Source of the DNA: Streptomyces parvus
GTDB taxonomy: Bacteria > Actinomycetota > Actinomycetes > Streptomycetales > Streptomycetaceae
Direction: 5' to 3'
Assembly: GCF_014648875.1 (NCBI RefSeq)
Contig: NZ_BMRY01000006.1
Coordinates: 186,001-250,000, forward strand
Length of the DNA stretch: 64,000 nt
Positions 1 through 64,000 of this stretch are shown here, in pieces (the first letter of the stretch is position 1; every line of letters starts with the position of its first letter). A program made the translations under genes and the position numbers. The notes under the pieces were generated by a model that ran no database searches, was not told the origin of the DNA, and saw only the letters and a list, made by a program, of their open reading frames with translations.

Positions 1-39
1 CGAGCCGTCCCAGCCGATCACCGTGACCCGGTCGGCCAT
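1..39 (-). CDS. cobL: Precorrin-6Y C5,15-methyltransferase (CobL/CbiE), N-terminal fragment
   Basis: Only the first 13 codons are in the window, running off the left edge. The start MADRVTVIGWDGS looks like the opening beta strand and glycine loop of a CbiE-type SAM-dependent corrin methyltransferase, which would place it in cobalamin biosynthesis. An AGGAG sequence lies about 11 nt upstream of the ATG. Thirteen residues cannot prove the family, so the call rests on memory of how actinobacterial CobL proteins begin. No cobalamin riboswitch-like sequence was noticed in the 154 bp before the next gene. Confidence 0.4.
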   Translation of the reverse strand, partial: MADRVTVIGWDGS

Positions 40-91
40 CGTCGTCTGTCTCCTGGGGGGTCGGAGGGTTTCGGGAGCGTTCACCCGTGTG

Positions 92-154
92 GTGCGGGGC
101 GTTTGCCCGGAGGTGCGGGGCGCTGCCCCTGCGGTGCCGGGCAGGGGTGAGAGT
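92..154. repeat. Three degenerate 21-bp tandem repeats
   Basis: Three head-to-tail units each begin GTGC(G/C)GGGC and are 21 bp long (92-112, 113-133, 134-154), diverging in the second half. They lie in the gap between the divergently placed cobL start and the end of the GNAT gene and can fold on themselves (GGGGC/GCCCC). No function is evident. Confidence 0.5.
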
Positions 155-193
155 ACCTGGTCCGGGCCAAGGCTCCGCGGGGGGCCTCGGGCG

Positions 194-841
194 CTACTTC
201 CAGTCGTTGTACGTGCCGTAGCCGCCGGCGTCCGCGAGCTGTTCGGCGACCCCTTCGAGGTCCTCGGGGAGGAGTCCCCAGACGATCAGGTCGGTGCGGA
301 TGTCGGTCCAGCCGCCGTCGGTGCCGTTCTCGGTGCGGGTGCGGGCGATACGGGCGTTGCGCAGGACGCCCTCGCTGATGCAGCCGAGCTTCTGGGCGAC
401 CTGCTGGGAGGCGGTGTTGTCGGCGGGGGTGCGCAGCTCGATGCGTTCGAAGCCCTGGTCGCGGAAGAGCCACTCGGCTATGGCGAGCACGGATTCGGTG
501 GCGTACCCCTCACCGCGGGCCCAGGGGGCGGTGATGTAGCGGACCTCGGTGGAGCGGGTGCGCCAGTCGGTGTTGAGGAGGCGGACGCTGCCGACGAGCC
601 GCTGGGTGAGGAACTCGGTGACGGCGAGGGCGATGCCCTGGCCGCCGGTGCGTTCCGCGGGGGCGACCCTGCGGACCCAGCGTTCGGCGTCGACCTGGGT
701 GTACGGGTTCGGTCCGTCCATCCACGCGACGACGGCCTCGTCGTTCATCATCTCGATGTACGCGGGGATGTCGGCCATCTCGAAGGGGCGCATCACCAAC
801 CTGTCCGTGCTGATGGAGATGGACGGAAAGGTGGTAGTCAT
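194..841 (-). CDS. GNAT family N-acetyltransferase (RimJ/RimL type)
   Basis: A 215-residue protein opening TTTFPSISISTDRLVMRPFEMADIP, the usual first strand of RimJ/RimL-like acetyltransferases (TxRLxLRP). Later segments such as GYATESVLAIAEW (acetyl-CoA pyrophosphate-binding loop region) and NTASQQVAQKLG complete the GNAT fold. It would transfer acetyl from acetyl-CoA to an amine, but the substrate is unknown. The ATG at 841 was chosen because GGAG sits 8 nt upstream and the fold starts there; an upstream in-frame ATG at 919 would add 26 poorly conserved-looking residues. It is monocistronic, lying between cobL and the metNIQ terminator. Confidence 0.85.
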   Translation of the reverse strand: MTTTFPSISISTDRLVMRPFEMADIPAYIEMMNDEAVVAWMDGPNPYTQVDAERWVRRVAPAERTGGQGIALAVTEFLTQRLVGSVRLLNTDWRTRSTEVRYITAPWARGEGYATESVLAIAEWLFRDQGFERIELRTPADNTASQQVAQKLGCISEGVLRNARIARTRTENGTDGGWTDIRTDLIVWGLLPEDLEGVAEQLADAGGYGTYNDWK

Positions 842-918
842 GCGCAACTCCATGCCGAGGACCGGGTAAAAGCACAGCATGCAGCATCGGGTACGGCTTG
901 TGCATGGGCGGGTCGGCA

Positions 919-964
919 CGACGGAGCCCCGCGCCTCCGGGGAGGGAGGGGCGGGGCTCCGTCG
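919..964 (-). terminator. Terminator hairpin after metNIQ
   Basis: A perfect 14-bp inverted repeat, CGACGGAGCCCCGC against GCGGGGCTCCGTCG, with an 18-nt loop lies 18 bp past the metQ stop. It has no long T tract, as is common for Streptomyces terminators. Confidence 0.75.
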
Positions 965-982
965 GCAAGTGCCGGGCGGGCG

Positions 983-1849
983 TCAGGACTTGGCCGGGGC
1001 GCCGAAGGCCGGGACGATCGAGCCCTGGTAGGTGTCCTCGATGAACTTCTTGACCTCGTCGGAGTTGAGGAGCTTCGCGAGCTTCTCGACGCGCGGGTCC
1101 TTCTCGTTGCCCTCCTTGACGGCCAGGAAGTTGGCGTACGGGTTGCCCTCGGCCTTCTCCAGGGCGATGGAGTCCTTGCCGGGCTTGAGCTTGGCCTCGA
1201 TGGCGTAGTTGCCGTTGATGACGGCGGCGTCCACGTCGTTCAGGGCGCGGGGCACGGTGGCGGCCTCCAGCTCCTTGAACTCCAGGCCCTTCTTGTCGGT
1301 GATGTCGCTCAGCTTGGCGCTGGTGCCGACGCCGTCCTTGAGGGTGATGAGGCCGTTCTCGGCGAGCAGCTGGAGGGCTCGGCCGCCGTTGGTGGTGTCG
1401 TTGGGGACGGCTATGGTCTGGCCGGCCTTGATGTCCTTGAGGTCCTTGACCTTGTTGGAGTAGAGGCCGAGCGGCTCCAGGTGGACGTCGACGACCGGGA
1501 CGATGGTGGTCTTCTGCTTGGCGTTGAAGTCGTCCAGGTAGGGCTTGTGCTGGAAGAAGTTGGCGTCGACCTGGCCGTTCTGGGTGGCGGTGTTCGGCAG
1601 GACGTAGTCCGTGAACTCCTTGACCTCCAGCTTGAGGCCCTCCTTGTCCGCCAGGTTCTTCTTGACGAAGTTCAGGATGTCGGCGTGCGGCGTCGGGGAC
1701 GCGGCGACGACGAGGGCCTTGGAGGTGTCGGCGTTGGCGCCGGTCTCGCTCTTGGACGCGGGGTCGGAGGACGTACCGCAGGCGCTGAGGCCGATGGCGA
1801 GGGCGGCGGTGGCGGCGGCAGCTGCGGTGATCTTGATGTTCTTGCGCAC
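983..1849 (-). CDS. metQ: Methionine-binding lipoprotein MetQ (NlpA family)
   Basis: Substrate-binding component of a D/L-methionine ABC importer, anchored outside the membrane. The 288-residue protein has a signal peptide with lipobox LSAC (Cys24 lipidated), then a Ser/Thr/Asp-rich linker, then the NlpA domain (VVAASPTPHADIL near residue 48, NFFQHKPYLDDF near 98, IAVPNDTTNGGRAL near 147), all hallmark segments of MetQ. It starts at GTG with AAAGAGGC upstream. It is the last gene of metN-metI-metQ, about 80 bp after metI, and is followed by a strong hairpin. Methionine specificity is inferred from family and operon. Confidence 0.93.
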   Translation of the reverse strand: MRKNIKITAAAAATAALAIGLSACGTSSDPASKSETGANADTSKALVVAASPTPHADILNFVKKNLADKEGLKLEVKEFTDYVLPNTATQNGQVDANFFQHKPYLDDFNAKQKTTIVPVVDVHLEPLGLYSNKVKDLKDIKAGQTIAVPNDTTNGGRALQLLAENGLITLKDGVGTSAKLSDITDKKGLEFKELEAATVPRALNDVDAAVINGNYAIEAKLKPGKDSIALEKAEGNPYANFLAVKEGNEKDPRVEKLAKLLNSDEVKKFIEDTYQGSIVPAFGAPAKS

Positions 1850-1930
1850 GAAAAGTGCCTCTTTCTTGTGGTGGTGCGCCCGGACAAGGAGTTCGGGCTC
1901 GGTGGGGACGGAAAGTCTTGGGGGCGGGCC

Positions 1931-2602
1931 TCAGGAGGCGGTGCGGCCGCGGCGGGCCAGCAGCCGGACGGTGAGGTCGCCGATCAGCTGGATCACGGTG
2001 ACGATGACGATCAGCAGCGCGACGGTGATCAGCATGAACTGGTTGTCGAAGCGCTGGAATCCGTAGGTGACGGCCTTGGAGCCGAGTCCTTCGCCGCCGA
2101 CCGCACCGGCCATCGCGGAGTAGCCGATGAGCACGATGAGGGTGGTGGTGACGCCGGAGACGAGGGAGGGCAGGGCCTGCGGGAGGAGCACCTTGCGGAC
2201 GATCGTGGGGATGGAGCCGCCCATCGACTGGACCGCTTCGACGAGCCCGTGGTCGACCTCGCGGATCGCCGTCTCGACGAGCCGGGCGAAGAACGGGATG
2301 GCGCCGACGGCGAGCGGCACGATCATCGCGGTGGGGCCGATGAAGGTGCCGACGACCCAGGTGGTGAAGGGGATCAGGGCGATCAGCAGGATGATGAAGG
2401 GCAGCGAGCGGCCGATGTTCACGATCACGCCGATGACCTTGTTCACCACGGTGTTCTGGAGCAGTCCGCCCTTGTCGGTGAGGACCAGCAGAACACCGAG
2501 CGGCAGTCCGCCGACGACGGTGACCAGGGCGGACCACAGCACCATGTAGAGGGTGTCGTAGGTGCCCTGGGTCAGCAGGGGCTGCATTTCGGACCAGGTC
2601 AC
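1931..2602 (-). CDS. metI: Methionine ABC transporter permease MetI
   Basis: Membrane channel subunit of the methionine importer, 223 residues with about five transmembrane helices and the binding-protein-dependent transport fold. The EAA-like loop that contacts the ATPase is visible around EVDHGLVEAVQSMGGSIPTI. The GTG start overlaps the metN stop by 4 nt (GTGA), so translation is coupled to metN. The N terminus MTWSEMQPLL and the region GRSLPFIILLIALIPFTTW are typical of MetI. It works with MetN in the cytoplasm and lipoprotein MetQ outside. Confidence 0.93.
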   Translation of the reverse strand: MTWSEMQPLLTQGTYDTLYMVLWSALVTVVGGLPLGVLLVLTDKGGLLQNTVVNKVIGVIVNIGRSLPFIILLIALIPFTTWVVGTFIGPTAMIVPLAVGAIPFFARLVETAIREVDHGLVEAVQSMGGSIPTIVRKVLLPQALPSLVSGVTTTLIVLIGYSAMAGAVGGEGLGSKAVTYGFQRFDNQFMLITVALLIVIVTVIQLIGDLTVRLLARRGRTAS

Positions 2603-3678
2603 TTGACGGCCTCCTTGGTGATCGCGGCGGGCGTCTGCTCGGGTACGAGGGGGGCCGCGGCGGTCGCGGTGCTCTCGCCGTCGACGACCTCGGCCTGGAG
2701 GCCCTGCTCGCGCAGGAAGCCGATGGGGACGACGTTCTCCTCGAACCGGCCGGGCAGCTCGATGCGCATCCGGCCGATCTGCTTGCCGCCGACGGTGTCC
2801 ATCGCGGCGCCGAGGATCGAGATGTCGATGTTGTACGTCCGTGAGAGCTGGGAGATGACCGGCTGGGAGGCCGACTCCCCCTGGAAGGTGACGTCGACGA
2901 CCGTGCGGTCCGGGCCGGAGGCGGTGCCGCCGACCGGGAACAGCTCGTGGGCCAGTTCGGATCCGGGGGTGGCGAGGAGTTCGCCGACGGTCCCGGACTC
3001 GACGATCCGGCCGCGCTGCATGAGCGCAGCGGAGTCGCAGATGGTCTTGACGACGTCCATCTCGTGGGTGATGAGCAGGACGGTGAGGCCGAGCTGCTGG
3101 TTGAGGTCGCGCAGCAGCTGGAGGATGGAGCGGGTGGTCTCGGGGTCGAGCGCGGAGGTCGCCTCGTCGGAGAGCAGCACCTGGGGGTCGCCCGCGAGGG
3201 CGCGGGCTATGCCCACGCGCTGCTTCTGGCCGCCGGAGAGCTGTCCGGGGTAGGACTTCGCCTTGTCGGCCAGGCCGACCAGGTCCAGCAGCTCCTTGGC
3301 CTTGCGGGTGCGGGCCTGGCCGGAGACGCCGAGGATCTCCAGCGGCAGTTCGATGTTGTCCAGGACGGTGCGGGAGTCCAGCAGGTTGAAGTGCTGGAAG
3401 ACCATGCCGATGCGGGTGCGTGCCCGGCGCAGCTCGGCGCTCGCCCGCCGGCCGCGGCCGGCGAGGGCGGTGAGGTCCTGGCCGGCCACTGTCACGGTGC
3501 CGGAGGTGGGGCGTTCCAGGAGGTTGACGCAGCGGATGAGGGAGGACTTGCCGGCGCCGCTCTGTCCGATGACGCCGTAGACCTCGCCTTCGCGGACGTG
3601 CAGGTCGACGCCGTCGAGTGCGGTGACCTCACGGTCGCGCGACTGGTAGACCTTCGTGAGGCCCGTCGTGGTGATCAC
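2599..3678 (-). CDS. metN: Methionine ABC transporter ATP-binding protein MetN with NIL domain
   Basis: ATPase subunit of the methionine importer, 359 residues. Walker A GQSGAGKSS lies near residues 38-46, the ABC signature LSGGQKQR near 147, and Walker B LLSDEATSALD follows. The C-terminal third (from about residue 260, VVDVTFQGESASQPVISQL) is the NIL domain, which in this family binds methionine and inhibits transport when the amino acid is abundant. The GTG start has a GGAA sequence about 8 nt upstream. It is the first gene of the operon; 220 nt separate it from a leader peptide whose C terminus is rich in Cys and Met. Confidence 0.95.
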   Translation of the reverse strand: MITTTGLTKVYQSRDREVTALDGVDLHVREGEVYGVIGQSGAGKSSLIRCVNLLERPTSGTVTVAGQDLTALAGRGRRASAELRRARTRIGMVFQHFNLLDSRTVLDNIELPLEILGVSGQARTRKAKELLDLVGLADKAKSYPGQLSGGQKQRVGIARALAGDPQVLLSDEATSALDPETTRSILQLLRDLNQQLGLTVLLITHEMDVVKTICDSAALMQRGRIVESGTVGELLATPGSELAHELFPVGGTASGPDRTVVDVTFQGESASQPVISQLSRTYNIDISILGAAMDTVGGKQIGRMRIELPGRFEENVVPIGFLREQGLQAEVVDGESTATAAAPLVPEQTPAAITKEAVK

Positions 3679-3898
3679 AGGGGGTTTCCGTCACTGTCGA
3701 GTGCGCGGCGCGGTGTCCGCCGGGCACGGGGCATTCGTCGAGGAGACTGTTCGGGCTGGTGGGCCGGGTCATGTCTCGGCATGGCTTCGAGCGGCGATCG
3801 GCCGGGAGGCAGCGCATGCGCGGGCGGGCTCGTTCCAGGGACTGCGAACGGCACAGGCTCGGGTCTCGCTTCGGGGCGCGAGGCTCAGGCGGGGGCCC
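3679..3898 (-). promoter_or_regulatory. metNIQ 5' leader between uORF and metN
   Basis: These 220 nt lie between the leader-peptide stop and the metN GTG, with no gene of their own. They contain short GC-rich pairings (for example CTCGC against GCGAG around 3865-3885) that could form alternative hairpins, as expected of an attenuator. I searched for the conserved cores of SAM-I/SAM-IV riboswitches and did not see them. The switching structure itself was not resolved by eye. Confidence 0.4.
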
Positions 3899-3985
3899 TC
3901 AGAAGGCGCGCATTCGACACATACAACGAGCACCGGGCGTGCTGATCGCCTCGGTCGCAAGGGTGCGGCTGCTCGTCGTGGTCAT
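3899..3985 (-). CDS. Leaderless Cys/Met-rich leader peptide (putative attenuator uORF)
   Basis: A 28-codon ORF starting ATGACCACGACG and ending in ...GARCMCRMRAF-stop, 220 nt upstream of metN on the same strand. A -10-like TTTACT (3993-3998 on the complementary strand) sits 7 nt before the ATG, so the transcript probably starts at the ATG and is leaderless. Two Cys and two Met codons within six residues near the C terminus suggest ribosome stalling when sulfur amino acids are short. Leaderless cysteine-rich uORFs acting as attenuators are known in mycobacteria; their use here for a methionine importer is inference. Confidence 0.6.
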   Translation of the reverse strand: MTTTSSRTLATEAISTPGARCMCRMRAF

Positions 3986-4026
3986 GGGCCCAAGTAAAAC
4001 AGACGTGAGGTCGCCGCGATCCCGGT

Positions 4027-4043
4027 TGTCCGCATAGCGGACA
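4027..4043. promoter_or_regulatory. Perfect 7-bp palindrome, candidate activator site for metNIQ
   Basis: TGTCCGC and GCGGACA face each other across an ATA spacer. Measured from the predicted leaderless start at 3985, the site covers about -42 to -58, a usual activator position. TCCGC-N-GCGGA dyads resemble IclR-family sites, and an IclR-type regulator (NdgR) controls amino-acid genes in Streptomyces, but the link is inference. The rest of the gap to the next gene (4044-4281) shows nothing I can name. Confidence 0.5.
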
Positions 4044-4281
4044 GTGCTGGATGGTCGGACGCCCACCTTCCGCTTCAACCGCACACCTTCTCGCGCACGT
4101 CCCTGACCTGCGGAAACGGACAGGATTCAGAAGCACACCCAAGGGCACCCGACCGACCGGTGAGCGGAATCCTGCCCGCCGGTTGTGTTCAAGGCCACCC
4201 TCGCGCGGCCGGGGCGGCGGCCGCCCGTGCGGGGCCGGGGCCGCACGCGGGCGGGCGTTCCGTCCGTAATACCCTCGACTC

Positions 4282-4641
4282 ATGCTTGACGCCCTGACGG
4301 TCGCGGTCGCCGTGACCGCGCTCGCCCTCGCCGCCTGGTGCGGACATGCCGCCTACCGGGACCAGCCGACGAAGGACTGGCATTTCATCGGGATGGCGGT
4401 CGTCTCCGTGCTGGCGCTGGCCCAATTGGTGGTGGGCGTCGTGCAGCTGGCGCGCGGGGAGCGGCCGGAGCAGGGGATGGCGGTGTTCATCGCCTATCTG
4501 ATCGGTTCGTTCGCCGCCGTGCCCGCGGCCGGATTCCTGTCGTTGACCGAGCGGACCCGCTGGGGTTCGGTCACGGTGGCGGCGGGCGCGGTGGTGCTGG
4601 CGGTTCTGGAGGTCCGGCTCTATGACATCTGGGGAAACTGA
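4282..4641 (+). CDS. Small integral membrane protein, unknown function
   Basis: A 119-residue protein of four predicted membrane segments (about residues 3-22, 36-57, 68-86 and 93-111) joined by short loops, with little soluble domain. No catalytic motif is visible. It ends 1 nt before the GTG start of the next membrane-protein gene, so the two are almost certainly co-transcribed and may form one complex. The ATG is followed at once by a membrane segment (LDALTVAVAVTALALAAW). I do not recognise the family. Confidence 0.7.
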   Translation: MLDALTVAVAVTALALAAWCGHAAYRDQPTKDWHFIGMAVVSVLALAQLVVGVVQLARGERPEQGMAVFIAYLIGSFAAVPAAGFLSLTERTRWGSVTVAAGAVVLAVLEVRLYDIWGN

Positions 4642-4642
4642 C

Positions 4643-5083
4643 GTGAGCGACACCGACCGCCCCGAGGTGGCCGCGGCCCCGAAGCCGGCCTTCGAGCTGG
4701 GCACCGGTCCCGGCCGGGTCCTGGTCTGGTTCTACGGGGTGTTCACGGTCGCGGCGGCCTCGCGCTCGATCGTCCAGATGATCATGGACTTCGACCGGGC
4801 GCCGCTGGCGTACGTGCTCTCGGCCGTCGCGGCCGTGGTGTACGGCTTCATCACGTATTCGCTGGTGCGCGGCGGGGAGAAGGCCCGTCGGGCGGCGCTG
4901 GTGTGCTGCGCGGCGGAGCTGCTGGGCGTGCTGGTCGTCGGCGCGTGGACGCTGGCCGAACCGGCCGCGTTCCCGGACGCGACGGTGTGGTCGGACTTCG
5001 GGATGGGGTACCTCTTCATCCCGGTGATCCTGCCGGTCACCGGGATGATCTGGCTGCGCCGCGCGAAGACGGTGGCGGTCTGA
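4643..5083 (+). CDS. Integral membrane protein, unknown function
   Basis: A 146-residue protein: about 25 soluble residues (SDTDRPEVAAAPKPAFELG) then four membrane segments (WFYGVFTVAAASRSIV, AYVLSAVAAVVYGFI, AALVCCAAELLGVLVVG, GYLFIPVILPVTGMIWL). GTG at 4643 was chosen over an ATG at 4622 because GGGGAA lies 9 nt upstream and the ORF then follows the preceding gene's stop by 1 nt. The overall fold resembles many uncharacterised actinobacterial four-helix membrane proteins. It forms a two-gene unit with the gene before it; no function can be assigned. Confidence 0.7.
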   Translation: MSDTDRPEVAAAPKPAFELGTGPGRVLVWFYGVFTVAAASRSIVQMIMDFDRAPLAYVLSAVAAVVYGFITYSLVRGGEKARRAALVCCAAELLGVLVVGAWTLAEPAAFPDATVWSDFGMGYLFIPVILPVTGMIWLRRAKTVAV

Positions 5084-5118
5084 AGACGCCGGCGGTCCGA
5101 GGCCTACGGCTCCGCCGG

Positions 5119-5163
5119 CCCCGTTCCTCCCGGCCCCGCTGCTCCCGGCCCCGTTCCTCCCGG
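5119..5163. repeat. Three tandem 15-bp repeats
   Basis: CCCCGTTCCTCCCGG is present as units 5119-5133 and 5149-5163 exactly and as 5134-5148 with three changes. They fill most of the gap between two convergent genes. This could be simple slippage; a role in termination is not excluded. Confidence 0.7.
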
Positions 5164-5180
5164 CCTCGCGCGGCGCGCGG

Positions 5181-5684
5181 TCAGGCGCTGGCCACGAAGT
5201 CCCGCTCGGCGGCGTCCTTCTCCAGCAGGATCAGGCGTACGCCGTCGGCTCCTGTGACGGCTCCGACCTGGGCGTATCCGGCCTTCCGGTAGAGCCTCAG
5301 ATTACTCTCGCTGCGATGGCCGCTGTGCAGCCGGTAGCGGGTCGCCGACCGCTCGGCGGTCAGTGCCGACTCGGCGGCCAGCAGCAGCCGGGCGCCGAGG
5401 CCGTGACCCTGGAGCCGGGGGTGGACGCAGAGCTTCCCGATCAGGCCCGTGCCGTCGGGATCGGTGAATCCCCGGACCGCGCCGACGACTTCGTCCCCGA
5501 GCCGGGCCACGAACACCAGGTCGTCGGCGACTTCGGCGCGCAGTGAGTCGAGGCTCTGGACGAGCGGGTCGATCCGGTAGTTGTCGTACAGCTCGGCCTC
5601 GCGCTGGAAGCAGAGGTACTGAAGTCTGAAGATCTGCTCGACGTCCTGTGCCGTCGCCGCCGAGATGGTCACGCTCATGCCCAT
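5181..5684 (-). CDS. GNAT family N-acetyltransferase
   Basis: A 167-residue single-domain acetyltransferase beginning SVTISAATAQDVEQIFRLQ. The acetyl-CoA-binding motif A is clear as LCVHPRLQGHGLGARLL (V-x-P-x-x-Q-G-x-G-x-G), followed by SNLRLYRKAGYAQVG, the usual NxxAxxLYxKxGF-like segment. The substrate is unknown. Three in-frame starts are possible (5705, 5684, 5678); 5684 is used because the fold begins just after it, but 5678 is equally defensible. It is monocistronic and convergent with the membrane-protein pair. Confidence 0.82.
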   Translation of the reverse strand: MGMSVTISAATAQDVEQIFRLQYLCFQREAELYDNYRIDPLVQSLDSLRAEVADDLVFVARLGDEVVGAVRGFTDPDGTGLIGKLCVHPRLQGHGLGARLLLAAESALTAERSATRYRLHSGHRSESNLRLYRKAGYAQVGAVTGADGVRLILLEKDAAERDFVASA

Positions 5685-5730
5685 GTGTGCACGCCTCCCG
5701 CTCACCTGTCCGCCGGTTGCCTACCGCTCC

Positions 5731-6276
5731 CTATCCCCGCACGGATGGGGCGACAACCTCCGCAGCCAGCATTCTGCGCAGACATCCAAGGCAACGGGAA
5801 CGGATCGGGCCCAAACTCCCCTGTGACATACCCAACTCCCCTGCGATTTCCCGGTAGGTCGGGTCGCCGGGGTCGAGTAACGCCTCCAGCAGCCGGGGGC
5901 AGCGTCCGGGCAGCCTGGCCATCGCGGAGCGCAGCGCCCGGCGTTCGGCGGCCCCGAGCGCGGCGCGTTCCGGGCAGTCGGCCGGCCCGGCGACGGGTTC
6001 CGTTCCGGCGTACGGACGTTCCCGCCGGGCCGTGCGCCGGGCGCGGCGGGCCTCGGCCCGTACGGTGTCGCGGACCCAGCGGGCGGCGTCGGCGGGCGGT
6101 CCGGCGTCGTCCGGGCGCTCCAGGAGCCGTACCCAGACGCCCTGTTCGAGATCGGCGGGATCGACTCCGGCCGCCGGGGCCTCGGCCCTCGCCTCCGCGC
6201 GCACCAGGGGTTGCAGGGCGCGGACGACGAGGGCGGTGGAGGCGGCAGGGCCGAGGTCATGATCGAGAAGCGTCAT
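5731..6276 (-). CDS. Sigma-70-family (ECF-like) RNA polymerase sigma factor
   Basis: A 181-residue protein with a region-2-like helical N-terminal half (DLEQGVWVRLLE... AARWVRDTVRAEARRARR, about residues 42-80) and a region-4 helix-turn-helix at about 118-165 (LPGRCPRLLEALLDPGDPTYREIAGELGMS followed by GSLGPIRSRCLGCLRRML), which would read a -35 element. No anti-sigma factor gene is adjacent, and there are no fused receiver or SnoaL-like domains. The target promoters are unknown. The region 2 is short and divergent, so core binding is likely but not certain. Confidence 0.75.
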   Translation of the reverse strand: MTLLDHDLGPAASTALVVRALQPLVRAEARAEAPAAGVDPADLEQGVWVRLLERPDDAGPPADAARWVRDTVRAEARRARRTARRERPYAGTEPVAGPADCPERAALGAAERRALRSAMARLPGRCPRLLEALLDPGDPTYREIAGELGMSQGSLGPIRSRCLGCLRRMLAAEVVAPSVRG

Positions 6277-6430
6277 GCCCCGGCGGACGTGCCGGTGGGG
6301 GCGGCCGGTTGCTCCGGCCGCGCCGCACCACCCGACCGGGGCATGCGGGGGCGTACGGCTGACGGCGTGCCTCGCGTACGCGGCCCCCGCCGATCCAGCC
6401 CGTACGGGAGGTGCGCCGCCCCGTACCCCG

Positions 6431-7591
6431 TCAGCGTCCCGCGTGGTCCGCGGCTGCCAGCAGCGCCGTGTCCGGGTGGTCGGCGAAGATGCCGTCGATG
6501 CCGGTGGCGAAGTAGGCCGCGCAGGCGCCGAACACGTCCCCGTAGGCGTTGGGGTCGGTGCCGCGGCGGAAGTCTGCGGGCAGGAAGCTGTTCTCGTTGC
6601 GCAGGGTGTACGGGTGGAGCAGCAGGCCCTTGGCGTGCGCGTCCCGTACCAGGGTGGTCGGGGTGGTGAGCCGCCCCGAGGCGTCCTTGGGGATGACCAG
6701 GTCGAGGGTGGGGCCGATGCCCTGGGCGAAGGAGGCCAGCCACTTCAGGCCGGCGGGCTTCACCAGATCGGCGACCGTGCGCGGGTCGCCCGACTCGACG
6801 AAGTCCCAGGGGCGCTCCTTGGGGCCGGACAGCAGGACGATGCGCGGTGTGTCGACGAGCCGGGCGAGGCGCTGGATGGAGCCGGGCTCGAAGGACTGGA
6901 GGATGAGCGGGGAGTTCTTCCGGTCCCGGCCGTACCGGCGCAGCAGCCGGGCGAGGGGCTCCTCCAGGCCGAGGCCGAGCTTGCGGAAGTAGGTGGGGTG
7001 CTTGGTCTCGACGTACAGCCAGACGGGCGCACCGCGCTTGCGGCCCTCCTTCTCGGCCCAGCGCAGGACCTCCTCGAAGGTGGGAACCGTCCACCGGCCG
7101 TTGTAGAGGGTGTTGTCCGGGCGGTTGCCCGGGATGCGCTCCGTTGCCCGCAGGGTCTTGAGCTCGGCGAGGGTGAAGTCCTCGGTGAACCAGCCGGTGT
7201 AGGAGACGCCGTCGATGCTCTTGGTGGTCCTGCGGCCGGCGAACTCGGGGTGGTCGGCGACGTCGGTGGTGCCGGTGATGTCGTTCTCGTGACGGCAGAC
7301 GAGATGGCCGTCCTTGGTCGGCACGAGGTCCTGCTCGACGATGTGCGCGCCCAGGTCCAGGGCCAGCTGGTAGGAGCCGAGGGTGTGCTCGGGGCGGTAG
7401 CCGCTGGCCCCGCGGTGGCCGATCACCGTGGGCACGGGCAGATCGCGCAGCGACCCGTGGCCTCCTGTGCCGCGGCCGCGGCCCCGCTCGGCGGCCTGGG
7501 CGGCGGCGGGCAGGCCGAGGGCCGCGGTGCCGAGGACGGCCGCGCCCAGCAGGGTCCGTCGGCCGGGGGTCTTCCGCGCACGCTCCGTCAT
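6431..7591 (-). CDS. Exported glycerophosphodiester phosphodiesterase (GDPD)
   Basis: Hydrolyses glycerophosphodiesters to glycerol-3-phosphate and an alcohol outside the cell. The 386-residue protein starts MTERARKTPGRRTLLGAAVLG, a twin-arginine signal with a cleavage-like AQA. The GDPD core begins VIGHRGASGYRPEHTLGSY (catalytic His, Arg and the Glu of PEHT), followed by HIVEQDLVPTKDGHLVCRHE with metal ligands and a second His. The ATG at 7591 has GAGGAG 8 nt upstream; longer readings of this frame enter the promoter of the divergent acyltransferase. It would help in phosphorus or carbon scavenging from phospholipid headgroups or teichoic-acid debris. Confidence 0.92.
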   Translation of the reverse strand: MTERARKTPGRRTLLGAAVLGTAALGLPAAAQAAERGRGRGTGGHGSLRDLPVPTVIGHRGASGYRPEHTLGSYQLALDLGAHIVEQDLVPTKDGHLVCRHENDITGTTDVADHPEFAGRRTTKSIDGVSYTGWFTEDFTLAELKTLRATERIPGNRPDNTLYNGRWTVPTFEEVLRWAEKEGRKRGAPVWLYVETKHPTYFRKLGLGLEEPLARLLRRYGRDRKNSPLILQSFEPGSIQRLARLVDTPRIVLLSGPKERPWDFVESGDPRTVADLVKPAGLKWLASFAQGIGPTLDLVIPKDASGRLTTPTTLVRDAHAKGLLLHPYTLRNENSFLPADFRRGTDPNAYGDVFGACAAYFATGIDGIFADHPDTALLAAADHAGR

Positions 7592-7854
7592 GAATGCTCC
7601 TCGCTTGGTGATGTCCGGGACCGGTCGAGCGAGGCACGATCGTAGGCTGGGAGACGTAACCGAGGACGGACCTTCGGCCAACGTGGCGGAAACACATGTC
7701 AACACCGCGTATCCGCTGCGTGAACCCGATGTGCGATCAGCGCATACCCGCGAGTATCGTCCTCACCTGCACCGACCATCATCCGTCGGCACCGGCCACC
7801 GCCCGTGGGACCCGTTCCCGCGCGGTCGGCCCGGCCACGACACCGGAGGAACCG

Positions 7855-8526
7855 TTGTCCCGTCTCACGGTCATCAAGGCAGTGCTCGGACCGATTCTGC
7901 GCCTGATGTTCCGCCCCCAGGTGGAGGGCGCCGAGAACATTCCCGGGACCGGGCCGGTGATCCTCGCGGGCAACCACCTGACGTTCATCGACTCGATGGT
8001 CATGCCGGTCTGCGTCGACCGGCCGGTGTTCTACATCGGCAAGGACGAGTACGTCACGGGCAAGGGGCTCAAGGGCCGTCTCATGGCCTGGTTCTTCACC
8101 GGCTGCGGCATGATCCCGGTGGACCGGGACGGCGGCCGGGGCGGGGTCGCGGCGCTGATGACGGGCCGCCGGGTGCTGGAGGAGGGGCAGGCCTTCGCGA
8201 TCTACCCCGAGGGCACCCGCTCCCCCGACGGCCGGCTCTACCGGGGCCGTACGGGCATCGCCCGCCTGACGCTGATGACGGGCGCTCCGGTGATCCCGTT
8301 CGCGATGATCGGGACGGACAAGCTCCAGCCGGGCGGCGCGGGCCTGCCCCGGCCGGGCAAGGTCACGGTGCGCTTCGGTGAGCCGATGGAGTTCTCCCGG
8401 TACGAGGGCATGGACCGCGACCGCTATGTGCTGCGGGCGGTGACGGACTCGGTGATGGCCGAGGTGATGCGGCTGTCCGGCCAGGAGTATGTGGACATGT
8501 ACGCGACGAAGGCGAAGGCGGCCTGA
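7855..8526 (+). CDS. 1-acyl-sn-glycerol-3-phosphate acyltransferase (PlsC family)
   Basis: Transfers an acyl chain to lysophosphatidic acid at the membrane. The block-I motif NHLTFID (H-x4-D), FEGTR-like block YPEGTRSPDG, and GAPVIPFAMIGTD are all present in the 223-residue protein. A TTG start at 7855 is chosen because GGAGGA lies 5 nt upstream and the family core (VIKAVLGPILRLMFRPQVEG) begins there; the frame stays open upstream to 7696 but that part has no family resemblance. It is divergent from the GDPD gene, which suits a lipid-turnover pairing, and is separated from the MFS gene by a bidirectional terminator. Confidence 0.88.
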   Translation: MSRLTVIKAVLGPILRLMFRPQVEGAENIPGTGPVILAGNHLTFIDSMVMPVCVDRPVFYIGKDEYVTGKGLKGRLMAWFFTGCGMIPVDRDGGRGGVAALMTGRRVLEEGQAFAIYPEGTRSPDGRLYRGRTGIARLTLMTGAPVIPFAMIGTDKLQPGGAGLPRPGKVTVRFGEPMEFSRYEGMDRDRYVLRAVTDSVMAEVMRLSGQEYVDMYATKAKAA

Positions 8527-8549
8527 TTCCGTCGGCCGTACAGACACGG

Positions 8550-8599
8550 GAAGGGCCCGCACCCCACTAGGAACGGAAGCTCCGGGGTGCGGGCCCTTC
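8550..8599. terminator. Bidirectional terminator between acyltransferase and MFS genes
   Basis: A perfect 16-bp inverted repeat (GAAGGGCCCGCACCCC against GGGGTGCGGGCCCTTC) with an 18-nt loop sits between convergent stop codons. Confidence 0.85.
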
Positions 8600-8610
8600 G
8601 TCGTACACCC

Positions 8611-10155
8611 TTACGGGTGCTCGATGCCGTCCTCCAGCTTCTGGCCCCGCAGCAGGAACCAGGCGGCGACCGCAGCCGCCAGCAGGACCGCCGCGCCGAC
8701 GCCCGCGGCCGACCGCAGTCCGTCGACGAACGCCTCCTGGGCCGCCGAGACCAGCGGCCCCGCTTGGGCGGCGGGCAGCGCCGCGGCCGATTCGACCGCA
8801 CCGCCCAGCGACTCGTGGGCGGCCGACTCGATATCGGCGGGGATGCCGGCCGGGGTCGGGAAGCCCCGGTAGACGCCGGTGACGATGGAGCCGAGCAGGG
8901 CGATGCCGAGGGCGGCGCCCAGTTCGTACGCGGTCTCGGAGACGGCGGACGCGGAGCCCGCCTGCTCCTTCGGGACACTGGAGAGGATCACGTCGGCGGT
9001 GACGGTGAAGGAGAAGCCCGCGCCGACGCCGACGACCAGCAGCATGGCGCCGAGCAGCGGATAGTCGGTGTGCTGGTCGAGCAGGGTCACACTGCCCAGG
9101 GCGAGACCGACCGCGGCCAGGCCGCCCGAGACGACGGAGCGGACCGAGAAGCGGCGGGCCGCGAATCCGGCGAGCAGACCGGCGGTCACCGCGCCGATCG
9201 CAGCGGGCAGTTCGGCGAGCCCGGCCTCCAGCGGGCCGCGCCCCTGCACCAGTTGCAGGAACTGGGAGAGGAAGAAGACCAGGCCCGACAGGCCGAGGAT
9301 GGTCAGCAGGTCGGCGAGGACCGCGCCGGAGAAGCCCCGGTGGTGGAAGAGCCGCATGTCCAGCAGGGGGGCGGGCAGCCGCAGTTGCCTGCGGACGAAC
9401 CAGGTCAGCGCGGCGACGCCGACGACGGCGGCTGCCGCCGAGTCCCAGCTCACTCCGTGCGAGGCCGTCTCCTTGATGGCGTAGACGACACCGATCATGC
9501 CGACCAGGGAGAGCCCGACGCTGAGCATGTCCCAGGGGCCGGGGGCCGGGTTCTTGGACTCGGGGATCAGCTTGATGCCGACGAGGACGAGGACGGCCAT
9601 CACGGGCAGGTTGATGAGGAAGACCGAGCCCCACCAGAAGTGTTCCAGCAGGAATCCGCCGACGACCGGGCCGACGGCCGCGCCCGCCGAGGCCATGGCG
9701 CCCCAGATCCCGATGGCGAGGCTGCGCTCGCGCGGGTCGTGGAAGAGGTTGCGGATCAGCGCGAGGGTGGACGGCATCAGGGTGGCGCCCGCGACACCGA
9801 GCAGCGTCCGGGCCACGATCATCATCTCGGGCGTGGTCGCGTACGCGTTGAGCACGGAGACCGCGCCGAACGCCACGGCGCCGATCAGCAGCAGCTTCTT
9901 GCGGCCGATGCGGTCGCCGAGGCTGCCCATCGAGACGAGCAGACCGGCGATGACGAAGGAGTAGACGTCACCGATCCAGAGGAGCTGGTTCCCGGTGGGC
10001 TCCAGGTCCTCGCTGAGGAACGGGGTGGCGAGACCGAGGACGGTGGCGTCCACGGCCACCAGCAGCACGGCGAGGACGAGGACGGCGAGCGCGATCCACC
10101 GTCCTGGACGGCGTACCGCGTCCGTGGTGTCCGGGTTCTTCTCGGTGCTGATCAT
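8611..10155 (-). CDS. DHA2-family (14-TM) MFS drug exporter
   Basis: A 514-residue proton-coupled antiporter of the EmrB/QacA type. The DHA2 signature in helix 1, LAVLLVAVDATVLGLATP, is followed by the MFS motif A loop GDRIGRKKLLL and motif C-like GVAGATLMPSTLALIRNLF; about 14 membrane segments are predicted. Its start overlaps the stop of the tetR gene by 4 nt, so both are translated from one mRNA and the pump is very probably repressed by that TetR. The exported compound is unknown; the helR gene next door suggests, without proving, an antibiotic context. Confidence 0.92.
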   Translation of the reverse strand: MISTEKNPDTTDAVRRPGRWIALAVLVLAVLLVAVDATVLGLATPFLSEDLEPTGNQLLWIGDVYSFVIAGLLVSMGSLGDRIGRKKLLLIGAVAFGAVSVLNAYATTPEMMIVARTLLGVAGATLMPSTLALIRNLFHDPRERSLAIGIWGAMASAGAAVGPVVGGFLLEHFWWGSVFLINLPVMAVLVLVGIKLIPESKNPAPGPWDMLSVGLSLVGMIGVVYAIKETASHGVSWDSAAAAVVGVAALTWFVRRQLRLPAPLLDMRLFHHRGFSGAVLADLLTILGLSGLVFFLSQFLQLVQGRGPLEAGLAELPAAIGAVTAGLLAGFAARRFSVRSVVSGGLAAVGLALGSVTLLDQHTDYPLLGAMLLVVGVGAGFSFTVTADVILSSVPKEQAGSASAVSETAYELGAALGIALLGSIVTGVYRGFPTPAGIPADIESAAHESLGGAVESAAALPAAQAGPLVSAAQEAFVDGLRSAAGVGAAVLLAAAVAAWFLLRGQKLEDGIEHP

Positions 10156-10703
10156 TGCTCCACGCTCCGGCGTGCTCCGCCGAGCAGCAGCTCGACGATC
10201 ATGTACTGGAAATCCTGTGCGGCGACCCGCCCCGCCTGGATGGACCAGGCTCCGGTGCCGACGAGGCCGTAGAGGGCCTCGGTCAGCCAGGCGGGGGTGA
10301 GGTCGATACGGAACTCGCCGCGTTCCTGGCCACGGCGGAAGAAGGCGGAGACCCGGGCGTCGGCTCGGTCCCAGCCCTCGTTGACCTCGTCGCCCTCGAA
10401 GAGCTGGTTCTCGTTGACGAGGAAGGACAACAGCCCGGCGCTGGGCTCGACGGCCGCGATGAGGCGGCGCAGTCCCTCCTCCGAGGTGCCTTCGTCGAGC
10501 CGGGCGGCGTCCAGGGCCGCCTCGAACTCCTGGATACCGAGGCTCTCCAGCGCCTTCACCAGGGCGTCGCGCCCGGCGAAGTGGCGGTGGAGGGTGGCCC
10601 GGCCGATACCCGCCGCCTTGGCGACCTCGTCCATGGTGGCGGTCGATTTGCGGGTCAGCAGAGCGGCGGCGCTGCGCAGCACCTGCTCACGGTCGAGTGT
10701 CAT
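10152..10703 (-). CDS. TetR-family transcriptional repressor of the adjacent pump
   Basis: A 183-residue protein. The N-terminal helix-turn-helix (LRSAAALLTRKSTATMDEVAKAAGIGRATLHRHFAGRDALVKAL, about residues 8-52) is classic TetR; the rest is a ligand-binding helical domain with no recognisable ligand. The ATG at 10703 is preferred to an upstream one at 10730 because a -10-like TATGGT lies 7 nt before it (leaderless) and the upstream stretch is the operator. It is first in a two-gene operon with the DHA2 pump, with a 4-nt overlap. Confidence 0.9.
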   Translation of the reverse strand: MTLDREQVLRSAAALLTRKSTATMDEVAKAAGIGRATLHRHFAGRDALVKALESLGIQEFEAALDAARLDEGTSEEGLRRLIAAVEPSAGLLSFLVNENQLFEGDEVNEGWDRADARVSAFFRRGQERGEFRIDLTPAWLTEALYGLVGTGAWSIQAGRVAAQDFQYMIVELLLGGARRSVEQ

Positions 10704-10740
10704 GAGACGACCATAACTCATGTGAGACATTTTCGTCTCA
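10703..10740 (-). promoter_or_regulatory. tetR-pump promoter with TGAGAC operator repeats
   Basis: TGAGAC and GTCTCA form an inverted repeat at 10723-10740 with a 6-nt spacer, and a third TGAGAC lies at 10703-10708, 20 bp from the second. They flank the -10-like TATGGT, so a protein bound here would block the promoter. Autoregulation by the TetR is inferred from position. Confidence 0.6.
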
Positions 10741-10802
10741 TCGAAGAGCGTGCGGGCTCACCCCGGGGGCGAACCGGGCGCGGCGGGGTGGGACCGGGAA
10801 AC

Positions 10803-10842
10803 AAAAAAAGTGGCCGGAGGAAGAACCTCTCCTGGCCACTCT
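10803..10842 (-). terminator. Hairpin with T-run on the minus strand, upstream of tetR
   Basis: AGTGGCC pairs with GGCCACT around an imperfect inner stem, and on the minus strand the hairpin is followed directly by seven T residues. It has the form of an intrinsic terminator but no minus-strand gene ends just before it. It may stop transcripts arising from the RAE/helR region, or be part of a small RNA or leader. Confidence 0.5.
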
Positions 10843-10857
10843 CAACTTATAGCGCAT

Positions 10858-10882
10858 GGGGGGCCTTGCGGCAAGGCCCCCC
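10858..10882 (+). promoter_or_regulatory. Rifamycin-associated element (RAE)-like palindrome upstream of helR
   Basis: Arms GGGGGGCCTTG and CAAGGCCCCCC, 11 bp each and perfect, surround a CGG loop, 76 bp before the helR start. The inner sequence matches the RAE palindrome (GGGGCTTGCGGCAAGGCCCC type) described upstream of rifamycin-inducible resistance genes including helR in actinomycetes. A TATAGC lies just before it. The match is from memory, not from a search. Confidence 0.8.
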
Positions 10883-10958
10883 AAATGCCGCAGAATCGTC
10901 CGCCGTAGCCGGGACGGGACGCCGCCCCCGTAACCACCCGCAGATCGGAACTGACGAC

Positions 10959-13124
10959 GTGACACCCCTGACCACCAGTGCGTTCAATCTCCCCGACCGG
11001 CTCTCCCCCAAGGCCGACCCGGCGCTGATCGCCGAGGACGAGCAGCACTTCGCGGCCATCGCCCACTGCCTGGAACAGTCGATCGCCGAGCTGACCGAAC
11101 GGCTCGCGGCCGCGCGCCGCGCGCCCGGCGGGGCGAGCCGGGCGGCGATGGACCGGGACGTGGAGATCCACCGGCTGACCGCCCGGCTGCGCACCCTGCG
11201 CCGGTTCGGCCTCGACCTGTGCCTCGGGCGCATGGTCCCCGCCGACGGATCGGGCCCGCTGTACGTGGGACGGCTCGGCCTGACCGACAGCACAGGCCGC
11301 CGGCTGCTGGTCGACTGGCGCTCGCCGGCCGCCGAGCCCTTCTTCGGGGCCACGCACGGCGACCCGATGGGCCTGGTGAGCCGCCGCCGCTACCGGTGGA
11401 CCGGCGGCCGGGTCGGCGACTACTGGGACGAGGTGTTCGCTCCGGAGGGGCTCGCCGGTCATGCCGCGCTGGACGACCGGTCCGCGTTCATCGCGAGTCT
11501 CGGCTCCGCCCGGTCGGCCCGGATGCGCGATGTGCTGGGCACCATCCAGGCCGACCAGGACGCCGTCATCCGGGCGGGCTCCCGGGGCACGCTCGTCGTC
11601 GACGGCGGCCCCGGCACGGGGAAGACCGTCGTCGCCCTGCACCGCGCCGCCTATCTGCTGTACGCCGACCCGCGCCTGGGCCACCGTCGTGGCGGCGTGC
11701 TGTTCGTCGGGCCCAACGAGCCCTATCTCGGGTACGTCTCCGATGTCCTGCCGAGCCTCGGCGAGGAGGGGGTGCAGACGTGCACCCTGCGGGACCTGGT
11801 CGCCGAGGGTGCGGCGGCGGGGCCCGAGACCGATCCGGAAGTGGCCCGGCTGAAGGCGTCGGCGGAGCTGGTGGCGGCGGTCGAGCCGGCCGTCCGGTTC
11901 TACGAGGAGCCGCCCTCCGAGGGCGTACGGGTGGAGACGCACTGGTCGGACATCTGGCTGAGCGCCGCCGACTGGGCCTCGGCGTTCGGGGCGCCGGATC
12001 CGGGCACGCCGCACAACGAGGCGCGTGACGAGGTCTGGGAGGAGCTGCTCACGATTCTGGTGGACAAGCACGACGGCGATGCTCCGGAGGAGCAGTTGCG
12101 GGCCTCGCTGCGGCGGAACCGGGAGCTGTTCGCCCTCTTCGACCGCGCCTGGCCGCTGATCGAAGCGGCCGACCTGGTCGCCGACCTCTGGTCCGTACCC
12201 GCGTATCTGCGCAGGTGCGCCCCCTGGCTGACCGCTGAGGAGGTCCGGCGGCTGCGGCGGGCGGGCGCTCAGGCCTGGACGGAGTCCGACCTGCCGATCC
12301 TGGACGCGGCGCGGCTGCGGCTCGGCGACCCGGAGGCGTCCCGGCGCCGGCGCCGCCACGAGGCGGCGGCCGCCGCCGAGCGGGAGCAGATGGACCGGGT
12401 CGTCGAGAGCCTGCTCGCCGACGAGACGCTGGCCGACGCGGACGCGGACGGTGAGGGGGCGCTGGTGATGCTGCGCGGGGAGGACCTGCGGGAGTCCCTG
12501 GCCACCGCCGACCGGCCGAGCGGGGTCGAGCCGGATGTGCTGGCCGGACCGTTCGCGCACATCGTCGTGGACGAGGCCCAGGAACTGACCGACGCCCAGT
12601 GGCAGATGCTGATCCGGCGCTGCCCGTCCCGCAGCTTCACCGTCGTCGGGGACCGGGCGCAGGCCCGGAACGGGTTCCCCGAGACCTGGCGGGAGCGGCT
12701 TGAACGGGTCGGTCTCGACCGGATCACCCTCGCCTCGCTGACCGTCAACTACCGCACGCCGGAGGAGATCATGGCGGAGGCGGCGCCGGTGATCCGGGCC
12801 GCGCTCCCCGACGCCAACGTGCCGGTCTCCGTCCGCAGCAGCGGCATCCCGGTCGCCCACGGCCGCGCCGAGGACCTGGACACGGTCCTCGCCGACCGGA
12901 TCGCCGCCCACGAGGACGGGACCGCCTGTGTCATCGGCGCCCCGGACTTCCGGGCGACGGCCCGGGTTCGGTCGCTGACGCCGGAGCTGTCGAAGGGCCT
13001 GGAGTTCGACCTGGTCGTGCTCGTCGACCCGGAGGCGTTCGGCGAGGGCGTCCGGGGGGCGGTGGACCGGTATGTGGCGATGACCCGGGCGACCCGGGAA
13101 CTCGTGGTCCTCACGGGTTCCTGA
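10959..13124 (+). CDS. helR: HelR, helicase-like RNA polymerase-rescue/rifamycin-protection protein
   Basis: A 721-residue UvrD/HelD-like motor ATPase that in characterised Streptomyces relatives binds RNA polymerase, displaces rifamycin and recycles stalled enzyme. It opens with an anti-parallel coiled-coil arm (about residues 22-85, the part that enters the polymerase channel), then LYVGRLGLTDSTG...LLVDWRSPAAEPFF typical of HelD/HelR, Walker A GGPGTGKT at 216-223, Walker B IVVDEAQEL near 537, and a C-terminal superfamily 1 motif NYRTPEEI. The GTG start has GGAA about 10 nt upstream. The RAE-like palindrome upstream strongly supports HelR rather than plain HelD or UvrD. Confidence 0.88.
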   Translation: MTPLTTSAFNLPDRLSPKADPALIAEDEQHFAAIAHCLEQSIAELTERLAAARRAPGGASRAAMDRDVEIHRLTARLRTLRRFGLDLCLGRMVPADGSGPLYVGRLGLTDSTGRRLLVDWRSPAAEPFFGATHGDPMGLVSRRRYRWTGGRVGDYWDEVFAPEGLAGHAALDDRSAFIASLGSARSARMRDVLGTIQADQDAVIRAGSRGTLVVDGGPGTGKTVVALHRAAYLLYADPRLGHRRGGVLFVGPNEPYLGYVSDVLPSLGEEGVQTCTLRDLVAEGAAAGPETDPEVARLKASAELVAAVEPAVRFYEEPPSEGVRVETHWSDIWLSAADWASAFGAPDPGTPHNEARDEVWEELLTILVDKHDGDAPEEQLRASLRRNRELFALFDRAWPLIEAADLVADLWSVPAYLRRCAPWLTAEEVRRLRRAGAQAWTESDLPILDAARLRLGDPEASRRRRRHEAAAAAEREQMDRVVESLLADETLADADADGEGALVMLRGEDLRESLATADRPSGVEPDVLAGPFAHIVVDEAQELTDAQWQMLIRRCPSRSFTVVGDRAQARNGFPETWRERLERVGLDRITLASLTVNYRTPEEIMAEAAPVIRAALPDANVPVSVRSSGIPVAHGRAEDLDTVLADRIAAHEDGTACVIGAPDFRATARVRSLTPELSKGLEFDLVVLVDPEAFGEGVRGAVDRYVAMTRATRELVVLTGS

Positions 13125-13181
13125 GGCCGCCGGGCCGGGTCGCCGGCACGGCGCGCGGCGGGCCGCCCGGCCGGACCGGGG

Positions 13182-14153
13182 TCAGTGCCAGGGCAGCCCG
13201 GCGCGGTGCCGCCAGTACGCCTCCGGCTCCTCGACCAGGGCGTCGAGGCTCGCCCGCTGCTCGTCGTCCAGGTCGACGACGGCGGCGTGCAGATTGCCCG
13301 AGAGCTGGGCAGCCGTGGCGGCTCCGGAGAGCACGACACCCGCCCACGGCTGGTGCAGGACGAGCGCCAGGGCCACCGCGTCGCCGCCCACGCCCGCGCC
13401 GGCGGCGATCTCCTGGAACACGGCGGGGGCCTCGTCCCCGGCGAGCCGCCCGTTCGCCATGCCCTCCTTGACGATCACGGTGAGCCCGGCGTCGTGGGCC
13501 TCGACGAGCGCGGGGGCGGCCGAGGTCTCCAGGGCGTTGTAGGTGGCCTGGACCGTACGGAAGAGGGGTTCGCCGTCGACCGTGACGGCGAGGGCGGCCC
13601 GGATCGCGTCGGCCTGGGCCGGCCCGCTGGTGGAGAGGCCGACGGTGACGCCGTCGGCGGCCAGGGCGGCGAGGCGGTCGAGCAGCTCCTTGTCGGAGAG
13701 CGCCGGGCTGTCCGGGGTGACCGAGTGGACCTGGTAGAGGCTGAGCCGGTCGCCGAGGAGGTCGCGGGTCTCGGCGTACTGGCGCTCGAAGGTGGCGAGG
13801 CTGTGGTCCTTGACCTCGTGGTGCTCGGCCTCGACGCTCCAGTCGGCGGTGTAGGTGTAGCCCCATTTGCTGCCGACGACGAGGTCGGTGAACGAGGGCC
13901 GGGCGTCCAGCCACTCGGCGAGGAACTCCTCGGCACGGCCGTAGGAGCGGGCGGTGTCGACGTACCGCACACCCTGCGCGTAGGCGGCGTCCAGGAGTTC
14001 ATGGGTGCGGGCGCGCAGGGACTCGGGGTCCCGGTCTGCGGGCAGGTCCCGGTCCCGGTGGAGGTTGATGTAGCCGGGCCTCCCGACGGCGGCCAGGCCG
14101 AGTCCGATGTGGGCGGTCGGGGTCGTCGCGGCGGCCAGGGCGGCGAAGGGCAT
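13182..14153 (-). CDS. Aldo/keto reductase family oxidoreductase
   Basis: NAD(P)H-dependent carbonyl reductase of the AKR barrel fold, 323 residues. Catalytic-region segments are visible: GVRYVDTARSYGRAEEFLAEWL (Asp and Tyr of the tetrad), VVGSKWGY (Lys region) and LYQVHSVT (His), then VGLSTSGPAQADAIRAAL. The ATG at 14153 has GAGGAG 6 nt upstream. It stands alone, convergent with helR and 100 bp after argH, and no substrate can be suggested. Confidence 0.88.
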   Translation of the reverse strand: MPFAALAAATTPTAHIGLGLAAVGRPGYINLHRDRDLPADRDPESLRARTHELLDAAYAQGVRYVDTARSYGRAEEFLAEWLDARPSFTDLVVGSKWGYTYTADWSVEAEHHEVKDHSLATFERQYAETRDLLGDRLSLYQVHSVTPDSPALSDKELLDRLAALAADGVTVGLSTSGPAQADAIRAALAVTVDGEPLFRTVQATYNALETSAAPALVEAHDAGLTVIVKEGMANGRLAGDEAPAVFQEIAAGAGVGGDAVALALVLHQPWAGVVLSGAATAAQLSGNLHAAVVDLDDEQRASLDALVEEPEAYWRHRAGLPWH

Positions 14154-14254
14154 CGCGGGCTCCTCGGGGTCGGTTTCGGTTACTCCTACCCCGGTGAACG
14201 TAGCTCGCGACACCCTTCGTGGACCTCTTACGACACCGCCACCACCTGCTGGCC

Positions 14255-17001
<2,747 letters not shown>

Positions 17002-17029
17002 GGGTTTCTCCTTACGGTGCAATCACTGA

Positions 17030-17066
17030 TGGGTATAACTATGCAGTCCTCCGTATTGTTTGTCAA
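17030..17066 (-). promoter_or_regulatory. argG promoter with candidate ARG box
   Basis: On the minus strand a consensus -35 TTGACA (17061-17066) is followed after 17 bp by a -10 CATAGT (17038-17043). The TGCATAGTTATAC stretch over the -10 resembles Streptomyces ARG half-boxes (TGCATA), so ArgR could repress here. The call rests on motif shape alone. Confidence 0.65.
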
Positions 17067-17167
17067 AGCGGCAGGTCAGAGCGGTCCGTGCGGTCGTTCC
17101 GACGGAAAATGCCGACGCTCCTTGGCCGGAACGCCTCTATCCTCGGCAGCCGACGAAGGGGGCGGCC

Positions 17168-18475
17168 GTGGACGGCTGGGACGGGGAGACCATGCGCGCC
17201 GTGGTACGGGTGTGCGAGGGCGCGACGCCGGAGGAGGCGTTCGGCATCGCGTCGGCCGACGCGTGGCTCGCCTTCGACGCCGGTGTGCGGAATACGGACG
17301 ACCGCCCCTGGCTGTCCATCCGCCCGCCCGGGGAGCCGGAACGGCCGGCCCCGACGCTGCTGGACCGGTTGCGCGGACATAAAGGTCCCAGGGCCGCTCC
17401 CCCGGCCTCGCCGCCGCCACCGCCTCCCGCCGTCGCCCTGTGCCACCCGGACGGGCGGGTCCGGGAGGCGGCGCTGGACGCGGTCCGCACCGCCCCTGAG
17501 CTGCGCCCGCTGCTGGTGGTGCGGTGCGCGGACTGGGTCGCGCCGGTCCGCGAGAGGGCCCGGGCGCTGCTCGCCGAGCTGCCCGGCGACGCCCTGTTCC
17601 CGCTGGCCGGGCTGATCCTGCGGCTGGCACGACGGGACCGGGGCGGCTTCGCCCGCGCCCTGCTGGAGGGCGCGCTGCGCGAGGGCCCGGCGGCCGAGGT
17701 GCTGGCGCTGACGGCCGACCCGGACCGGGCGACGTACAGAATCGCGTACCGGATCGCGGTGGAACGCGGGCTGCTGACGCCCATCGAGCTGGCCGCCACG
17801 GCGGCGGCCTGCGGTGACGTCACGCTCCAGGACCTCTGCGCGGAAGCCGCCGTCGCGGCCGTGAAGCCGGAGGAGGCCGTGCGGCCGGGCGCGTCTCCGG
17901 GACCGGACGGGGCCGCCGTGCTGGACCGGCTGCTGGGGGCTCGCTCGCCCCGGGTGCGTTCGGCCGGGGTGACCGCGTTGCGGCGGGCCGGGCGGCACGG
18001 TGACGCGGAGCCGTTCCTCGCCGACCGGTCGGCCGTCGTACGGGCCTGCGCGCGCTACGTGCTGCGGCAGGGCGGCGTCGACCCGCTGCCCCTCTACCGG
18101 GAGTTGTGCGCCGACCCCGCCGCGCACCCGGGTGGAGCCGCGGGTCTCGGCGAGTGCGGCGACCGCGTGACGGACGCCGAGGCGCTGTGGACCCTGGTCG
18201 AGCACCCGGTGCCCGCCGTGCGCCTGCACGCGATCAGCGGGCTGCGCGCCCTGGACGTGGTGGTGCGGGAGCGGCTGACGCCGTCGCTGGACGACCCGAG
18301 CCCGGCCGTGGTGCGGGCGGCGACCCGGGCCCTGCTGCCGGAGGCCGCCGGGATTCCGGAGCACCTGCTGCGCGAGCGGAGTGCGCCGGAGAGGCCGCGC
18401 GCGGTGCGGGTGGCGGCGGACCGGCTGCTGCGGGCGGCGGGGCGGCAGCGGCGTCCGGAGCCCGGGTACTGGTGA
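17168..18475 (+). CDS. HEAT-repeat protein, unknown function
   Basis: A 435-residue protein built largely of alpha-helical repeats: units such as VREAALDAVRTAPELRPLLVVR, VRSAGVTALRRAGRHGDAEPFL and VRLHAISGLRALDVVVRERL recur through residues 95-410, each with the HEAT/PBS-lyase pattern. A short Pro-rich linker (about residues 74-86) separates a small N-terminal region. GTG at 17168 is preferred (GAAGGGGG upstream); the frame extends 36 codons further into the argG promoter. It probably acts as a protein-interaction scaffold. It lies between argG and the transpeptidase, without any visible link to arginine. Confidence 0.75.
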   Translation: MDGWDGETMRAVVRVCEGATPEEAFGIASADAWLAFDAGVRNTDDRPWLSIRPPGEPERPAPTLLDRLRGHKGPRAAPPASPPPPPPAVALCHPDGRVREAALDAVRTAPELRPLLVVRCADWVAPVRERARALLAELPGDALFPLAGLILRLARRDRGGFARALLEGALREGPAAEVLALTADPDRATYRIAYRIAVERGLLTPIELAATAAACGDVTLQDLCAEAAVAAVKPEEAVRPGASPGPDGAAVLDRLLGARSPRVRSAGVTALRRAGRHGDAEPFLADRSAVVRACARYVLRQGGVDPLPLYRELCADPAAHPGGAAGLGECGDRVTDAEALWTLVEHPVPAVRLHAISGLRALDVVVRERLTPSLDDPSPAVVRAATRALLPEAAGIPEHLLRERSAPERPRAVRVAADRLLRAAGRQRRPEPGYW

Positions 18476-18571
18476 TGTCCCGGCCGGTGATGCCCCGGCC
18501 GGTGTGCGCCGCTGGGCCGTACGGAGCAGGTGCGGTGGGGGGTCGCCCCCGGTCGCCGTACGGTCCGGAGC

Positions 18572-19282
18572 ATGCGCAGATCACTGGTGACCGCCGCCGT
18601 TCTCCTCGCCCTGGCCGGGTCCCTCGGGGCCGCTCCCGCCGACGCCTCCGACGTGCCGCCCCTGCCGGACCGGCTGGCGGACACCGGTGGCGGCACTCAG
18701 CTGATCACCGCCGAGGCCCCCGCCACCGGCTCGACCACCGGCACGGTGACCTGGTGGGAGCGGCGCGGGGGCCGATGGGCGGAGGCGGGGTCCGCGCCCG
18801 CGCGGTTCGGGGCGAACGGGCTGGCCGAGGGGGCGACCCGGGAACAGGGCACCAGCACCACGCCGACCGGGCTGTTCGACCTGCCGTACGCCTTCGGTAT
18901 CGAGGGCGCCCCGGCGGGGACGACGTATCCGTACCGGAAGGTGAACGAGGACTCCTGGTGGTGCCAGGACAACGACTCGGTCGCGTACAACCGCTGGGTG
19001 GAACCGCGGCCCGCCCACTGCCGCGCGGCGGAGGCCGAGCACCTGGTCTCCTACGGCACGCAGTACGCGCGGGCGCTGGTGATCGGCTTCAACTACGAGC
19101 AGCCGGTGCGCAACCGGGGCGCGGGGATCTTCCTGCATGTGAACGGGCGCGGGGCGACGGCGGGTTGTGTGTCCGTGCCCGCCGACGCCATGGCGGAGAT
19201 CCTGGCGTGGGCGGACCCGGAGCGCGAACCGCACATCGCGGTCGGGACCACTTCGGGCCCGACCGCGATCACGCGCTACTGA
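18572..19282 (+). CDS. Secreted L,D-transpeptidase (YkuD-like)
   Basis: A 236-residue exported protein with signal peptide RRSLVTAAVLLALAGSLGAAPADA. The catalytic motif is HVNGRGATAGCVSVP with His189 and nucleophile Cys199, matching the YkuD pattern for 3-3 peptidoglycan cross-link formation. TPTGLFDLPYAFG and VIGFNYEQP are further typical segments. ATG at 18572 is chosen as the signal peptide start; an upstream ATG (18530) adds an unlikely 14 residues. It is convergent with argR, only 10 bp apart, with no hairpin between. Confidence 0.85.
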   Translation: MRRSLVTAAVLLALAGSLGAAPADASDVPPLPDRLADTGGGTQLITAEAPATGSTTGTVTWWERRGGRWAEAGSAPARFGANGLAEGATREQGTSTTPTGLFDLPYAFGIEGAPAGTTYPYRKVNEDSWWCQDNDSVAYNRWVEPRPAHCRAAEAEHLVSYGTQYARALVIGFNYEQPVRNRGAGIFLHVNGRGATAGCVSVPADAMAEILAWADPEREPHIAVGTTSGPTAITRY

Positions 19283-19292
19283 ACGCGGCGGC

Positions 19293-19829
19293 TCAGCGGT
19301 CGTTCTGAGCGAGCCTCAGCAGATGGTCGGCGAGCGCCTGACCGCCGTTCGGGTCGCGGCTGATGAGCATCAGCGTGTCGTCGCCCGCGATCGTGCCGAG
19401 GATGTCGTGCAGTTCGGCCTGGTCGATGGCCGAGGCGAGGAACTGGGCCGCGCCCGGTGGCGTACGGAGCACCACCAGGTTGGCCGAGGCCTCGGCCGAG
19501 ATGAGCAGTTCGGCCGAGAGCCTGCGCATCCGCTCCTCCTTGGCCGAGCCGCCCAGCGGGGCCTGCGGGGTACGGAATCCGCCCTCGCTCGGCACCGCGT
19601 AGATCAGCTCGCCGCCGGTGTTGCGGATCTTCACCGCGCCCAGCTCGTCCAGGTCGCGCGAGAGCGTCGCCTGGGTGACGCTCAGCCCGTCGTCGGCGAG
19701 GAGCTTGGCCAGCTGGCTCTGCGAGCGGACCGGCTGCCGGTTCAGGATGTCCACGATCCGGCGGTGGCGGGCGGTGCGGGTCTGCGGCACGGACGGCCCG
19801 CCGTGCTCGGTTTCCTGCGCCTCGGTCAT
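19293..19829 (-). CDS. argR: Arginine repressor ArgR
   Basis: A 178-residue arginine-responsive repressor. The N-terminal winged helix includes [20 protein letters not shown] and the signature [18 protein letters not shown] (about 50-67); the C-terminal oligomerisation domain has the arginine-binding [12 protein letters not shown] segment. Its length slightly exceeds typical ArgR because of a 20-residue N-terminal extension. It is the last gene of argCJBDR, 25 bp after argD, so the repressor is made with the enzymes it controls. Candidate operators lie at the argC and argG promoters. Confidence 0.96.
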
Positions 19830-19854
19830 CGTCGTCGCCTCATTCTCCGGAGGG

Positions 19855-21066
19855 TCATGCTCCGGATCGTCCGTCCCCGTGTGCCGCGTCGAGAGCGCCC
19901 GGCAGGATCTCCAGGAACGCGTCCACCTCCGCGTCACCGATGATCAGCGGCGGCATGAGCCGCACGACATCGGGGGCGGGCGCGTTCACCAGGAGGCCGG
20001 CTCCCTGGGCCGCCTGCTGCACCTGCGGTGCGAGGGGTCCGGTGAGCACGATACCCAGCAGCAGGCCACTGCCGCGGACATGGGATACGAGCGGGTGTCC
20101 CAGCGCCTCCACGCCGTCGCGGATCTTCTCCCCGAGCCGCTTGACGTCGTCGAGCGTGCCGTCGGCCGCGAGGGTGTCGATGACGGCGAGTCCGGCGGCG
20201 CAGGCGACCGGGTTGCCGCCGAACGTCGTGCCGTGGTGACCCGGCTTCAGCAGGTCGGCCGCCGGGCCGAACGCGACCGTCGCGCCGATCGGCAGACCGC
20301 CGCCGAGCGCCTTGGCGAGCGTGACGATGTCCGGCTCGACGCTCTGGTGCGCCTGGTGCTCGAACCACTGGCCGCAGCGCCCGATGCCGGTCTGCACCTC
20401 GTCGAGGACGAGCAGCGTCCCGGTCGCCCGGGTGATCTCCCGGGCGGCCTCCAGATAGCCCTTGGGCGGCACAACGACGCCGTTCTCGCCCTGGATGGGT
20501 TCGATGACGACCAGCGCGGTGTCGGTCGTGACGGCTGCGCGCAGGGCGTCCGCGTCCCCGTACGGGACATGGGTGACATCGCCGGGGAGCGGGCGGAAGG
20601 GTTCCTGCTTCGCCGGCTGGCCGGTCAGCGCGAGCGCGCCCATCGTCCGGCCGTGGAAACCGCCGTCGGTCGCGACCATGTGGGTGCGCCCGGTGAGCCG
20701 GCCGATCTTGAAGGCGGCCTCGTTGGCCTCCGCACCGGAGTTGGAGAAGAAGACCCGGCCCTGCCGGCCGAAGAGCTGGAGCAGCCGCTCCGCGAGGGCG
20801 ACCGGCGGCTCGCTGATGAACAGGTTCGACACGTGAGCGAGGGAGGCGATCTGGCTGGAGACGGCCTCGACGACGGCCGGGTGGGCGTGGCCGAGGTCGT
20901 TGACCGCGATGCCGCCGACGAAGTCGAGGTAGCGGGTGCCGTCCTCGTCCCAGACGTGGGCGCCCTCGCCGCGGACGAGCGGCAGCCGGGGGGTGCCGTA
21001 GTTGTCCATCAGCGCGCCCTGCCACCGCGCGGTGAGTCCGGTCGTGGTTCCGGTGCCGGTTGTCAT
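19855..21066 (-). CDS. argD: Acetylornithine aminotransferase
   Basis: PLP-dependent class III aminotransferase making N-acetylornithine from N-acetylglutamate semialdehyde. The 403 residues contain [13 protein letters not shown], the PLP phosphate-binding region, [13 protein letters not shown] with the PLP-ring Asp, and the Schiff-base lysine in [14 protein letters not shown]. The start overlaps the argB stop by 4 nt (ATGA), so the two are translationally coupled. Confidence 0.97.
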
Positions 21067-21988
21067 GATTCCCCCAGTTCAGGACCTGTGTGTACGTCGA
21101 TGGGGGCGTCCGGCACGACCATGGTGCCGATGCCCTCGTCGGTGAAGATCTCCAGCAGGATCGAGTGCTGGACCCGCCCGTCGATGACGCGGGCGGTCTC
21201 GACGCCGTTGCGTACGGCGTGGAGGCAGCCCTGCATCTTGGGGACCATGCCGCTGGACAGCTCGGGCAGCAGCTTCTCCAGCTCGCTCGCGGTGAGCCTG
21301 CTGATGACGTCGTCGCTGTTGGGCCAGTCCTCGTACAGCCCCTCGACGTCGGTGAGGACCATCAGCGTCTCGGCGTTCAGGGCGGCGGCGAGCGCGGCGG
21401 CCGCGGTGTCGGCGTTGACGTTGTAGACGTGGTGGTCGTCGGCGGAGCGGGCGATGGAGGAGACGACCGGGATGCGGCCGTCGTCCAGGAGCGCCTGGAT
21501 GGCTCCGGTGTCGATGGCGGTGATCTCGCCGACCCGGCCGATGTCGACGGACTCGCCGTCGATGGTGGGCCGGTGCTGGGTGGCGGTGATGGTGTGGGCG
21601 TCCTCGCCGGTCATGCCGACGGCGAGGGGGCCGTGCTGGTTGAGGAGACCGACCAGCTCACGCTGGACCTGTCCGGCGAGCACCATCCGGACGACGTCCA
21701 TCGCCTCGGGGGTGGTGACGCGCAGCCCGGCCTTGAACTCGCTGACCAGGCCCTGTTTGTCGAGCTGGGCGCTGATCTGCGGGCCGCCGCCGTGCACGAC
21801 GACGGGCTTGAGGCCGGCGTGCCGCAGGAAGACGACGTCCTGGGCGAACGCGGCCTTCAGCTCCTCGTCGATCATGGCGTTGCCGCCGAACTTGATGACG
21901 ACGGTCTTGCCGTTGTGCCGGGTCAGCCAGGGCAGCGCCTCGATGAGGGTCTGCGCCTTCGGGAGTGCGGTGTGCTTCCGCGCGGCGC

Positions 21989-21992
<4 letters not shown>
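21063..21992 (-). CDS. argB: Acetylglutamate kinase
   Basis: Phosphorylates N-acetylglutamate, the second committed step of arginine synthesis. The 309-residue amino-acid-kinase-fold protein has VIKFGGNAM (ATP phosphate-binding), [11 protein letters not shown] and [15 protein letters not shown] near the end. It includes an N-terminal extension ([18 protein letters not shown]) of the kind found in arginine-inhibited hexameric enzymes, so feedback inhibition is likely. ATG at 21992 overlaps the argJ stop by 4 nt; argD overlaps its end by 4 nt. Confidence 0.96.
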
Positions 21993-24223
<2,231 letters not shown>

Positions 24224-24326
24224 AGAGTCATGAGGGCAGCGCGAACCACACACTCGACTTCCCGGTGGCGGGCATCCCCGGGTCGCGGCGGTCGGGGCCC
24301 GGATCAATCCCTTCTAGACTCCAACG

Positions 24327-24863
24327 GTGACCGAGATCCTCGAGAACCTGGACCTGCTGTCCCGGCCGAACCTCGACCTCGCCGCAGTCGAGGTGAACGG
24401 CATCGCCCTGGGGGCGCCTGCGGCCACCGTTCCACGGGAGCGCATCGCGAGCGGCCTGTCCCCGGTCATCGCCCGGTACCGCGGCGGGACCGACATCGAA
24501 GGCGAGTACTACGCCGCTGATGGGCGGAGTCTGACGCTGGAGGAGATCATCGACGACGTCGTCCGATCGGACGGGTTCCTGTACGGCGTCGACAAGGTCA
24601 ACTACAAGGTGCGCGCGGGAGCAGTGGTGGGCTTCGCGATCAGCGGCCCGCATCTGTCCCACTTCGCGCACTTGACCTCGTACGAGGAGTTCCTGGCTGC
24701 GTTCGGCCGGCCCGATCGCGTGCACGAGAACGAGGCGTACGGCGACCTCATGAGCTACGAGGCCTACTACTGGGGTTCTCGGAAGCATGTGACGTGGGAC
24801 GCGTGGGAGGACCGGGTGAGCTTTGTCAACCTGGGCGACTTCGAGGGGAACAGCGGCCCCTGA
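24327..24863 (+). CDS. Hypothetical protein, unknown family
   Basis: A 178-residue soluble protein with no signal or membrane segment and no motif I can name. It is acidic and aromatic-rich in the C-terminal half (HENEAYGDLMSYEAYYWGSRKHVTWDAWED), and has a mixed alpha/beta pattern. The GTG is preceded by a -10-like TAGACT (24314-24319) at 7 nt, which suggests a leaderless mRNA. Codon use is a little less GC-extreme than its neighbours. Small acidic proteins of this kind are sometimes immunity factors, but nothing nearby supports that here. Confidence 0.7.
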   Translation: MTEILENLDLLSRPNLDLAAVEVNGIALGAPAATVPRERIASGLSPVIARYRGGTDIEGEYYAADGRSLTLEEIIDDVVRSDGFLYGVDKVNYKVRAGAVVGFAISGPHLSHFAHLTSYEEFLAAFGRPDRVHENEAYGDLMSYEAYYWGSRKHVTWDAWEDRVSFVNLGDFEGNSGP

Positions 24864-25055
24864 CGGCACGGTGAGGGCCCGTCATGACGCGCTGTCCCGG
24901 CGTCGCGGTGCCGCGAAACGACCATCAACTGCTCGCGGTCCAGCCGGGGCCGAAGCGATACTGGTCCCGGCAGTCGCCTCGCCGGGCGGGCTCGGGTGGT
25001 TGAGGTCCCGTTCCTGAGTCGATGCCTCAGTCGATGCCTTTGAGGGGAGCCGTTC

Positions 25056-25664
25056 ATGACCACGGCGAAAGACCTGTTCATCATCTCGATGGATCCCGCG
25101 TCGGAGCGTCCCGTGGGACAGGGCGATCTGTCGCTCGCCCTCGCCGGTGCCGAACTGCTCGACCTGCTCGACGCGGGGACCATCACCGTGGACGGCGACC
25201 TCGTCGTACCGGGCGGGTCGTCGGTGCCGGACGACCGGCTGCTGGCCGCGGCCGCGGCGGGGATCAGCCGGCAGCCGCCCCACGAGCGGATCGAGGACTG
25301 GCTGTGGCGCCGGGGCCGGGACCTCGCGGCCGCCTACCAGGACGCGCTGGAGGAGGACGGCGAGCTCACGCGGAAGCGGAGCGGCCTGCTGCCGTTCGGC
25401 CCGAAGGAGGTGGAGCTGGTGGACACGCCCGCCCGCCGCCGGGCCGTGTCCCGCCGGGACGAGGGGGACCCCGTCCTCGCCTCCCTCGCGTCGGCCGTGG
25501 GCCTCGACGGCGAGCGGTCCGACGACGACGAACCCCACCTCGGCGACGAGACGGTGACCACCGTGGTCGCCACCGTCCATGAAGCGGTGATGGAGCTGGA
25601 GGCCGTACGGCAGCGGCGGACCATCGAGAACACCGCCTTCGCCAACGTCTGGCGCGGCCCCTGA
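25056..25664 (+). CDS. GPP34 (GOLPH3-like) family protein
   Basis: A 202-residue protein of the GPP34 fold, named for the eukaryotic Golgi phosphoprotein GOLPH3/Vps74, which binds phosphoinositides. Diagnostic segments are LFIISMDPASERP, LSLALAGAELLDLLDAGTITVDGD near the N terminus, the RIEDWLWRRGRDLAAAYQDALEEDGEL region and RRRAVSRRDEGDPVLASLASAVGL near the C terminus. Many actinobacteria carry several copies with unknown role, possibly in membrane association. It is monocistronic or may run into the HEAT/MerR unit 80 bp downstream. Confidence 0.85.
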   Translation: MTTAKDLFIISMDPASERPVGQGDLSLALAGAELLDLLDAGTITVDGDLVVPGGSSVPDDRLLAAAAAGISRQPPHERIEDWLWRRGRDLAAAYQDALEEDGELTRKRSGLLPFGPKEVELVDTPARRRAVSRRDEGDPVLASLASAVGLDGERSDDDEPHLGDETVTTVVATVHEAVMELEAVRQRRTIENTAFANVWRGP

Positions 25665-25687
25665 GCCGGGGACCCGGCCTCCCCGGT

Positions 25688-25718
25688 TTGACCTTGACAC
25701 GGTGACAAGCTCTTCACT
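25688..25718 (+). promoter_or_regulatory. MerR-type promoter: 19-bp spacer filled by a dyad
   Basis: A -35 TTGACC (25688-25693) and -10-like TTCACT (25713-25718) are separated by 19 bp, and a near-perfect dyad CTTGaCAC-g-GTGaCAAG (25693-25709) fills the spacer. Overlong spacers with a central dyad are the hallmark of promoters activated by MerR-family proteins through DNA twisting. The MerR gene two genes downstream is the natural candidate. Confidence 0.72.
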
Positions 25719-25740
25719 GCTTGCCGAGGAGGTGGTCTCG

Positions 25741-26418
25741 ATGACGGTCACGGGACACGGTACGGATGCGGTACGAGCGCTCGGGGCGCTGCGGGACGAG
25801 CGTTCGTCGGTGCGGCTGAGCGCCGCTCTGGCGATCGGCTCGACGCCGGATCAGCGCTTCGTCGGACCGCTGGTCGAGCGGTGCGCGGTCGAGCCGGAGT
25901 TCCTCGTCCGCGACATGCTGACGTGGGCGCTCACCCGCCACCCGGTCTCCGACACCCTGCCCCTGCTGCTCCGGGAAGTCGACTCGGAGCGTCCGCAGGC
26001 CCGGAGCCAGGCGCTGCACACCCTGTCCAAGGTCGGGGACCCGAGGGCGTGGCCCGTGATCACCCGGGCGCTCCTGACGGACGCCGACGACGAGGTCGCC
26101 CGGACCGCCTGGCGGGCGGCCGTCGTGCTCGTACCGGAAGGGGAGGAGGGCGCGTTGGCCGCGGTGCTGGTGACGCAGCTCGGGCGCGGTGGGCAGGAGA
26201 CACAGCTGAGCCTGGGCCGGGCGCTGGTCGGGCTGGGGAGCGCGGTGGTGTCGGCCCTGGACGCCGCGCGGCGCTCCCCCGACCCGGACGTACGCGCGCA
26301 CGCGCTCGCCACGGAGCGGCTGCGGAACGACCCGGACACCGGCTTCGCGTTCGCCCTGGAGGAGGCGAAGCGCGTGGTGGCCCTGGGCGGGGCGGACAGC
26401 GGCGAGGGAGGGTCGTAG
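25741..26418 (+). CDS. HEAT-repeat protein in MerR operon
   Basis: A 225-residue protein of HEAT/PBS-lyase repeats: AVRALGALRDERSSVRLSAALAIGS, RDMLTWALTRHPVSDTLPLLLREV and ARSQALHTLSKVGDPRAWPVITRAL follow one another over most of its length. ATG at 25741 is chosen because GAGGAGG lies 9 nt upstream; a GTG at 25702 sits inside the promoter dyad. Its stop is 3 nt before the start of the MerR-HEAT gene, so the two are co-expressed. Probably a partner-binding scaffold or a sensor arm for the same signal. Confidence 0.8.
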   Translation: MTVTGHGTDAVRALGALRDERSSVRLSAALAIGSTPDQRFVGPLVERCAVEPEFLVRDMLTWALTRHPVSDTLPLLLREVDSERPQARSQALHTLSKVGDPRAWPVITRALLTDADDEVARTAWRAAVVLVPEGEEGALAAVLVTQLGRGGQETQLSLGRALVGLGSAVVSALDAARRSPDPDVRAHALATERLRNDPDTGFAFALEEAKRVVALGGADSGEGGS

Positions 26419-26421
26419 CGC

Positions 26422-27417
26422 GTGTTGATCGGTGAGGTCGCCCGGCGGTCCGGCGTCAGCGCCCGCATGCTCCGGCACTACGAGTCGCTCGGTCTGGTGC
26501 GGCCCTCGGGCCGCACCGGGTCCGGCTACCGGGAGTACTCCGGGGAGGACGTCCGGCGCATCTTCCATATCGAGAGCCTGCGGGCGATGGGGCTGTCGCT
26601 GCGGGAGATCGGCCGCGCGCTCGACGATCCCGGCTTCACCCCCGCGGACCTGGTCGACGGCCTCATCCGCCGGACGCGCGAACGTATCGCCGCCGAGACC
26701 GAGTTGCTCATCCGGCTGGACCGGGTCCACGCCACGGACCCGGCCGGCTGGGAGGACGTCCTCCAGGTCCTGGCGCTCCTGCGGGCCCTCGGATCCACGA
26801 GTGCGGGCACCCGTCAGCGCGCGGCCCTCGCCTCGGTCGACGAGGTTCCGGTGGAGGCACTGGCCCAGGCGGCGCTCGGTGAGGAGGACCCGTACGTCGC
26901 CGGGGCCCTGCGCTGGGCTCTCTCCCGATCGGGCGGCGGTGCCGTGCTGCTCGCGGAGGGGCTCGGCTCCCCGGTGGCGGCGGTACGGGAACGTGCCGTC
27001 CGGGCCCTCGCCGAGATGCCCGGCCGCGAGGCCGCCACGCTGCTCCGGGACGCCCTCGTGAGCCCCGACGCCGTGGTCCGGGGCCGGGCGGCGCTGACGC
27101 TCGGGGCCCGGGGCGAGGCCGCCGCGATCCCGGTGCTCGTCGACATGATCGTCGCGGGAAGCAACGACACGGACGCGGCCGACGCGCTGAGCGTCCTGGC
27201 CGGCGACGACGCGGCGGCGGACCGGATCGCGTCCCTCCTCGTCGGCCGCATCGGCGACGGGACCACCGGGCAGCCCGCGCGCGGGCGGCTCACTCAGGCG
27301 CTGGCCGGCATCCCGGGCGCCACGGCCTCACGTGCGCTCGCGGACCTGGTGGGCGATGCCGACCGTGCCGTCGCGCTGACCGCCGCCTACCTCCTCCGGC
27401 TGCGCGGGGACGGGTGA
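26422..27417 (+). CDS. MerR-family regulator fused to HEAT repeats
   Basis: A 331-residue fusion. Residues 1-70 are a MerR winged helix (LIGEVARRSGVSARMLRHYESLGLV, then GYREYSGEDVRRIFHIESLRAMGLSLREIG), followed by the dimerisation helix (about 80-115). The C-terminal two thirds is HEAT repeats (EEDPYVAGALRWALSRSG, VAAVRERAVRALAEMPGREAA, VVRGRAALTLGARGEAAAIPVL), an unusual sensor region in place of a ligand-binding domain. Starts at GTG, 3 nt after the upstream HEAT gene. It probably activates the dyad promoter at 25688. Its 3' end overlaps the convergent membrane-protein gene by 90 bp. Confidence 0.88.
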   Translation: MLIGEVARRSGVSARMLRHYESLGLVRPSGRTGSGYREYSGEDVRRIFHIESLRAMGLSLREIGRALDDPGFTPADLVDGLIRRTRERIAAETELLIRLDRVHATDPAGWEDVLQVLALLRALGSTSAGTRQRAALASVDEVPVEALAQAALGEEDPYVAGALRWALSRSGGGAVLLAEGLGSPVAAVRERAVRALAEMPGREAATLLRDALVSPDAVVRGRAALTLGARGEAAAIPVLVDMIVAGSNDTDAADALSVLAGDDAAADRIASLLVGRIGDGTTGQPARGRLTQALAGIPGATASRALADLVGDADRAVALTAAYLLRLRGDG

Positions 27418-28710
27418 GGCACCCCGCGCCGGCCGGTCCAGCAGCAGCGGGATCACCAGGGCGGGCACCAGCCAGAGGAACACGAGGAGGCGGAAGCCGT
27501 AGAGCTGGCCCAGGTTCGGGTGGCCGGCCTGGTTGAGGAGGCCCGCCGCACCTGCCGCCAGGGCGATGGGCAGCACCACGGAGCGCCGCCTCAGCATCGC
27601 CCAGGCCGAGAGCGCGAGCAGGACGGGGAGGATGGGGGACGCGGCCTGGCGGCGCAGCCACGCCGACCAGAAGACACCCTCCTGCACGAAGAACTCGGGC
27701 CAGGGGTCGGGCAGATCGGGGCGCTGGTAGTGGTGGGTCAGCAGATCCTGGGCGCTGTCCTCGCCCATGGGCCACCCCAGCAGATGCGCCCCGGCGTAGA
27801 TGCCCACCGTCAGACCGGCGCAGAGCCCGGCCGCCCGGAGGACGGGCGTGAACTGCCGCTGTTTCAGGCGGAGCCACCCGTACCGGAGGACGAGGACTCC
27901 CGCGAGCGCGGCCGCCAGCAGCAGTGCCTGCGAGTAGCGGACGAAGAACATCAGGGCGAGTCCGCCCGCGACGAGCGCCGCGCCCGTACGGGGTCCCGCT
28001 ACGGCCACCGGCCACGGGCCGGGAAGCGCACCGGATCCCCCGTCCATACCGGGCCGGTCCCGCAGCAGCAGGACACAGCCGAGGACGACCGCCGTGCCGA
28101 GCGCCAGGGAGAGGCCGTCGCTCAGCGGGTTCATGGAGACGGTGCCGGTGGGCAGGGCGAGATACAGGGCCTGCCCGGCCAGACCGGCGCGCCGGGAAGC
28201 GCCCGCCGCTCGCAGGGTGAGCAGGACGCAGACGCTTCCCGCGAGCGCGACGACGAGCCCCGCCAGCCAGAGGCCCCAGGTGATACCGAAGACGGCAAGG
28301 AAGGGGACCAGGAACAGCGGATAGCCGGGCCTGGCCTCGAAGATGGCCATGAACCGCTGGTTGGCGAACGGGGCGGTCATCCCTGACGTGTTGCCGTGGC
28401 GGGTCCAGTACGCGACCGAGTCGTTCAGCCGGCGCACGCACTGCTCCTCCGACTCCCCCACGGTCTTCCTGTTGGTCCAGGGAACGGGGCTCAGGGACGC
28501 GTGCTGCCCGCTGTCGCAGGAGTAGGCGATGGCCCTGCGGCCCGCCTCCCCGCGGCTCTCGCCGCTGAGGCTCAGGGCGTAGGAGAGGTAGTTCTTCGTG
28601 TCGGGCGAGGCCCGGCCGGTGGCCGCCGTCAGCTGGAGTCCGGTGAAGGCCACGGCAATGAGCAGCATCCCGACGAGGCCTAGGTGCTGGGTTCTGCGGA
28701 TGTTCGGCAT
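27328..28710 (-). CDS. GT-C-like polytopic membrane protein, unknown function
   Basis: A 460-residue protein with about 10-11 membrane segments. The first extracytoplasmic loop is long (residues about 35-130, SPDTKNYLSYALSLSGESRGE then Cys-containing SCDSGQHASLSP and FEARPGYPLFLVPFLA), which is the topology of GT-C glycosyltransferases or arabinosyl/mannosyl transferases using lipid-linked sugar donors. No clear DxD motif is visible in that loop, so enzymatic function is uncertain. ATG at 28710 is preferred (GGGGAG about 10 nt upstream). Its hydrophilic tail overlaps the end of the MerR-HEAT gene on the other strand. Confidence 0.75.
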   Translation of the reverse strand: MPNIRRTQHLGLVGMLLIAVAFTGLQLTAATGRASPDTKNYLSYALSLSGESRGEAGRRAIAYSCDSGQHASLSPVPWTNRKTVGESEEQCVRRLNDSVAYWTRHGNTSGMTAPFANQRFMAIFEARPGYPLFLVPFLAVFGITWGLWLAGLVVALAGSVCVLLTLRAAGASRRAGLAGQALYLALPTGTVSMNPLSDGLSLALGTAVVLGCVLLLRDRPGMDGGSGALPGPWPVAVAGPRTGAALVAGGLALMFFVRYSQALLLAAALAGVLVLRYGWLRLKQRQFTPVLRAAGLCAGLTVGIYAGAHLLGWPMGEDSAQDLLTHHYQRPDLPDPWPEFFVQEGVFWSAWLRRQAASPILPVLLALSAWAMLRRRSVVLPIALAAGAAGLLNQAGHPNLGQLYGFRLLVFLWLVPALVIPLLLDRPARGASPVPAQPEEVGGGQRDGTVGIAHQVRERT

Positions 28711-28879
28711 CGGTCGGGCGCTCCCCTGCATACGGCGGTTGCCTCATCAACGAGAGAACCGGCGCGGGGTGGCGTTCCGGGGCGTTCGCGGGGTGGTTTC
28801 CGGGAGCCGGTGGAGCGTGCCGGTCCCCGCGGGCCGGGAGTCGGCGGAGCGTGCCGGTCCCGGCGGGCTCGGGTGCCCG

Positions 28880-29668
28880 CTACCGGCCGCGCGGCTTCCC
28901 GCGCTTGCCGCTCTGGCCGCCGGCCCGGCCGCCCGACGAGGATTTCCTGCCCGCCGCGGGCTTGTGCCGGGCCCCGCCCTGCCCGCCGCCCGTACCGGCC
29001 CGCTTGCCCTTGGCCTTCTCCTTGGCCTTGGCCGTGGGGCGCTGCGGAGTGGCCGCGCGGCCCCGGGTGCTGTTGACGGTGCGGCCCCGGACGATCCCGA
29101 TGAACTCCTCCACCAGGTCGGGGGCTTCGTCCGCCTGGGGCCACGACAGGGCGACGCGGGACTCGGGGGTCTCCGGGACCGGGCGGTAGGTGAGGTCCTT
29201 GCGGTGGTGCAGCCGGGCCAGGGACTGCGGGACGAGGAGGACGCCCACGCCCGCCGCGACCAGCTCGATCGCGTCCGCCGTGGTGGCCGGGCGCTCGACG
29301 GCGGGGCGGCCGGGCAGGGTCTCCCAGTCGAGGACGTCGTCCAGCGGGTGCAGCACGATCTCGTCGGCCAGCTCGGCGAGCGACACCTCTTCGGCGGCGG
29401 TCGCCACGTGGTCCTTGGGGATCACCACGACGGTCGTCTCGGTGTAGAGGGGGATCGCGGCCAGGACGTCCCGGTCGACCGGCAGCCGTACGAGCCCGGC
29501 GTCGGCGCCGCCGTCCGCCAGCAGTCCGGGGGCGTCGGCGGCGGTCGCCTGGACGAGCTCCAGGGGGGTGTCGGGCAGCCGCTCGTGCCAGACCCTCACC
29601 CACTTGGTGGGCGTCACGCCGGGGACGTACGCGAGTCGGAAGGATGAGGGGATGTCCGAGCCTGTCAC
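28880..29668 (-). CDS. LysR-substrate-binding-domain protein lacking a DNA-binding domain
   Basis: A 262-residue protein beginning directly with a LysR-type effector-binding fold (FRLAYVPGVTPTKWVRVWHERLPDTPLELVQ, GADAGLVRLPVDRDVLAAIPLYTET, AVERPATTADAIELVAAGVGVLLVP). The helix-turn-helix is absent. It ends with a strongly basic, low-complexity tail of about 65 residues (RPTAKAKEKAKGKRAG, GGRAGGQSGKRGKPRGR) that may bind nucleic acid non-specifically. GTG start; a -10 TAGCCT lies 6 nt upstream, so the mRNA is likely leaderless. It is divergent from the DUF5997 gene, a pairing I recall in other Streptomyces. Confidence 0.85.
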   Translation of the reverse strand: MTGSDIPSSFRLAYVPGVTPTKWVRVWHERLPDTPLELVQATAADAPGLLADGGADAGLVRLPVDRDVLAAIPLYTETTVVVIPKDHVATAAEEVSLAELADEIVLHPLDDVLDWETLPGRPAVERPATTADAIELVAAGVGVLLVPQSLARLHHRKDLTYRPVPETPESRVALSWPQADEAPDLVEEFIGIVRGRTVNSTRGRAATPQRPTAKAKEKAKGKRAGTGGGQGGARHKPAAGRKSSSGGRAGGQSGKRGKPRGR

Positions 29669-29726
29669 GGAACCAGGCTACCGGTCGGTGGTCGGAGGTA
29701 TGTCCCATGGTCGATACCCTGGACCC
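29669..29726. promoter_or_regulatory. Back-to-back leaderless promoters
   Basis: Minus-strand TAGCCT (complement of 29675-29680) lies 6 nt before the LysR-like GTG, and plus-strand TACCCT (29715-29720) lies 6 nt before the DUF5997 ATG. Both promoters fit in 58 bp and both transcripts should be leaderless; GGTA (29697-29700) and TACC (29715-29718) bracket the shared region. Confidence 0.6.
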
Positions 29727-30128
29727 ATGACGTCGCACAAGACCGCCCAGACCATGAAGCCCGCCACGGCGGCGAAGAAGCTGGGTGTGTACCTCCAGGC
29801 CACGCCCGCCGAGTTCCAGGAGGGTGCCGTCTCCCGCACCGAGCTCAACGCCCTCCAGACGGACCCGCCCGCCTGGCTTGTGGAGCTGCGCCGCACCGGC
29901 CCGCACCCCCGCCCGGTCGTCGCCGCGAAGCTCGGTATCTCGATCGCGGGGCTCGCCCGCGGCGGGGTCACCGAGCCGCTCACCACCGAGCAGATCGACG
30001 CGCTGAAGGACGAGATGCCGGAGTGGCTCCGGAAGGAGCGCGCCACGCAGGCCGAGGTGCGCAAGGAGGCCGCCCGCATCAAGGAGCGCAACGCCGAGCG
30101 GGCCGCACGCTCCGGCGAGCAGCAGTAA
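29727..30128 (+). CDS. DUF5997 family protein
   Basis: A 133-residue soluble protein. The first 90 residues (KPATAAKKLGVYLQATPAEFQ, LNALQTDPPAWLVELRRTGPHPRPVVAAKLGIS) form a compact helical domain typical of DUF5997; the C-terminal 40 residues are a charged helix (EWLRKERATQAEVRKEAARIKERNA). No enzymatic motif is seen. ATG at 29727 is 6 nt after a -10 TACCCT, so translation is probably leaderless. Divergent from the LysR-like protein and probably functionally linked to it. Confidence 0.82.
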   Translation: MTSHKTAQTMKPATAAKKLGVYLQATPAEFQEGAVSRTELNALQTDPPAWLVELRRTGPHPRPVVAAKLGISIAGLARGGVTEPLTTEQIDALKDEMPEWLRKERATQAEVRKEAARIKERNAERAARSGEQQ

Positions 30129-30216
30129 CTCCGGCGGTCAGCAGTGGCCGGATCCCCCGGCCGGACGTCGACCGTCACGGATTCCGGGCCTCCCCTCAGG
30201 GCGTCGGGCCCGCCCG

Positions 30217-30756
30217 TCAGGGCCTGCGGCCCCGCCCCTGCGGGAACTCGCCGAGGCTCACCGCACGGTGAATCGTCTCGGCCAGTTCTCGCGGATCCTC
30301 GGTGAAGGTGTCCACCCGGATCTTCCGCCCGTCGCGCAGCTCGATGGCGTAGCCGAAGCCCGTCCCGCGGGCCTCGGCCAGCGGGCGTCCGTCCCCGGCC
30401 GAGGCGGACCCGATCCGCTCGATGTCCGCCCAGGGGATCAGCGTGGCGGTGCCCGCGACCCGGTGGGTCAGCCCGCGCTCATGAACGTCGAAGCACTGCT
30501 CCCGGGTGCGGAGGGCCTGCATCAGGCGCCAGATCCCGAGCCCGAGACCGGCCAGCCCCACCCCGAGGAGCAGGCCCGCCAGTTCGGGCGCGCCGTCGGT
30601 GGTCCCGATCGAGGCGATGGTCACCGGCACTCCGAAGGCGAGTCCGACGACCCCGGTGACCAGCAGGATCCCGGCCAGTCGTAGCCGTCTGCCGCCGTCG
30701 GTGCGGTGTTCGCGGACGAATCCGCCGAGTTCCCGTGCGGCTTCGGTGCGTCGCAT
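30217..30756 (-). CDS. Membrane protein with PH-like C-terminal domain
   Basis: A 179-residue protein: a cytoplasmic N terminus, two membrane segments (about residues 27-50, LRLAGILLVTGVVGLAFGVPV, and 62-80), then a beta-rich domain (QCFDVHERGLTHRVAGTATLIPWADIERIG, IELRDGRKIRVDT) resembling bacterial PH (bPH) folds. ATG at 30756 has GGGGGA 9 nt upstream. Function unknown; similar actinobacterial proteins are annotated only as membrane proteins. Confidence 0.7.
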   Translation of the reverse strand: MRRTEAARELGGFVREHRTDGGRRLRLAGILLVTGVVGLAFGVPVTIASIGTTDGAPELAGLLLGVGLAGLGLGIWRLMQALRTREQCFDVHERGLTHRVAGTATLIPWADIERIGSASAGDGRPLAEARGTGFGYAIELRDGRKIRVDTFTEDPRELAETIHRAVSLGEFPQGRGRRP

Positions 30757-30832
30757 CGCCGTTTCCCCCGTCGTGGACACCTCAAATTCTGCCCGATCGT
30801 GGGGGCCGGCACCACGGAAACGGCCGGACACA

Positions 30833-30931
30833 TGCCACGGGCCCGTGGCCGGTCCGCCCCGCCGACGCGTACGTCGGTGGCGCGGCCCTGCCACGGGCCC
30901 GTCGGGTACCGGATCGGTCGTCGGGTACCGG
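30833..30931. repeat. 16-bp palindrome and 12-bp direct repeat
   Basis: GCCACGGGCCCGTGGC (30833-30848) is a perfect palindrome whose left half recurs near 30891. GTCGGGTACCGG is repeated exactly at 30901-30912 and 30920-30931, between the cyclophilin stop and the PH-protein start. Could act in termination of the cyclophilin gene; no T tract is present. Confidence 0.6.
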
Positions 30932-30936
30932 TGAGG

Positions 30937-31434
30937 TCAGAGAACGCCGGACTCGGCGATGGTGACCTTGGCGCTGGTACGGCCGCTGCCGGAGCCGAGC
31001 GCCTCGATCTTGCGGACGAGCTTCATGCTGTCCTCGTCGGCGACCTCGCCGAAGACCACGTGCTTGCCGTCCAGCCACGGGGTGAGCACCGTGGTGATGA
31101 AGAACTGCGAACCGTTGGTGTTCGGGCCGGCGTTGGCCATCGAGAGCAGGCCGACACGGTCGTGCTTGAGCTTGAAGTTCTCGTCGGCGAACTTCTCGCC
31201 GTAGATGCTCTTGCCGCCGGTGCCGTCGCCGCGGGTGAAGTCACCGCCCTGGAGCATGAAGTCCGTGATGACGCGGTGGAAGGACGAGCCGGCGTAGCCG
31301 AAGCCCTTCTCGCCGGTGGCGAGCGCGCGGAAGTTCTCCGTCGTCTTGGGGACGACGTCGTCGAACAGGTTGAACGTGATCCGCCCTGCGGGGGCGTTGT
31401 CGATGGTGATGTCGAAGTAGACCTTGGTTGTCAT
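30937..31434 (-). CDS. Cyclophilin-type peptidylprolyl cis-trans isomerase
   Basis: Folding catalyst for Xaa-Pro bonds, 165 residues, cytoplasmic with no signal peptide. Nearly canonical cyclophilin A sequence: [26 protein letters not shown] with catalytic Arg (FHRVI), [42 protein letters not shown], and [14 protein letters not shown] (drug-binding Trp). Similarity to eukaryotic-type cyclophilins is strong, as is known for Streptomyces cyclophilin A. Monocistronic. Confidence 0.96.
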
Positions 31435-31509
31435 GGTGACATCCTCACATTCCTGGCAACCGCAGGTGAAACCCGGGTTGGGTCGGCACGCCGGAAGTCT
31501 GGATTCCGC

Positions 31510-32679
31510 TCACCCTCCGGCGGCACCTCGGTGGGCCGCGTAGACGGCGTTCACCAGGGCCGTCTTGCGCGGGTCGTCGGCGAGCCGGGAGCCCATCCGG
31601 TTCATGACGTATCCGAGGGCGATGGAGGCATCCGGGTCGGCCAGGCCGCAGGAACCGCCCGCGCCGTCGTGGCCGAACGCCCGCGGGTCGGGGCCGTACG
31701 AGCGGTTCGCACCGCTCAGCCAGAAGCCGAGGGCGATCTCCGTGTCGTGCGGGAAGCCGTCGCCGAGGACCAGGTCGCGGCAGGCTCCCTGCCCTTCCCC
31801 GGCGCGGGCGGCCGCCCTCTCCGAGAGGATCCGGCGGCCGTCGAGACTGCCGCGTCCGGCCAGGATCCCGTAGAGCGCGGCGACCGCCCGGGCGGTGCCG
31901 TGGCCGTTGGCGGCGGGGATCTCCGCTTCCCGCCAGGCGGGGGTGTTGGCGGCGGCCCGGCCGGTCGGCGGATTGAGCAGGGAGGCGACGGCGACCGGTG
32001 TCATCCGGTCCAGGAGGGCCGCCTGGGCGGCCCGGTCGGAGCGCTCCTGGACGAGTTCGGCGAGCCGGTGGGTCTCGCTCTCCGGGAGGCCGAAGGTGAA
32101 GTCGATGCCCAGCGGTCCGGTGATCTCCTGCCGGAGGAACGCCCCGGGCCGCAGCCCGGTGATCCGGCGGACCACTTCGCCGACGAGGAATCCGTAACTG
32201 ATCGCGTGGTATCCGGAGCGGGTTCCCGGCTCCCACCAGGGGGCGGTGGCGGCGAGCCGGGCGCAGGCCGTATCCCAGTCGTAGAGCTCCTCCAGGGAGA
32301 GCGGGCTGTCGGGCCCGGCCACTCCGGAGCGGTGCGAGAGGAGGTGGCGTACGAGGACGGACTCCTTGCCGTGCGCGGCGAATTCCGGCCAGTAGTGGGC
32401 GACCGGGGCGTCGAGATCGAGCAGCCCCCGGTCGGCCAGGACATGGGCGCAGAGCGCGGTCGGGCCCTTGCCGGTGGACCAGACGTTGACCAGGGTGTCC
32501 CGTTCCCAGGGCCGGGTGCGGGCCGCGTCCGCCCAGCCGCCCCACAGGTCGACCACCGGTTCGCCGTCGACCAGGACGGTCACCGCCGCGCCGAGTTCGC
32601 CGCGCTCGGTGAAGTTCTCCTCGAAGGCGTCCCGGACCCCGGCGAACCGGTCGTCGCAGTGGCCGTGGATCTGGGGCAC
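31510..32679 (-). CDS. Serine hydrolase of the beta-lactamase/esterase EstB family
   Basis: A 389-residue class C beta-lactamase-fold protein with no signal peptide, so it is likely a cytoplasmic esterase or carboxypeptidase-like enzyme and not a resistance enzyme. The nucleophile motif is STGKGPTAL (S-x-x-K), the following HLLSHRSGVAG is typical, YHAISYGFLVGEVVRRITG holds the active-site Tyr, and HDGAGGSCGLADPD resembles the third motif. Monocistronic; substrate unknown. Confidence 0.88.
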   Translation of the reverse strand: MPQIHGHCDDRFAGVRDAFEENFTERGELGAAVTVLVDGEPVVDLWGGWADAARTRPWERDTLVNVWSTGKGPTALCAHVLADRGLLDLDAPVAHYWPEFAAHGKESVLVRHLLSHRSGVAGPDSPLSLEELYDWDTACARLAATAPWWEPGTRSGYHAISYGFLVGEVVRRITGLRPGAFLRQEITGPLGIDFTFGLPESETHRLAELVQERSDRAAQAALLDRMTPVAVASLLNPPTGRAAANTPAWREAEIPAANGHGTARAVAALYGILAGRGSLDGRRILSERAAARAGEGQGACRDLVLGDGFPHDTEIALGFWLSGANRSYGPDPRAFGHDGAGGSCGLADPDASIALGYVMNRMGSRLADDPRKTALVNAVYAAHRGAAGG

Positions 32680-32815
32680 GGGGCCTCCCTCGTCGCGGGC
32701 GCGGGTCCGGCGGCGGAAACCGGAGCCTGACGCCCCCGCAACGTACCGACTGGTCGGATCGGAGGGAAGGGCCGATGCCCGGGGAACAGCGGAGCCCCGG
32801 CCGCCGCCGCCCGGC

Positions 32816-33391
32816 TCAGCGGATGCCCGCCTCCAGGCTCAGGCTCCAGCGGCCCGGCAGACCGGTCAGGGTGATGGTCGACAGGGGGCGGACGTCGACG
32901 TTCCAGTACGTGGCGGGCGGGGCGTTCAGGGCGTAGACGAGGGCCGCCCGGATCACGGCGGGTTCGGCGACCGCGACGACGAGGCCGTCGTCGGCGGGGC
33001 GGGTGTCCAGCCAGCCGCCCACGCGCCCGATGAAGCCGAGCATCGACTCGCCGCCGTGCGGGGCGCTGCGCGGGTCGGCGAGCCAGCAGTCCACGGCTGC
33101 CGGTTCCCGGGAGGTGACCTCGCCCAGGGTCAGCCCCCGCCAGCGGCCCATCTCCCAGTCGCGCAGGGCCGGTTGAGCCATCGGCGCGAAGCCGAGGGCG
33201 TCGCCGGTGGCGCGGCTGCGCGGGGTGGGCGAGCAGTAGCGCAGCTCGGCGGCGCCGAGCGGGACGAGCGTGTGGGCGACGAGCTGCACCTCGTGCCAGC
33301 CGGCCTGATCGAGCGGCCGGTCGTCGTCGAAGCGTTCGGCCAGCCGGGAGGAGCTGCGCGCCGCTGCGACCAGGTGGACCCGAAGCGTCAT
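32816..33391 (-). CDS. Histidine-phosphatase-superfamily protein with altered active site
   Basis: A 191-residue protein of phosphoglycerate-mutase-like fold: RPLDQAGWHEVQLVAHTL, YCSPTPRSRATGDAL (the second-Arg motif), DWEMGRWRGLTLGEV and the late PHGGESMLGF segment. The catalytic RHG triad expected near the N terminus is replaced by AAARSSS in VHLVAAARSSSRLAERF, so the phosphorylated His is missing. It is probably not a phosphatase and may be a pseudoenzyme or use another chemistry. ATG start close to the beta strand. Confidence 0.8.
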   Translation of the reverse strand: MTLRVHLVAAARSSSRLAERFDDDRPLDQAGWHEVQLVAHTLVPLGAAELRYCSPTPRSRATGDALGFAPMAQPALRDWEMGRWRGLTLGEVTSREPAAVDCWLADPRSAPHGGESMLGFIGRVGGWLDTRPADDGLVVAVAEPAVIRAALVYALNAPPATYWNVDVRPLSTITLTGLPGRWSLSLEAGIR

Positions 33392-33452
33392 GGCGGGATC
33401 GTGAGGCCGAACGCGCGTTTGGTCAAGAGGGCGTGCCCGCCCGGACGCAGCG

Positions 33453-34907
33453 TCAGCCGCCCAGGAGGCCGTCGAAAGCGGTACGGAGGCGACGGACGCC
33501 CTCCGCGATCTCGGCCGCTCCGGAGACGCCGGCGAAACTCAGGCGGACGTGTCCGGCCGGGGGTTCGGCGCAGAAGAAGGGGCGGCCGGGGGCGATGGCG
33601 ACCGAGGCGCGCAGGGCGGCCGAGACGAGCGCCGGTTCGTCAGGGCCGTCCCCCGCACCGCCGCCGGGGAGCCGGAGCCAGAGGCTGCCGCCGCCCGCCG
33701 GGAGGTGCGGCAGCACGAGTTCCGGGAGCTCGCCGCCGAGGGCGGTGGCCAGGGCCGTACGACGGTGGCGCAGCTCGGTGGCGACGGCGGCCAGGTGGCG
33801 GCCCCAGGACGGGGAGCCGACGAGTTCCAGGGCGGCTTCCTGGAGCGGCCGGGGCACGAAGAAGCTGTCGACGACCTGGATGGCCCGCAGGCGCTCCAGC
33901 ACCGGGCCGCGGGCGGCGAGCGCGCCGACCCGGAGGCTGGGCGAGGTGACCTTGGTCAGCGAGCAGACGTGGACGACGGTCCCGTCGGGGTCATCGGCGG
34001 CGAGCGGCGCGGGGAGCGGCCCCGAGTCGTCGTGGACGAGCCGGCGGGCGAAGTCGTCCTCGACCACGAATGCCCCGGCCGCCCGGGCGATGGCCAGGAT
34101 CTCGGGGCGGCGGGCGGGCACGAGGGTGGCCCCGGTGGGGTTGTGGAAGAGCGGCTGGGTGACGAAGACCCGAGCGCCGGTGGCCCGGAACGCGTCGGCG
34201 AGCAGCTCGGGGCGGACCCCGTCGGCGTCCATCGGCACGGGGACGGGGCGCAGTCCGGTGGCGCGGGCGGCGGCGAGCATCCCGGGGTAGGTCGGTGACT
34301 CCACGAGGACGGGGGCACCGGGCGGGGCGAGGGCGCGCAGGGCGGTGGCCAAGGCACCCTGCGCGCCCGCGGTGATCAGGACGTCGGCAGCGCTGACGGC
34401 CGGGCCGATCTCGCGGGCGAACCAGGACCGCAGCTCGGGCAGCCCGTCCGTCGGAGGCCGGCTCCAGGCGCCCGGCCGGCGGCCCGCGCGGGCCAGGGCG
34501 GCGGAGAGGGCCCGTTCGGGCTGGAGCGAGGCGTGGAGGTAGCCGCCGTTGAACTCGATGACGCCGGGCGGCGGAGCGGTGAGGGTGACCAGCACCCCGG
34601 AGGCGTCGACCGTACGCGGCACGACCTCGGGTCCGCCGTCGCCGCTCAGCGACACCTCCTGCCAGGACGTGTCGCCCGGGGCCGGGAGTGCGGCGCGAGG
34701 GTCCGCCCGGAACGCGCCGGAGCCCGGGCGGGTGGTGACGAGCCCCTCGGCGGAGAGCTGGGCGATGGCGCGGGAGACGGTGACGGGGCTGACCCGGAAC
34801 CGTTCGACGAGCGCCCGACTGGACGGCAGCTTTCCACCGGGAGAGTAGCGGTTAAGCTCGGCCCGCAGGGAAGTGACCAGTTCGGCGACGCTGCTACGCT
34901 CTTGCAT
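33453..34907 (-). CDS. GntR/MocR-family regulator with aminotransferase-like domain
   Basis: A 484-residue protein: an N-terminal GntR winged helix (LPSSRALVERFRVSPVTVSRAIAQLSAEGLVTTRPGSGAF, about residues 28-68) joined by a linker to a class I aminotransferase-fold domain that binds PLP (ITAGAQGALATAL, SPTYPGMLAAARATG, VVEDDFARRLVHDD, and SLTKVTSPSLRVGALA with the PLP lysine). MocR proteins use PLP or its amino-acid adducts as effector. Its ATG shares a CATG tetranucleotide with the divergent EamA gene, so it probably controls that exporter and itself. Confidence 0.93.
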   Translation of the reverse strand: MQERSSVAELVTSLRAELNRYSPGGKLPSSRALVERFRVSPVTVSRAIAQLSAEGLVTTRPGSGAFRADPRAALPAPGDTSWQEVSLSGDGGPEVVPRTVDASGVLVTLTAPPPGVIEFNGGYLHASLQPERALSAALARAGRRPGAWSRPPTDGLPELRSWFAREIGPAVSAADVLITAGAQGALATALRALAPPGAPVLVESPTYPGMLAAARATGLRPVPVPMDADGVRPELLADAFRATGARVFVTQPLFHNPTGATLVPARRPEILAIARAAGAFVVEDDFARRLVHDDSGPLPAPLAADDPDGTVVHVCSLTKVTSPSLRVGALAARGPVLERLRAIQVVDSFFVPRPLQEAALELVGSPSWGRHLAAVATELRHRRTALATALGGELPELVLPHLPAGGGSLWLRLPGGGAGDGPDEPALVSAALRASVAIAPGRPFFCAEPPAGHVRLSFAGVSGAAEIAEGVRRLRTAFDGLLGG

Positions 34908-34948
34908 GAGAGCAGAGAATAGCGCTACCCGAACTTCAGCGATAGCGG
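34895..34948. promoter_or_regulatory. Overlapping divergent leaderless promoters with TAGCG repeats
   Basis: The two starts share CATG (34905-34908). Plus-strand -10 TACGCT (34895-34900) lies inside the mocR coding region; minus-strand -10 TATTCT (complement of about 34916-34921) lies inside the eamA coding region. ATAGCGCTA (34919-34927) and GATAGCGG (34941-34948) repeat a TAGCG core that also occurs near 34847; they are candidate MocR half-sites. Confidence 0.6.
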
Positions 34949-36015
34949 TCGCCGGCGATCCGGCGGTCCCCCCGCACCCCACTTCGGCGGCCTCCTCTCC
35001 GGCCGGCTCCGCAACCGCCCCTCCGGCCGGTTCTTCGGCAGCTTCCTCTGCCGCCTCTCCGGCAAGTTCTTCGGTGGCTTCCTCGGCCGCTCCTTCGGCC
35101 GGCCGGAGCGGGACCGTGCTCGCCGGGCTCGGCGTCGTGGCGTTCTCGCTCACCTTCCCGGCCACGGCCTGGGGGCTGGAGAGCTTCGGCCCCTGGTCCC
35201 TGGTGGCGCTGCGCAGCGTGCTGGCCGCCCTGGTCGCGGGCGGGGTGCTGCTGGCCGCGCGCGTCCCGTTGCCCGCGCGCCGCCACTGGGCCGGGCTCGC
35301 GGTGGTCGGGGGTGGGGTGGTGGTGGGCTTCCCTCTGCTGACGACGCTGGCCCTGCAGACCTCCACCACCTCGCACGCGGCCGTGGTCGTGGGTCTGCTG
35401 CCGCTGACCACGGCGGTGCTGGGATCCCTGCGCACCGGCGAGCGGCCCTCGCGCGCGTTCTGGATCGCGGCCCTCGCCGGGGCGGCCGTGGTGATCGCCT
35501 TCACCGTGCAGCAGAGCGGCGGCGCCCTGACGACCGGCGACCTGTATCTGTTCGGCGCTCTGCTGGTCTGCGCGGCCGGATACACCGAGGGCGGCCGGCT
35601 GGCCCGGGTGATGCCGGGGTGGCAGGTGATCGGCTGGGCGCTGGTCCTGTGCCTGCCGCTCGCGGTGGCGGGCAGCCTGATCGCCCTGCCGCTCGAACCC
35701 GTGCACCTGAACGCCCACGGCGTCCTCGGCCTGGTCTGGGTCGCCGCCGGATCGACGTTCCTCGGGCTGTACGTCTGGTACCGGGGGATGGCGGCGATCG
35801 GGGTGGCCCGCGCCAGTCAGCTCCAGCTCGCCCAGCCGCTGCTGACGCTCGTGTGGTCGTTCCTCCTGCTCGGCGAGGAGCTCTCGGCGGCGGCTCCGGT
35901 CGCGGCGGTGGCCGTACTCGTCTGCATCGCCGCCACCCAGCGGGCCGGCCGCCGCGCGGGGCGGGAAGCCGGGACCGTACGGTCAGGACGGGAATCCCGG
36001 CCCTTACGGTCATAG
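34906..36015 (+). CDS. EamA/DMT-family exporter
   Basis: A 369-residue membrane protein with ten predicted helices forming two EamA repeats (about residues 70-215 and 220-350; LTFPATAWGLESFGPWSLVALRSVLAAL and YVWYRGMAAIGVARASQLQLAQPLLTLVWSFLLLGEEL are characteristic). These transporters export amino acids or related metabolites. Before the first helix are about 65 residues of Ala/Ser/Pro-rich sequence that are unusual for the family. The ATG lies 5 nt after a -10 TACGCT, so it is probably leaderless and controlled by the divergent MocR. Confidence 0.87.
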   Translation: MRAENSATRTSAIAVAGDPAVPPHPTSAASSPAGSATAPPAGSSAASSAASPASSSVASSAAPSAGRSGTVLAGLGVVAFSLTFPATAWGLESFGPWSLVALRSVLAALVAGGVLLAARVPLPARRHWAGLAVVGGGVVVGFPLLTTLALQTSTTSHAAVVVGLLPLTTAVLGSLRTGERPSRAFWIAALAGAAVVIAFTVQQSGGALTTGDLYLFGALLVCAAGYTEGGRLARVMPGWQVIGWALVLCLPLAVAGSLIALPLEPVHLNAHGVLGLVWVAAGSTFLGLYVWYRGMAAIGVARASQLQLAQPLLTLVWSFLLLGEELSAAAPVAAVAVLVCIAATQRAGRRAGREAGTVRSGRESRPLRS

Positions 36016-36062
36016 ACTTGTCGACACGGACACCGTCTCCCCCTGTGAGGAGGTCGCTCCCG

Positions 36063-36272
36063 ATGGAGGCACACACGGGCGACCGGCTGCTGATGCACGG
36101 CAGGACCGTGGGACAGCACGACCGGGTCGCCGAGATCATCGAGGTGCTCGGTGACGGGGGCGCTCCCCCGTACCGGCTCCGCTTCGACGACGGCCATGAA
36201 CACCTGATGTCACCGGGCCCCGACAGCGTCGTCCAGCACATGGAGGCGCCGAAGGACGAGCAGACGCGGTAA
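36063..36272 (+). CDS. DUF1918 domain protein
   Basis: A 69-residue protein (EAHTGDRLLMHGRTVGQHDRVAEIIEVLG, then PPYRLRFDDGHEHLMSPGPDSVVQH) matching the small beta-barrel DUF1918, common in actinobacteria and of unknown function. TGAGGAGG lies 9 nt before the ATG. It is monocistronic, 47 bp after eamA, followed by a terminator hairpin. Confidence 0.88.
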   Translation: MEAHTGDRLLMHGRTVGQHDRVAEIIEVLGDGGAPPYRLRFDDGHEHLMSPGPDSVVQHMEAPKDEQTR

Positions 36273-36280
36273 CAGCGCCG

Positions 36281-36311
36281 GGGCCGGGACCGCACAGAAG
36301 GGTCCCGGCCC
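36281..36311 (+). terminator. Terminator after DUF1918
   Basis: GGGCCGGGACC pairs perfectly with GGTCCCGGCCC around a 9-nt loop, 8 bp past the stop codon. Confidence 0.75.
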
Positions 36312-36321
36312 GCGGCGTGGA

Positions 36322-36399
36322 CGGCTCAGCCCGGGAACCGTTCCCAGCGGCTCAGTCCGCGAACCGCCCCGGGCGGCTCACCCCGGGAACCGGCCCCGA
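36322..36399. repeat. Three 26-bp tandem repeats spanning a stop codon
   Basis: Units 36322-36347, 36348-36373 and 36374-36399 each begin CGGCTCA and share GGGAACCG or CGAACCG cores. The third copy carries the last codons and stop of the glycoside hydrolase; the first two repeat that end beyond the stop. Confidence 0.8.
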
Positions 36400-37682
36400 C
36401 GGCGGGAGCGGGCGCGGCCCCGGTCCGGGTAGAGCCGGACCCGGTCCTGGTAGTGGTCGGCCACCACGCGTCGCATCGCGCCGATCCGGTCCGCCATCAC
36501 GCTCTTCCCGGAGAAGAAGACATGGCCGCCCGCCTCCTCGTGGTCACGGGCGAGGGCGAGGTGGCGGGAGAGCTCCACCGGGTCCTGCCAGGCGGCTGCC
36601 TGGGCGGGGTCACCCGCCTTGTACAGCGCCTCGCCCACGTAAAGCTCGACGCCCGTGCCCCGCACGGTCGCGCTCCACCAGGCGAGGACCTTGGCGTAGT
36701 CGGCGGCGGTCTGGCCGATGTGCCAGTAGATCTGCGGGCAGATGTAGTCGATCCAGCCCTCCTTGACCCACTTGCGGGTGTCGGCGTGCAGGTCGTCGTA
36801 GGTCTGCACGCCCGCCCGTGTGTCCGACCCCAGCGGATCGGTCTCCTTGTTGCGCCAGACCGCGAAGGGGCTGATCCCGAAGCGGACGTGCGGCTTGATC
36901 GCCCGGATCCGCTCCCCCGTCTCGCGCACGAGCCGGTCGATGTTGTCGCGCCGCCAGGCCGCCCGGTCGGCGAAGCCGCCGCCGTACCGCGCGAACGCCG
37001 TGTCGTCGTCGAAGGTCTGCCCGGCCACCGGATACGGGTAGAAGTAGTCGTCCCAGTGCACGGCGTCGATGTCGTAGCGGCGCACGGCGTCGAGCATCGC
37101 GTCCTGGACGAAGCGACGGACCTCGGGCAGGCCGGGGTTGTAGTAGAGCTTCCCTCCGTACGGCACGGTCCAGCCCGGGTTGAGCCGGGCCGGGTGGGAG
37201 GCGATCAGGCGGGACGGGTCCGTGTGGTTCGCCACCCGGTACGGGTTGAACCAGGCGTGCAGCTCCAGGCTCCGGTCGTGCGCCGCGCGCACCGCCGTGC
37301 CGAGCGGGTCCCAGCCCGGGTCCTTGCCCTGGGTGCCGGTGAGACAGTCGGCCCACGGCTCGTACGGCGAGGGCCACAGGGCGTCGGCGGTCGGCCGGAC
37401 CTGGAACACCGCCGTGTTGAGCCGCAGCTCCACCGCCCGGTCCAGGTAGGCGAAGAGCTCGGCCTCCTGCTGTACCGCCGTGAGGCCCGGCTTCGAGGGC
37501 CAGTCGATGTTGGCGACGGTGGCGATCCACATGCCGCGCACCTCGCCCGCCGCCCACGGAAGCCCGCCACCCTTCCGCCGCCCCGACGGGGAGGCGACCG
37601 CGTCACCTGCGGTCGTCATCGCCGCCAGCAGTCCCGCCGCGCTCAGTACGAACGCCCTTCTCGCCACACCCGTGCGCCGCAT
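36378..37682 (-). CDS. Secreted family-10-like glycoside hydrolase (GHL10/DUF187)
   Basis: A 434-residue exported protein; signal RRTGVARRAFVLSAAGLLAAMTTAG has an Arg-Arg that fits Tat or Sec. The GHL10 barrel begins EVRGMWIATVANIDWPSKPGLT, continues NTAVFQVRPTADALWPSPYEPW, HAWFNPYRVA, VHWDDYFYPYPV (acidic catalytic region), VRFGISPFAVWRN and WIDYICPQIYWHIG. In other bacteria the family acts on peptidoglycan or polysaccharides, possibly with its denuded-glycan binding. ATG at 37682 has GAGAGG upstream. C terminus ends in tandem repeat DNA (RSRRRGRFPG). Confidence 0.88.
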   Translation of the reverse strand: MRRTGVARRAFVLSAAGLLAAMTTAGDAVASPSGRRKGGGLPWAAGEVRGMWIATVANIDWPSKPGLTAVQQEAELFAYLDRAVELRLNTAVFQVRPTADALWPSPYEPWADCLTGTQGKDPGWDPLGTAVRAAHDRSLELHAWFNPYRVANHTDPSRLIASHPARLNPGWTVPYGGKLYYNPGLPEVRRFVQDAMLDAVRRYDIDAVHWDDYFYPYPVAGQTFDDDTAFARYGGGFADRAAWRRDNIDRLVRETGERIRAIKPHVRFGISPFAVWRNKETDPLGSDTRAGVQTYDDLHADTRKWVKEGWIDYICPQIYWHIGQTAADYAKVLAWWSATVRGTGVELYVGEALYKAGDPAQAAAWQDPVELSRHLALARDHEEAGGHVFFSGKSVMADRIGAMRRVVADHYQDRVRLYPDRGRARSRRRGRFPG

Positions 37683-37871
37683 CCCGGCCCACCTCTCTCC
37701 GCCGTGTCCCGCACCCGACTCCGATGGCTCCACGTAACCGCATCATGCCCATCCGTAGCCGTCATGACCCGCGGGACGTTCGCGTCGGCATTCGGAGTAA
37801 CGTCGTGGGGTCGAGGCGGGCACCGGAATCACACGGGACCCTGCGATACGGAGAACAGCGAAAGGCACGAG

Positions 37872-38741
37872 GTGACGGACCTTATGGCCGACATTGCACG
37901 CGTCGGAGTGGTGGGCTGTGGCCAGATGGGCGCAGGTATCGCGGAGGTGTGCGCGCGCAGCGGCCTCGAAGTGAAGGTCGCCGAGACCACCGGCGAAGCG
38001 CTGGAGATCGGCCGCACCCGTCTGCACAACTCCCTCTCGAAGGCCGCCGAACGCGGCAAGATCACGGCGGAGGAGCGGGACGAGACCCTCGGCCGGCTGA
38101 GCTTCACCACCGACCTCGGGGAGTTCGCCGACCGCGATCTCGTCATCGAGGCCGTCGTGGAGAACGAGCAGGTCAAGACGGAGATCTTCCAGGTGCTCGA
38201 CCAGGTGGTGACCCGGCAGGACGCGATCCTGGCGTCCAACACCTCCTCGATCCCGCTGGTGAAGCTGGCCGTCGCCACCTCGCGCCCGGACCGGGTCATC
38301 GGCATCCACTTCTTCAACCCGGCACCGGTGCAGAAGCTCGTCGAGCTGATCCCGGCGCTGACCACGTCGGACGAGACGATCAAGCGCGCCGAGGCCGTGG
38401 TGCAGGACGTGCTCGGCAAGCACCCGATCCGCGCCCAGGACCGGTCCGGGTTCGTCGTGAACGCGCTGCTGATCCCGTATCTGCTCTCCGCGATCCGGAT
38501 GTTCGAGTCGGGCATCGCCAGCCGCGAGGACATCGACAACGGCATGGAGATGGGCTGCGCCCACCCGATGGGCCCGCTCAAGCTGGCGGACCTGATCGGC
38601 CTGGACACCGTGGCCTCAGTCGCGGACTCGATGTACGCCGAGTACAAGGAGCCGCTGTACGCCGCCCCGCCTCTCCTCCAGCGCATGGTCGACGCGGGGC
38701 GCCTCGGCCGGAAGACCGGCTCGGGCTTCTACGCCTACTGA
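37872..38741 (+). CDS. 3-hydroxybutyryl-CoA dehydrogenase (3-hydroxyacyl-CoA dehydrogenase family)
   Basis: Reduces acetoacetyl-CoA/3-ketoacyl-CoA with NAD(P)H, or the reverse; in Streptomyces such enzymes feed polyhydroxybutyrate, butyryl-CoA or fatty-acid breakdown. The 289-residue protein has the Rossmann loop VGVVGCGQMGAGIAEVCA, then IEAVVENEQVKTEIF, SNTSSIPLVKLA, GIHFFNPAPVQKLVELI (catalytic His) and the C-terminal dimer domain DRSGFVVNALLIPYLLSAI. GTG at 37872 follows GAAAGG at 7 nt; an ATG at 37884 is an alternative. Confidence 0.93.
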   Translation: MTDLMADIARVGVVGCGQMGAGIAEVCARSGLEVKVAETTGEALEIGRTRLHNSLSKAAERGKITAEERDETLGRLSFTTDLGEFADRDLVIEAVVENEQVKTEIFQVLDQVVTRQDAILASNTSSIPLVKLAVATSRPDRVIGIHFFNPAPVQKLVELIPALTTSDETIKRAEAVVQDVLGKHPIRAQDRSGFVVNALLIPYLLSAIRMFESGIASREDIDNGMEMGCAHPMGPLKLADLIGLDTVASVADSMYAEYKEPLYAAPPLLQRMVDAGRLGRKTGSGFYAY

Positions 38742-38749
38742 CCGTCCCG

Positions 38750-38786
38750 GTGGCGGGCCCGACGCTCACGCGGCCGGGCCCGCCAC
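38750..38786 (+). terminator. Terminator after hydroxyacyl-CoA dehydrogenase
   Basis: GTGGCGGGCCC pairs with GGGCCCGCCAC around a 15-nt loop, 8 bp past the stop. Confidence 0.75.
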
Positions 38787-38827
38787 AGCACTTTTCCGAG
38801 GTCAGGACCGTACGGCCGAGGCGTCGA

Positions 38828-39073
38828 TCACCATGCGTCGCCGCCCGAGTCGGGGCCGACGTAGATCTCCGCCCCGTCGGACCCCCAGACGCGGGTGTAC
38901 CCGCCGCTCGGGGCCGACACGACGAGGTCCCCCTCCTCCAGCGAGACCATCCCGTCCGTCTTCTCGGCGAACCACTCCACGGTGAGGGTCTCGCCCGGTT
39001 TCAGGGAGACCTCCTCCGCTGTGGGCTCGAACACCACGGTCATGTCGCGGTCGGCCCGGACAAGGAATCGCAT
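38828..39073 (-). CDS. Small hypothetical beta-strand-rich protein
   Basis: An 81-residue protein (RFLVRADRDMTVVFEPTAEEVSLKPGETLTVEW, EEGDLVVSAPSGGYTRVW) with a pattern of beta strands and no catalytic motif. ATG at 39073 has GAGGAGGA directly upstream. It ends with a Gly/Asp-rich tail. It lies about 50 bp past the NUDIX gene on the same strand and may be co-transcribed with it. Confidence 0.75.
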   Translation of the reverse strand: MRFLVRADRDMTVVFEPTAEEVSLKPGETLTVEWFAEKTDGMVSLEEGDLVVSAPSGGYTRVWGSDGAEIYVGPDSGGDAW

Positions 39074-39123
39074 TCTCCTCCTCGGAGGTCGTGGCACACA
39101 GGGACTGGGTTACGGGGCCCGGC

Positions 39124-39675
39124 TCAGCCCAGTCTCAGATGGTGCAGCATCAGCAGCGCGGCCGCCATGTTCGCTGCGGGCACCTCGCCCCGGGCGATCA
39201 TGTCCGGGACCACCTTGAGGGGTATCCACTCGCGGCGCGACGACTCGAAGGCGTCCTGCGGCCGGCCGGTCCAGTGGGCCTCGTCGGACCAGTAGAGGTG
39301 GTGGCGGGCGTCGGTGAGGCCGTTCGACGGTTCCACGGTGAGCAGGGGGCGCAGCTCGCCGGGGCGCCAGCCGGTCTCCTCCTCCATCTCGCGGGCCGCC
39401 GCCGACGCGATGTCCTCGCCGTCCTCGACGACGCCCGCGGCCAGCTCCCACCCCCAGCTGTCGGTGATGAACCGGTGCCGCCAGAGCAGCAGCACCTCGT
39501 TCGCCTCGTTGACGACCGTGGCGGCCGCGACGGGGCGCAGCCGGATGACGAAATGATCGAGGTGGCTGCCGTCGGGCAGCTCGACATCCGCCAGATTCAC
39601 CCGGAACCACGGGTTCTGATACACATTCTGTTCGCTTAAGTTCGTCCACTGCACGGTTCTGCCGCCTTTCGACAT
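39124..39675 (-). CDS. NUDIX hydrolase
   Basis: A 183-residue pyrophosphohydrolase. The NUDIX box is complete: GVVEDGEDIASAAAREMEEETGW (G-x5-E-x7-REUxEExGU). The surrounding fold (VVNEANEVLLLWRHRF, LRPLLTVEPSNGLTDARHHLYW) resembles ADP-ribose pyrophosphatase-type family members. The long N-terminal strand region (NVYQNPWFRVNLADVELPDG) matches this subgroup. The natural substrate is unknown. Confidence 0.9.
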   Translation of the reverse strand: MSKGGRTVQWTNLSEQNVYQNPWFRVNLADVELPDGSHLDHFVIRLRPVAAATVVNEANEVLLLWRHRFITDSWGWELAAGVVEDGEDIASAAAREMEEETGWRPGELRPLLTVEPSNGLTDARHHLYWSDEAHWTGRPQDAFESSRREWIPLKVVPDMIARGEVPAANMAAALLMLHHLRLG

Positions 39676-39741
39676 GTTGGGGTCAACATGCCAGCAGGCT
39701 CGGCAGTCGGAGGGAACGGACGACGGGGGCGTCGGCGGAGC

Positions 39742-41094
39742 TCACAGAGGCACGCGGAGCGCCTCGTCGATGAGATCGGTGGTTTCGACGGCGTCGGCGC
39801 AGCCGCTCGCGGCCAGCTCGCCGCGGACCTGCCGCAGCCGGTCGCGCAGCCGCTGGGACTCCATTCCCCGGGCCCGTACGGCCATTTCGGCAGCTGTACC
39901 GGCCGCGCGGTCGGCCTCGCGCTGGAGCAGCTCGATATGACTGAGCATCGCGAGGCGGTGCACGCGCCCCCGGTCGTGCGCCGGGGCGCGCACGGCGGAG
40001 GCCGCGTGCTCCCGGGCGGCGGACAGATCGCCGAGACAGATGAGCGCCTCGGCCACCTGGACGTCGACCAGGCCCGGCTGGACGTACCCGGTCTCGTCCG
40101 GCTCCCGGCCGGTGTGGATCCGGCCCGCCTGGGCCTCGGCCCGCCCGATGCAGGCGCGGGCGCTCGCCGCGTCGCCGAGCTGGGCGTACGCCTTGGCCTG
40201 CATGGCGTGCAGATCGGCGGCGAGGGCCGGGGTGATGTGGCCGCCGGCGGCCCGCAGCGCGGCCTCGGCGAACGCGATGGAGCGGCGGTAGTCGCCGAGG
40301 AACAGCGACTGGGTGACCAGCAGAGCGATCACATAGCCGCCGAGCCCCCGGTCGCCGCTGGACTTGGCGAGCCGCAGCGCCTGGTGGAAGTAGCGCTGGG
40401 CGAGACCGTGGGCGTCGGAGTCGTAGGCGCAGATGCCCGCCACCGCGACCAGGCCCGCCGTCGCCCGGTGCAGGCTGCGGCCGAGCGCGTCGCTGTGGCC
40501 GCCGCGCAGCAGCGGCGCGGCCTCCGCGTTGAGGAAGCGGACGATCCGGGATCTGGTCGCGATGCCGCCCGTCTTGCGGTACATCTGCTCGTAGTGGTCG
40601 CGGGCCGCCTTGAGCATCGCTATGTCGGCGGGGCTCACCCGGCCGGGGCCGGGACGGGAGACGTCGGTGTCCTCCGGCGGGTTCTCCCACTCCCAGACCG
40701 GCATCACCGCCGAGGTCCCCGTGACGGCGGGGACGGCGGCGAGGTGCGGGCGCCGCTGTTCATCGGAACGCCACAGCGCGGTGGCCCGCTCGACGAACCC
40801 GGAGAGGGAGGCGCTCGCGGTGCCGGCGTCCGTCCCCGCGGATGACGCCGACGCGCCCATCCCGATGTCGTCGAGCCCGACCGGCCTGCCCAGCCGTCCG
40901 GCCAGCACCTCGCAGATCAGGTCCGGCACCTGGCCGCGCGGGCGCTGGCCCTTGAGCCAGCGAGAAACGGCGGTGTGTTCGTACCGCAGGGCCAGCCCGC
41001 GGGACCGGCCCGCCCGGTTGACGTGACCGGCGAGGCCCGCCCGGGAGACACCGGACTCCTCGATCAACGATTCGAGCAGGACATTGGGCTCCAT
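39742..41094 (-). CDS. Helix-turn-helix and TPR-type regulator (NsdA-like)
   Basis: A 450-residue protein. The N-terminal 75 residues form an XRE-like helix-turn-helix variant (LLESLIEESGVSRAGLAGHV, HTAVSRWLKGQRPRGQVPDLICEVLAGRL). The rest is helical, with TPR-like repeats (LGDYRRSIAFAEAALRAAGG, AQLGDAASARACIGRAEA, LGDLSAAREHAASAVRAP). The architecture is that of the NsdA group, which represses antibiotic production in S. coelicolor; whether this one does so is unknown. ATG at 41094. A palindrome overlaps its -35 region. Confidence 0.82.
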   Translation of the reverse strand: MEPNVLLESLIEESGVSRAGLAGHVNRAGRSRGLALRYEHTAVSRWLKGQRPRGQVPDLICEVLAGRLGRPVGLDDIGMGASASSAGTDAGTASASLSGFVERATALWRSDEQRRPHLAAVPAVTGTSAVMPVWEWENPPEDTDVSRPGPGRVSPADIAMLKAARDHYEQMYRKTGGIATRSRIVRFLNAEAAPLLRGGHSDALGRSLHRATAGLVAVAGICAYDSDAHGLAQRYFHQALRLAKSSGDRGLGGYVIALLVTQSLFLGDYRRSIAFAEAALRAAGGHITPALAADLHAMQAKAYAQLGDAASARACIGRAEAQAGRIHTGREPDETGYVQPGLVDVQVAEALICLGDLSAAREHAASAVRAPAHDRGRVHRLAMLSHIELLQREADRAAGTAAEMAVRARGMESQRLRDRLRQVRGELAASGCADAVETTDLIDEALRVPL

Positions 41095-41120
41095 CGTCCC
41101 CCCAGGTGCGTGTCGCAATG

Positions 41121-41154
41121 AGCCTAGTGGAGCACGATTCACACGGGGTGTGAA
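41121..41154 (-). promoter_or_regulatory. Promoter and perfect palindrome upstream of the NsdA-like gene
   Basis: Minus-strand TAGGCT (complement of 41121-41126) fits the Streptomyces -10 consensus, 27 nt before the ATG. TTCACAC-GGG-GTGTGAA (41138-41154) is a perfect 7-bp-arm dyad over the -35 position, a classic repressor site. The rest of the 421-bp gap to pheT holds only the pheST terminator; 41155-41456 shows nothing else I can name. Confidence 0.6.
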
Positions 41155-41456
41155 CGGAATGCCCGAACCCTCCTGCTGTGCGCTCTGCCGCGCGGGTCCC
41201 GGGCTCGGTTGAATGAACTCCCTCGCAAGAGGCGGCCGGGTCGTCGGCTCCCCCTCGTAACGGCCCACGACCCGCACCCGCGCCGTCCGCACCGCTACCT
41301 GCCCGACACTCCGAGGCGGTGCGGACGGCGCCCGGACCGCACGGCCCACTGACCGACGACGAAGGAGGGTGGCTGCGGAACGGCGGCCGGAACCGCGCTT
41401 CCTCCCGGTTCCCGCTCCGGATCCGGCGTGTGGTCCCTCCGCCGATCGGCGGGACG

Positions 41457-41495
41457 GAGAAGGGGCGTATCCGGTGGCCGGATACGCCCCTTCTC
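41457..41495 (-). terminator. Terminator after pheST
   Basis: An 18-bp perfect stem (left arm 41457-41474, right arm 41478-41495, beginning GAGAAGGGGCGTATC) with a 3-nt TGG loop, 21 bp past the pheT stop. No T tract, as usual in Streptomyces. Confidence 0.9.
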
Positions 41496-41515
41496 AACGC
41501 CGTGGCACCTGGGTG

Positions 41516-44028
41516 TCACGCCCCGCGCAGCACCGCGCCCGTACGCTCGGCGGCCAGGGCCACCGCGCTGTCGCGGGCGGCCGAGGCCTCCTCGACGGTC
41601 AGCGTGCGGTCGGCGGCGCGGAAGCGCAGCGCGTACGCCAGGGACTTGTTGCCCCCGCCGATCTGCTCGCCGGTGAAGACGTCGAACAGCCGCAGCGATT
41701 CGAGGAGTTCACCCGCGCCCTCGCGCAGCGCCGCCTCCACGTCGGCGGCCGGGACATCCCCGGCGACGACGAGCGCGACATCCTGGGTCGCCACCGGGAA
41801 GGTGGAGATCCTCGGCGCCTGGAGCGCTCCGTCGACGGCCTGTTCCAGGACGTCCAGCTCGACCTCGGCGGCGCAGGTCCGCTCGGGCAGGTGCAGCGCC
41901 TTGATCACGCGCGGGTGCAGCTCGCCCGCGTGTCCGAAGAGGGTCTCCTCGCCGTTCACGTTGACGTACAGCGCGGCGCAGCGGCCCGGGTGCCACGGGG
42001 CGTGCTGGTCGGCGCGGACGATGACCTCGACACCGGCCTCCGCGGCGATCAGGCGGGCCGCCTCGACGGCGTCGGCCCAGGTCGCCGGGGTGCCCTTGCC
42101 CCACCAGCCGGCCTGCTCGCGGGCGCCCGCGAGGACGACGGCGGCGCGGCGCGGCTGACGCGGCAGGGCCGCGTCCAGACCGGCGATCTCCTCGTCGGTG
42201 GGGCGGCGGTCGACGGGCAGCCGGACGGCCTGCGTCTCCTCGCCTGTCGGCCGGAAGACCAGGCCCGTCTCGAAGAGCGCCAGGTCGTGGCTGCCGCGGC
42301 CGTCGTTGCGCCGCAGGGCGCCGAGGAGGCCCGGCAGCAGCGTGGTGCGCAGCGCCGGCTCCTCGTCGGAGAGCGGGTTGACCAGCTTGACCGTGCGGCG
42401 GCGGGCGTCGTCCGCCTCCAGGCCGAACTGGTCGAGGACCGCGTCGCCGATGAACGGGTAGCTGAGCGCCTCGACGTAACCGGCTCCGGCCAGCACCCGG
42501 CCGATGCGGCGGTGCAGCCGCTGCCGGCCGGTGAGACCGCGCCCGGAGGGGGGCGTGGGCAGCGTGGAGGGCAGGTTCTCGTAGCCCTCCAGCCGGATGA
42601 CCTCTTCGGCCAGGTCGTTCGGCTCGTTCAGGTCGGGCCGCCAGGACGGGACGGTGACGATCAGTTCGTCCTGCCCGTAGACGTCGCAGCCGACCTCCTG
42701 GAGGCGGCGGACGACGGTCTCGCGGCCGTACTCCACACCGGCCACCGTGTCCGGGTGGTTCGCCGGCATGGCGATGGTGCGCGGCGCGTGCGGCGAGGTG
42801 ATCTCGGTGACCCCGGCCTCGGCGGTGCCGCCCGCGAGGAGGACCAGCAGGTCCACCGTGCGCTGCGCCGCTGCCGCGGCGGCCTGCGGGTCGGCGCCGC
42901 GCTCGAAGCGCTTGGACGCCTCGGAGGACAGCTTGTGGCGGCGCGCGGTGCGGGCGATCGAGATCGCGTCGAAGTGCGCGGCCTCGATGACGACCTCGGT
43001 GGTCAGCGCGTGCTCGCCGTCCGCGTCGGCGATCTCGGTGTTGGCGCCGCCCATGACGCCCGCGAGGCCGATGGGCCCGCGGTTGTCGGTGATGACCAGG
43101 TCCTCGGCGTCCAGCACGCGGACGGTGCCGTCCAGGGTGGTGAGCTTCTCGCCCTGGGTGGCGCGGCGCACGCCGATCGGCCCGTCGACCCGGTTGCGGT
43201 CGTAGGCGTGCAGCGGCTGGCCGAGCTCCAGCATCACGTAGTTGGTGATGTCGACGGCCAGCGAGATCGGCCGCATCCCGGCCTTCTGCAGCCGGCGCTG
43301 CATCCAGATCGGCGAGCGGGCCTCGGGCTGGAGACCCGTGACGGTGCGGGCGGTGAAGCGGTCGCAGCCGATCGGGTCGCTGATCTGGACCGGGTAGCCG
43401 TACGCGTTCGGCGCGGGCACGTCCAGCAGCGCCGGGTCGCGCAGCGGCAGCCCGTAGGCGGTCGCGGTCTCGCGGGCGACACCGCGCATGGAGAGGCAGT
43501 AGCCGCGGTCCGGGGTGACGGCGATGTCGAGGACCTCGTCGACGAGCTGGAGCAGCTCGATCGCGTCGGTGCCGACCTCGTGCTCCGGCGGCAGCACGAT
43601 GATGCCGTGGGTGCCGTCGTCGCCCATGCCGAGCTCGTCGGTGGAGCAGATCATGCCGTGCGAGGTCTTGCCGTACGTCTTGCGCGCGGCGATCGCGAAG
43701 TCGCCGGGCAGGACCGCGCCCGGGAGGACCACGACGACCTTGTCGCCGACCGAGAAGTTACGGGCGCCGCAGACGATCTCCTGCGGTTCGCCGGTGCCGT
43801 TGGCGGTGCCGACGTCGACGGTGCAGAAGCGGATGGGCTTCTTGAACCCCTCCAGCTCCTCGATGGTCAGGACCTGTCCGACGACCAGGGGGCCCTTGAG
43901 GCCCGCGCCGATCTGCTCGACGGTCTCGACCTCGAGGCCGACGGAGACGAGCTTGGCCTGGACGTCACGGCCGGTCTCCGTCTCCGGCAGGTCGACGTAC
44001 TCCCGCAGCCAGGAAAGCGGGACGCGCA

Positions 44029-44029
<1 letters not shown>
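41516..44029 (-). CDS. pheT: Phenylalanyl-tRNA synthetase beta subunit
   Basis: The 837-residue large subunit of the (alpha-beta)2 PheRS, which charges tRNA-Phe. An N-terminal tRNA/EMAP-like OB domain (about 40-150, [27 protein letters not shown]), B3/B4 editing domain ([19 protein letters not shown]), B5 DNA-binding-like domain and C-terminal ferredoxin-fold anticodon-binding domain ([22 protein letters not shown]) follow in standard order at standard length. Its ATG overlaps the pheS stop by 1 nt, so the subunits are translationally coupled. Confidence 0.97.
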
Positions 44030-46441
<2,412 letters not shown>

Positions 46442-46614
46442 CTTCCCGTATCCCCACCTCTCGAACAGGTGCAGTGGGCCCCCGAGTTCGTCACCCTACT
46501 AGTCGTCGGTGAACCCGCGACACCCTGTGGGGGCGCGGAGGGGAGTGCGCCGGTGGGAGGGGGCGCGGGAATGGCCGGGATCGTGTGCTGACGGGCGGTG
46601 AGGACGGCGCTGGG

Positions 46615-47460
46615 TTACGCGTCGGGGGCGCGTCGCGGACGCTGCGCGCGGGCGGAGGCGTAGAGGCAGACGGCGGCGGCGGTGGCCAGGTTGAGGCTCT
46701 CCGCCTTGCCGTGGATGGGGACGCGGACGACGGCGTCGGCGAGCGCGCGGGTCTCCTCGGGGAGCCCCCAGGCCTCGTTGCCGAAGATCCAGGCGGTGGG
46801 GGTGCCCATGGTGCCCGCGTCCAGCTCGTCGTCCAGGTCGTCGGCGCCGGCGCCGTCGGCGGCGAGGATCCGCACCCCGGCGTCGCGCAGGCCCTGGACG
46901 GCCTGGTCGACGGGGATGCCGACGGCGACGGGGAGGTGGAAGAGCGAACCGACCGAGGCGCGTACGGACTTGGGGTTGTAGAGGTCGACGGAGGCGTCGG
47001 TGAGGATCACCGCGTCCGCGCCGGCGGCGTCCGCGCAGCGCAGGACCGTACCGGCGTTCCCGGGGTCGCGGACGTTGGCCAGAACGGCCACCAGGGTGGG
47101 CCGGGCGTCCAGGATCTCCTGGAACGGGGAGTCCAGGAAACGGCAGACGCCGATGAGGCCCTGTGGGGTGACGGTCTGGGAGACGTCGGCGAGGACGTCG
47201 GCGTCGGCCAGGTGGACCCGGGCGCCCGCCGTGTGGGCGGCCTCGACGATGTCGGCGTACCGGTCGGCGGCCTCGGGGGTGGCGAACAGCTCGATGAGGG
47301 TCGGCTCACCGTCCCCGCCGCGGTGGGCGGCGGCCTCGCGTACGGCCTGGGGCCCCTCGGCGATGAACCTGCGCTCCTTGCCCCGGAAGTTGCGGCGGGC
47401 CAGCCGACGGGCGGCGGCGACGCGGGGGGAGCGCGGGGAGATCAGTTCGGGGGTGCCCAT
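46615..47460 (-). CDS. SpoU/TrmH-family RNA 2'-O-methyltransferase
   Basis: A 281-residue SPOUT methyltransferase that adds a 2'-O-methyl to rRNA or tRNA. The three knot motifs are clear: LANVRDPGNAGTVLRCADAAGADAV (motif 1), IFGNEAWGLPEE (motif 2), VPIHGKAESLNLATAAAVCLY (motif 3). The N-terminal substrate-binding domain has RRNFRGKERRFIAEGPQAVREA. Placed just downstream of rplT in the infC-rpmI-rplT group, separated by a terminator, as in other Streptomyces. Confidence 0.93.
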   Translation of the reverse strand: MGTPELISPRSPRVAAARRLARRNFRGKERRFIAEGPQAVREAAAHRGGDGEPTLIELFATPEAADRYADIVEAAHTAGARVHLADADVLADVSQTVTPQGLIGVCRFLDSPFQEILDARPTLVAVLANVRDPGNAGTVLRCADAAGADAVILTDASVDLYNPKSVRASVGSLFHLPVAVGIPVDQAVQGLRDAGVRILAADGAGADDLDDELDAGTMGTPTAWIFGNEAWGLPEETRALADAVVRVPIHGKAESLNLATAAAVCLYASARAQRPRRAPDA

Positions 47461-47510
47461 GGTCGGCGGCGAGCCTCTCTGCGTACGGCGGTGGGGTTCA
47501 GCGGCAACGC

Positions 47511-47547
47511 ACCGGACCCGCAGGCGGCGTGCGCCTGCGGGTCCGGT
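47511..47547 (-). terminator. Terminator after infC-rpmI-rplT
   Basis: ACCGGACCCGCAGGC pairs perfectly with GCCTGCGGGTCCGGT around a 7-nt loop, 31 bp past the rplT stop on the minus strand. Confidence 0.85.
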
Positions 47548-47578
47548 TCACGTACTGCCTGGGAAGGCGGTGCCTGGA

Positions 47579-47962
47579 TCAGGCGGCCTTCGGGGCGTTG
47601 ACGTCGCTCGGGAGGGCCTTCTGGGCGACCTCGACGAGGGCGGCGAACGCGTTGGCGTCGTTGACCGCGAGCTCGGCCAGGATCTTGCGGTCCACCTCGA
47701 TGTTGGCGGCCTTCAGACCCTGGATGAGGCGGTTGTACGTCATGCCGTTCTGGCGGGCAGCGGCGTTGATGCGCTGGATCCACAGCTGACGGAAGTCGCC
47801 CTTGCGCTTCTTGCGGTCGTTGTAGTTGTAGACCAGGGAGTGGGTGACCTGCTCCTTGGCCTTGCGGTACAGACGCGAGCGCTGACCGCGGTAGCCGCTG
47901 GCGGCTTCGAGGATTGCCCGGCGCTTCTTGTGGGCGTTGACTGCCCGCTTGACGCGTGCCAC
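47579..47962 (-). CDS. rplT: 50S ribosomal protein L20
   Basis: A 127-residue large-subunit assembly protein; it binds 23S rRNA early and can repress its own operon in other bacteria. Starts at GTG ([56 protein letters not shown] is the standard L20 core). GGAG lies about 9 nt upstream. Last gene of infC-rpmI-rplT, 107 bp after rpmI. Confidence 0.98.
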
Positions 47963-48069
47963 TTGTTAACTCCTTGTAGCGGGGCCGTGGGTGTCTTCAC
48001 ACGGCCCGGAAACGAATTGGTCCCGGTGTGATCGAGGTCGTGCCTCCGGGGCGAGCCGGAGGCCGGGCC

Positions 48070-48264
48070 TCACTTGCCGAGAAGCTTCTTGATCTTCTTG
48101 GCGTCGGCCGGAGCCACGACGACCGTGCCGGTCAGCGAGCGGGTCTTCTTGGACGACTTGTGCTCGAGCAGGTGGCGCTTGCCGGCCCTCTCGCGGAGCA
48201 CCTTGCCGGAGCCGGTGATCTTGAAGCGCTTGCTGGCACCGCTGTGCGTCTTGTTCTTCGGCAT
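48070..48264 (-). CDS. rpmI: 50S ribosomal protein L35
   Basis: A 64-residue basic ribosomal protein ([43 protein letters not shown]), normal length. Middle gene of infC-rpmI-rplT with a GAGGAGAG ribosome-binding site in a 121-bp gap that can form a nested hairpin. Confidence 0.98.
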
Positions 48265-48285
48265 CGCGCCGTTCTCTCCTCGTCA

Positions 48286-48328
48286 GTGGCGCCCCTCACG
48301 GTGCGGAGCACCGGACTGCAGGGGCGTC
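48286..48328 (-). promoter_or_regulatory. Nested hairpin between infC and rpmI (candidate ribosomal leader)
   Basis: Inner stem CGGTGC/GCACCG with a GGA loop, and outer stem GCGCCCCT-like pairing with AGGGGCGT, about 20 nt before rpmI. The location is similar to L20-controlled leaders in other phyla, but sequence identity to them was not established. Confidence 0.4.
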
Positions 48329-48385
48329 AGATCTCTATGGGGTTCCGGGATGACCCGGGGGCGCCTGGGTGGCGGCCCCCGAAGG

Positions 48386-49045
48386 TCACGCCTCGGAAGG
48401 TGTCTCGGCCGGAGCCTCGGCCGCGTCGGCCTGGGCCTCGGCGGTCTCGCCCTCGGACGCGGCGTCGGAGGAACCCTGACGCCCCGCCTTGCGGGCGGCC
48501 TGGGCCTCACGGGCTTCGGCCATGGCTTCGGTCTTCTTCTTGTGCGGGCCCAGAACCATGATCATGTTCCGGCCGTCCTGCTTCGGGTTGGACTCGATGA
48601 AGCCCAGGTCCTCGACGTCCGAAGCGAGACGCTGGAGCAGTCGGAAGCCCAGCTCAGGACGGGACTGCTCACGACCGCGGAACATGATCGTGATCTTGAC
48701 CTTGTCGCCCTGCTTGAGGAACCGGACGACGTGACCCTTCTTGGTGTCATAGTCGTGCGGGTCGATCTTCGGCCGGAGCTTCATCTCCTTGATGACCGTG
48801 TGCGCCTGGTTCTTGCGCGCCTCACGGGCCTTCATGGCCGACTCGTACTTGAACTTCCCGTAGTCCATGAGCTTGCACACGGGCGGACGGGCTGTCGCCG
48901 CCACCTCGACCAGGTCGAGGTCGTACTCCTGTGCGAGTTCCAGGGCCTTGGCAAGCGGAACAATCCCGACCTGCTCGCCGCTGGGACCGACAAGTCGGAC
49001 CTCGGGAACGCGAATCCGGTCGTTGATGCGGGGCTCGGCGCTGAT
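48386..49045 (-). CDS. infC: Translation initiation factor IF-3
   Basis: Binds the 30S subunit and checks initiator tRNA and start codon. The 219-residue protein has the N-domain [24 protein letters not shown], linker KARKNQAHT and C-domain [33 protein letters not shown] and [11 protein letters not shown], plus an acidic Ala/Glu tail typical of actinobacteria. The best ribosome-binding site (GAGGAGG, 4 nt) points to ATC at 49045 as start codon, reading I/M-S-A-E-P-R; no ATG or GTG suits that position. AUU/AUC starts that IF-3 itself rejects allow autoregulation, as known for E. coli infC (AUU). An in-frame GTG or ATG lies only further upstream without family similarity. Confidence 0.92.
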
Positions 49046-49435
49046 GGATCCTCCTCGGTAGCACCACGCGACCGCCTGGCGGACAGCCGCGTAACGTCTT
49101 ATAACGTCAAGACCAACCGCGCCGGAACCGCAAAAATGCCCCGGACGGGACACAAGGCGAGGCTCCAGGAACTACCGGAACACCGCCGCGGTGAACCGCG
49201 GGGCTATCGGGCGGGCCCATCGTCCGTACGGAACGATGGTCGCCGCCTGACCGGTGACCCGCCGTCCTGAACGGACAGCCAGGTGGGAGATCGGAGCCTC
49301 CACTTGTGGGCCGGGCACATAGATGTCCGGCCGGTCGTTCCACCAGACTACCGCACGATCCCCGGGGCCCGCACCACGGAGGCCGGAGGGACGCCCGCGG
49401 ACGGGAGGGCGGTGGCCTGGCCTTATCGTGTGGGC
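49046..49435 (-). promoter_or_regulatory. infC upstream region with several hairpins
   Basis: A 390-bp stretch without a convincing gene. On the minus strand it holds a near-consensus -10 TATAAG, direct repeats of TAACGTC around 49090-49112, and hairpins: CCGCGG/CCGCGG (49187-49202), CCATCGT/ACGATGG (49218-49241) and a 9-bp stem GGCCGGGCA/TGTCCGGCC (49311-49335). The plus-strand promoter of the next gene lies at its right edge. It may include a structured infC leader or divergent promoter region; which hairpins are transcribed is not known. Confidence 0.45.
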
Positions 49436-49798
49436 ATGAGCGACGCGACCCCCAGCAGTGAGAACCCCGGCTTCGACGACATGGCCCGCGACATCGCGGA
49501 GGTCCCCGCGGTCGAGGTGATCGTGACGGTCGCCGTCAACCTGATGAGCGCGGCCGCCGTGAAGCTCGGCCTCACCGAGGAGGGCGAGGACCACAAGGAC
49601 CTCGACGAGGCCCGCAAGCTGGTCCACGCCCTGGCCGGACTGCTGGACGCGAGCACCACGGAGATCAGCACCTTCCACGCCTCGCCGCTGCGCGACGGCC
49701 TGAAGTCGCTCCAGCTCGCCTTCCGCGAGGCCTCGCTGGTGCCGGACGAGCCCGGCCACGGCCCGGGCGAGAAGTACACCGGTCCCGTCTACGGCTAG
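49436..49798 (+). CDS. DUF1844 domain protein
   Basis: A 120-residue helical protein: acidic N terminus, then the DUF1844 pattern VEVIVTVAVNLMSAAAVKLGLTEEGEDHKDLDEARKLVHAL ... LLDAS. Function unknown; the family often sits near infC and rpmI in actinobacteria, as here, which suggests a translation link. ATG at 49436 follows a -10-like TATCGT by about 6 nt, so leaderless translation is likely. Confidence 0.88.
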   Translation: MSDATPSSENPGFDDMARDIAEVPAVEVIVTVAVNLMSAAAVKLGLTEEGEDHKDLDEARKLVHALAGLLDASTTEISTFHASPLRDGLKSLQLAFREASLVPDEPGHGPGEKYTGPVYG

Positions 49799-49821
49799 CC
49801 GCCCGCCCCATTCCCGTACGT

Positions 49822-49871
49822 ACGCCAGGGAGCCCGCCGTCCCCCCCGTGGGGCGGCGGGCTCCCTGGCGT
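49822..49871. terminator. Bidirectional terminator between DUF1844 and aquaporin genes
   Basis: An 18-bp perfect stem (ACGCCAGGGAGCCCGCCG against CGGCGGGCTCCCTGGCGT) with an inner CCCC/GGGG pairing between convergent genes. Confidence 0.9.
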
Positions 49872-49896
49872 GTGCGCCGGGACCGTTCGCGGATCC

Positions 49897-50610
49897 TCAG
49901 ACGGCGTCCTCGGTCTCCTCGGGCAGGACGTTGGGGAAGGGGTGGGTGAGCCGGTGGGCGTAGGCCGCGATGACTCCGCCGACCAGCGGCGCGACGATGA
50001 ACAGCCAGAGCTGGGAGAGGGCTGCGCCGCCCGCGAAGAGCGCCGGGCCGAAGCTGCGCGCCGGGTTGACCGAGGTGCCGGTCAGCGGGATGCCGACCAG
50101 GTGGATCGCCGCGAGCGCCAGGCCGATGGGCAGGCCGTCGAAGCCGGTGACCGCGACCTTGTGGGTCACCGCGAGGACCACGTAGACGAGCAGGAACGTC
50201 AGCACGACCTCGGCGAGGAACGCGCCGCCGATGTTGATGCCGACGGCCGACCGGTCGTCGTAGCCGTTCGTGCCGAACTCGCCGCTGGTCTCCAGGCCGG
50301 GGATCTGCTTGGCCAGCAGGAACAGCAGGGCGGCTCCGACGATCGCGCCGAGGAACTGGGCCACCCAGCGCTCGACGGCCGTACGGAGGTCGATGCGGCC
50401 GGCCATCAGCATGCCCAGCGTCACCGCCGGGTTGACATGGCAGCCGGAGATCGGGCCGAGCGCGTAGGCCAGGGCGAGGAGGGTGAAGCCGAAGGTGAGG
50501 GCGATGCCCACCGTGCCGAGGTATTCGACGGCGACCACCGCGGACCCCACGGCGAAGAACACCAGCAGCAAAGTGCCGAGAAACTCTGACGCCACGATCC
50601 GCTTCTGCAT
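49897..50610 (-). CDS. Aquaporin (MIP family water channel)
   Basis: A 237-residue six-helix channel. Both NPA boxes are present, HVNPAVTLGMLMAG and SVNPARSFGPALF; the Arg after the second NPA and a His at the first box's position suit a water-selective AqpZ-type pore. The C-terminal tail is short and acidic (LPEETEDAV). GAGGTGG lies 6 nt before the ATG. It may be part of osmotic response with the betaine transporter 10 kb away. Confidence 0.95.
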   Translation of the reverse strand: MQKRIVASEFLGTLLLVFFAVGSAVVAVEYLGTVGIALTFGFTLLALAYALGPISGCHVNPAVTLGMLMAGRIDLRTAVERWVAQFLGAIVGAALLFLLAKQIPGLETSGEFGTNGYDDRSAVGINIGGAFLAEVVLTFLLVYVVLAVTHKVAVTGFDGLPIGLALAAIHLVGIPLTGTSVNPARSFGPALFAGGAALSQLWLFIVAPLVGGVIAAYAHRLTHPFPNVLPEETEDAV

Positions 50611-50727
50611 GGAACCACCTCGCGATGTCGTCCGGTAGGTCGGATTCCTCCGATTTTCCCGACAATTCTCACGGCGGTGAGCGGTTCGCGCTCGTCGGGC
50701 CGGTACCGGCCCGACGAGCAGGGGCGG

Positions 50728-51456
50728 TCAACGGGCGAAGAGGGGCTCCCCCGGCATGGCCGTCCCGGCGGGGAGGAGGGCCAGGTCCAGGCCGCTGACC
50801 AGCCGGGCCCGCAGCACATCACTGGCCGACAGGGCCTGCGCGACGCGGCGGGCCGCCTCGGCGGGCACGGTGTCCGGGGCGAGGACGAGCGCGAGGGTGC
50901 CGTCCGCGCTGCCGGGGCCGAGGTGGGCGCGGACCACCGCGGGGTCGGCGGCGACGATGTCCCGTACGGCCTCGATGACGGCGGGGTCCTGGAGCGGGTC
51001 GGTGCTGGTGCGGTTCTCGGCCAGCGCCAGGAGCGCCTGCCCGCTCAGCTCGAAGGCGACGGGCCCGGCGAGATCCAGCACGACGGTGTCGGCCTTCTCG
51101 TGGGCGGCGGCCTGGAGGGCCTGGTGCAGCGGTACCGCGACGGGGCGCGCCTCCGGGTCCCAGAGCGCCAGCGAGGCGGTGGAGGTGAAGGCGGGGAGCG
51201 CACGCCGCTCGCCAGCCTTGAGGGTGGGGACGGCCATGTCGCTGGTCTTCTCGCGCCGGAGCCCCCTCTCGTCCTCCTCGACCTCGCCGAGGACGGCGAC
51301 GACGGGGACCAGGAGCCGGGCGTCCCGCAGGGCCGTGAGGACCGGGCCGACGGCGCTCCGGTCCCGGGACCAGGCGTCGAGTGCACTGGTCAGGGCCGGG
51401 GACGCCGAGCCGTCGTCGTCGGAGAAACCGGGGTCCGGAATGTTCTTGAGCTCCAC
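50728..51456 (-). CDS. SseB-family protein
   Basis: A 242-residue protein with two weakly repeated domains. SseB-like segments: LLVPVVAVLGEVEEDERGLRREKTSDMAVPTL, LPAFTSTASLALWDPEARPVAVPLHQALQAA, and VLDLAGPVAFELSGQALLAL. Despite the name (from enhanced-serine-sensitivity proteins), the function is unclear. GTG at 51456 follows a -10 TACCCT by 6 nt, indicating a leaderless message. The upstream gene is the mycosin, on the same strand, 104 bp away. Confidence 0.78.
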   Translation of the reverse strand: MELKNIPDPGFSDDDGSASPALTSALDAWSRDRSAVGPVLTALRDARLLVPVVAVLGEVEEDERGLRREKTSDMAVPTLKAGERRALPAFTSTASLALWDPEARPVAVPLHQALQAAAHEKADTVVLDLAGPVAFELSGQALLALAENRTSTDPLQDPAVIEAVRDIVAADPAVVRAHLGPGSADGTLALVLAPDTVPAEAARRVAQALSASDVLRARLVSGLDLALLPAGTAMPGEPLFAR

Positions 51457-51559
51457 GGGACGAGGGTAGTGCCTGGCGTCCGGGGGCCTGCTCGCAGGTG
51501 TCGCGGCGTCGGTGCTCAGCGGCGTACGGGCTCGGCGTACGCCGAAGGAGTGAGCGTGC

Positions 51560-52741
51560 TCAGCGGCGGGCGGGGGCGTTCCGGCCGCGCCACAGGACGA
51601 CGGCGACCGCCAGCAGCGCCGCGCCGAGGCCGCCGGCGAGCGGGGCTGCCCAGTTGGCCGTCCCGTCGGCGGTACGGGGCGGGGTCGGGCCCGCACCGAA
51701 GTACCGCCCCCGGTGCCCGGCCGGGGCGGCCTTGGCGTCCAGGTCCGCCGGGCGCAGCCGGGCGCCCGCCTCGATGGCCTCCGCCGGGTCGACGATGCCG
51801 TAGCCGCGGGCGTCGTCGCGGCCCTGGGCGGGGGCGTCGCGGGCGGTGTCGGCGAGGAGCTTCTTGATCTGGGCCGGGGAGAGGCCGGGGTGGGCGGCCC
51901 GGACCAGGGCGACCGAGCCGGAGACGAACGCGGCGGCGGCGGAGGTGCCCCACTCGATGTAGTAGTGCCCGTCCGGGTTGGCGACCACGATGTCCACGCC
52001 GGGGGCGCTGACGGTGGCGTACCAGCGGCGGGTGGAGAACGAGGCGTGGGTGCCGTACTCGTCGACGGCGGCGACCGCGATCACCCCCGGGTAGGCGGCG
52101 GGGTAGGAGATCCGGTCCCCCTTCTCGCCGCCGTTGCCCGCCGACGCGACGACCGGGACGCCCTTGGACAGGGCGTACTGGATGGCCGCGTCCTCGCCGG
52201 GGTCGGGGTGGGCGGACTTGCTGTCGTCGCCCAGGGAGAGGTTGATGACGTCGGCGCCGTTGTCGGCGGCCCACCGGATGCCGTCGGCGAGGGCGGCGCC
52301 CCGGGTCTTGCGGGCCTTGGCGCGGGCCGGGTCCTTGGATTCGAGGATGACCCGGACCGGCAGGATCCGGGCCTCGGGGGCGATGCCGAGGATGCCGTCG
52401 GTACGGCCGGGGCCGTTGCCGTGTCCGGCGATGATGCCGGCCATCGCGGTGCCGTGCAGGGCCCAGGAGGAGTCGCCGCGGGCGGCGCCGAAGCCGACGA
52501 GGTCCTTGCCGGGGAGCACCTGGCCGGTGAGGTCGGGGTGGGCGTCGTCGACCCCGGTGTCCAGGACGGCGACGGTGATGCCGTCACCGCGGGTGGTCTG
52601 CCAGGCCCGGTCCGTGTGCAGGGCGTCCAGGGCCCACTGCTGGTCGCGGATGGCGTCGGCGTGGGCGGGCGCGGCGGGGGTGAGGGAGAGGACGGCGGCG
52701 GCGCAGACCGCGGCGAGGGCGCGGCGGGGTCGTCGGGTCAT
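51560..52741 (-). CDS. Membrane-anchored subtilisin-like protease (mycosin type)
   Basis: An exported serine protease of 393 residues like MycP of type VII secretion. Signal peptide RRALAAVCAAAVLSLTPAAPAHA, catalytic Asp61 (VLDTGVDDAHPD), His96 (HGTAMAGIIAGHG) and Ser267 (GTSAAAAFVSGS), then the C-terminal membrane anchor LAGGLGAALLAVAVVLW with a short basic tail. No propeptide is obvious. No EccC, EccD or EsxA gene is in view, so it may be an orphan mycosin. The ATG overlaps the Pro-rich protein's stop by 4 nt, so both are translated together. Confidence 0.88.
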   Translation of the reverse strand: MTRRPRRALAAVCAAAVLSLTPAAPAHADAIRDQQWALDALHTDRAWQTTRGDGITVAVLDTGVDDAHPDLTGQVLPGKDLVGFGAARGDSSWALHGTAMAGIIAGHGNGPGRTDGILGIAPEARILPVRVILESKDPARAKARKTRGAALADGIRWAADNGADVINLSLGDDSKSAHPDPGEDAAIQYALSKGVPVVASAGNGGEKGDRISYPAAYPGVIAVAAVDEYGTHASFSTRRWYATVSAPGVDIVVANPDGHYYIEWGTSAAAAFVSGSVALVRAAHPGLSPAQIKKLLADTARDAPAQGRDDARGYGIVDPAEAIEAGARLRPADLDAKAAPAGHRGRYFGAGPTPPRTADGTANWAAPLAGGLGAALLAVAVVLWRGRNAPARR

Positions 52742-54456
52742 CCGGGCTGCTCCGTGAGGTCGGCGACGGCTGTGCGCAGTCCGCGCTCCACGCGGTCCGC
52801 GACGCCCTTCGCCTCGTGGCCGAGCCCGGCCTGGGCGATGTCCGTCTCGGCGCCGGAGGCCATGGCGTCGGAGGCGGGCTGCGGTTCGGCGACGGCGCGG
52901 CCGTCCGCGAAGCCGGAGACGGCGAGGACGACGACCGGGATCTCTGTGAGCGGGTTGACCGTCCAGCTGGCGCGCTGCTTGTCGCCGAAGGAGGCCGCGG
53001 AGGTGCCCTCGGGGGCGTATGTGCGGGGCATCAGGTCCTTGCGCGCACCGAGCCTCTGCTCGGTGAACCGGGTGCGCAGGGCCTGCATGCCGGAGGCGTC
53101 GGCCTCCGTGAAGACGAGGCCGACGGTGGTGACGGCGGAGCGGGTGGCGTCGGTGTACGTGGCGCGCACCAGCCGCTCGCAGCCGACGGACCGGAGCGTG
53201 GTGAGGAGCAGCGGGTCGAGGCCGTCCTTGCAGGTGCTGTCGGCGGCGACGGCGACCCGGGTCCAGGTGCGGTGGGTGCCGCCGGGGCCCGCGCCCCGGC
53301 CCTTCAGGGTGCGCGGGAACAGCGTGTCGACGGGGACGCTGTGCCAGGCGGCACGGGCGGCGGTGTACGGGCTCCTGGCGGTCCCGGCCGAGGAGTCGCC
53401 GGTCAGCCAGGCGCCGGTGGCGGCCCCGCCGATGAGCCCGAGGCCGAGCACGACACAGGCGGCTGCCGCCGCCGTGCGCCACCGCTGCCGGGGCCGGACG
53501 GGGCGCAGCCGGGTGGTGGTCTCGACGGCGGTCTCCGGGAAGCCGTGGTGGACGGGCGTCCGGTAGCCACCCGGAGGCGGCGGAACGGCCCCCGGCGCGG
53601 GCGTCAGATCAACGGCTCCGACGGGCCTGCGGCGGGTTACGGGGGGCGGGATGGGGGTGCCCTGGGGCGTGGGGCCGGTGGCGGGCGGGGCGCGGGGCGC
53701 GGGGCTTGCGGCGGGCGGCACGGGCGCCGGGCTTGCGGGGGCCTGTGCGGGGCTCTCGGCGGGCGCCGGGCTCTGGGGGGCCTGCGGGGGCGCGGGCCTC
53801 TGGGAGGGCGGGACCTGGCGGGCGGGGTGCGCGGGGCTCGCGGAGGGAGCCGGGCGCGCGGCAGGCGGGCCGGGGCGCGTCGAGCCCGTCACGGGCGGGC
53901 CGGGGTGCGCGGCAGGCGGGCCGAGGTGCGCGGCAGGCGGGCCGGGGCGCGTCGCGGGCTCCGGGTTCGCGGTACGCGCGGAGGATGCGGGGCTCTCGGC
54001 GGGCGCCGGGCTCTGCGCGGGGCGTGCGGCGGGCGTGGCGGGCGTGGGAGCCGCCTGTCGGCGCGATGCGCCCTGCTGGGTGAAGGCCGCCGGTGGGCCG
54101 GATCGGTCCGATGCGGCCGACGGGGCGGGCGGCGCGGTGGGAGCCTCCGGGGCGGAGGCCGACGGGCGGGCCGGCCCTGCCGAGGTCGTCGGGCCGGGGG
54201 GCGAGGGCCGCCGGGCCGGGGCCGCCGACGCGGACGTTCCCTGCGGAACCGAACCGGCAGGGGGTGCGGAAGCGGGAACCGACGGGGCCGAGGTCGCGGA
54301 AACCGGAGGGGCCGACGGGGCGGGGCCCGGGGGCACCGGGGCCGACGCCGCCGGGGGTGTGCCGGGCCGGGGCGGTGTCGGGGGCTTCGCCGACGGGGGT
54401 GCGGGCGGGGTGGTCGGGCGGGGCGGGACGGGAGCGCGCTGCGCTTCGGTACTCAT
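52738..54456 (-). CDS. Pro/Ala-rich membrane-anchored protein coupled to mycosin
   Basis: A 572-residue protein in three parts: about 285 residues of Pro/Ala/Ser low complexity, then a Val/Arg-rich linker, then one membrane helix (AAAACVVLGLGLIGGAATGAWL, about residues 326-346) and an extracytoplasmic domain of about 225 residues (YTAARAAWHSVPVDTLFPRTLKG, TWTRVAVAADSTCKDGLDPLLL, GLVFTEADASGMQALRTRF, WTVNPLTEIPVVVLAVSGFADG) with two cysteines. The Pro-rich part is probably cytoplasmic and disordered. The ORF overlaps the mycosin start by 4 nt, and the two probably act on each other. No known family. Confidence 0.72.
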   Translation of the reverse strand: MSTEAQRAPVPPRPTTPPAPPSAKPPTPPRPGTPPAASAPVPPGPAPSAPPVSATSAPSVPASAPPAGSVPQGTSASAAPARRPSPPGPTTSAGPARPSASAPEAPTAPPAPSAASDRSGPPAAFTQQGASRRQAAPTPATPAARPAQSPAPAESPASSARTANPEPATRPGPPAAHLGPPAAHPGPPVTGSTRPGPPAARPAPSASPAHPARQVPPSQRPAPPQAPQSPAPAESPAQAPASPAPVPPAASPAPRAPPATGPTPQGTPIPPPVTRRRPVGAVDLTPAPGAVPPPPGGYRTPVHHGFPETAVETTTRLRPVRPRQRWRTAAAAACVVLGLGLIGGAATGAWLTGDSSAGTARSPYTAARAAWHSVPVDTLFPRTLKGRGAGPGGTHRTWTRVAVAADSTCKDGLDPLLLTTLRSVGCERLVRATYTDATRSAVTTVGLVFTEADASGMQALRTRFTEQRLGARKDLMPRTYAPEGTSAASFGDKQRASWTVNPLTEIPVVVLAVSGFADGRAVAEPQPASDAMASGAETDIAQAGLGHEAKGVADRVERGLRTAVADLTEQPG

Positions 54457-54645
54457 CCGGCCCCCTGCTGACACATCCTCGTACCGACCACGGATCACCG
54501 CCGGTGACAGGCCCGTTGGTGCTCGCGTGCAGGTCACTCTACGGGCTGCGGGCGGGCCGCGGGGAACGGGACTCCCGGGCGGGTGGAGGATCTGTCCCGA
54601 TCGTCCCCCTACCCAGCCGTAGCGGCTCTCTGGCAAGCTGCGGCC

Positions 54646-55848
54646 ATGACTGCCCGCGCCGCTGACCGGACCCGCTACAACCGGGCCACCGCCCATCTCG
54701 ACGCCCCGATCGCGATCGTGGATCTGGAGGCGTTCGACGCCAACGCCGACGATCTGGTGCGGCGGGCGGCGGGGAAGCCGGTCCGGGTGGCGAGCAAGTC
54801 GGTGCGGTGCCGGGCCCTGCTGGAGCGGGTGCTCGCGCGGCCCGGGTTCGCCGGGATCATGTCGTACACGCTGGCGGAGTCGCTGTGGCTGGCGCGGGCC
54901 GGGTTCGAGGATGTCCTGCTCGCCTATCCGTCGGCCGACCGGGGCGCCTTCGCCGAGCTGGCCGCCGATCCGAAGCTGGCCGCGGCCGTGACCGTGATGG
55001 TGGACGACCACTCCCAGCTGGAGCTGATCGACGCCTCCCGGGCCGGTGGGCGCGAGGAGATCCGGGTCTGCCTGGAGCTGGACACCTCGCTGCGGATGCT
55101 GGGCGGCCGGGTGCGGATCGGGGCGCTGCGTTCGCCGCTGCGCTCCCCCGCCCAGCTCGCCGAGCTGGCCCGCTCGGTGGCGCGCAGGCCGGGCTTCCGG
55201 CTGGTGGGTCTGATGGCGTACGAGGGCCATGTCGCCGGGGTCGGGGACGCGGTCGCCGGGCGGCCGCTGCGGTCCCGGGCGATCCGGCTGATGCAGACCG
55301 CCGCACGCAAGGAGCTGGCGGTGCGCCGGGCCGAGGTGGTGCGGGCGGTCCGGGCGGTCGCGCCGGAGCTGGAGTTCGTGAACGGCGGCGGCACGGGCAG
55401 CGTGCAGCACACGGCGGCCGAGCGCGCGGTGACGGAGATCGCCGCCGGTTCGGGGCTGTACGTGCCCCGGCTGTTCGACAACTACACGTCGTTCACCGCC
55501 CGGCCGGCGGCCCTGTTCGCGCAGCCCGTGGTGCGCCGGCCCGGGGTGGGCGTGGTGACGGTGCTCGGGGGCGGCTACCCGGCGTCCGGTGCGGCCGGCG
55601 CGGACCGCTCGCCGGTGCCGTATCTGCCGGAGGGGCTGCGCTACGACCCGCAGGAGGGCGCGGGCGAGGTGCAGACGCCGCTGCTGGGCTCCCCCGCCGA
55701 CGATCTGCTGATCGGCGACAAGGTGTGGTTCCGGCACGCGAAGGCCGGGGAACTGTGCGAGCGCTTCGACACGCTGCACCTGGTCGAGGGCGACCGGGTC
55801 ACGGCGAGCGTTCCGACGTACCGGGGCGAGGGGCGGACCTTCCTCTGA
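54646..55848 (+). CDS. Alanine-racemase-fold PLP enzyme (D-threonine aldolase/amino-acid deaminase-like)
   Basis: A 400-residue PLP barrel enzyme. PIAIVDLEAFDANADDLVRRAAGKPVRVASKSVRC carries the PLP-binding lysine (ASKS), and later segments VDDHSQLELIDASRAGG, VCLELDTSLRMLGGRVR and VNGGGTGSVQHTAAE (PLP phosphate-binding) fit the D-threonine aldolase/D-serine deaminase superfamily. The C-terminal beta domain ends in LCERFDTLHLVEGDRVTASVPTYRGEGRTFL with metal-site-like His/Cys. ATG at 54646; a CAAGCT -10-like box lies 6 nt upstream. Substrate unknown. Confidence 0.83.
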   Translation: MTARAADRTRYNRATAHLDAPIAIVDLEAFDANADDLVRRAAGKPVRVASKSVRCRALLERVLARPGFAGIMSYTLAESLWLARAGFEDVLLAYPSADRGAFAELAADPKLAAAVTVMVDDHSQLELIDASRAGGREEIRVCLELDTSLRMLGGRVRIGALRSPLRSPAQLAELARSVARRPGFRLVGLMAYEGHVAGVGDAVAGRPLRSRAIRLMQTAARKELAVRRAEVVRAVRAVAPELEFVNGGGTGSVQHTAAERAVTEIAAGSGLYVPRLFDNYTSFTARPAALFAQPVVRRPGVGVVTVLGGGYPASGAAGADRSPVPYLPEGLRYDPQEGAGEVQTPLLGSPADDLLIGDKVWFRHAKAGELCERFDTLHLVEGDRVTASVPTYRGEGRTFL

Positions 55849-55876
55849 CCGGGCCTGCTCCGGCCCCGGCGCCCGG

Positions 55877-56932
55877 TCAGGGGCTGATCGACGCGCCCAC
55901 GCCGCCGCTCGTCCCGTCGTCGCCCAGGGGGCGGACACCCCGGGTGATCGTGTCCATCAGCGAGAGCGGCAGCTCGGCGACGTCCGCGTCGAAGACGAGC
56001 CGGACGATCACCGGGGTGCCACTGCCCACGGACGAGGGGAAGGCGACGGACTGCACGTATCCGCCGGGCCCCTTGCCGGTGGTGACCTGCCAGCGCACCA
56101 GGTAGCCGACGCGTCCGGCGACGGACAGCTGCTCGGCCCTGAGGACCTTGTGCGAGGTGATGCCGCCGTGGTTGCGGCGGCCGAGGCTGTCCTCCTCGTA
56201 GGCGAGGTCGGCGGCGGTGGTGATGTCGGCCTCGGCCAGGGCCTTGGGGTCGGTCTCGGCGCTCCGGGCGGTGTGGGTGGTGACCGTGCCGTGGTAGCAG
56301 AACGACGAGCCGCCGGGGCAGTCGTAGGACTGGACCGTGCGGATGGTGGGGACGTCGGAGGAGCTGCTCCTCGGCTTCTCCCAGCCCTCGGGCACCGGCA
56401 CCGTGACCCCGTTGAGCTGGTCGACGAGAACGGCCGGGTTCTCGTCGGGGTCGGGCTCGTCGGAGGTCGTGGGGGTGGCCGTGGGGGTCGTGACGGGGGC
56501 CGGGGCCGAGGTGGTCGTCGTCCGGGCGGCCGGCGTACCGCCGTCGTCGCGGCCCAGGAGGATCACGCCGGTGACGGCCGCGCCCAGGACCAGCACTCCG
56601 GAGAGCGTGATCGCCAGGATTCTCGTACGGTTGCCGCCCCCGGATCCGTCGTGCGGGCCGCGTTGGTGCGGGAGCGGGAGCGACGGCGGTCCGAACCCCG
56701 CAGGGGCCGCCTCCGCCGGACCGAAGCTCCCCGGGCCGGGATCCGCCGGACCGAACCCGGCCGGGCCGGACTGCGCCGGGCCGGGGTCCGCCGGTGCGGG
56801 CGGCTGGTGCGATGCGGCCGGGCCGGCGGCGGACGGGCGGGTGTGCGCGGTCCAGGCCGTGCCGTCCCACCAGCGCTCCAGGCCGGGTGTGCCCGTGTCC
56901 GGATACCAGCCGGGCGGCGTCGCATAGCTCAT
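55877..56932 (-). CDS. DUF2510 membrane protein with extracytoplasmic domain
   Basis: A 351-residue protein starting with DUF2510 (SYATPPGWYPDTGTPGLERWWDGTAWT, about residues 1-28), then a Pro/Gly/Ala-rich cytoplasmic linker, a membrane helix (ILAITLSGVLVLGAAVTGVILLG, near residues 103-126), a Thr/Pro/Ala linker and a soluble extracytoplasmic domain (VPVPEGWEKPRSSSSDV, SYDCPGGSSFCYHGTVTTH with two Cys, VGYLVRWQVTTGKGPG). Function unknown. ATG at 56932 follows TAGAGT by 6 nt, so leaderless; the ATG at 56938 is weaker. Confidence 0.78.
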   Translation of the reverse strand: MSYATPPGWYPDTGTPGLERWWDGTAWTAHTRPSAAGPAASHQPPAPADPGPAQSGPAGFGPADPGPGSFGPAEAAPAGFGPPSLPLPHQRGPHDGSGGGNRTRILAITLSGVLVLGAAVTGVILLGRDDGGTPAARTTTTSAPAPVTTPTATPTTSDEPDPDENPAVLVDQLNGVTVPVPEGWEKPRSSSSDVPTIRTVQSYDCPGGSSFCYHGTVTTHTARSAETDPKALAEADITTAADLAYEEDSLGRRNHGGITSHKVLRAEQLSVAGRVGYLVRWQVTTGKGPGGYVQSVAFPSSVGSGTPVIVRLVFDADVAELPLSLMDTITRGVRPLGDDGTSGGVGASISP

Positions 56933-56980
56933 GCCCACACTCTAAAGTCCGCCTCCGACACGGTCACGGGAGTCCACGGT

Positions 56981-57916
56981 TCAGGCGCCGCGGCCGGTCA
57001 GGGACAGCAGATCGCGGGCGGGACCGGTGGGGCGGTGACCGCCGGGCCAGACGGCGCGCAGCTGGCGGCGCAGCCGTACGCCCGCGACCGGGACCTTGAC
57101 GAGGCGGCGGGCGGACAGCTCCTCGCCCAGGGCCAGTTCGCTCAGGACGCAGGGGCCCGCCCCGCTCTCGGCCGCGCCCTTGACCGCCGTGGTGGAGGAG
57201 AGTTCCAGCAGCGGCTGGGCCAGACCGCCGTGCACGGCGAGCGCGGCGTCCAGGACCTGGCGGGTGCCGGAGCCGTGTTCGCGCAGGATCAGCGGGGTGG
57301 CGGCGAGTTCGCCGGGCAGCAGCGGGGTGCGCCGGCGGGCCCAGGGGTGGGTGGGGGCGACCACGACGACGAGACGGTCGTGGGCGATGACGGTGCCGTC
57401 GAGGCCCTCCGGTATCGACAGGCCCTCGACGAAGCCGAGGTCGGCCTCCCCGGTGACCAGGCGGCGGGCGACGGCCGCCGAGTTGCCGACGAGGAGCGAG
57501 ACCGCGGTGTCCGGGCGCTCCCCGCGCAGGGCGATCAGCCAGCCCGGCAGCAGGTACTCGGCGATCGTCATGCTGGCGGCGACCCGCAGCCGGGAGTCGC
57601 GGCGGTCGCGCAGCGCCTGCGTGCCCGCGTCGAAGGCCTCGGCCGCCTCGACGACCCGGCGCGCCCAGTCGGTGACCAGCGCGCCCGCGTCGGTGAGCCG
57701 GGAGCCGCGCGGGGAACGGTCCAGCAGGGTGACGCCGAGCTGCCGCTCCATGGACCGGACGCGGCTGGAGGCGGCGGGCTGGGTGATGCCGACGTCCCGG
57801 GCGGCCCGGCCGAGGCTGCCGTGGCGGGCGACGGCGAGCAGCAGTTCCAGCGCCCCGAGGTCGGGGACCCGGTGGGCGAGGGGGATGTGGGGGGTGTGCG
57901 CGTCGTCGCCGGTCAT
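56981..57916 (-). CDS. LysR-family transcriptional regulator
   Basis: A 311-residue LTTR. The HTH is VPDLGALELLLAVARHGSLGRAARDVGITQPAASSRVRSMERQLGVTLLDRSPRGSRLTDAG (about residues 17-78), followed by an effector domain (RLRVAASMTIAEYLLPGWLIAL, EADLGFVEG). It is divergent from the TDT exporter by 70 bp and very probably regulates it. ATG at 57916 has a TAAGCT -10-like box 6 nt upstream; an in-frame TTG lies just before it. Confidence 0.92.
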   Translation of the reverse strand: MTGDDAHTPHIPLAHRVPDLGALELLLAVARHGSLGRAARDVGITQPAASSRVRSMERQLGVTLLDRSPRGSRLTDAGALVTDWARRVVEAAEAFDAGTQALRDRRDSRLRVAASMTIAEYLLPGWLIALRGERPDTAVSLLVGNSAAVARRLVTGEADLGFVEGLSIPEGLDGTVIAHDRLVVVVAPTHPWARRRTPLLPGELAATPLILREHGSGTRQVLDAALAVHGGLAQPLLELSSTTAVKGAAESGAGPCVLSELALGEELSARRLVKVPVAGVRLRRQLRAVWPGGHRPTGPARDLLSLTGRGA

Positions 57917-57927
57917 CAAGCCAGCTT

Positions 57928-57939
57928 ATGACCTCATAG
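57928..57939. promoter_or_regulatory. TATGA-CC-TCATA dyad in lysR-TDT intergenic region
   Basis: A perfect 5-bp dyad with T and A at the ends, near the LysR start and within the 70-bp divergent gap. LTTR sites often contain a T-N11-A dyad; this shorter one is a candidate only. Confidence 0.4.
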
Positions 57940-57986
57940 GAACGGGGTCCCTGGTGGGCCCGGGCCCCTCCGTCAAGAATCGTGGC

Positions 57987-59183
57987 ATGGCCATCTTTCC
58001 GCAGACCCGTACCCCCGTTCCGCCTCCCTCCGCCGCGTCGGCGACCCGTCCGGCGACGGCGTCGGGGGCGTCCGGTGACGCGACGCGGCTGCCGTCCCTG
58101 CGGCACATCGGCCCGAACTGGTACGCGAGCGTGATGGGCACCGCGATCGTCGCGGGCGCCGGGGCCGCGCTCCCCGTCGACGTCCCCGGTCTGCGGGCCG
58201 CGATCACCGTCGTGTGGGCGCTGTCGGCCGTGCTGCTCCTGGCCGTCCTCGCCGCGCGGACCGGGCACTGGATCCACCACCGGGACCAGGCCCGCGCCCA
58301 TCTGCTGGACCCGGCGGTCGCCCCGTTCTACGGCTGTCTGGCGATGGCGCTGATGGCCGTCGGCGGGGCCACCCTGACGGTGGGCGTGGACGTGGTGGGC
58401 GCTCGGGCGGCGCTCGCGGTGGACGTGGTGCTGTTCTCGGTGGGTACGGCGGTGGGGCTGGCGGCGGCCGTCGTGGTGCCGTACCTGATGGTCGTACGCC
58501 ACCGTCCCGCGCCCGGGACCGCGTCGCCGGTCTGGCTGCTGCCGCTGGTCGCCCCGATGGTGTCGGCCTCGCAGGGGGCGCTGCTGGTGCCGCACCTCGG
58601 ATCCGGGCAGGGGCGTGAGGCGCTGCTGCTGGCCTGCTACGCGATGTTCGGTCTTTCGCTGCTGGCGACGCTGGTGGTGCTGCCGCTGGTCTTCTCGCGG
58701 CTGGTCCACCACGGTCCGCTGCCGCTCGCGCTGACCCCGACGCTGTTTCTGGTGCTGGGGCCGCTCGGCCAGTCGACGACCGCCGTCAACCAGCTGGCCG
58801 ATGTCGCCCCGGGGGCGGTGGCGGCCCCCTACGCCTCCGCGTTCGGCGCGTTCGCCGTGCTGTACGGGGTGCCGGTGATGGGCTTCGCGCTGCTGTGGCT
58901 GGCCCTGGCGGCCGCGATGGTGGTGCGGGCCGTGCGGGACGGGATGGGCTTCGCGATGACGTGGTGGGCGTTCACCTTCCCCGTCGGTACGTGTGTGACG
59001 GGGGCGGCGGGTCTGGCGCGGCACACCGGTCTGGACGCGCTGACCTGGCTCGCGGTGGCGCTGTACGTGTTCCTGGTCGTGGCGTGGGCGGCGGCCGGGG
59101 CGCGGACGGTGCGCGGGGTGGTCAGCGGAGCGTTGACGGCAGCACCCGTGCCGCCTCGGCCAGCGACGGCCCGTACCAGGTGA
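57987..59183 (+). CDS. TDT-family exporter (tellurite-resistance/dicarboxylate transporter type)
   Basis: A 398-residue membrane protein. After about 40 disordered residues, ten predicted helices form the TDT (SLAC1-like) fold, starting HIGPNWYASVMGTAIVAGAGAAL, the standard opening of the family (IGPNWF...MGTGIV). Members export organic acids, sulfite or other anions. Divergent from a LysR regulator. Its last 62 bp overlap the convergent BtuF-like gene. Confidence 0.88.
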   Translation: MAIFPQTRTPVPPPSAASATRPATASGASGDATRLPSLRHIGPNWYASVMGTAIVAGAGAALPVDVPGLRAAITVVWALSAVLLLAVLAARTGHWIHHRDQARAHLLDPAVAPFYGCLAMALMAVGGATLTVGVDVVGARAALAVDVVLFSVGTAVGLAAAVVVPYLMVVRHRPAPGTASPVWLLPLVAPMVSASQGALLVPHLGSGQGREALLLACYAMFGLSLLATLVVLPLVFSRLVHHGPLPLALTPTLFLVLGPLGQSTTAVNQLADVAPGAVAAPYASAFGAFAVLYGVPVMGFALLWLALAAAMVVRAVRDGMGFAMTWWAFTFPVGTCVTGAAGLARHTGLDALTWLAVALYVFLVVAWAAAGARTVRGVVSGALTAAPVPPRPATARTR

Positions 59184-59838
59184 GCAGCCGCCCGTCGACG
59201 AGTGCGGCGGGCAGGGCGGGGAAGGCCTCGGGCCCGTCGTCGGCGGTGAAGTGGTAGGGCTCGTCGGGCAGCACGACCAGCTCGGCCCCGGAGGCGTTCA
59301 GCTCGTCGAGCGGGATGCGCGGGTAGCGCTCGGGGTGGCCGGCGTACACGTTGCGGACACCGAGGCGGGCGAGGAGGTCCCCGGCGAAGGTGTCGTGGCC
59401 GAGCACCATCCAGGGCCTGCGCCAGATCGGTACGACGGCGGGGCGGGGGTTCTCCGGGGGCGCGGGCAGGGCGGCCCAGGCGGCCTCCGCCTCGTCCAGC
59501 CACGCGGGCCGGGTAAGCCCGCAGCCGTCGACGAGGACGCGGTGGAGTTCGGCGAGGGCCTGGTCCAGGGTGCGGACCTCGGTGACCAGGACGTCGAGCC
59601 CGGCGGCCCGGAGCGCGTCGAGGTCGGGGGCCCGGTTCTCCTCCTCGTTGGCGATCACGAGGTCGGGGGCGAGGGCGGCGATCGCGGCCACGTCGGGGTT
59701 CTTCGTGCCGCCGATCCGGTCGGCCGTGAGGTCCGCCGGGTGGGTGCACCAGTCGGTGACGCCGACGAGCAGCCCGGGTGCGGTGCGGGCCACGGCCTCG
59801 GTGAGCGAGGGGACCAGGGAGACGACGCGCACGGGCAC
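59122..59838 (-). CDS. BtuF-like helical-backbone metal receptor
   Basis: A 238-residue protein of the class III periplasmic-binding fold (VRVVSLVPSLTEAVART, GVTDWCTHPADLTADRIGGTKNPDVAAIAALAPDLVIANEEENR, WRRPWMVLGHDTFAGDLLARLGVRNVYAG, GAELVVLPDEPYHFTADD) similar to cobalamin/siderophore-binding BtuF or to metal insertase receptors. No signal peptide is seen, so it is either cytoplasmic or mis-started; no ABC partners are adjacent. GTG at 59838 has GGGAG 5 nt upstream. The 3' end overlaps the TDT gene by 62 bp. Confidence 0.78.
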   Translation of the reverse strand: MPVRVVSLVPSLTEAVARTAPGLLVGVTDWCTHPADLTADRIGGTKNPDVAAIAALAPDLVIANEEENRAPDLDALRAAGLDVLVTEVRTLDQALAELHRVLVDGCGLTRPAWLDEAEAAWAALPAPPENPRPAVVPIWRRPWMVLGHDTFAGDLLARLGVRNVYAGHPERYPRIPLDELNASGAELVVLPDEPYHFTADDGPEAFPALPAALVDGRLLTWYGPSLAEAARVLPSTLR

Positions 59839-59852
59839 CTGGGCTCCCGGTC

Positions 59853-60398
59853 TCAGCGGCGCGAGTCGAAGGTGGCGTCGATGTGCTCGGCCACCGAGAC
59901 GACGAGGAGCCTGGTGTCGGGCACGGTGGCGCGCCAGCGGTGGCGGACCCCGCCGGAGAGGAACAGGGTGTCGCCGCTCTCCAGCCGGTGCACCTGGCCC
60001 TCCGCCTCGACGTCGACGGCGCCCGCGACGACGTACATCAGCTCGTCGTTGCGGTGCTGGAACTCGCGGCCGAGATCCGGTTCGCCGGAGAACTCCAGGG
60101 CGCTGAGCTGGTGGCGGCCGCGCACCAGGCGGCGTACGCCCTCGCCCTCCTCGCCCCGGACGACGTCCACGGCGCGGGCGGAGTCGGCGGCGGCGTGGAG
60201 CTTCTTGGTGGTGGTCTCCAGCGCTTCGGCGACGCGGTCGAGGGAGCGGGCGCTGGGGCGGGCCCGTTCGTTCTCGATCTGGCTGAGGAAGGGCACGGAG
60301 AGCCCGCTGCGCTCGGCGACCGCGGCCAGCGTGAGGCCGAGGGTCCGTCGTCGACGCCGGACCGCGGCGCCCACCCGCGGTGTGTCCTTGTCGTCCAT
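59853..60398 (-). CDS. XRE-family regulator with C-terminal cupin
   Basis: A 181-residue regulator: an XRE helix-turn-helix at about residues 8-66 (GAAVRRRRRTLGLTLAAVAERSGLSVPFLSQIENERARPSARSLDRVAEAL) and a cupin_2 domain (FQHRNDELMYVVAGAVDVEAEGQVHRLESGDTLFLSGGVRHRWRATVPD) like those of PuuR or SutR. Such proteins often sense a small metabolite in the barrel. ATG at 60398 follows GGGAGGGAGC. It ends 15 bp before the BtuF-like start, on the same strand, so the two may be one transcript. Confidence 0.9.
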   Translation of the reverse strand: MDDKDTPRVGAAVRRRRRTLGLTLAAVAERSGLSVPFLSQIENERARPSARSLDRVAEALETTTKKLHAAADSARAVDVVRGEEGEGVRRLVRGRHQLSALEFSGEPDLGREFQHRNDELMYVVAGAVDVEAEGQVHRLESGDTLFLSGGVRHRWRATVPDTRLLVVSVAEHIDATFDSRR

Positions 60399-60494
60399 CT
60401 CCGAGCTCCCTCCCGCACCCGCCCATCCTCGCGGTTGCCAGCACCTTACGCACATGGTTGCGCACGACGTCCGGAAAACGACCTGCGGGCAGCC

Positions 60495-60537
60495 GGAAAG
60501 GGGTGGCCCCGCCCGAAGGCGGGGCCACCCCTTTTCC
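60495..60537 (-). terminator. Terminator after osmoprotectant operon
   Basis: A stem (left arm 60495-60513, right arm 60518-60537) beginning GGAAAAGGGG on the minus strand closes with a UUCG tetraloop in the transcript, an especially stable loop. 37 bp past the proWX stop. Confidence 0.9.
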
Positions 60538-60573
60538 TGCCTGTGTTCTCGGTGCCCGTCGGGCCCGTGGGCC

Positions 60574-63195
60574 CTACTGGGGCGCCATGGTGTCCGCGAT
60601 GCCCGGGTTGTCGTCCATCCAAGCCTTCACGGCTTCCTCCTCGTGGCCCGCGCCGCGCTTCTGGATCTCGTTCTCCAGGCCGCCGAGCTGCTTCTCGGTG
60701 AGCTTGAAGTCCTTGAACCACTTCGTCAGCTGCGGGTACTGCTCCGGGAACTCCTTGGAGGCGATGGTATGTAGCCGGTCGCCTTCACCGAACGCCTTCT
60801 CGGGGTCCTTCAGCTTGGTCATGCCGTACTCGTTGTACGCCCAGTGCGGGGTCCACAGCAGGACGGCGATGGGCTCCTTCTTGGCGTACGCGCGCTTCAG
60901 CTCGGCCAGCATGCCGGGCGTGGAGGAGTCGACGACCTCGTACTCCTTGTCCAGGCCGTAACTCGGCAGGACGTTCTTCTTGAGGTTCTCCATGGTGGCG
61001 GTGCCGGGCTCGATGCCGACGATCCGGCCCTTGAAGTCGGAGCCCTTGCCCTTGAGGTCGTCGAGGGTCTTGACGTCCTTGACGTAGTCGGGGACGGCGA
61101 CCTCGATGGAGGTCGGCCCGTACCAGGAGCCGAGGTCCGTCAGCTTGTCGCCGTACTTGTCCCAGTAGTTCTTCTGGGTGTACGGCAGCCAGCCGTCGAA
61201 CTGGACGTCGATCTGGCCGCGCGACATCGCGGCGTACATCGGGCCGACCTCGAACTGCTTGAGGTTGATCGTGTAGCCGCGCTCCTCCAGGACCGCCTTC
61301 CACAGGTACGTGGCGGCGATGTCCTCCTCCCAGGGGAACCAGGCGACCTCCAGCGCGCGGTCACGCTCGTCCTTGCCGCCGGCGGCCTTGGCGTCCTTCG
61401 GGACCGGGGACCACTTGTCGGCGACGCCCGGGTTGGCCTTCAGCCAGGTGCGGACGGCTTCCTGCTCCTTGCCGGAGCCGGCCTTCTGGATCTCGGCCTC
61501 CAGGCTGGTGAGCTGCTTCTCGGTCATCTTGAAGCTCTTCAGCCACTTGGCGACCTCGGGGTTCTCCTGCGAGAAGCCCTTGCGTGCCAGGGTGTGGATG
61601 CCGTCGCCCTTGCCCCACAGGCCCTTGGGGTCCTTGAGCTTGGTGAGGTCGAAGTCGTTGTACGCCCAGTGCGGCGACCAGAGCGGAACGACGATCGGTT
61701 CCTTCTTGGCGTACGCGCGCTTCAGCTCGGCCAGCATGGACGGCGTGGAGCCGTCGATGAGCTTGTACTCCTTGTCCAGGCCGTAGCCCGGCAGGAGCTT
61801 GTCCTTGAGCAGGCCCATCTCGCCGGCGCTCGGCTCGATGCCGACGATGCGGCCCTTGAACTCGGAGGCCCGGCCCTTCAGGTCCTCCATGGACTTGATG
61901 TCCTTCATGTACGCCGGGACGGCCAGTTCCAGCGAGGTGGGGGCGTACCAGGAGCCCATGTCCTCCAGGCGGTCCTGGTACTTCTTCCAGTAGCTGGCGT
62001 GGGTGACCGGCAGCCAGGAGTCGGTCTGGAAGTCGATCTGCCCGTTGGCCATGCCGGTGTACAGCGCGCCGGCCTCGTACTGCTTGACGTCGACCTCGAA
62101 GCCGCGCTGCTCCAGCATCTCCTTCCAGAGGAACGTGGAGGCAATGCCCTCGTCCCACGGGATGTAGCCGATGCTGATCTTCTTGCCGTCGCCGATCTGC
62201 GCGGTCTTGCCGGCGGTGTCGTCCTTGGAGCCGCCGAAGACGCTCATGCCACCCGCGACGAGGGCGAGGGCGACGATGGCGGCGACCGCGACCACGGGCT
62301 GGGGGCGGTAGGTCCAGATCTTCCAGCCCTCGGCCATGGCGCGGGCCTTGACGACCGCGCGGCGGCCCAGCGGGGAGACCACGGTGCCGAGGGCGCCGGT
62401 CATCCGGTCCAGGTACATGGCGAGGATGACGATGGAGATGCCCGCCTCGAAGCCGAGGCCGACGTCGACGTTGCCGATGGCACGGTAGACGGAGCCGCCG
62501 AGGCCGCCGCCGCCGACCATGCCCGCGATGACGACCATGGACAGGCCGAGCATGATGACCTGGTTGATACCGGCCATGATCGTGGGCAGCGCGAGGGGCA
62601 GCTGGACGCGCAGCAGGGTGTTGCGCGAGGTGGTGCCGAAGGCCTCGGCAGCCTCGACGAGTTCACCGTCGACCTGGCGGATGCCGAGCTCGGTCATCCG
62701 GACGCCCGGGGGCAGCGCGAAGATGATCGTGGCGATGATGCCGGGGACCACGCCGACGCCGAAGAAGATGACGCCGGGGATCAGGTAGACCATGGCGGGC
62801 ATGGTCTGCATGAAGTCCAGGACCGGGCGGACCACCGCGCTGACCGTCTTGGACCGGGAGGCCCAGATGCCCAGCGGTACGGCGATGACCAGGGTGACGA
62901 GGGTCGCGACGAGCACCAGGGTGAGGGTGTCCATCGCCTCGTCCCACAGTTCGACGGAGTCGATGAGGGCGAATCCGACGAAGGTGAGCAGGGCGGCGGA
63001 CAGGCCGCGCAGCCACCAGGCGATGACGGCGACGATGCCCGCGAACAGCAGGGGTGCGGGGGCGGACAGGACGGCGGCTATGCCGTCGAACATGCCGCTG
63101 ACGATCGAGCTGATGGCGTCGAAGAGCCAGACGAGGTGGGTCTGCAGCCAGTCGACCGCGGAGTCGACCCATTCGCCGAGGGGGAGCCTAAACAC
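60574..63195 (-). CDS. Betaine/osmoprotectant ABC transporter: permease fused to two binding domains
   Basis: An 873-residue fusion. Residues 1-290 are a ProW-like permease (six helices; EAA loop [30 protein letters not shown]). After a further membrane helix near 301-320 are two tandem OpuAC-type substrate-binding domains, about 338-605 and 615-870, sharing [33 protein letters not shown] and PHWAYN motifs. Tryptophans 347, 394 and 510, and their equivalents in domain 2 (W622, W667, W783 approx.), match the aromatic box for quaternary ammonium compounds. The GTG start overlaps the ATPase stop by 8 bp. Confidence 0.92.
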
Positions 63196-64000
63196 CGGCC
63201 ACCTTCTTCACGTCGGCACCTGCCGCGGCCGCGGCCGCGGGTTCGGAGTCGCGGGGCGCCTCGGCCGGGGTCATCGGCTCGCCGAGGACGGCGAGCAGCC
63301 GGGAGCTGGGGACGACGCCGACGAGCTTGCCCTTGGCGTCGGTGACGGCGACCGGGTCCGGGCTCTGCGCGCAGGGCGTGAACAGGTCGATGATCGGGGT
63401 GGACTCGGCGACCGTGGCGGGGGCGGCGGCGAGCACGTCCTGCGGGGTGCGCAGCTCGGTGCCGTCCGCGGCCTTGCCTCCCATCACGGTGTGCGGCTCG
63501 GCCATGATCGCGCTTGCGGTGAGCACCCGGGAGCGGTCGACGTCCTGGGTGAAGGAGGCGACGTAGTCGTTGGCCGGGGTGACGAGGATGTCCTCGGCGC
63601 TGCCGAGCTGGACGATCTTCCCGTCGCGCATGACGGCGATCCGGTCGCCGAGCCGCATGGCCTCGTTGAGGTCGTGGGTGATGAAGACGATGGTCTTCTT
63701 CAGACGCTTCTGGAGCTCCAGGAGCTGGTCCTGCATGTCACGGCGGATCAGCGGGTCGAGGGCGCTGAAGGACTCGTCCATGAGCAGCAGGTCGGCGTCG
63801 GTGGCCAGGGCGCGGGCGAGGCCCACGCGCTGCTGCATACCGCCGGACAGCTCGTCGGGCCAGGACTTCTCCCAGCCTTCGAGGCCGGTGAGCCGCAGCG
63901 CCTCGGCGGCGCGCACCTCGCGCTCCTCGCGCGAGACGCCCTGGACCTCCAGGCCGTACGCGGCGTTCTCCAGGACGCTCCGGTGGGGGAAGAGCGCGAA
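63188..64000 (-). CDS. Osmoprotectant ABC transporter ATPase with CBS domains, N terminus off-window
   Basis: The 270-codon fragment lacks its start, which lies beyond the right edge. It continues from [19 protein letters not shown] and contains the signature [16 protein letters not shown], Walker [17 protein letters not shown] and the H-loop [19 protein letters not shown], which are of the ProV/OpuAA type. The C terminus holds CBS-like stretches ([29 protein letters not shown]) that sense ionic strength in this family, then an Ala-rich tail. First gene of this two-gene cluster within view, overlapping the permease-binding fusion by 8 bp. Confidence 0.93.

Follow-up and report, generated by a model that had tools for sequence, protein, structure and literature searches.

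Why would a short reading frame whose last codons specify cysteine and methionine lie in front of a methionine importer operon, and what would its translation do for that operon? We considered this question for a 64,000-nt stretch of Streptomyces parvus DNA, referred to here as the window, in which a minus-strand ORF runs from an ATG at 3985-3983 to a TGA at 3901-3899 (28 codons plus stop, 3899..3985) and encodes MTTTSSRTLATEAISTPGARCMCRMRAF. Two Cys and two Met are among its final ten residues, ARCMCRMRAF, and the putative regulatory codons TGT ATG TGT CGA ATG CGC (codons 21-26, 3908..3925, minus strand) include a CGA-ATG at 3911-3916 that is nearly invariant among relatives. Past the leader stop, a gap of 220 nt leads to the GTG at 3678 that starts metN (ABC transporter ATP-binding protein, 2599..3678), followed on the same minus strand by metI (permease, 1931..2602) and metQ (substrate-binding lipoprotein, 983..1849); the best hmmscan matches of the three products were MetN, MetI, and MetQ, each under NCBIfam's own cut-off. 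Directly downstream of metQ lies a GNAT acetyltransferase gene (197-826, minus strand), whose product has a weak likeness to aminoglycoside 6'-acetyltransferases, far under the family cut-off. A first-pass annotation of this DNA had described a 28-codon ORF with two Cys and two Met codons in its last ten, an ATG 7 nt from a -10-like box, and a distance of 220 nt to the methionine importer, all of which were confirmed by reading the minus strand (TTTACT at 3998-3993; metN GTG at 3678). It had further read the arrangement as a ribosome-stalling attenuator that was unusual in being tied to a methionine importer, and it is this reading that we evaluate here.

Results

The leader is an ortholog of S. 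lividans metL

A homologous leader of 28-29 aa, metL (SLIV_29928, MSTTSDRTPATEATTTPGARCMCRRMCAF), sits immediately upstream of metN in the metNIQ operon of S. lividans TK24 and was called an attenuator of metNIQ in 2021 (PMC8079986). The available part of that paper states a leaderless transcription start for metL, describes the peptide as holding "several methionines and threonines," and reports that a typical Rho-independent terminator is absent. The peptides at three of our loci (L180, L181, and L185) are identical to S. lividans metL, and the S. lividans and window leaders are alike in being orthologs before the same operon with no typical terminator, as far as the text of PMC8079986 describes it. 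The element, its leaderless start, and its attenuator reading are, by the same source, already published for one species; in this one respect, the Met-importer attenuator is not unusual. The literature search in open-licence sources found no functional test of metL, and the text of PMC11109978, which came from the Term-seq/uORF literature, does not contain "metN." The 28-mer matched none of the NCBIfam leader-peptide models up to an E value of 1, and no Rfam family matched at the leader by gathering score; the sole Rfam match in the window lies elsewhere and is the Streptomyces small RNA Scr1601 (49131-49339, minus strand, 174 bits).

The reading frame is conserved across the family

The window 28-mer was matched in 183 of 199 Streptomyces genomes by peptide search (E<=1e-3), well beyond what chance would give. 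Among the 16 unmatched genomes, 6 had no MetN at E<=1e-80 and 10 had one; 8 of these 10 carry a diverged leader (L191, L192, L194, L195, L196, L198, L199, and L200), L193 is a contig end with its upstream sequence missing, and the metN start was not found for L197. The Streptomyces loci used numbered 30 plus 80 among the matches listed, with 40 listed places left out, and most of their leaders were drawn by a peptide match together with a loose TEA/TPG motif. That motif step dropped L016, L196, and L197 as false matches and gave no leader for L013, L014, L193, and L195; the leaders of L013, L014, L016, L195, and L196 were found at later steps.

The frame was then assessed from DNA motifs only, with a -10-like element, an ATG, and CGAATG or CGCATG as anchors. 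A promoter-placed ATG followed by CG(A/C)ATG was found at 93 of 98 metN-anchored family loci, and the ATG-to-motif distances fell into 12 lengths between 54 and 135 nt, every one divisible by three. All 93 leaders were open to a stop 2-8 residues past the ATG of the motif; given that the species are related, these 93 counts are not independent trials, and more weight rests on the 12 in-phase lengths. Of the five misses, three still carry a leader (L008 and L017 behind a variant -10, and L267), L258 has the tail alone, and L193 is without upstream sequence. At L258, a tail remnant, CGTATGTGTCGAATGTGTGCCTGA, lies about 190 nt before metN with the rest of the leader and the promoter gone, possibly a natural loss. 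In contrast to the in-phase leaders, the spacing between this motif and the hairpin past the stop was out of phase in 22 of 65 loci. Within the 108 leaders of 28 codons, GCG ACC GAG GCG was kept in 107 (one had GCA at the last codon), the T- and A-ending codons GGT GCT CGT TGT ATG TGT CGA ATG were retained, and the stop codon switched between TGA (65) and TAG (43). The leader ORF is real and, as its kept frame shows, under coding constraint; by the same comparison, the element stays with metN.

The promoter geometry is conserved and an NdgR-like operator is predicted upstream

The -10-like hexamer TTTACT (3993..3998, minus strand; conserved form TCTGnTTTACT) keeps its placement 7 nt from the ATG across the family. 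Given this geometry and the transcription start stated for S. lividans in the available text of PMC8079986, the window leader is presumed to start leaderless. Further upstream lies a 17-bp palindrome, TGTCCGCATAGCGGACA (4027..4043), centered about 50 bp before the presumed start. The pattern TGTCCG-N(3-5)-CGGACA, with at most 2 mismatches of 12, was present in 122 of 130 loci, and the best match began at -57 to -59 in 113 of the 130. The palindrome resembles an NdgR site, with GTCCGCCATGCGGAC in a published ChIP table and GTCCGCTATGCGGAC here on the minus strand standing one base apart, and it ranked third of 63,986 window positions under a matrix built from 18 published NdgR sites. We regard this predicted NdgR-like operator as a lead.

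These observations bear on the possibility that the leader is translated but constitutive, only raising or lowering metN expression through reinitiation or RNA stability, and that control comes from the upstream operator, probably through NdgR. The wide conservation of the palindrome and its third-best rank would fit such an arrangement, as would a SenR site predicted 31 nt before SCO1559 in the available part of PMC4991794. However, metNIQ is absent from the published NdgR regulon table, and a constitutive leader leaves the conserved Cys/Met codons unexplained, so that we consider this explanation quite unlikely.

The Cys/Met tail and a CGA codon are retained while the N terminus changes

The ORF carries regulatory codons of the amino acids relevant to the operon, as expected of an attenuator leader. 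An Arg-Met pair falls within the last eight residues of 161 of 162 distinct leaders (from 208 loci; 98 found by peptide and 64 through metN), the lone exception being L252 (...RMCRCLMCHH). In these 161 leaders, the codon after the last Met specified Cys in 136, Arg in 23 (including the window), and His in 2, and three residues followed Arg-Met in 151, two in 9, and four in 1. The Arg before the last Met was written CGA in 159 of 161, whereas among the Arg codons of seven window genes CGA accounted for 5 of 131, and elsewhere in the leaders for 8 of 485. Tail counts are biased where leaders were drawn by peptide match, including L201-L230, for which the query itself ended RMCCR, and part of the metN-anchored leaders had to hold at least 2 Cys or Met in the last ten residues; in the less biased subset found through metN alone, CGA was present in 63 of 63. 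At least one Cys and at least one Met occurred in the last 12 residues of 126 of 126 distinct peptides, a set partly filtered for RM. Leader Cys codons were TGT in 325 of 519 cases, compared to 1 of 15 in the seven window genes; some leader Cys codons fall in the P1 stem of the RNA fold described below, and past the last Met, outside P1, TGT and TGC were near even (67 and 69). The first-pass annotation had pointed to an RCMCR tail as a feature to look for across Streptomyces and had named a lack of tail conservation as a ground for refutation. Its reading passes this test, as the Cys/Met tail is kept across the family, with the exact RCMCR string less conserved than a terminal Arg-Met(-Cys) encoded with CGA-AUG.

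Between genera, the leader N terminus is replaced and the Met/Cys tail stays. Differing N termini include MTATTNCTPTGTLPAGERAMCRRMCHR (L214, reached via a search with a Kitasatospora leader), MFTTAHISGTAATATGCRCMCRSCQMCRMCGC (L272), and MTANTTAHLTGAMPAGGRGMRCCRMCGC (L239), and the leader of an Actinomadura locus, which belongs to another family (L016), ends GRMCCRRMCDR. At this locus (Actinomadura rubrisoli), the 40 nt past the leader stop, GGGCCCCCGCCTGAGCCTCGCGCCCCGAAGCGAG, are the same as in the window though the leader and MetN have diverged, which may reflect exceptional constraint or transfer of the element.

Outside the family, 22 of the listed loci were examined, with L324 too short. 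In one further family, f17, a short Met/Cys-rich ORF preceded metN in 9 of 17 examined loci, with at most 4 of 200 dinucleotide shuffles scoring as high; some of these ORFs, such as those of L307 and L309, start with GTG, and 4 of the 9 carry CGAATG. The candidates at two f17 loci, L318 and L319, were weak, with 14 and 10 of 200 shuffles reaching their score, and the remaining f17 loci gave no ORF by a filter requiring both Cys and Met, with a Cys-containing ORF seen by eye at L305. Four loci from four other families gave nothing significant in the shuffle test. The ORFs upstream of metN at L309, L310, L311, and L314 are Met-rich and of a different type, with that of L309 ending RVMCRGTRMCGTARMCAMGGMPSMR; this type looks to be a sulfur leader of independent or very ancient origin.

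Given that the Met/Cys tail and the CGA codon stay conserved while the N termini turn over, and that Met/Cys-rich ORFs also occur in f17, Cys and Met look like the sensed residues, rather than the published Met and Thr. The early Thr codons of the ORF are part of the P1 stem or adjoin it, and the fold can explain their conservation without a sensor role.

A further alternative is a peptide that arrests its own ribosome in response to a ligand and not to a starved tRNA. In its favor, arrest beside the stop codon is known for TnaC, and 151 of 161 distinct leaders have exactly three residues past Arg-Met. The residues that would occupy the exit tunnel nevertheless vary widely across genera, and a peptide does not explain conservation at the codon level (CGA and TGT), which makes nascent-chain arrest improbable here, with about the same low standing as a constitutive leader.

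A three-way junction is conserved within the ORF

Folding with RNAfold and an alignment of 85 rows (85 of 112 reference sequences) placed a three-way junction within the leader ORF (3923..3979, minus strand), with closing stem P1 formed by codons 3-5 and 19-21, P2 by codons 7-10, and P3 by codons 11-18; P1 ends at the first regulatory codon. In the alignment, 95.9% of junction cells pair, compared to 25-45% in slid controls. Cells changed on both sides numbered 30 versus 6.9 in shuffles (0 of 500 as high), and covariation was 0.082 versus 0.054 (0 of 500), a shuffle test that is inflated by the relatedness of the sequences. Counted by pair, 5 were changed on both sides versus 3.0 in shuffles (16 of 500 as high), with 14 further pair types versus 12.4 (88 of 500), and six of the eight P3 pairs are invariant and hence uninformative. 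The evidence for a conserved junction, which comes from alignment and folding, is moderate. The overall fold energy of the leader plus 73 nt was ordinary (z of -0.92), and leaders of other genera form internal hairpins ending near the tail in single-sequence folding. Classic switching via the repeated CGAG/CTCG segments was rejected given that, by eye, other genera alter P1 to CGAAC/GTTCG and leave the hairpin past the stop unchanged.

Three-stem junctions are known in riboswitches, which raises the possibility that the junction is a codon-blind, metabolite-binding element and that the ORF is incidental. The junction covaries, and third positions are kept in an RNA-like manner, with T predominating in codon 9, which otherwise varies, as would suit a riboswitch. 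Against this stand the different junction sequences of Kitasatospora and other genera, all with the Met/Cys tail in place, the kept frame (93 of 93), the alternation of TGA and TAG, and the lack of an Rfam family at the leader by gathering score; a riboswitch is, in our view, the least probable of the alternatives to a translated sensor, and a very unlikely one.

No intrinsic terminator was found in the interval before metN

A scan of 3500-4300 found no intrinsic (U-tract) terminator in the interval between the leader and metN; the lone terminator-like site of the scan lies inside the ORF at 3943-3929, with 0.3 expected. No conserved antiterminator or alternative pairing was found either, and the leader region thus shows no mutually exclusive terminator-antiterminator pair. 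The attenuator reading of the first-pass annotation accordingly stands in part: a leaderless leader ORF is tied to metNIQ and its Cys and Met tail is kept, but no intrinsic terminator in the interval and no conserved antiterminator were found.

Past the leader stop, the interval contains a hairpin, CTCGCGCCCCGAAGCGAG (3865..3882, minus strand), whose core, with up to 2 mismatches allowed in 14, was found at 124 of the 130 loci. In the source genome it has one exact copy plus one 2-mismatch site (the reversed control gave 3 such matches), and single copies of its first 17 nt occurred in 25 of the 28 genomes from its own genus, compared to 0 of 268 from other families, with all 25 exact copies in this class sample adjoining metN. 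Exact copies also stand before metN at the Actinomadura locus L016 and in further genera of the family, and the hairpin is missing in several other genera. It is unique in the genome as an exact copy and was rejected as a genome-wide motif. Since its 8-nt loop is conserved as much as its stem, the hairpin is probably more than a pause hairpin.

The untranslated interval as a whole (3679..3898, minus strand) is C-rich and G-poor and could provide a Rho entry region. The skew of C over G was positive in 148 of 148 intervals, with a median of 0.23 compared to 0.04 in the leader and 0.00 upstream. Of 30 upstream intervals in the window (from crude-script gene calls), 1 was as skewed, as were 2.3% of all 220-nt stretches; the best 78-nt C-rich bubble was unremarkable, with 17% of sampled stretches as high.

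A second candidate output involves a conserved block before the metN Shine-Dalgarno (SD) sequence, GCGCACTCGACAGTGACGGAAAC (3684..3706, minus strand), that is partly complementary to the leader tail. In the window, the tail can pair with CGCGCACUCGACA, directly before the SD, through 12 pairs around one mismatch, and this pairing occurs in the minimum-energy fold of the full leader. Pairing between the tail and the metN ribosome-binding site (RBS) was 3 kcal/mol stronger than in base-shuffled controls and equal to that of swapped partners, the latter because both sides are conserved. The RBS window was the best-ranked partner of the tail in 45 of 125 loci, and by eye the pairing is not kept in several other genera. 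Pairing of leader nt 1-30, or of the tail, with the 60 nt past the stop was weaker than in base-shuffled controls and was rejected.

A ribosome on the tail would hold the junction open

We imposed ribosome footprints on 63 usable loci (every second locus) and refolded the RNA. With no ribosome, one P1 pair had a predicted probability of 0.93. This dropped to 0.00 for a ribosome at the first Cys and to 0.10 for one at the last Met, and it was back at 0.81 when the ribosome had advanced by one more codon and at 0.91 when it had reached the stop. The expected tail-RBS pairs fell from 5.4 without a ribosome to 0.0-0.2 with a ribosome on the tail or stop. The hairpin past the stop formed in every ribosome state (0.90-0.98), SD accessibility was nearly unchanged (0.37 to 0.36), and the extra cost of opening the metN start averaged only 0.04-0.7 kcal/mol, with the window itself going the opposite way.

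Judging from sequence comparison and folding, this is the metL leader of Streptomyces, a presumably leaderless uORF on which the translating ribosome probably senses charged Cys-tRNA and Met-tRNA and sets metNIQ expression. In favor of this reading, too, SCO1557-1559 are reported as up-regulated alongside cysteine genes in RNA-seq of oxidative stress and HbpS-SenS-SenR (available part of PMC4991794). Under a shortage of Cys or Met, the ribosome would stall within the tail, at 4-8 codons from the stop; the junction would then be kept open and the tail covered, with metNIQ expressed. When both are ample, the ribosome would run through and leave, the junction and tail would refold, and expression would fall. 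Weighing against this model are the P1 pair that forms again one codon past the last Met, the steady hairpin and SD, the small shift in opening energy, the ordinary overall fold energy, the unremarkable 78-nt bubble, and the Arg that the window has in place of the last Cys of the family tail. Given that the opening energy of metN barely shifts and that several genera are without the tail pairing, termination by Rho within the 220 nt of C-rich, untranslated RNA is slightly ahead as our tentative first choice among the outputs, although we stop short of calling it probable. Hindrance of metN translation by pairing between the leader tail and the pre-SD block is a candidate only, possible and marginally less favored, and an unconventional hairpin terminator ranks behind both as a doubtful third.

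Discussion

The leader described here shares features with several sulfur and amino acid leaders, as far as the available parts of the cited papers describe these. Mycobacterial polycysteine ORFs (Canestrari et al. 2020, as described in PMC9094748 and PMC13236596) are likewise leaderless, short, Cys-rich, and linked to sulfur genes, with translation attenuation described for M. smegmatis. These place Cys runs before cysteine genes, whereas the metL-type leader places mixed Met and Cys before a methionine importer and has a conserved fold in the ORF; its Cys codons mostly alternate with Met and Arg and form no mycobacterial-type run of consecutive Cys codons. Leader ORFs of cys operons in Mycobacterium, Propionibacterium, and Bifidobacterium (Seliverstov et al. 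2005; PMC1262725) are similar to the metL type in having Cys codons near the stop and no terminator hairpin, and the authors of that paper suggested Rho. Unlike the metL-type leader, methionine operons had no conserved RNA structure upstream in that survey, in the part of PMC1262725 available. The Streptomyces trp, ilv, and leu attenuators (PMC8079986 and PMC1262725) also combine a leader peptide with regulatory codons, and several are leaderless; several of them have a hairpin with a U-rich tract, which the metL-type leader lacks.

Compared to the metL paper, which reads Met and Thr as sensed, the conservation in the present comparison points to Cys and Met, and the distribution, the CGA codon, the junction, and the hairpin sequence are not among the points made in the available text of PMC8079986. 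As far as our literature searches show, the breadth of the element, the dual Cys/Met signal, the CGA codon, the ORF fold, the locus-bound hairpin, and the operator lead are new. A more specific model would combine these into an actinobacterial two-amino-acid sulfur sensor that gates a methionine importer by reading Cys and Met together, with a slow-codon pause at the near-invariant CGA before the last Met, an ORF-internal three-way junction that synchronizes ribosome and polymerase, and a terminator-free, probably Rho-dependent decision; in this full form, we offer it as a speculative proposal that is rather unlikely to hold in every part.

In summary, the leader itself is not a discovery, given that its ortholog is on record. 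Our comparison shows that the device is widespread and is tied to a transporter, not to biosynthesis, and it provides a case in which the identity of codons (CGA and TGT) is retained even as the amino acids before them vary. It also makes two questions testable in a laboratory Streptomyces, namely, how sulfur leaders in high-GC bacteria work in the absence of a terminator and whether attenuators are tuned by rare codons that are conserved.
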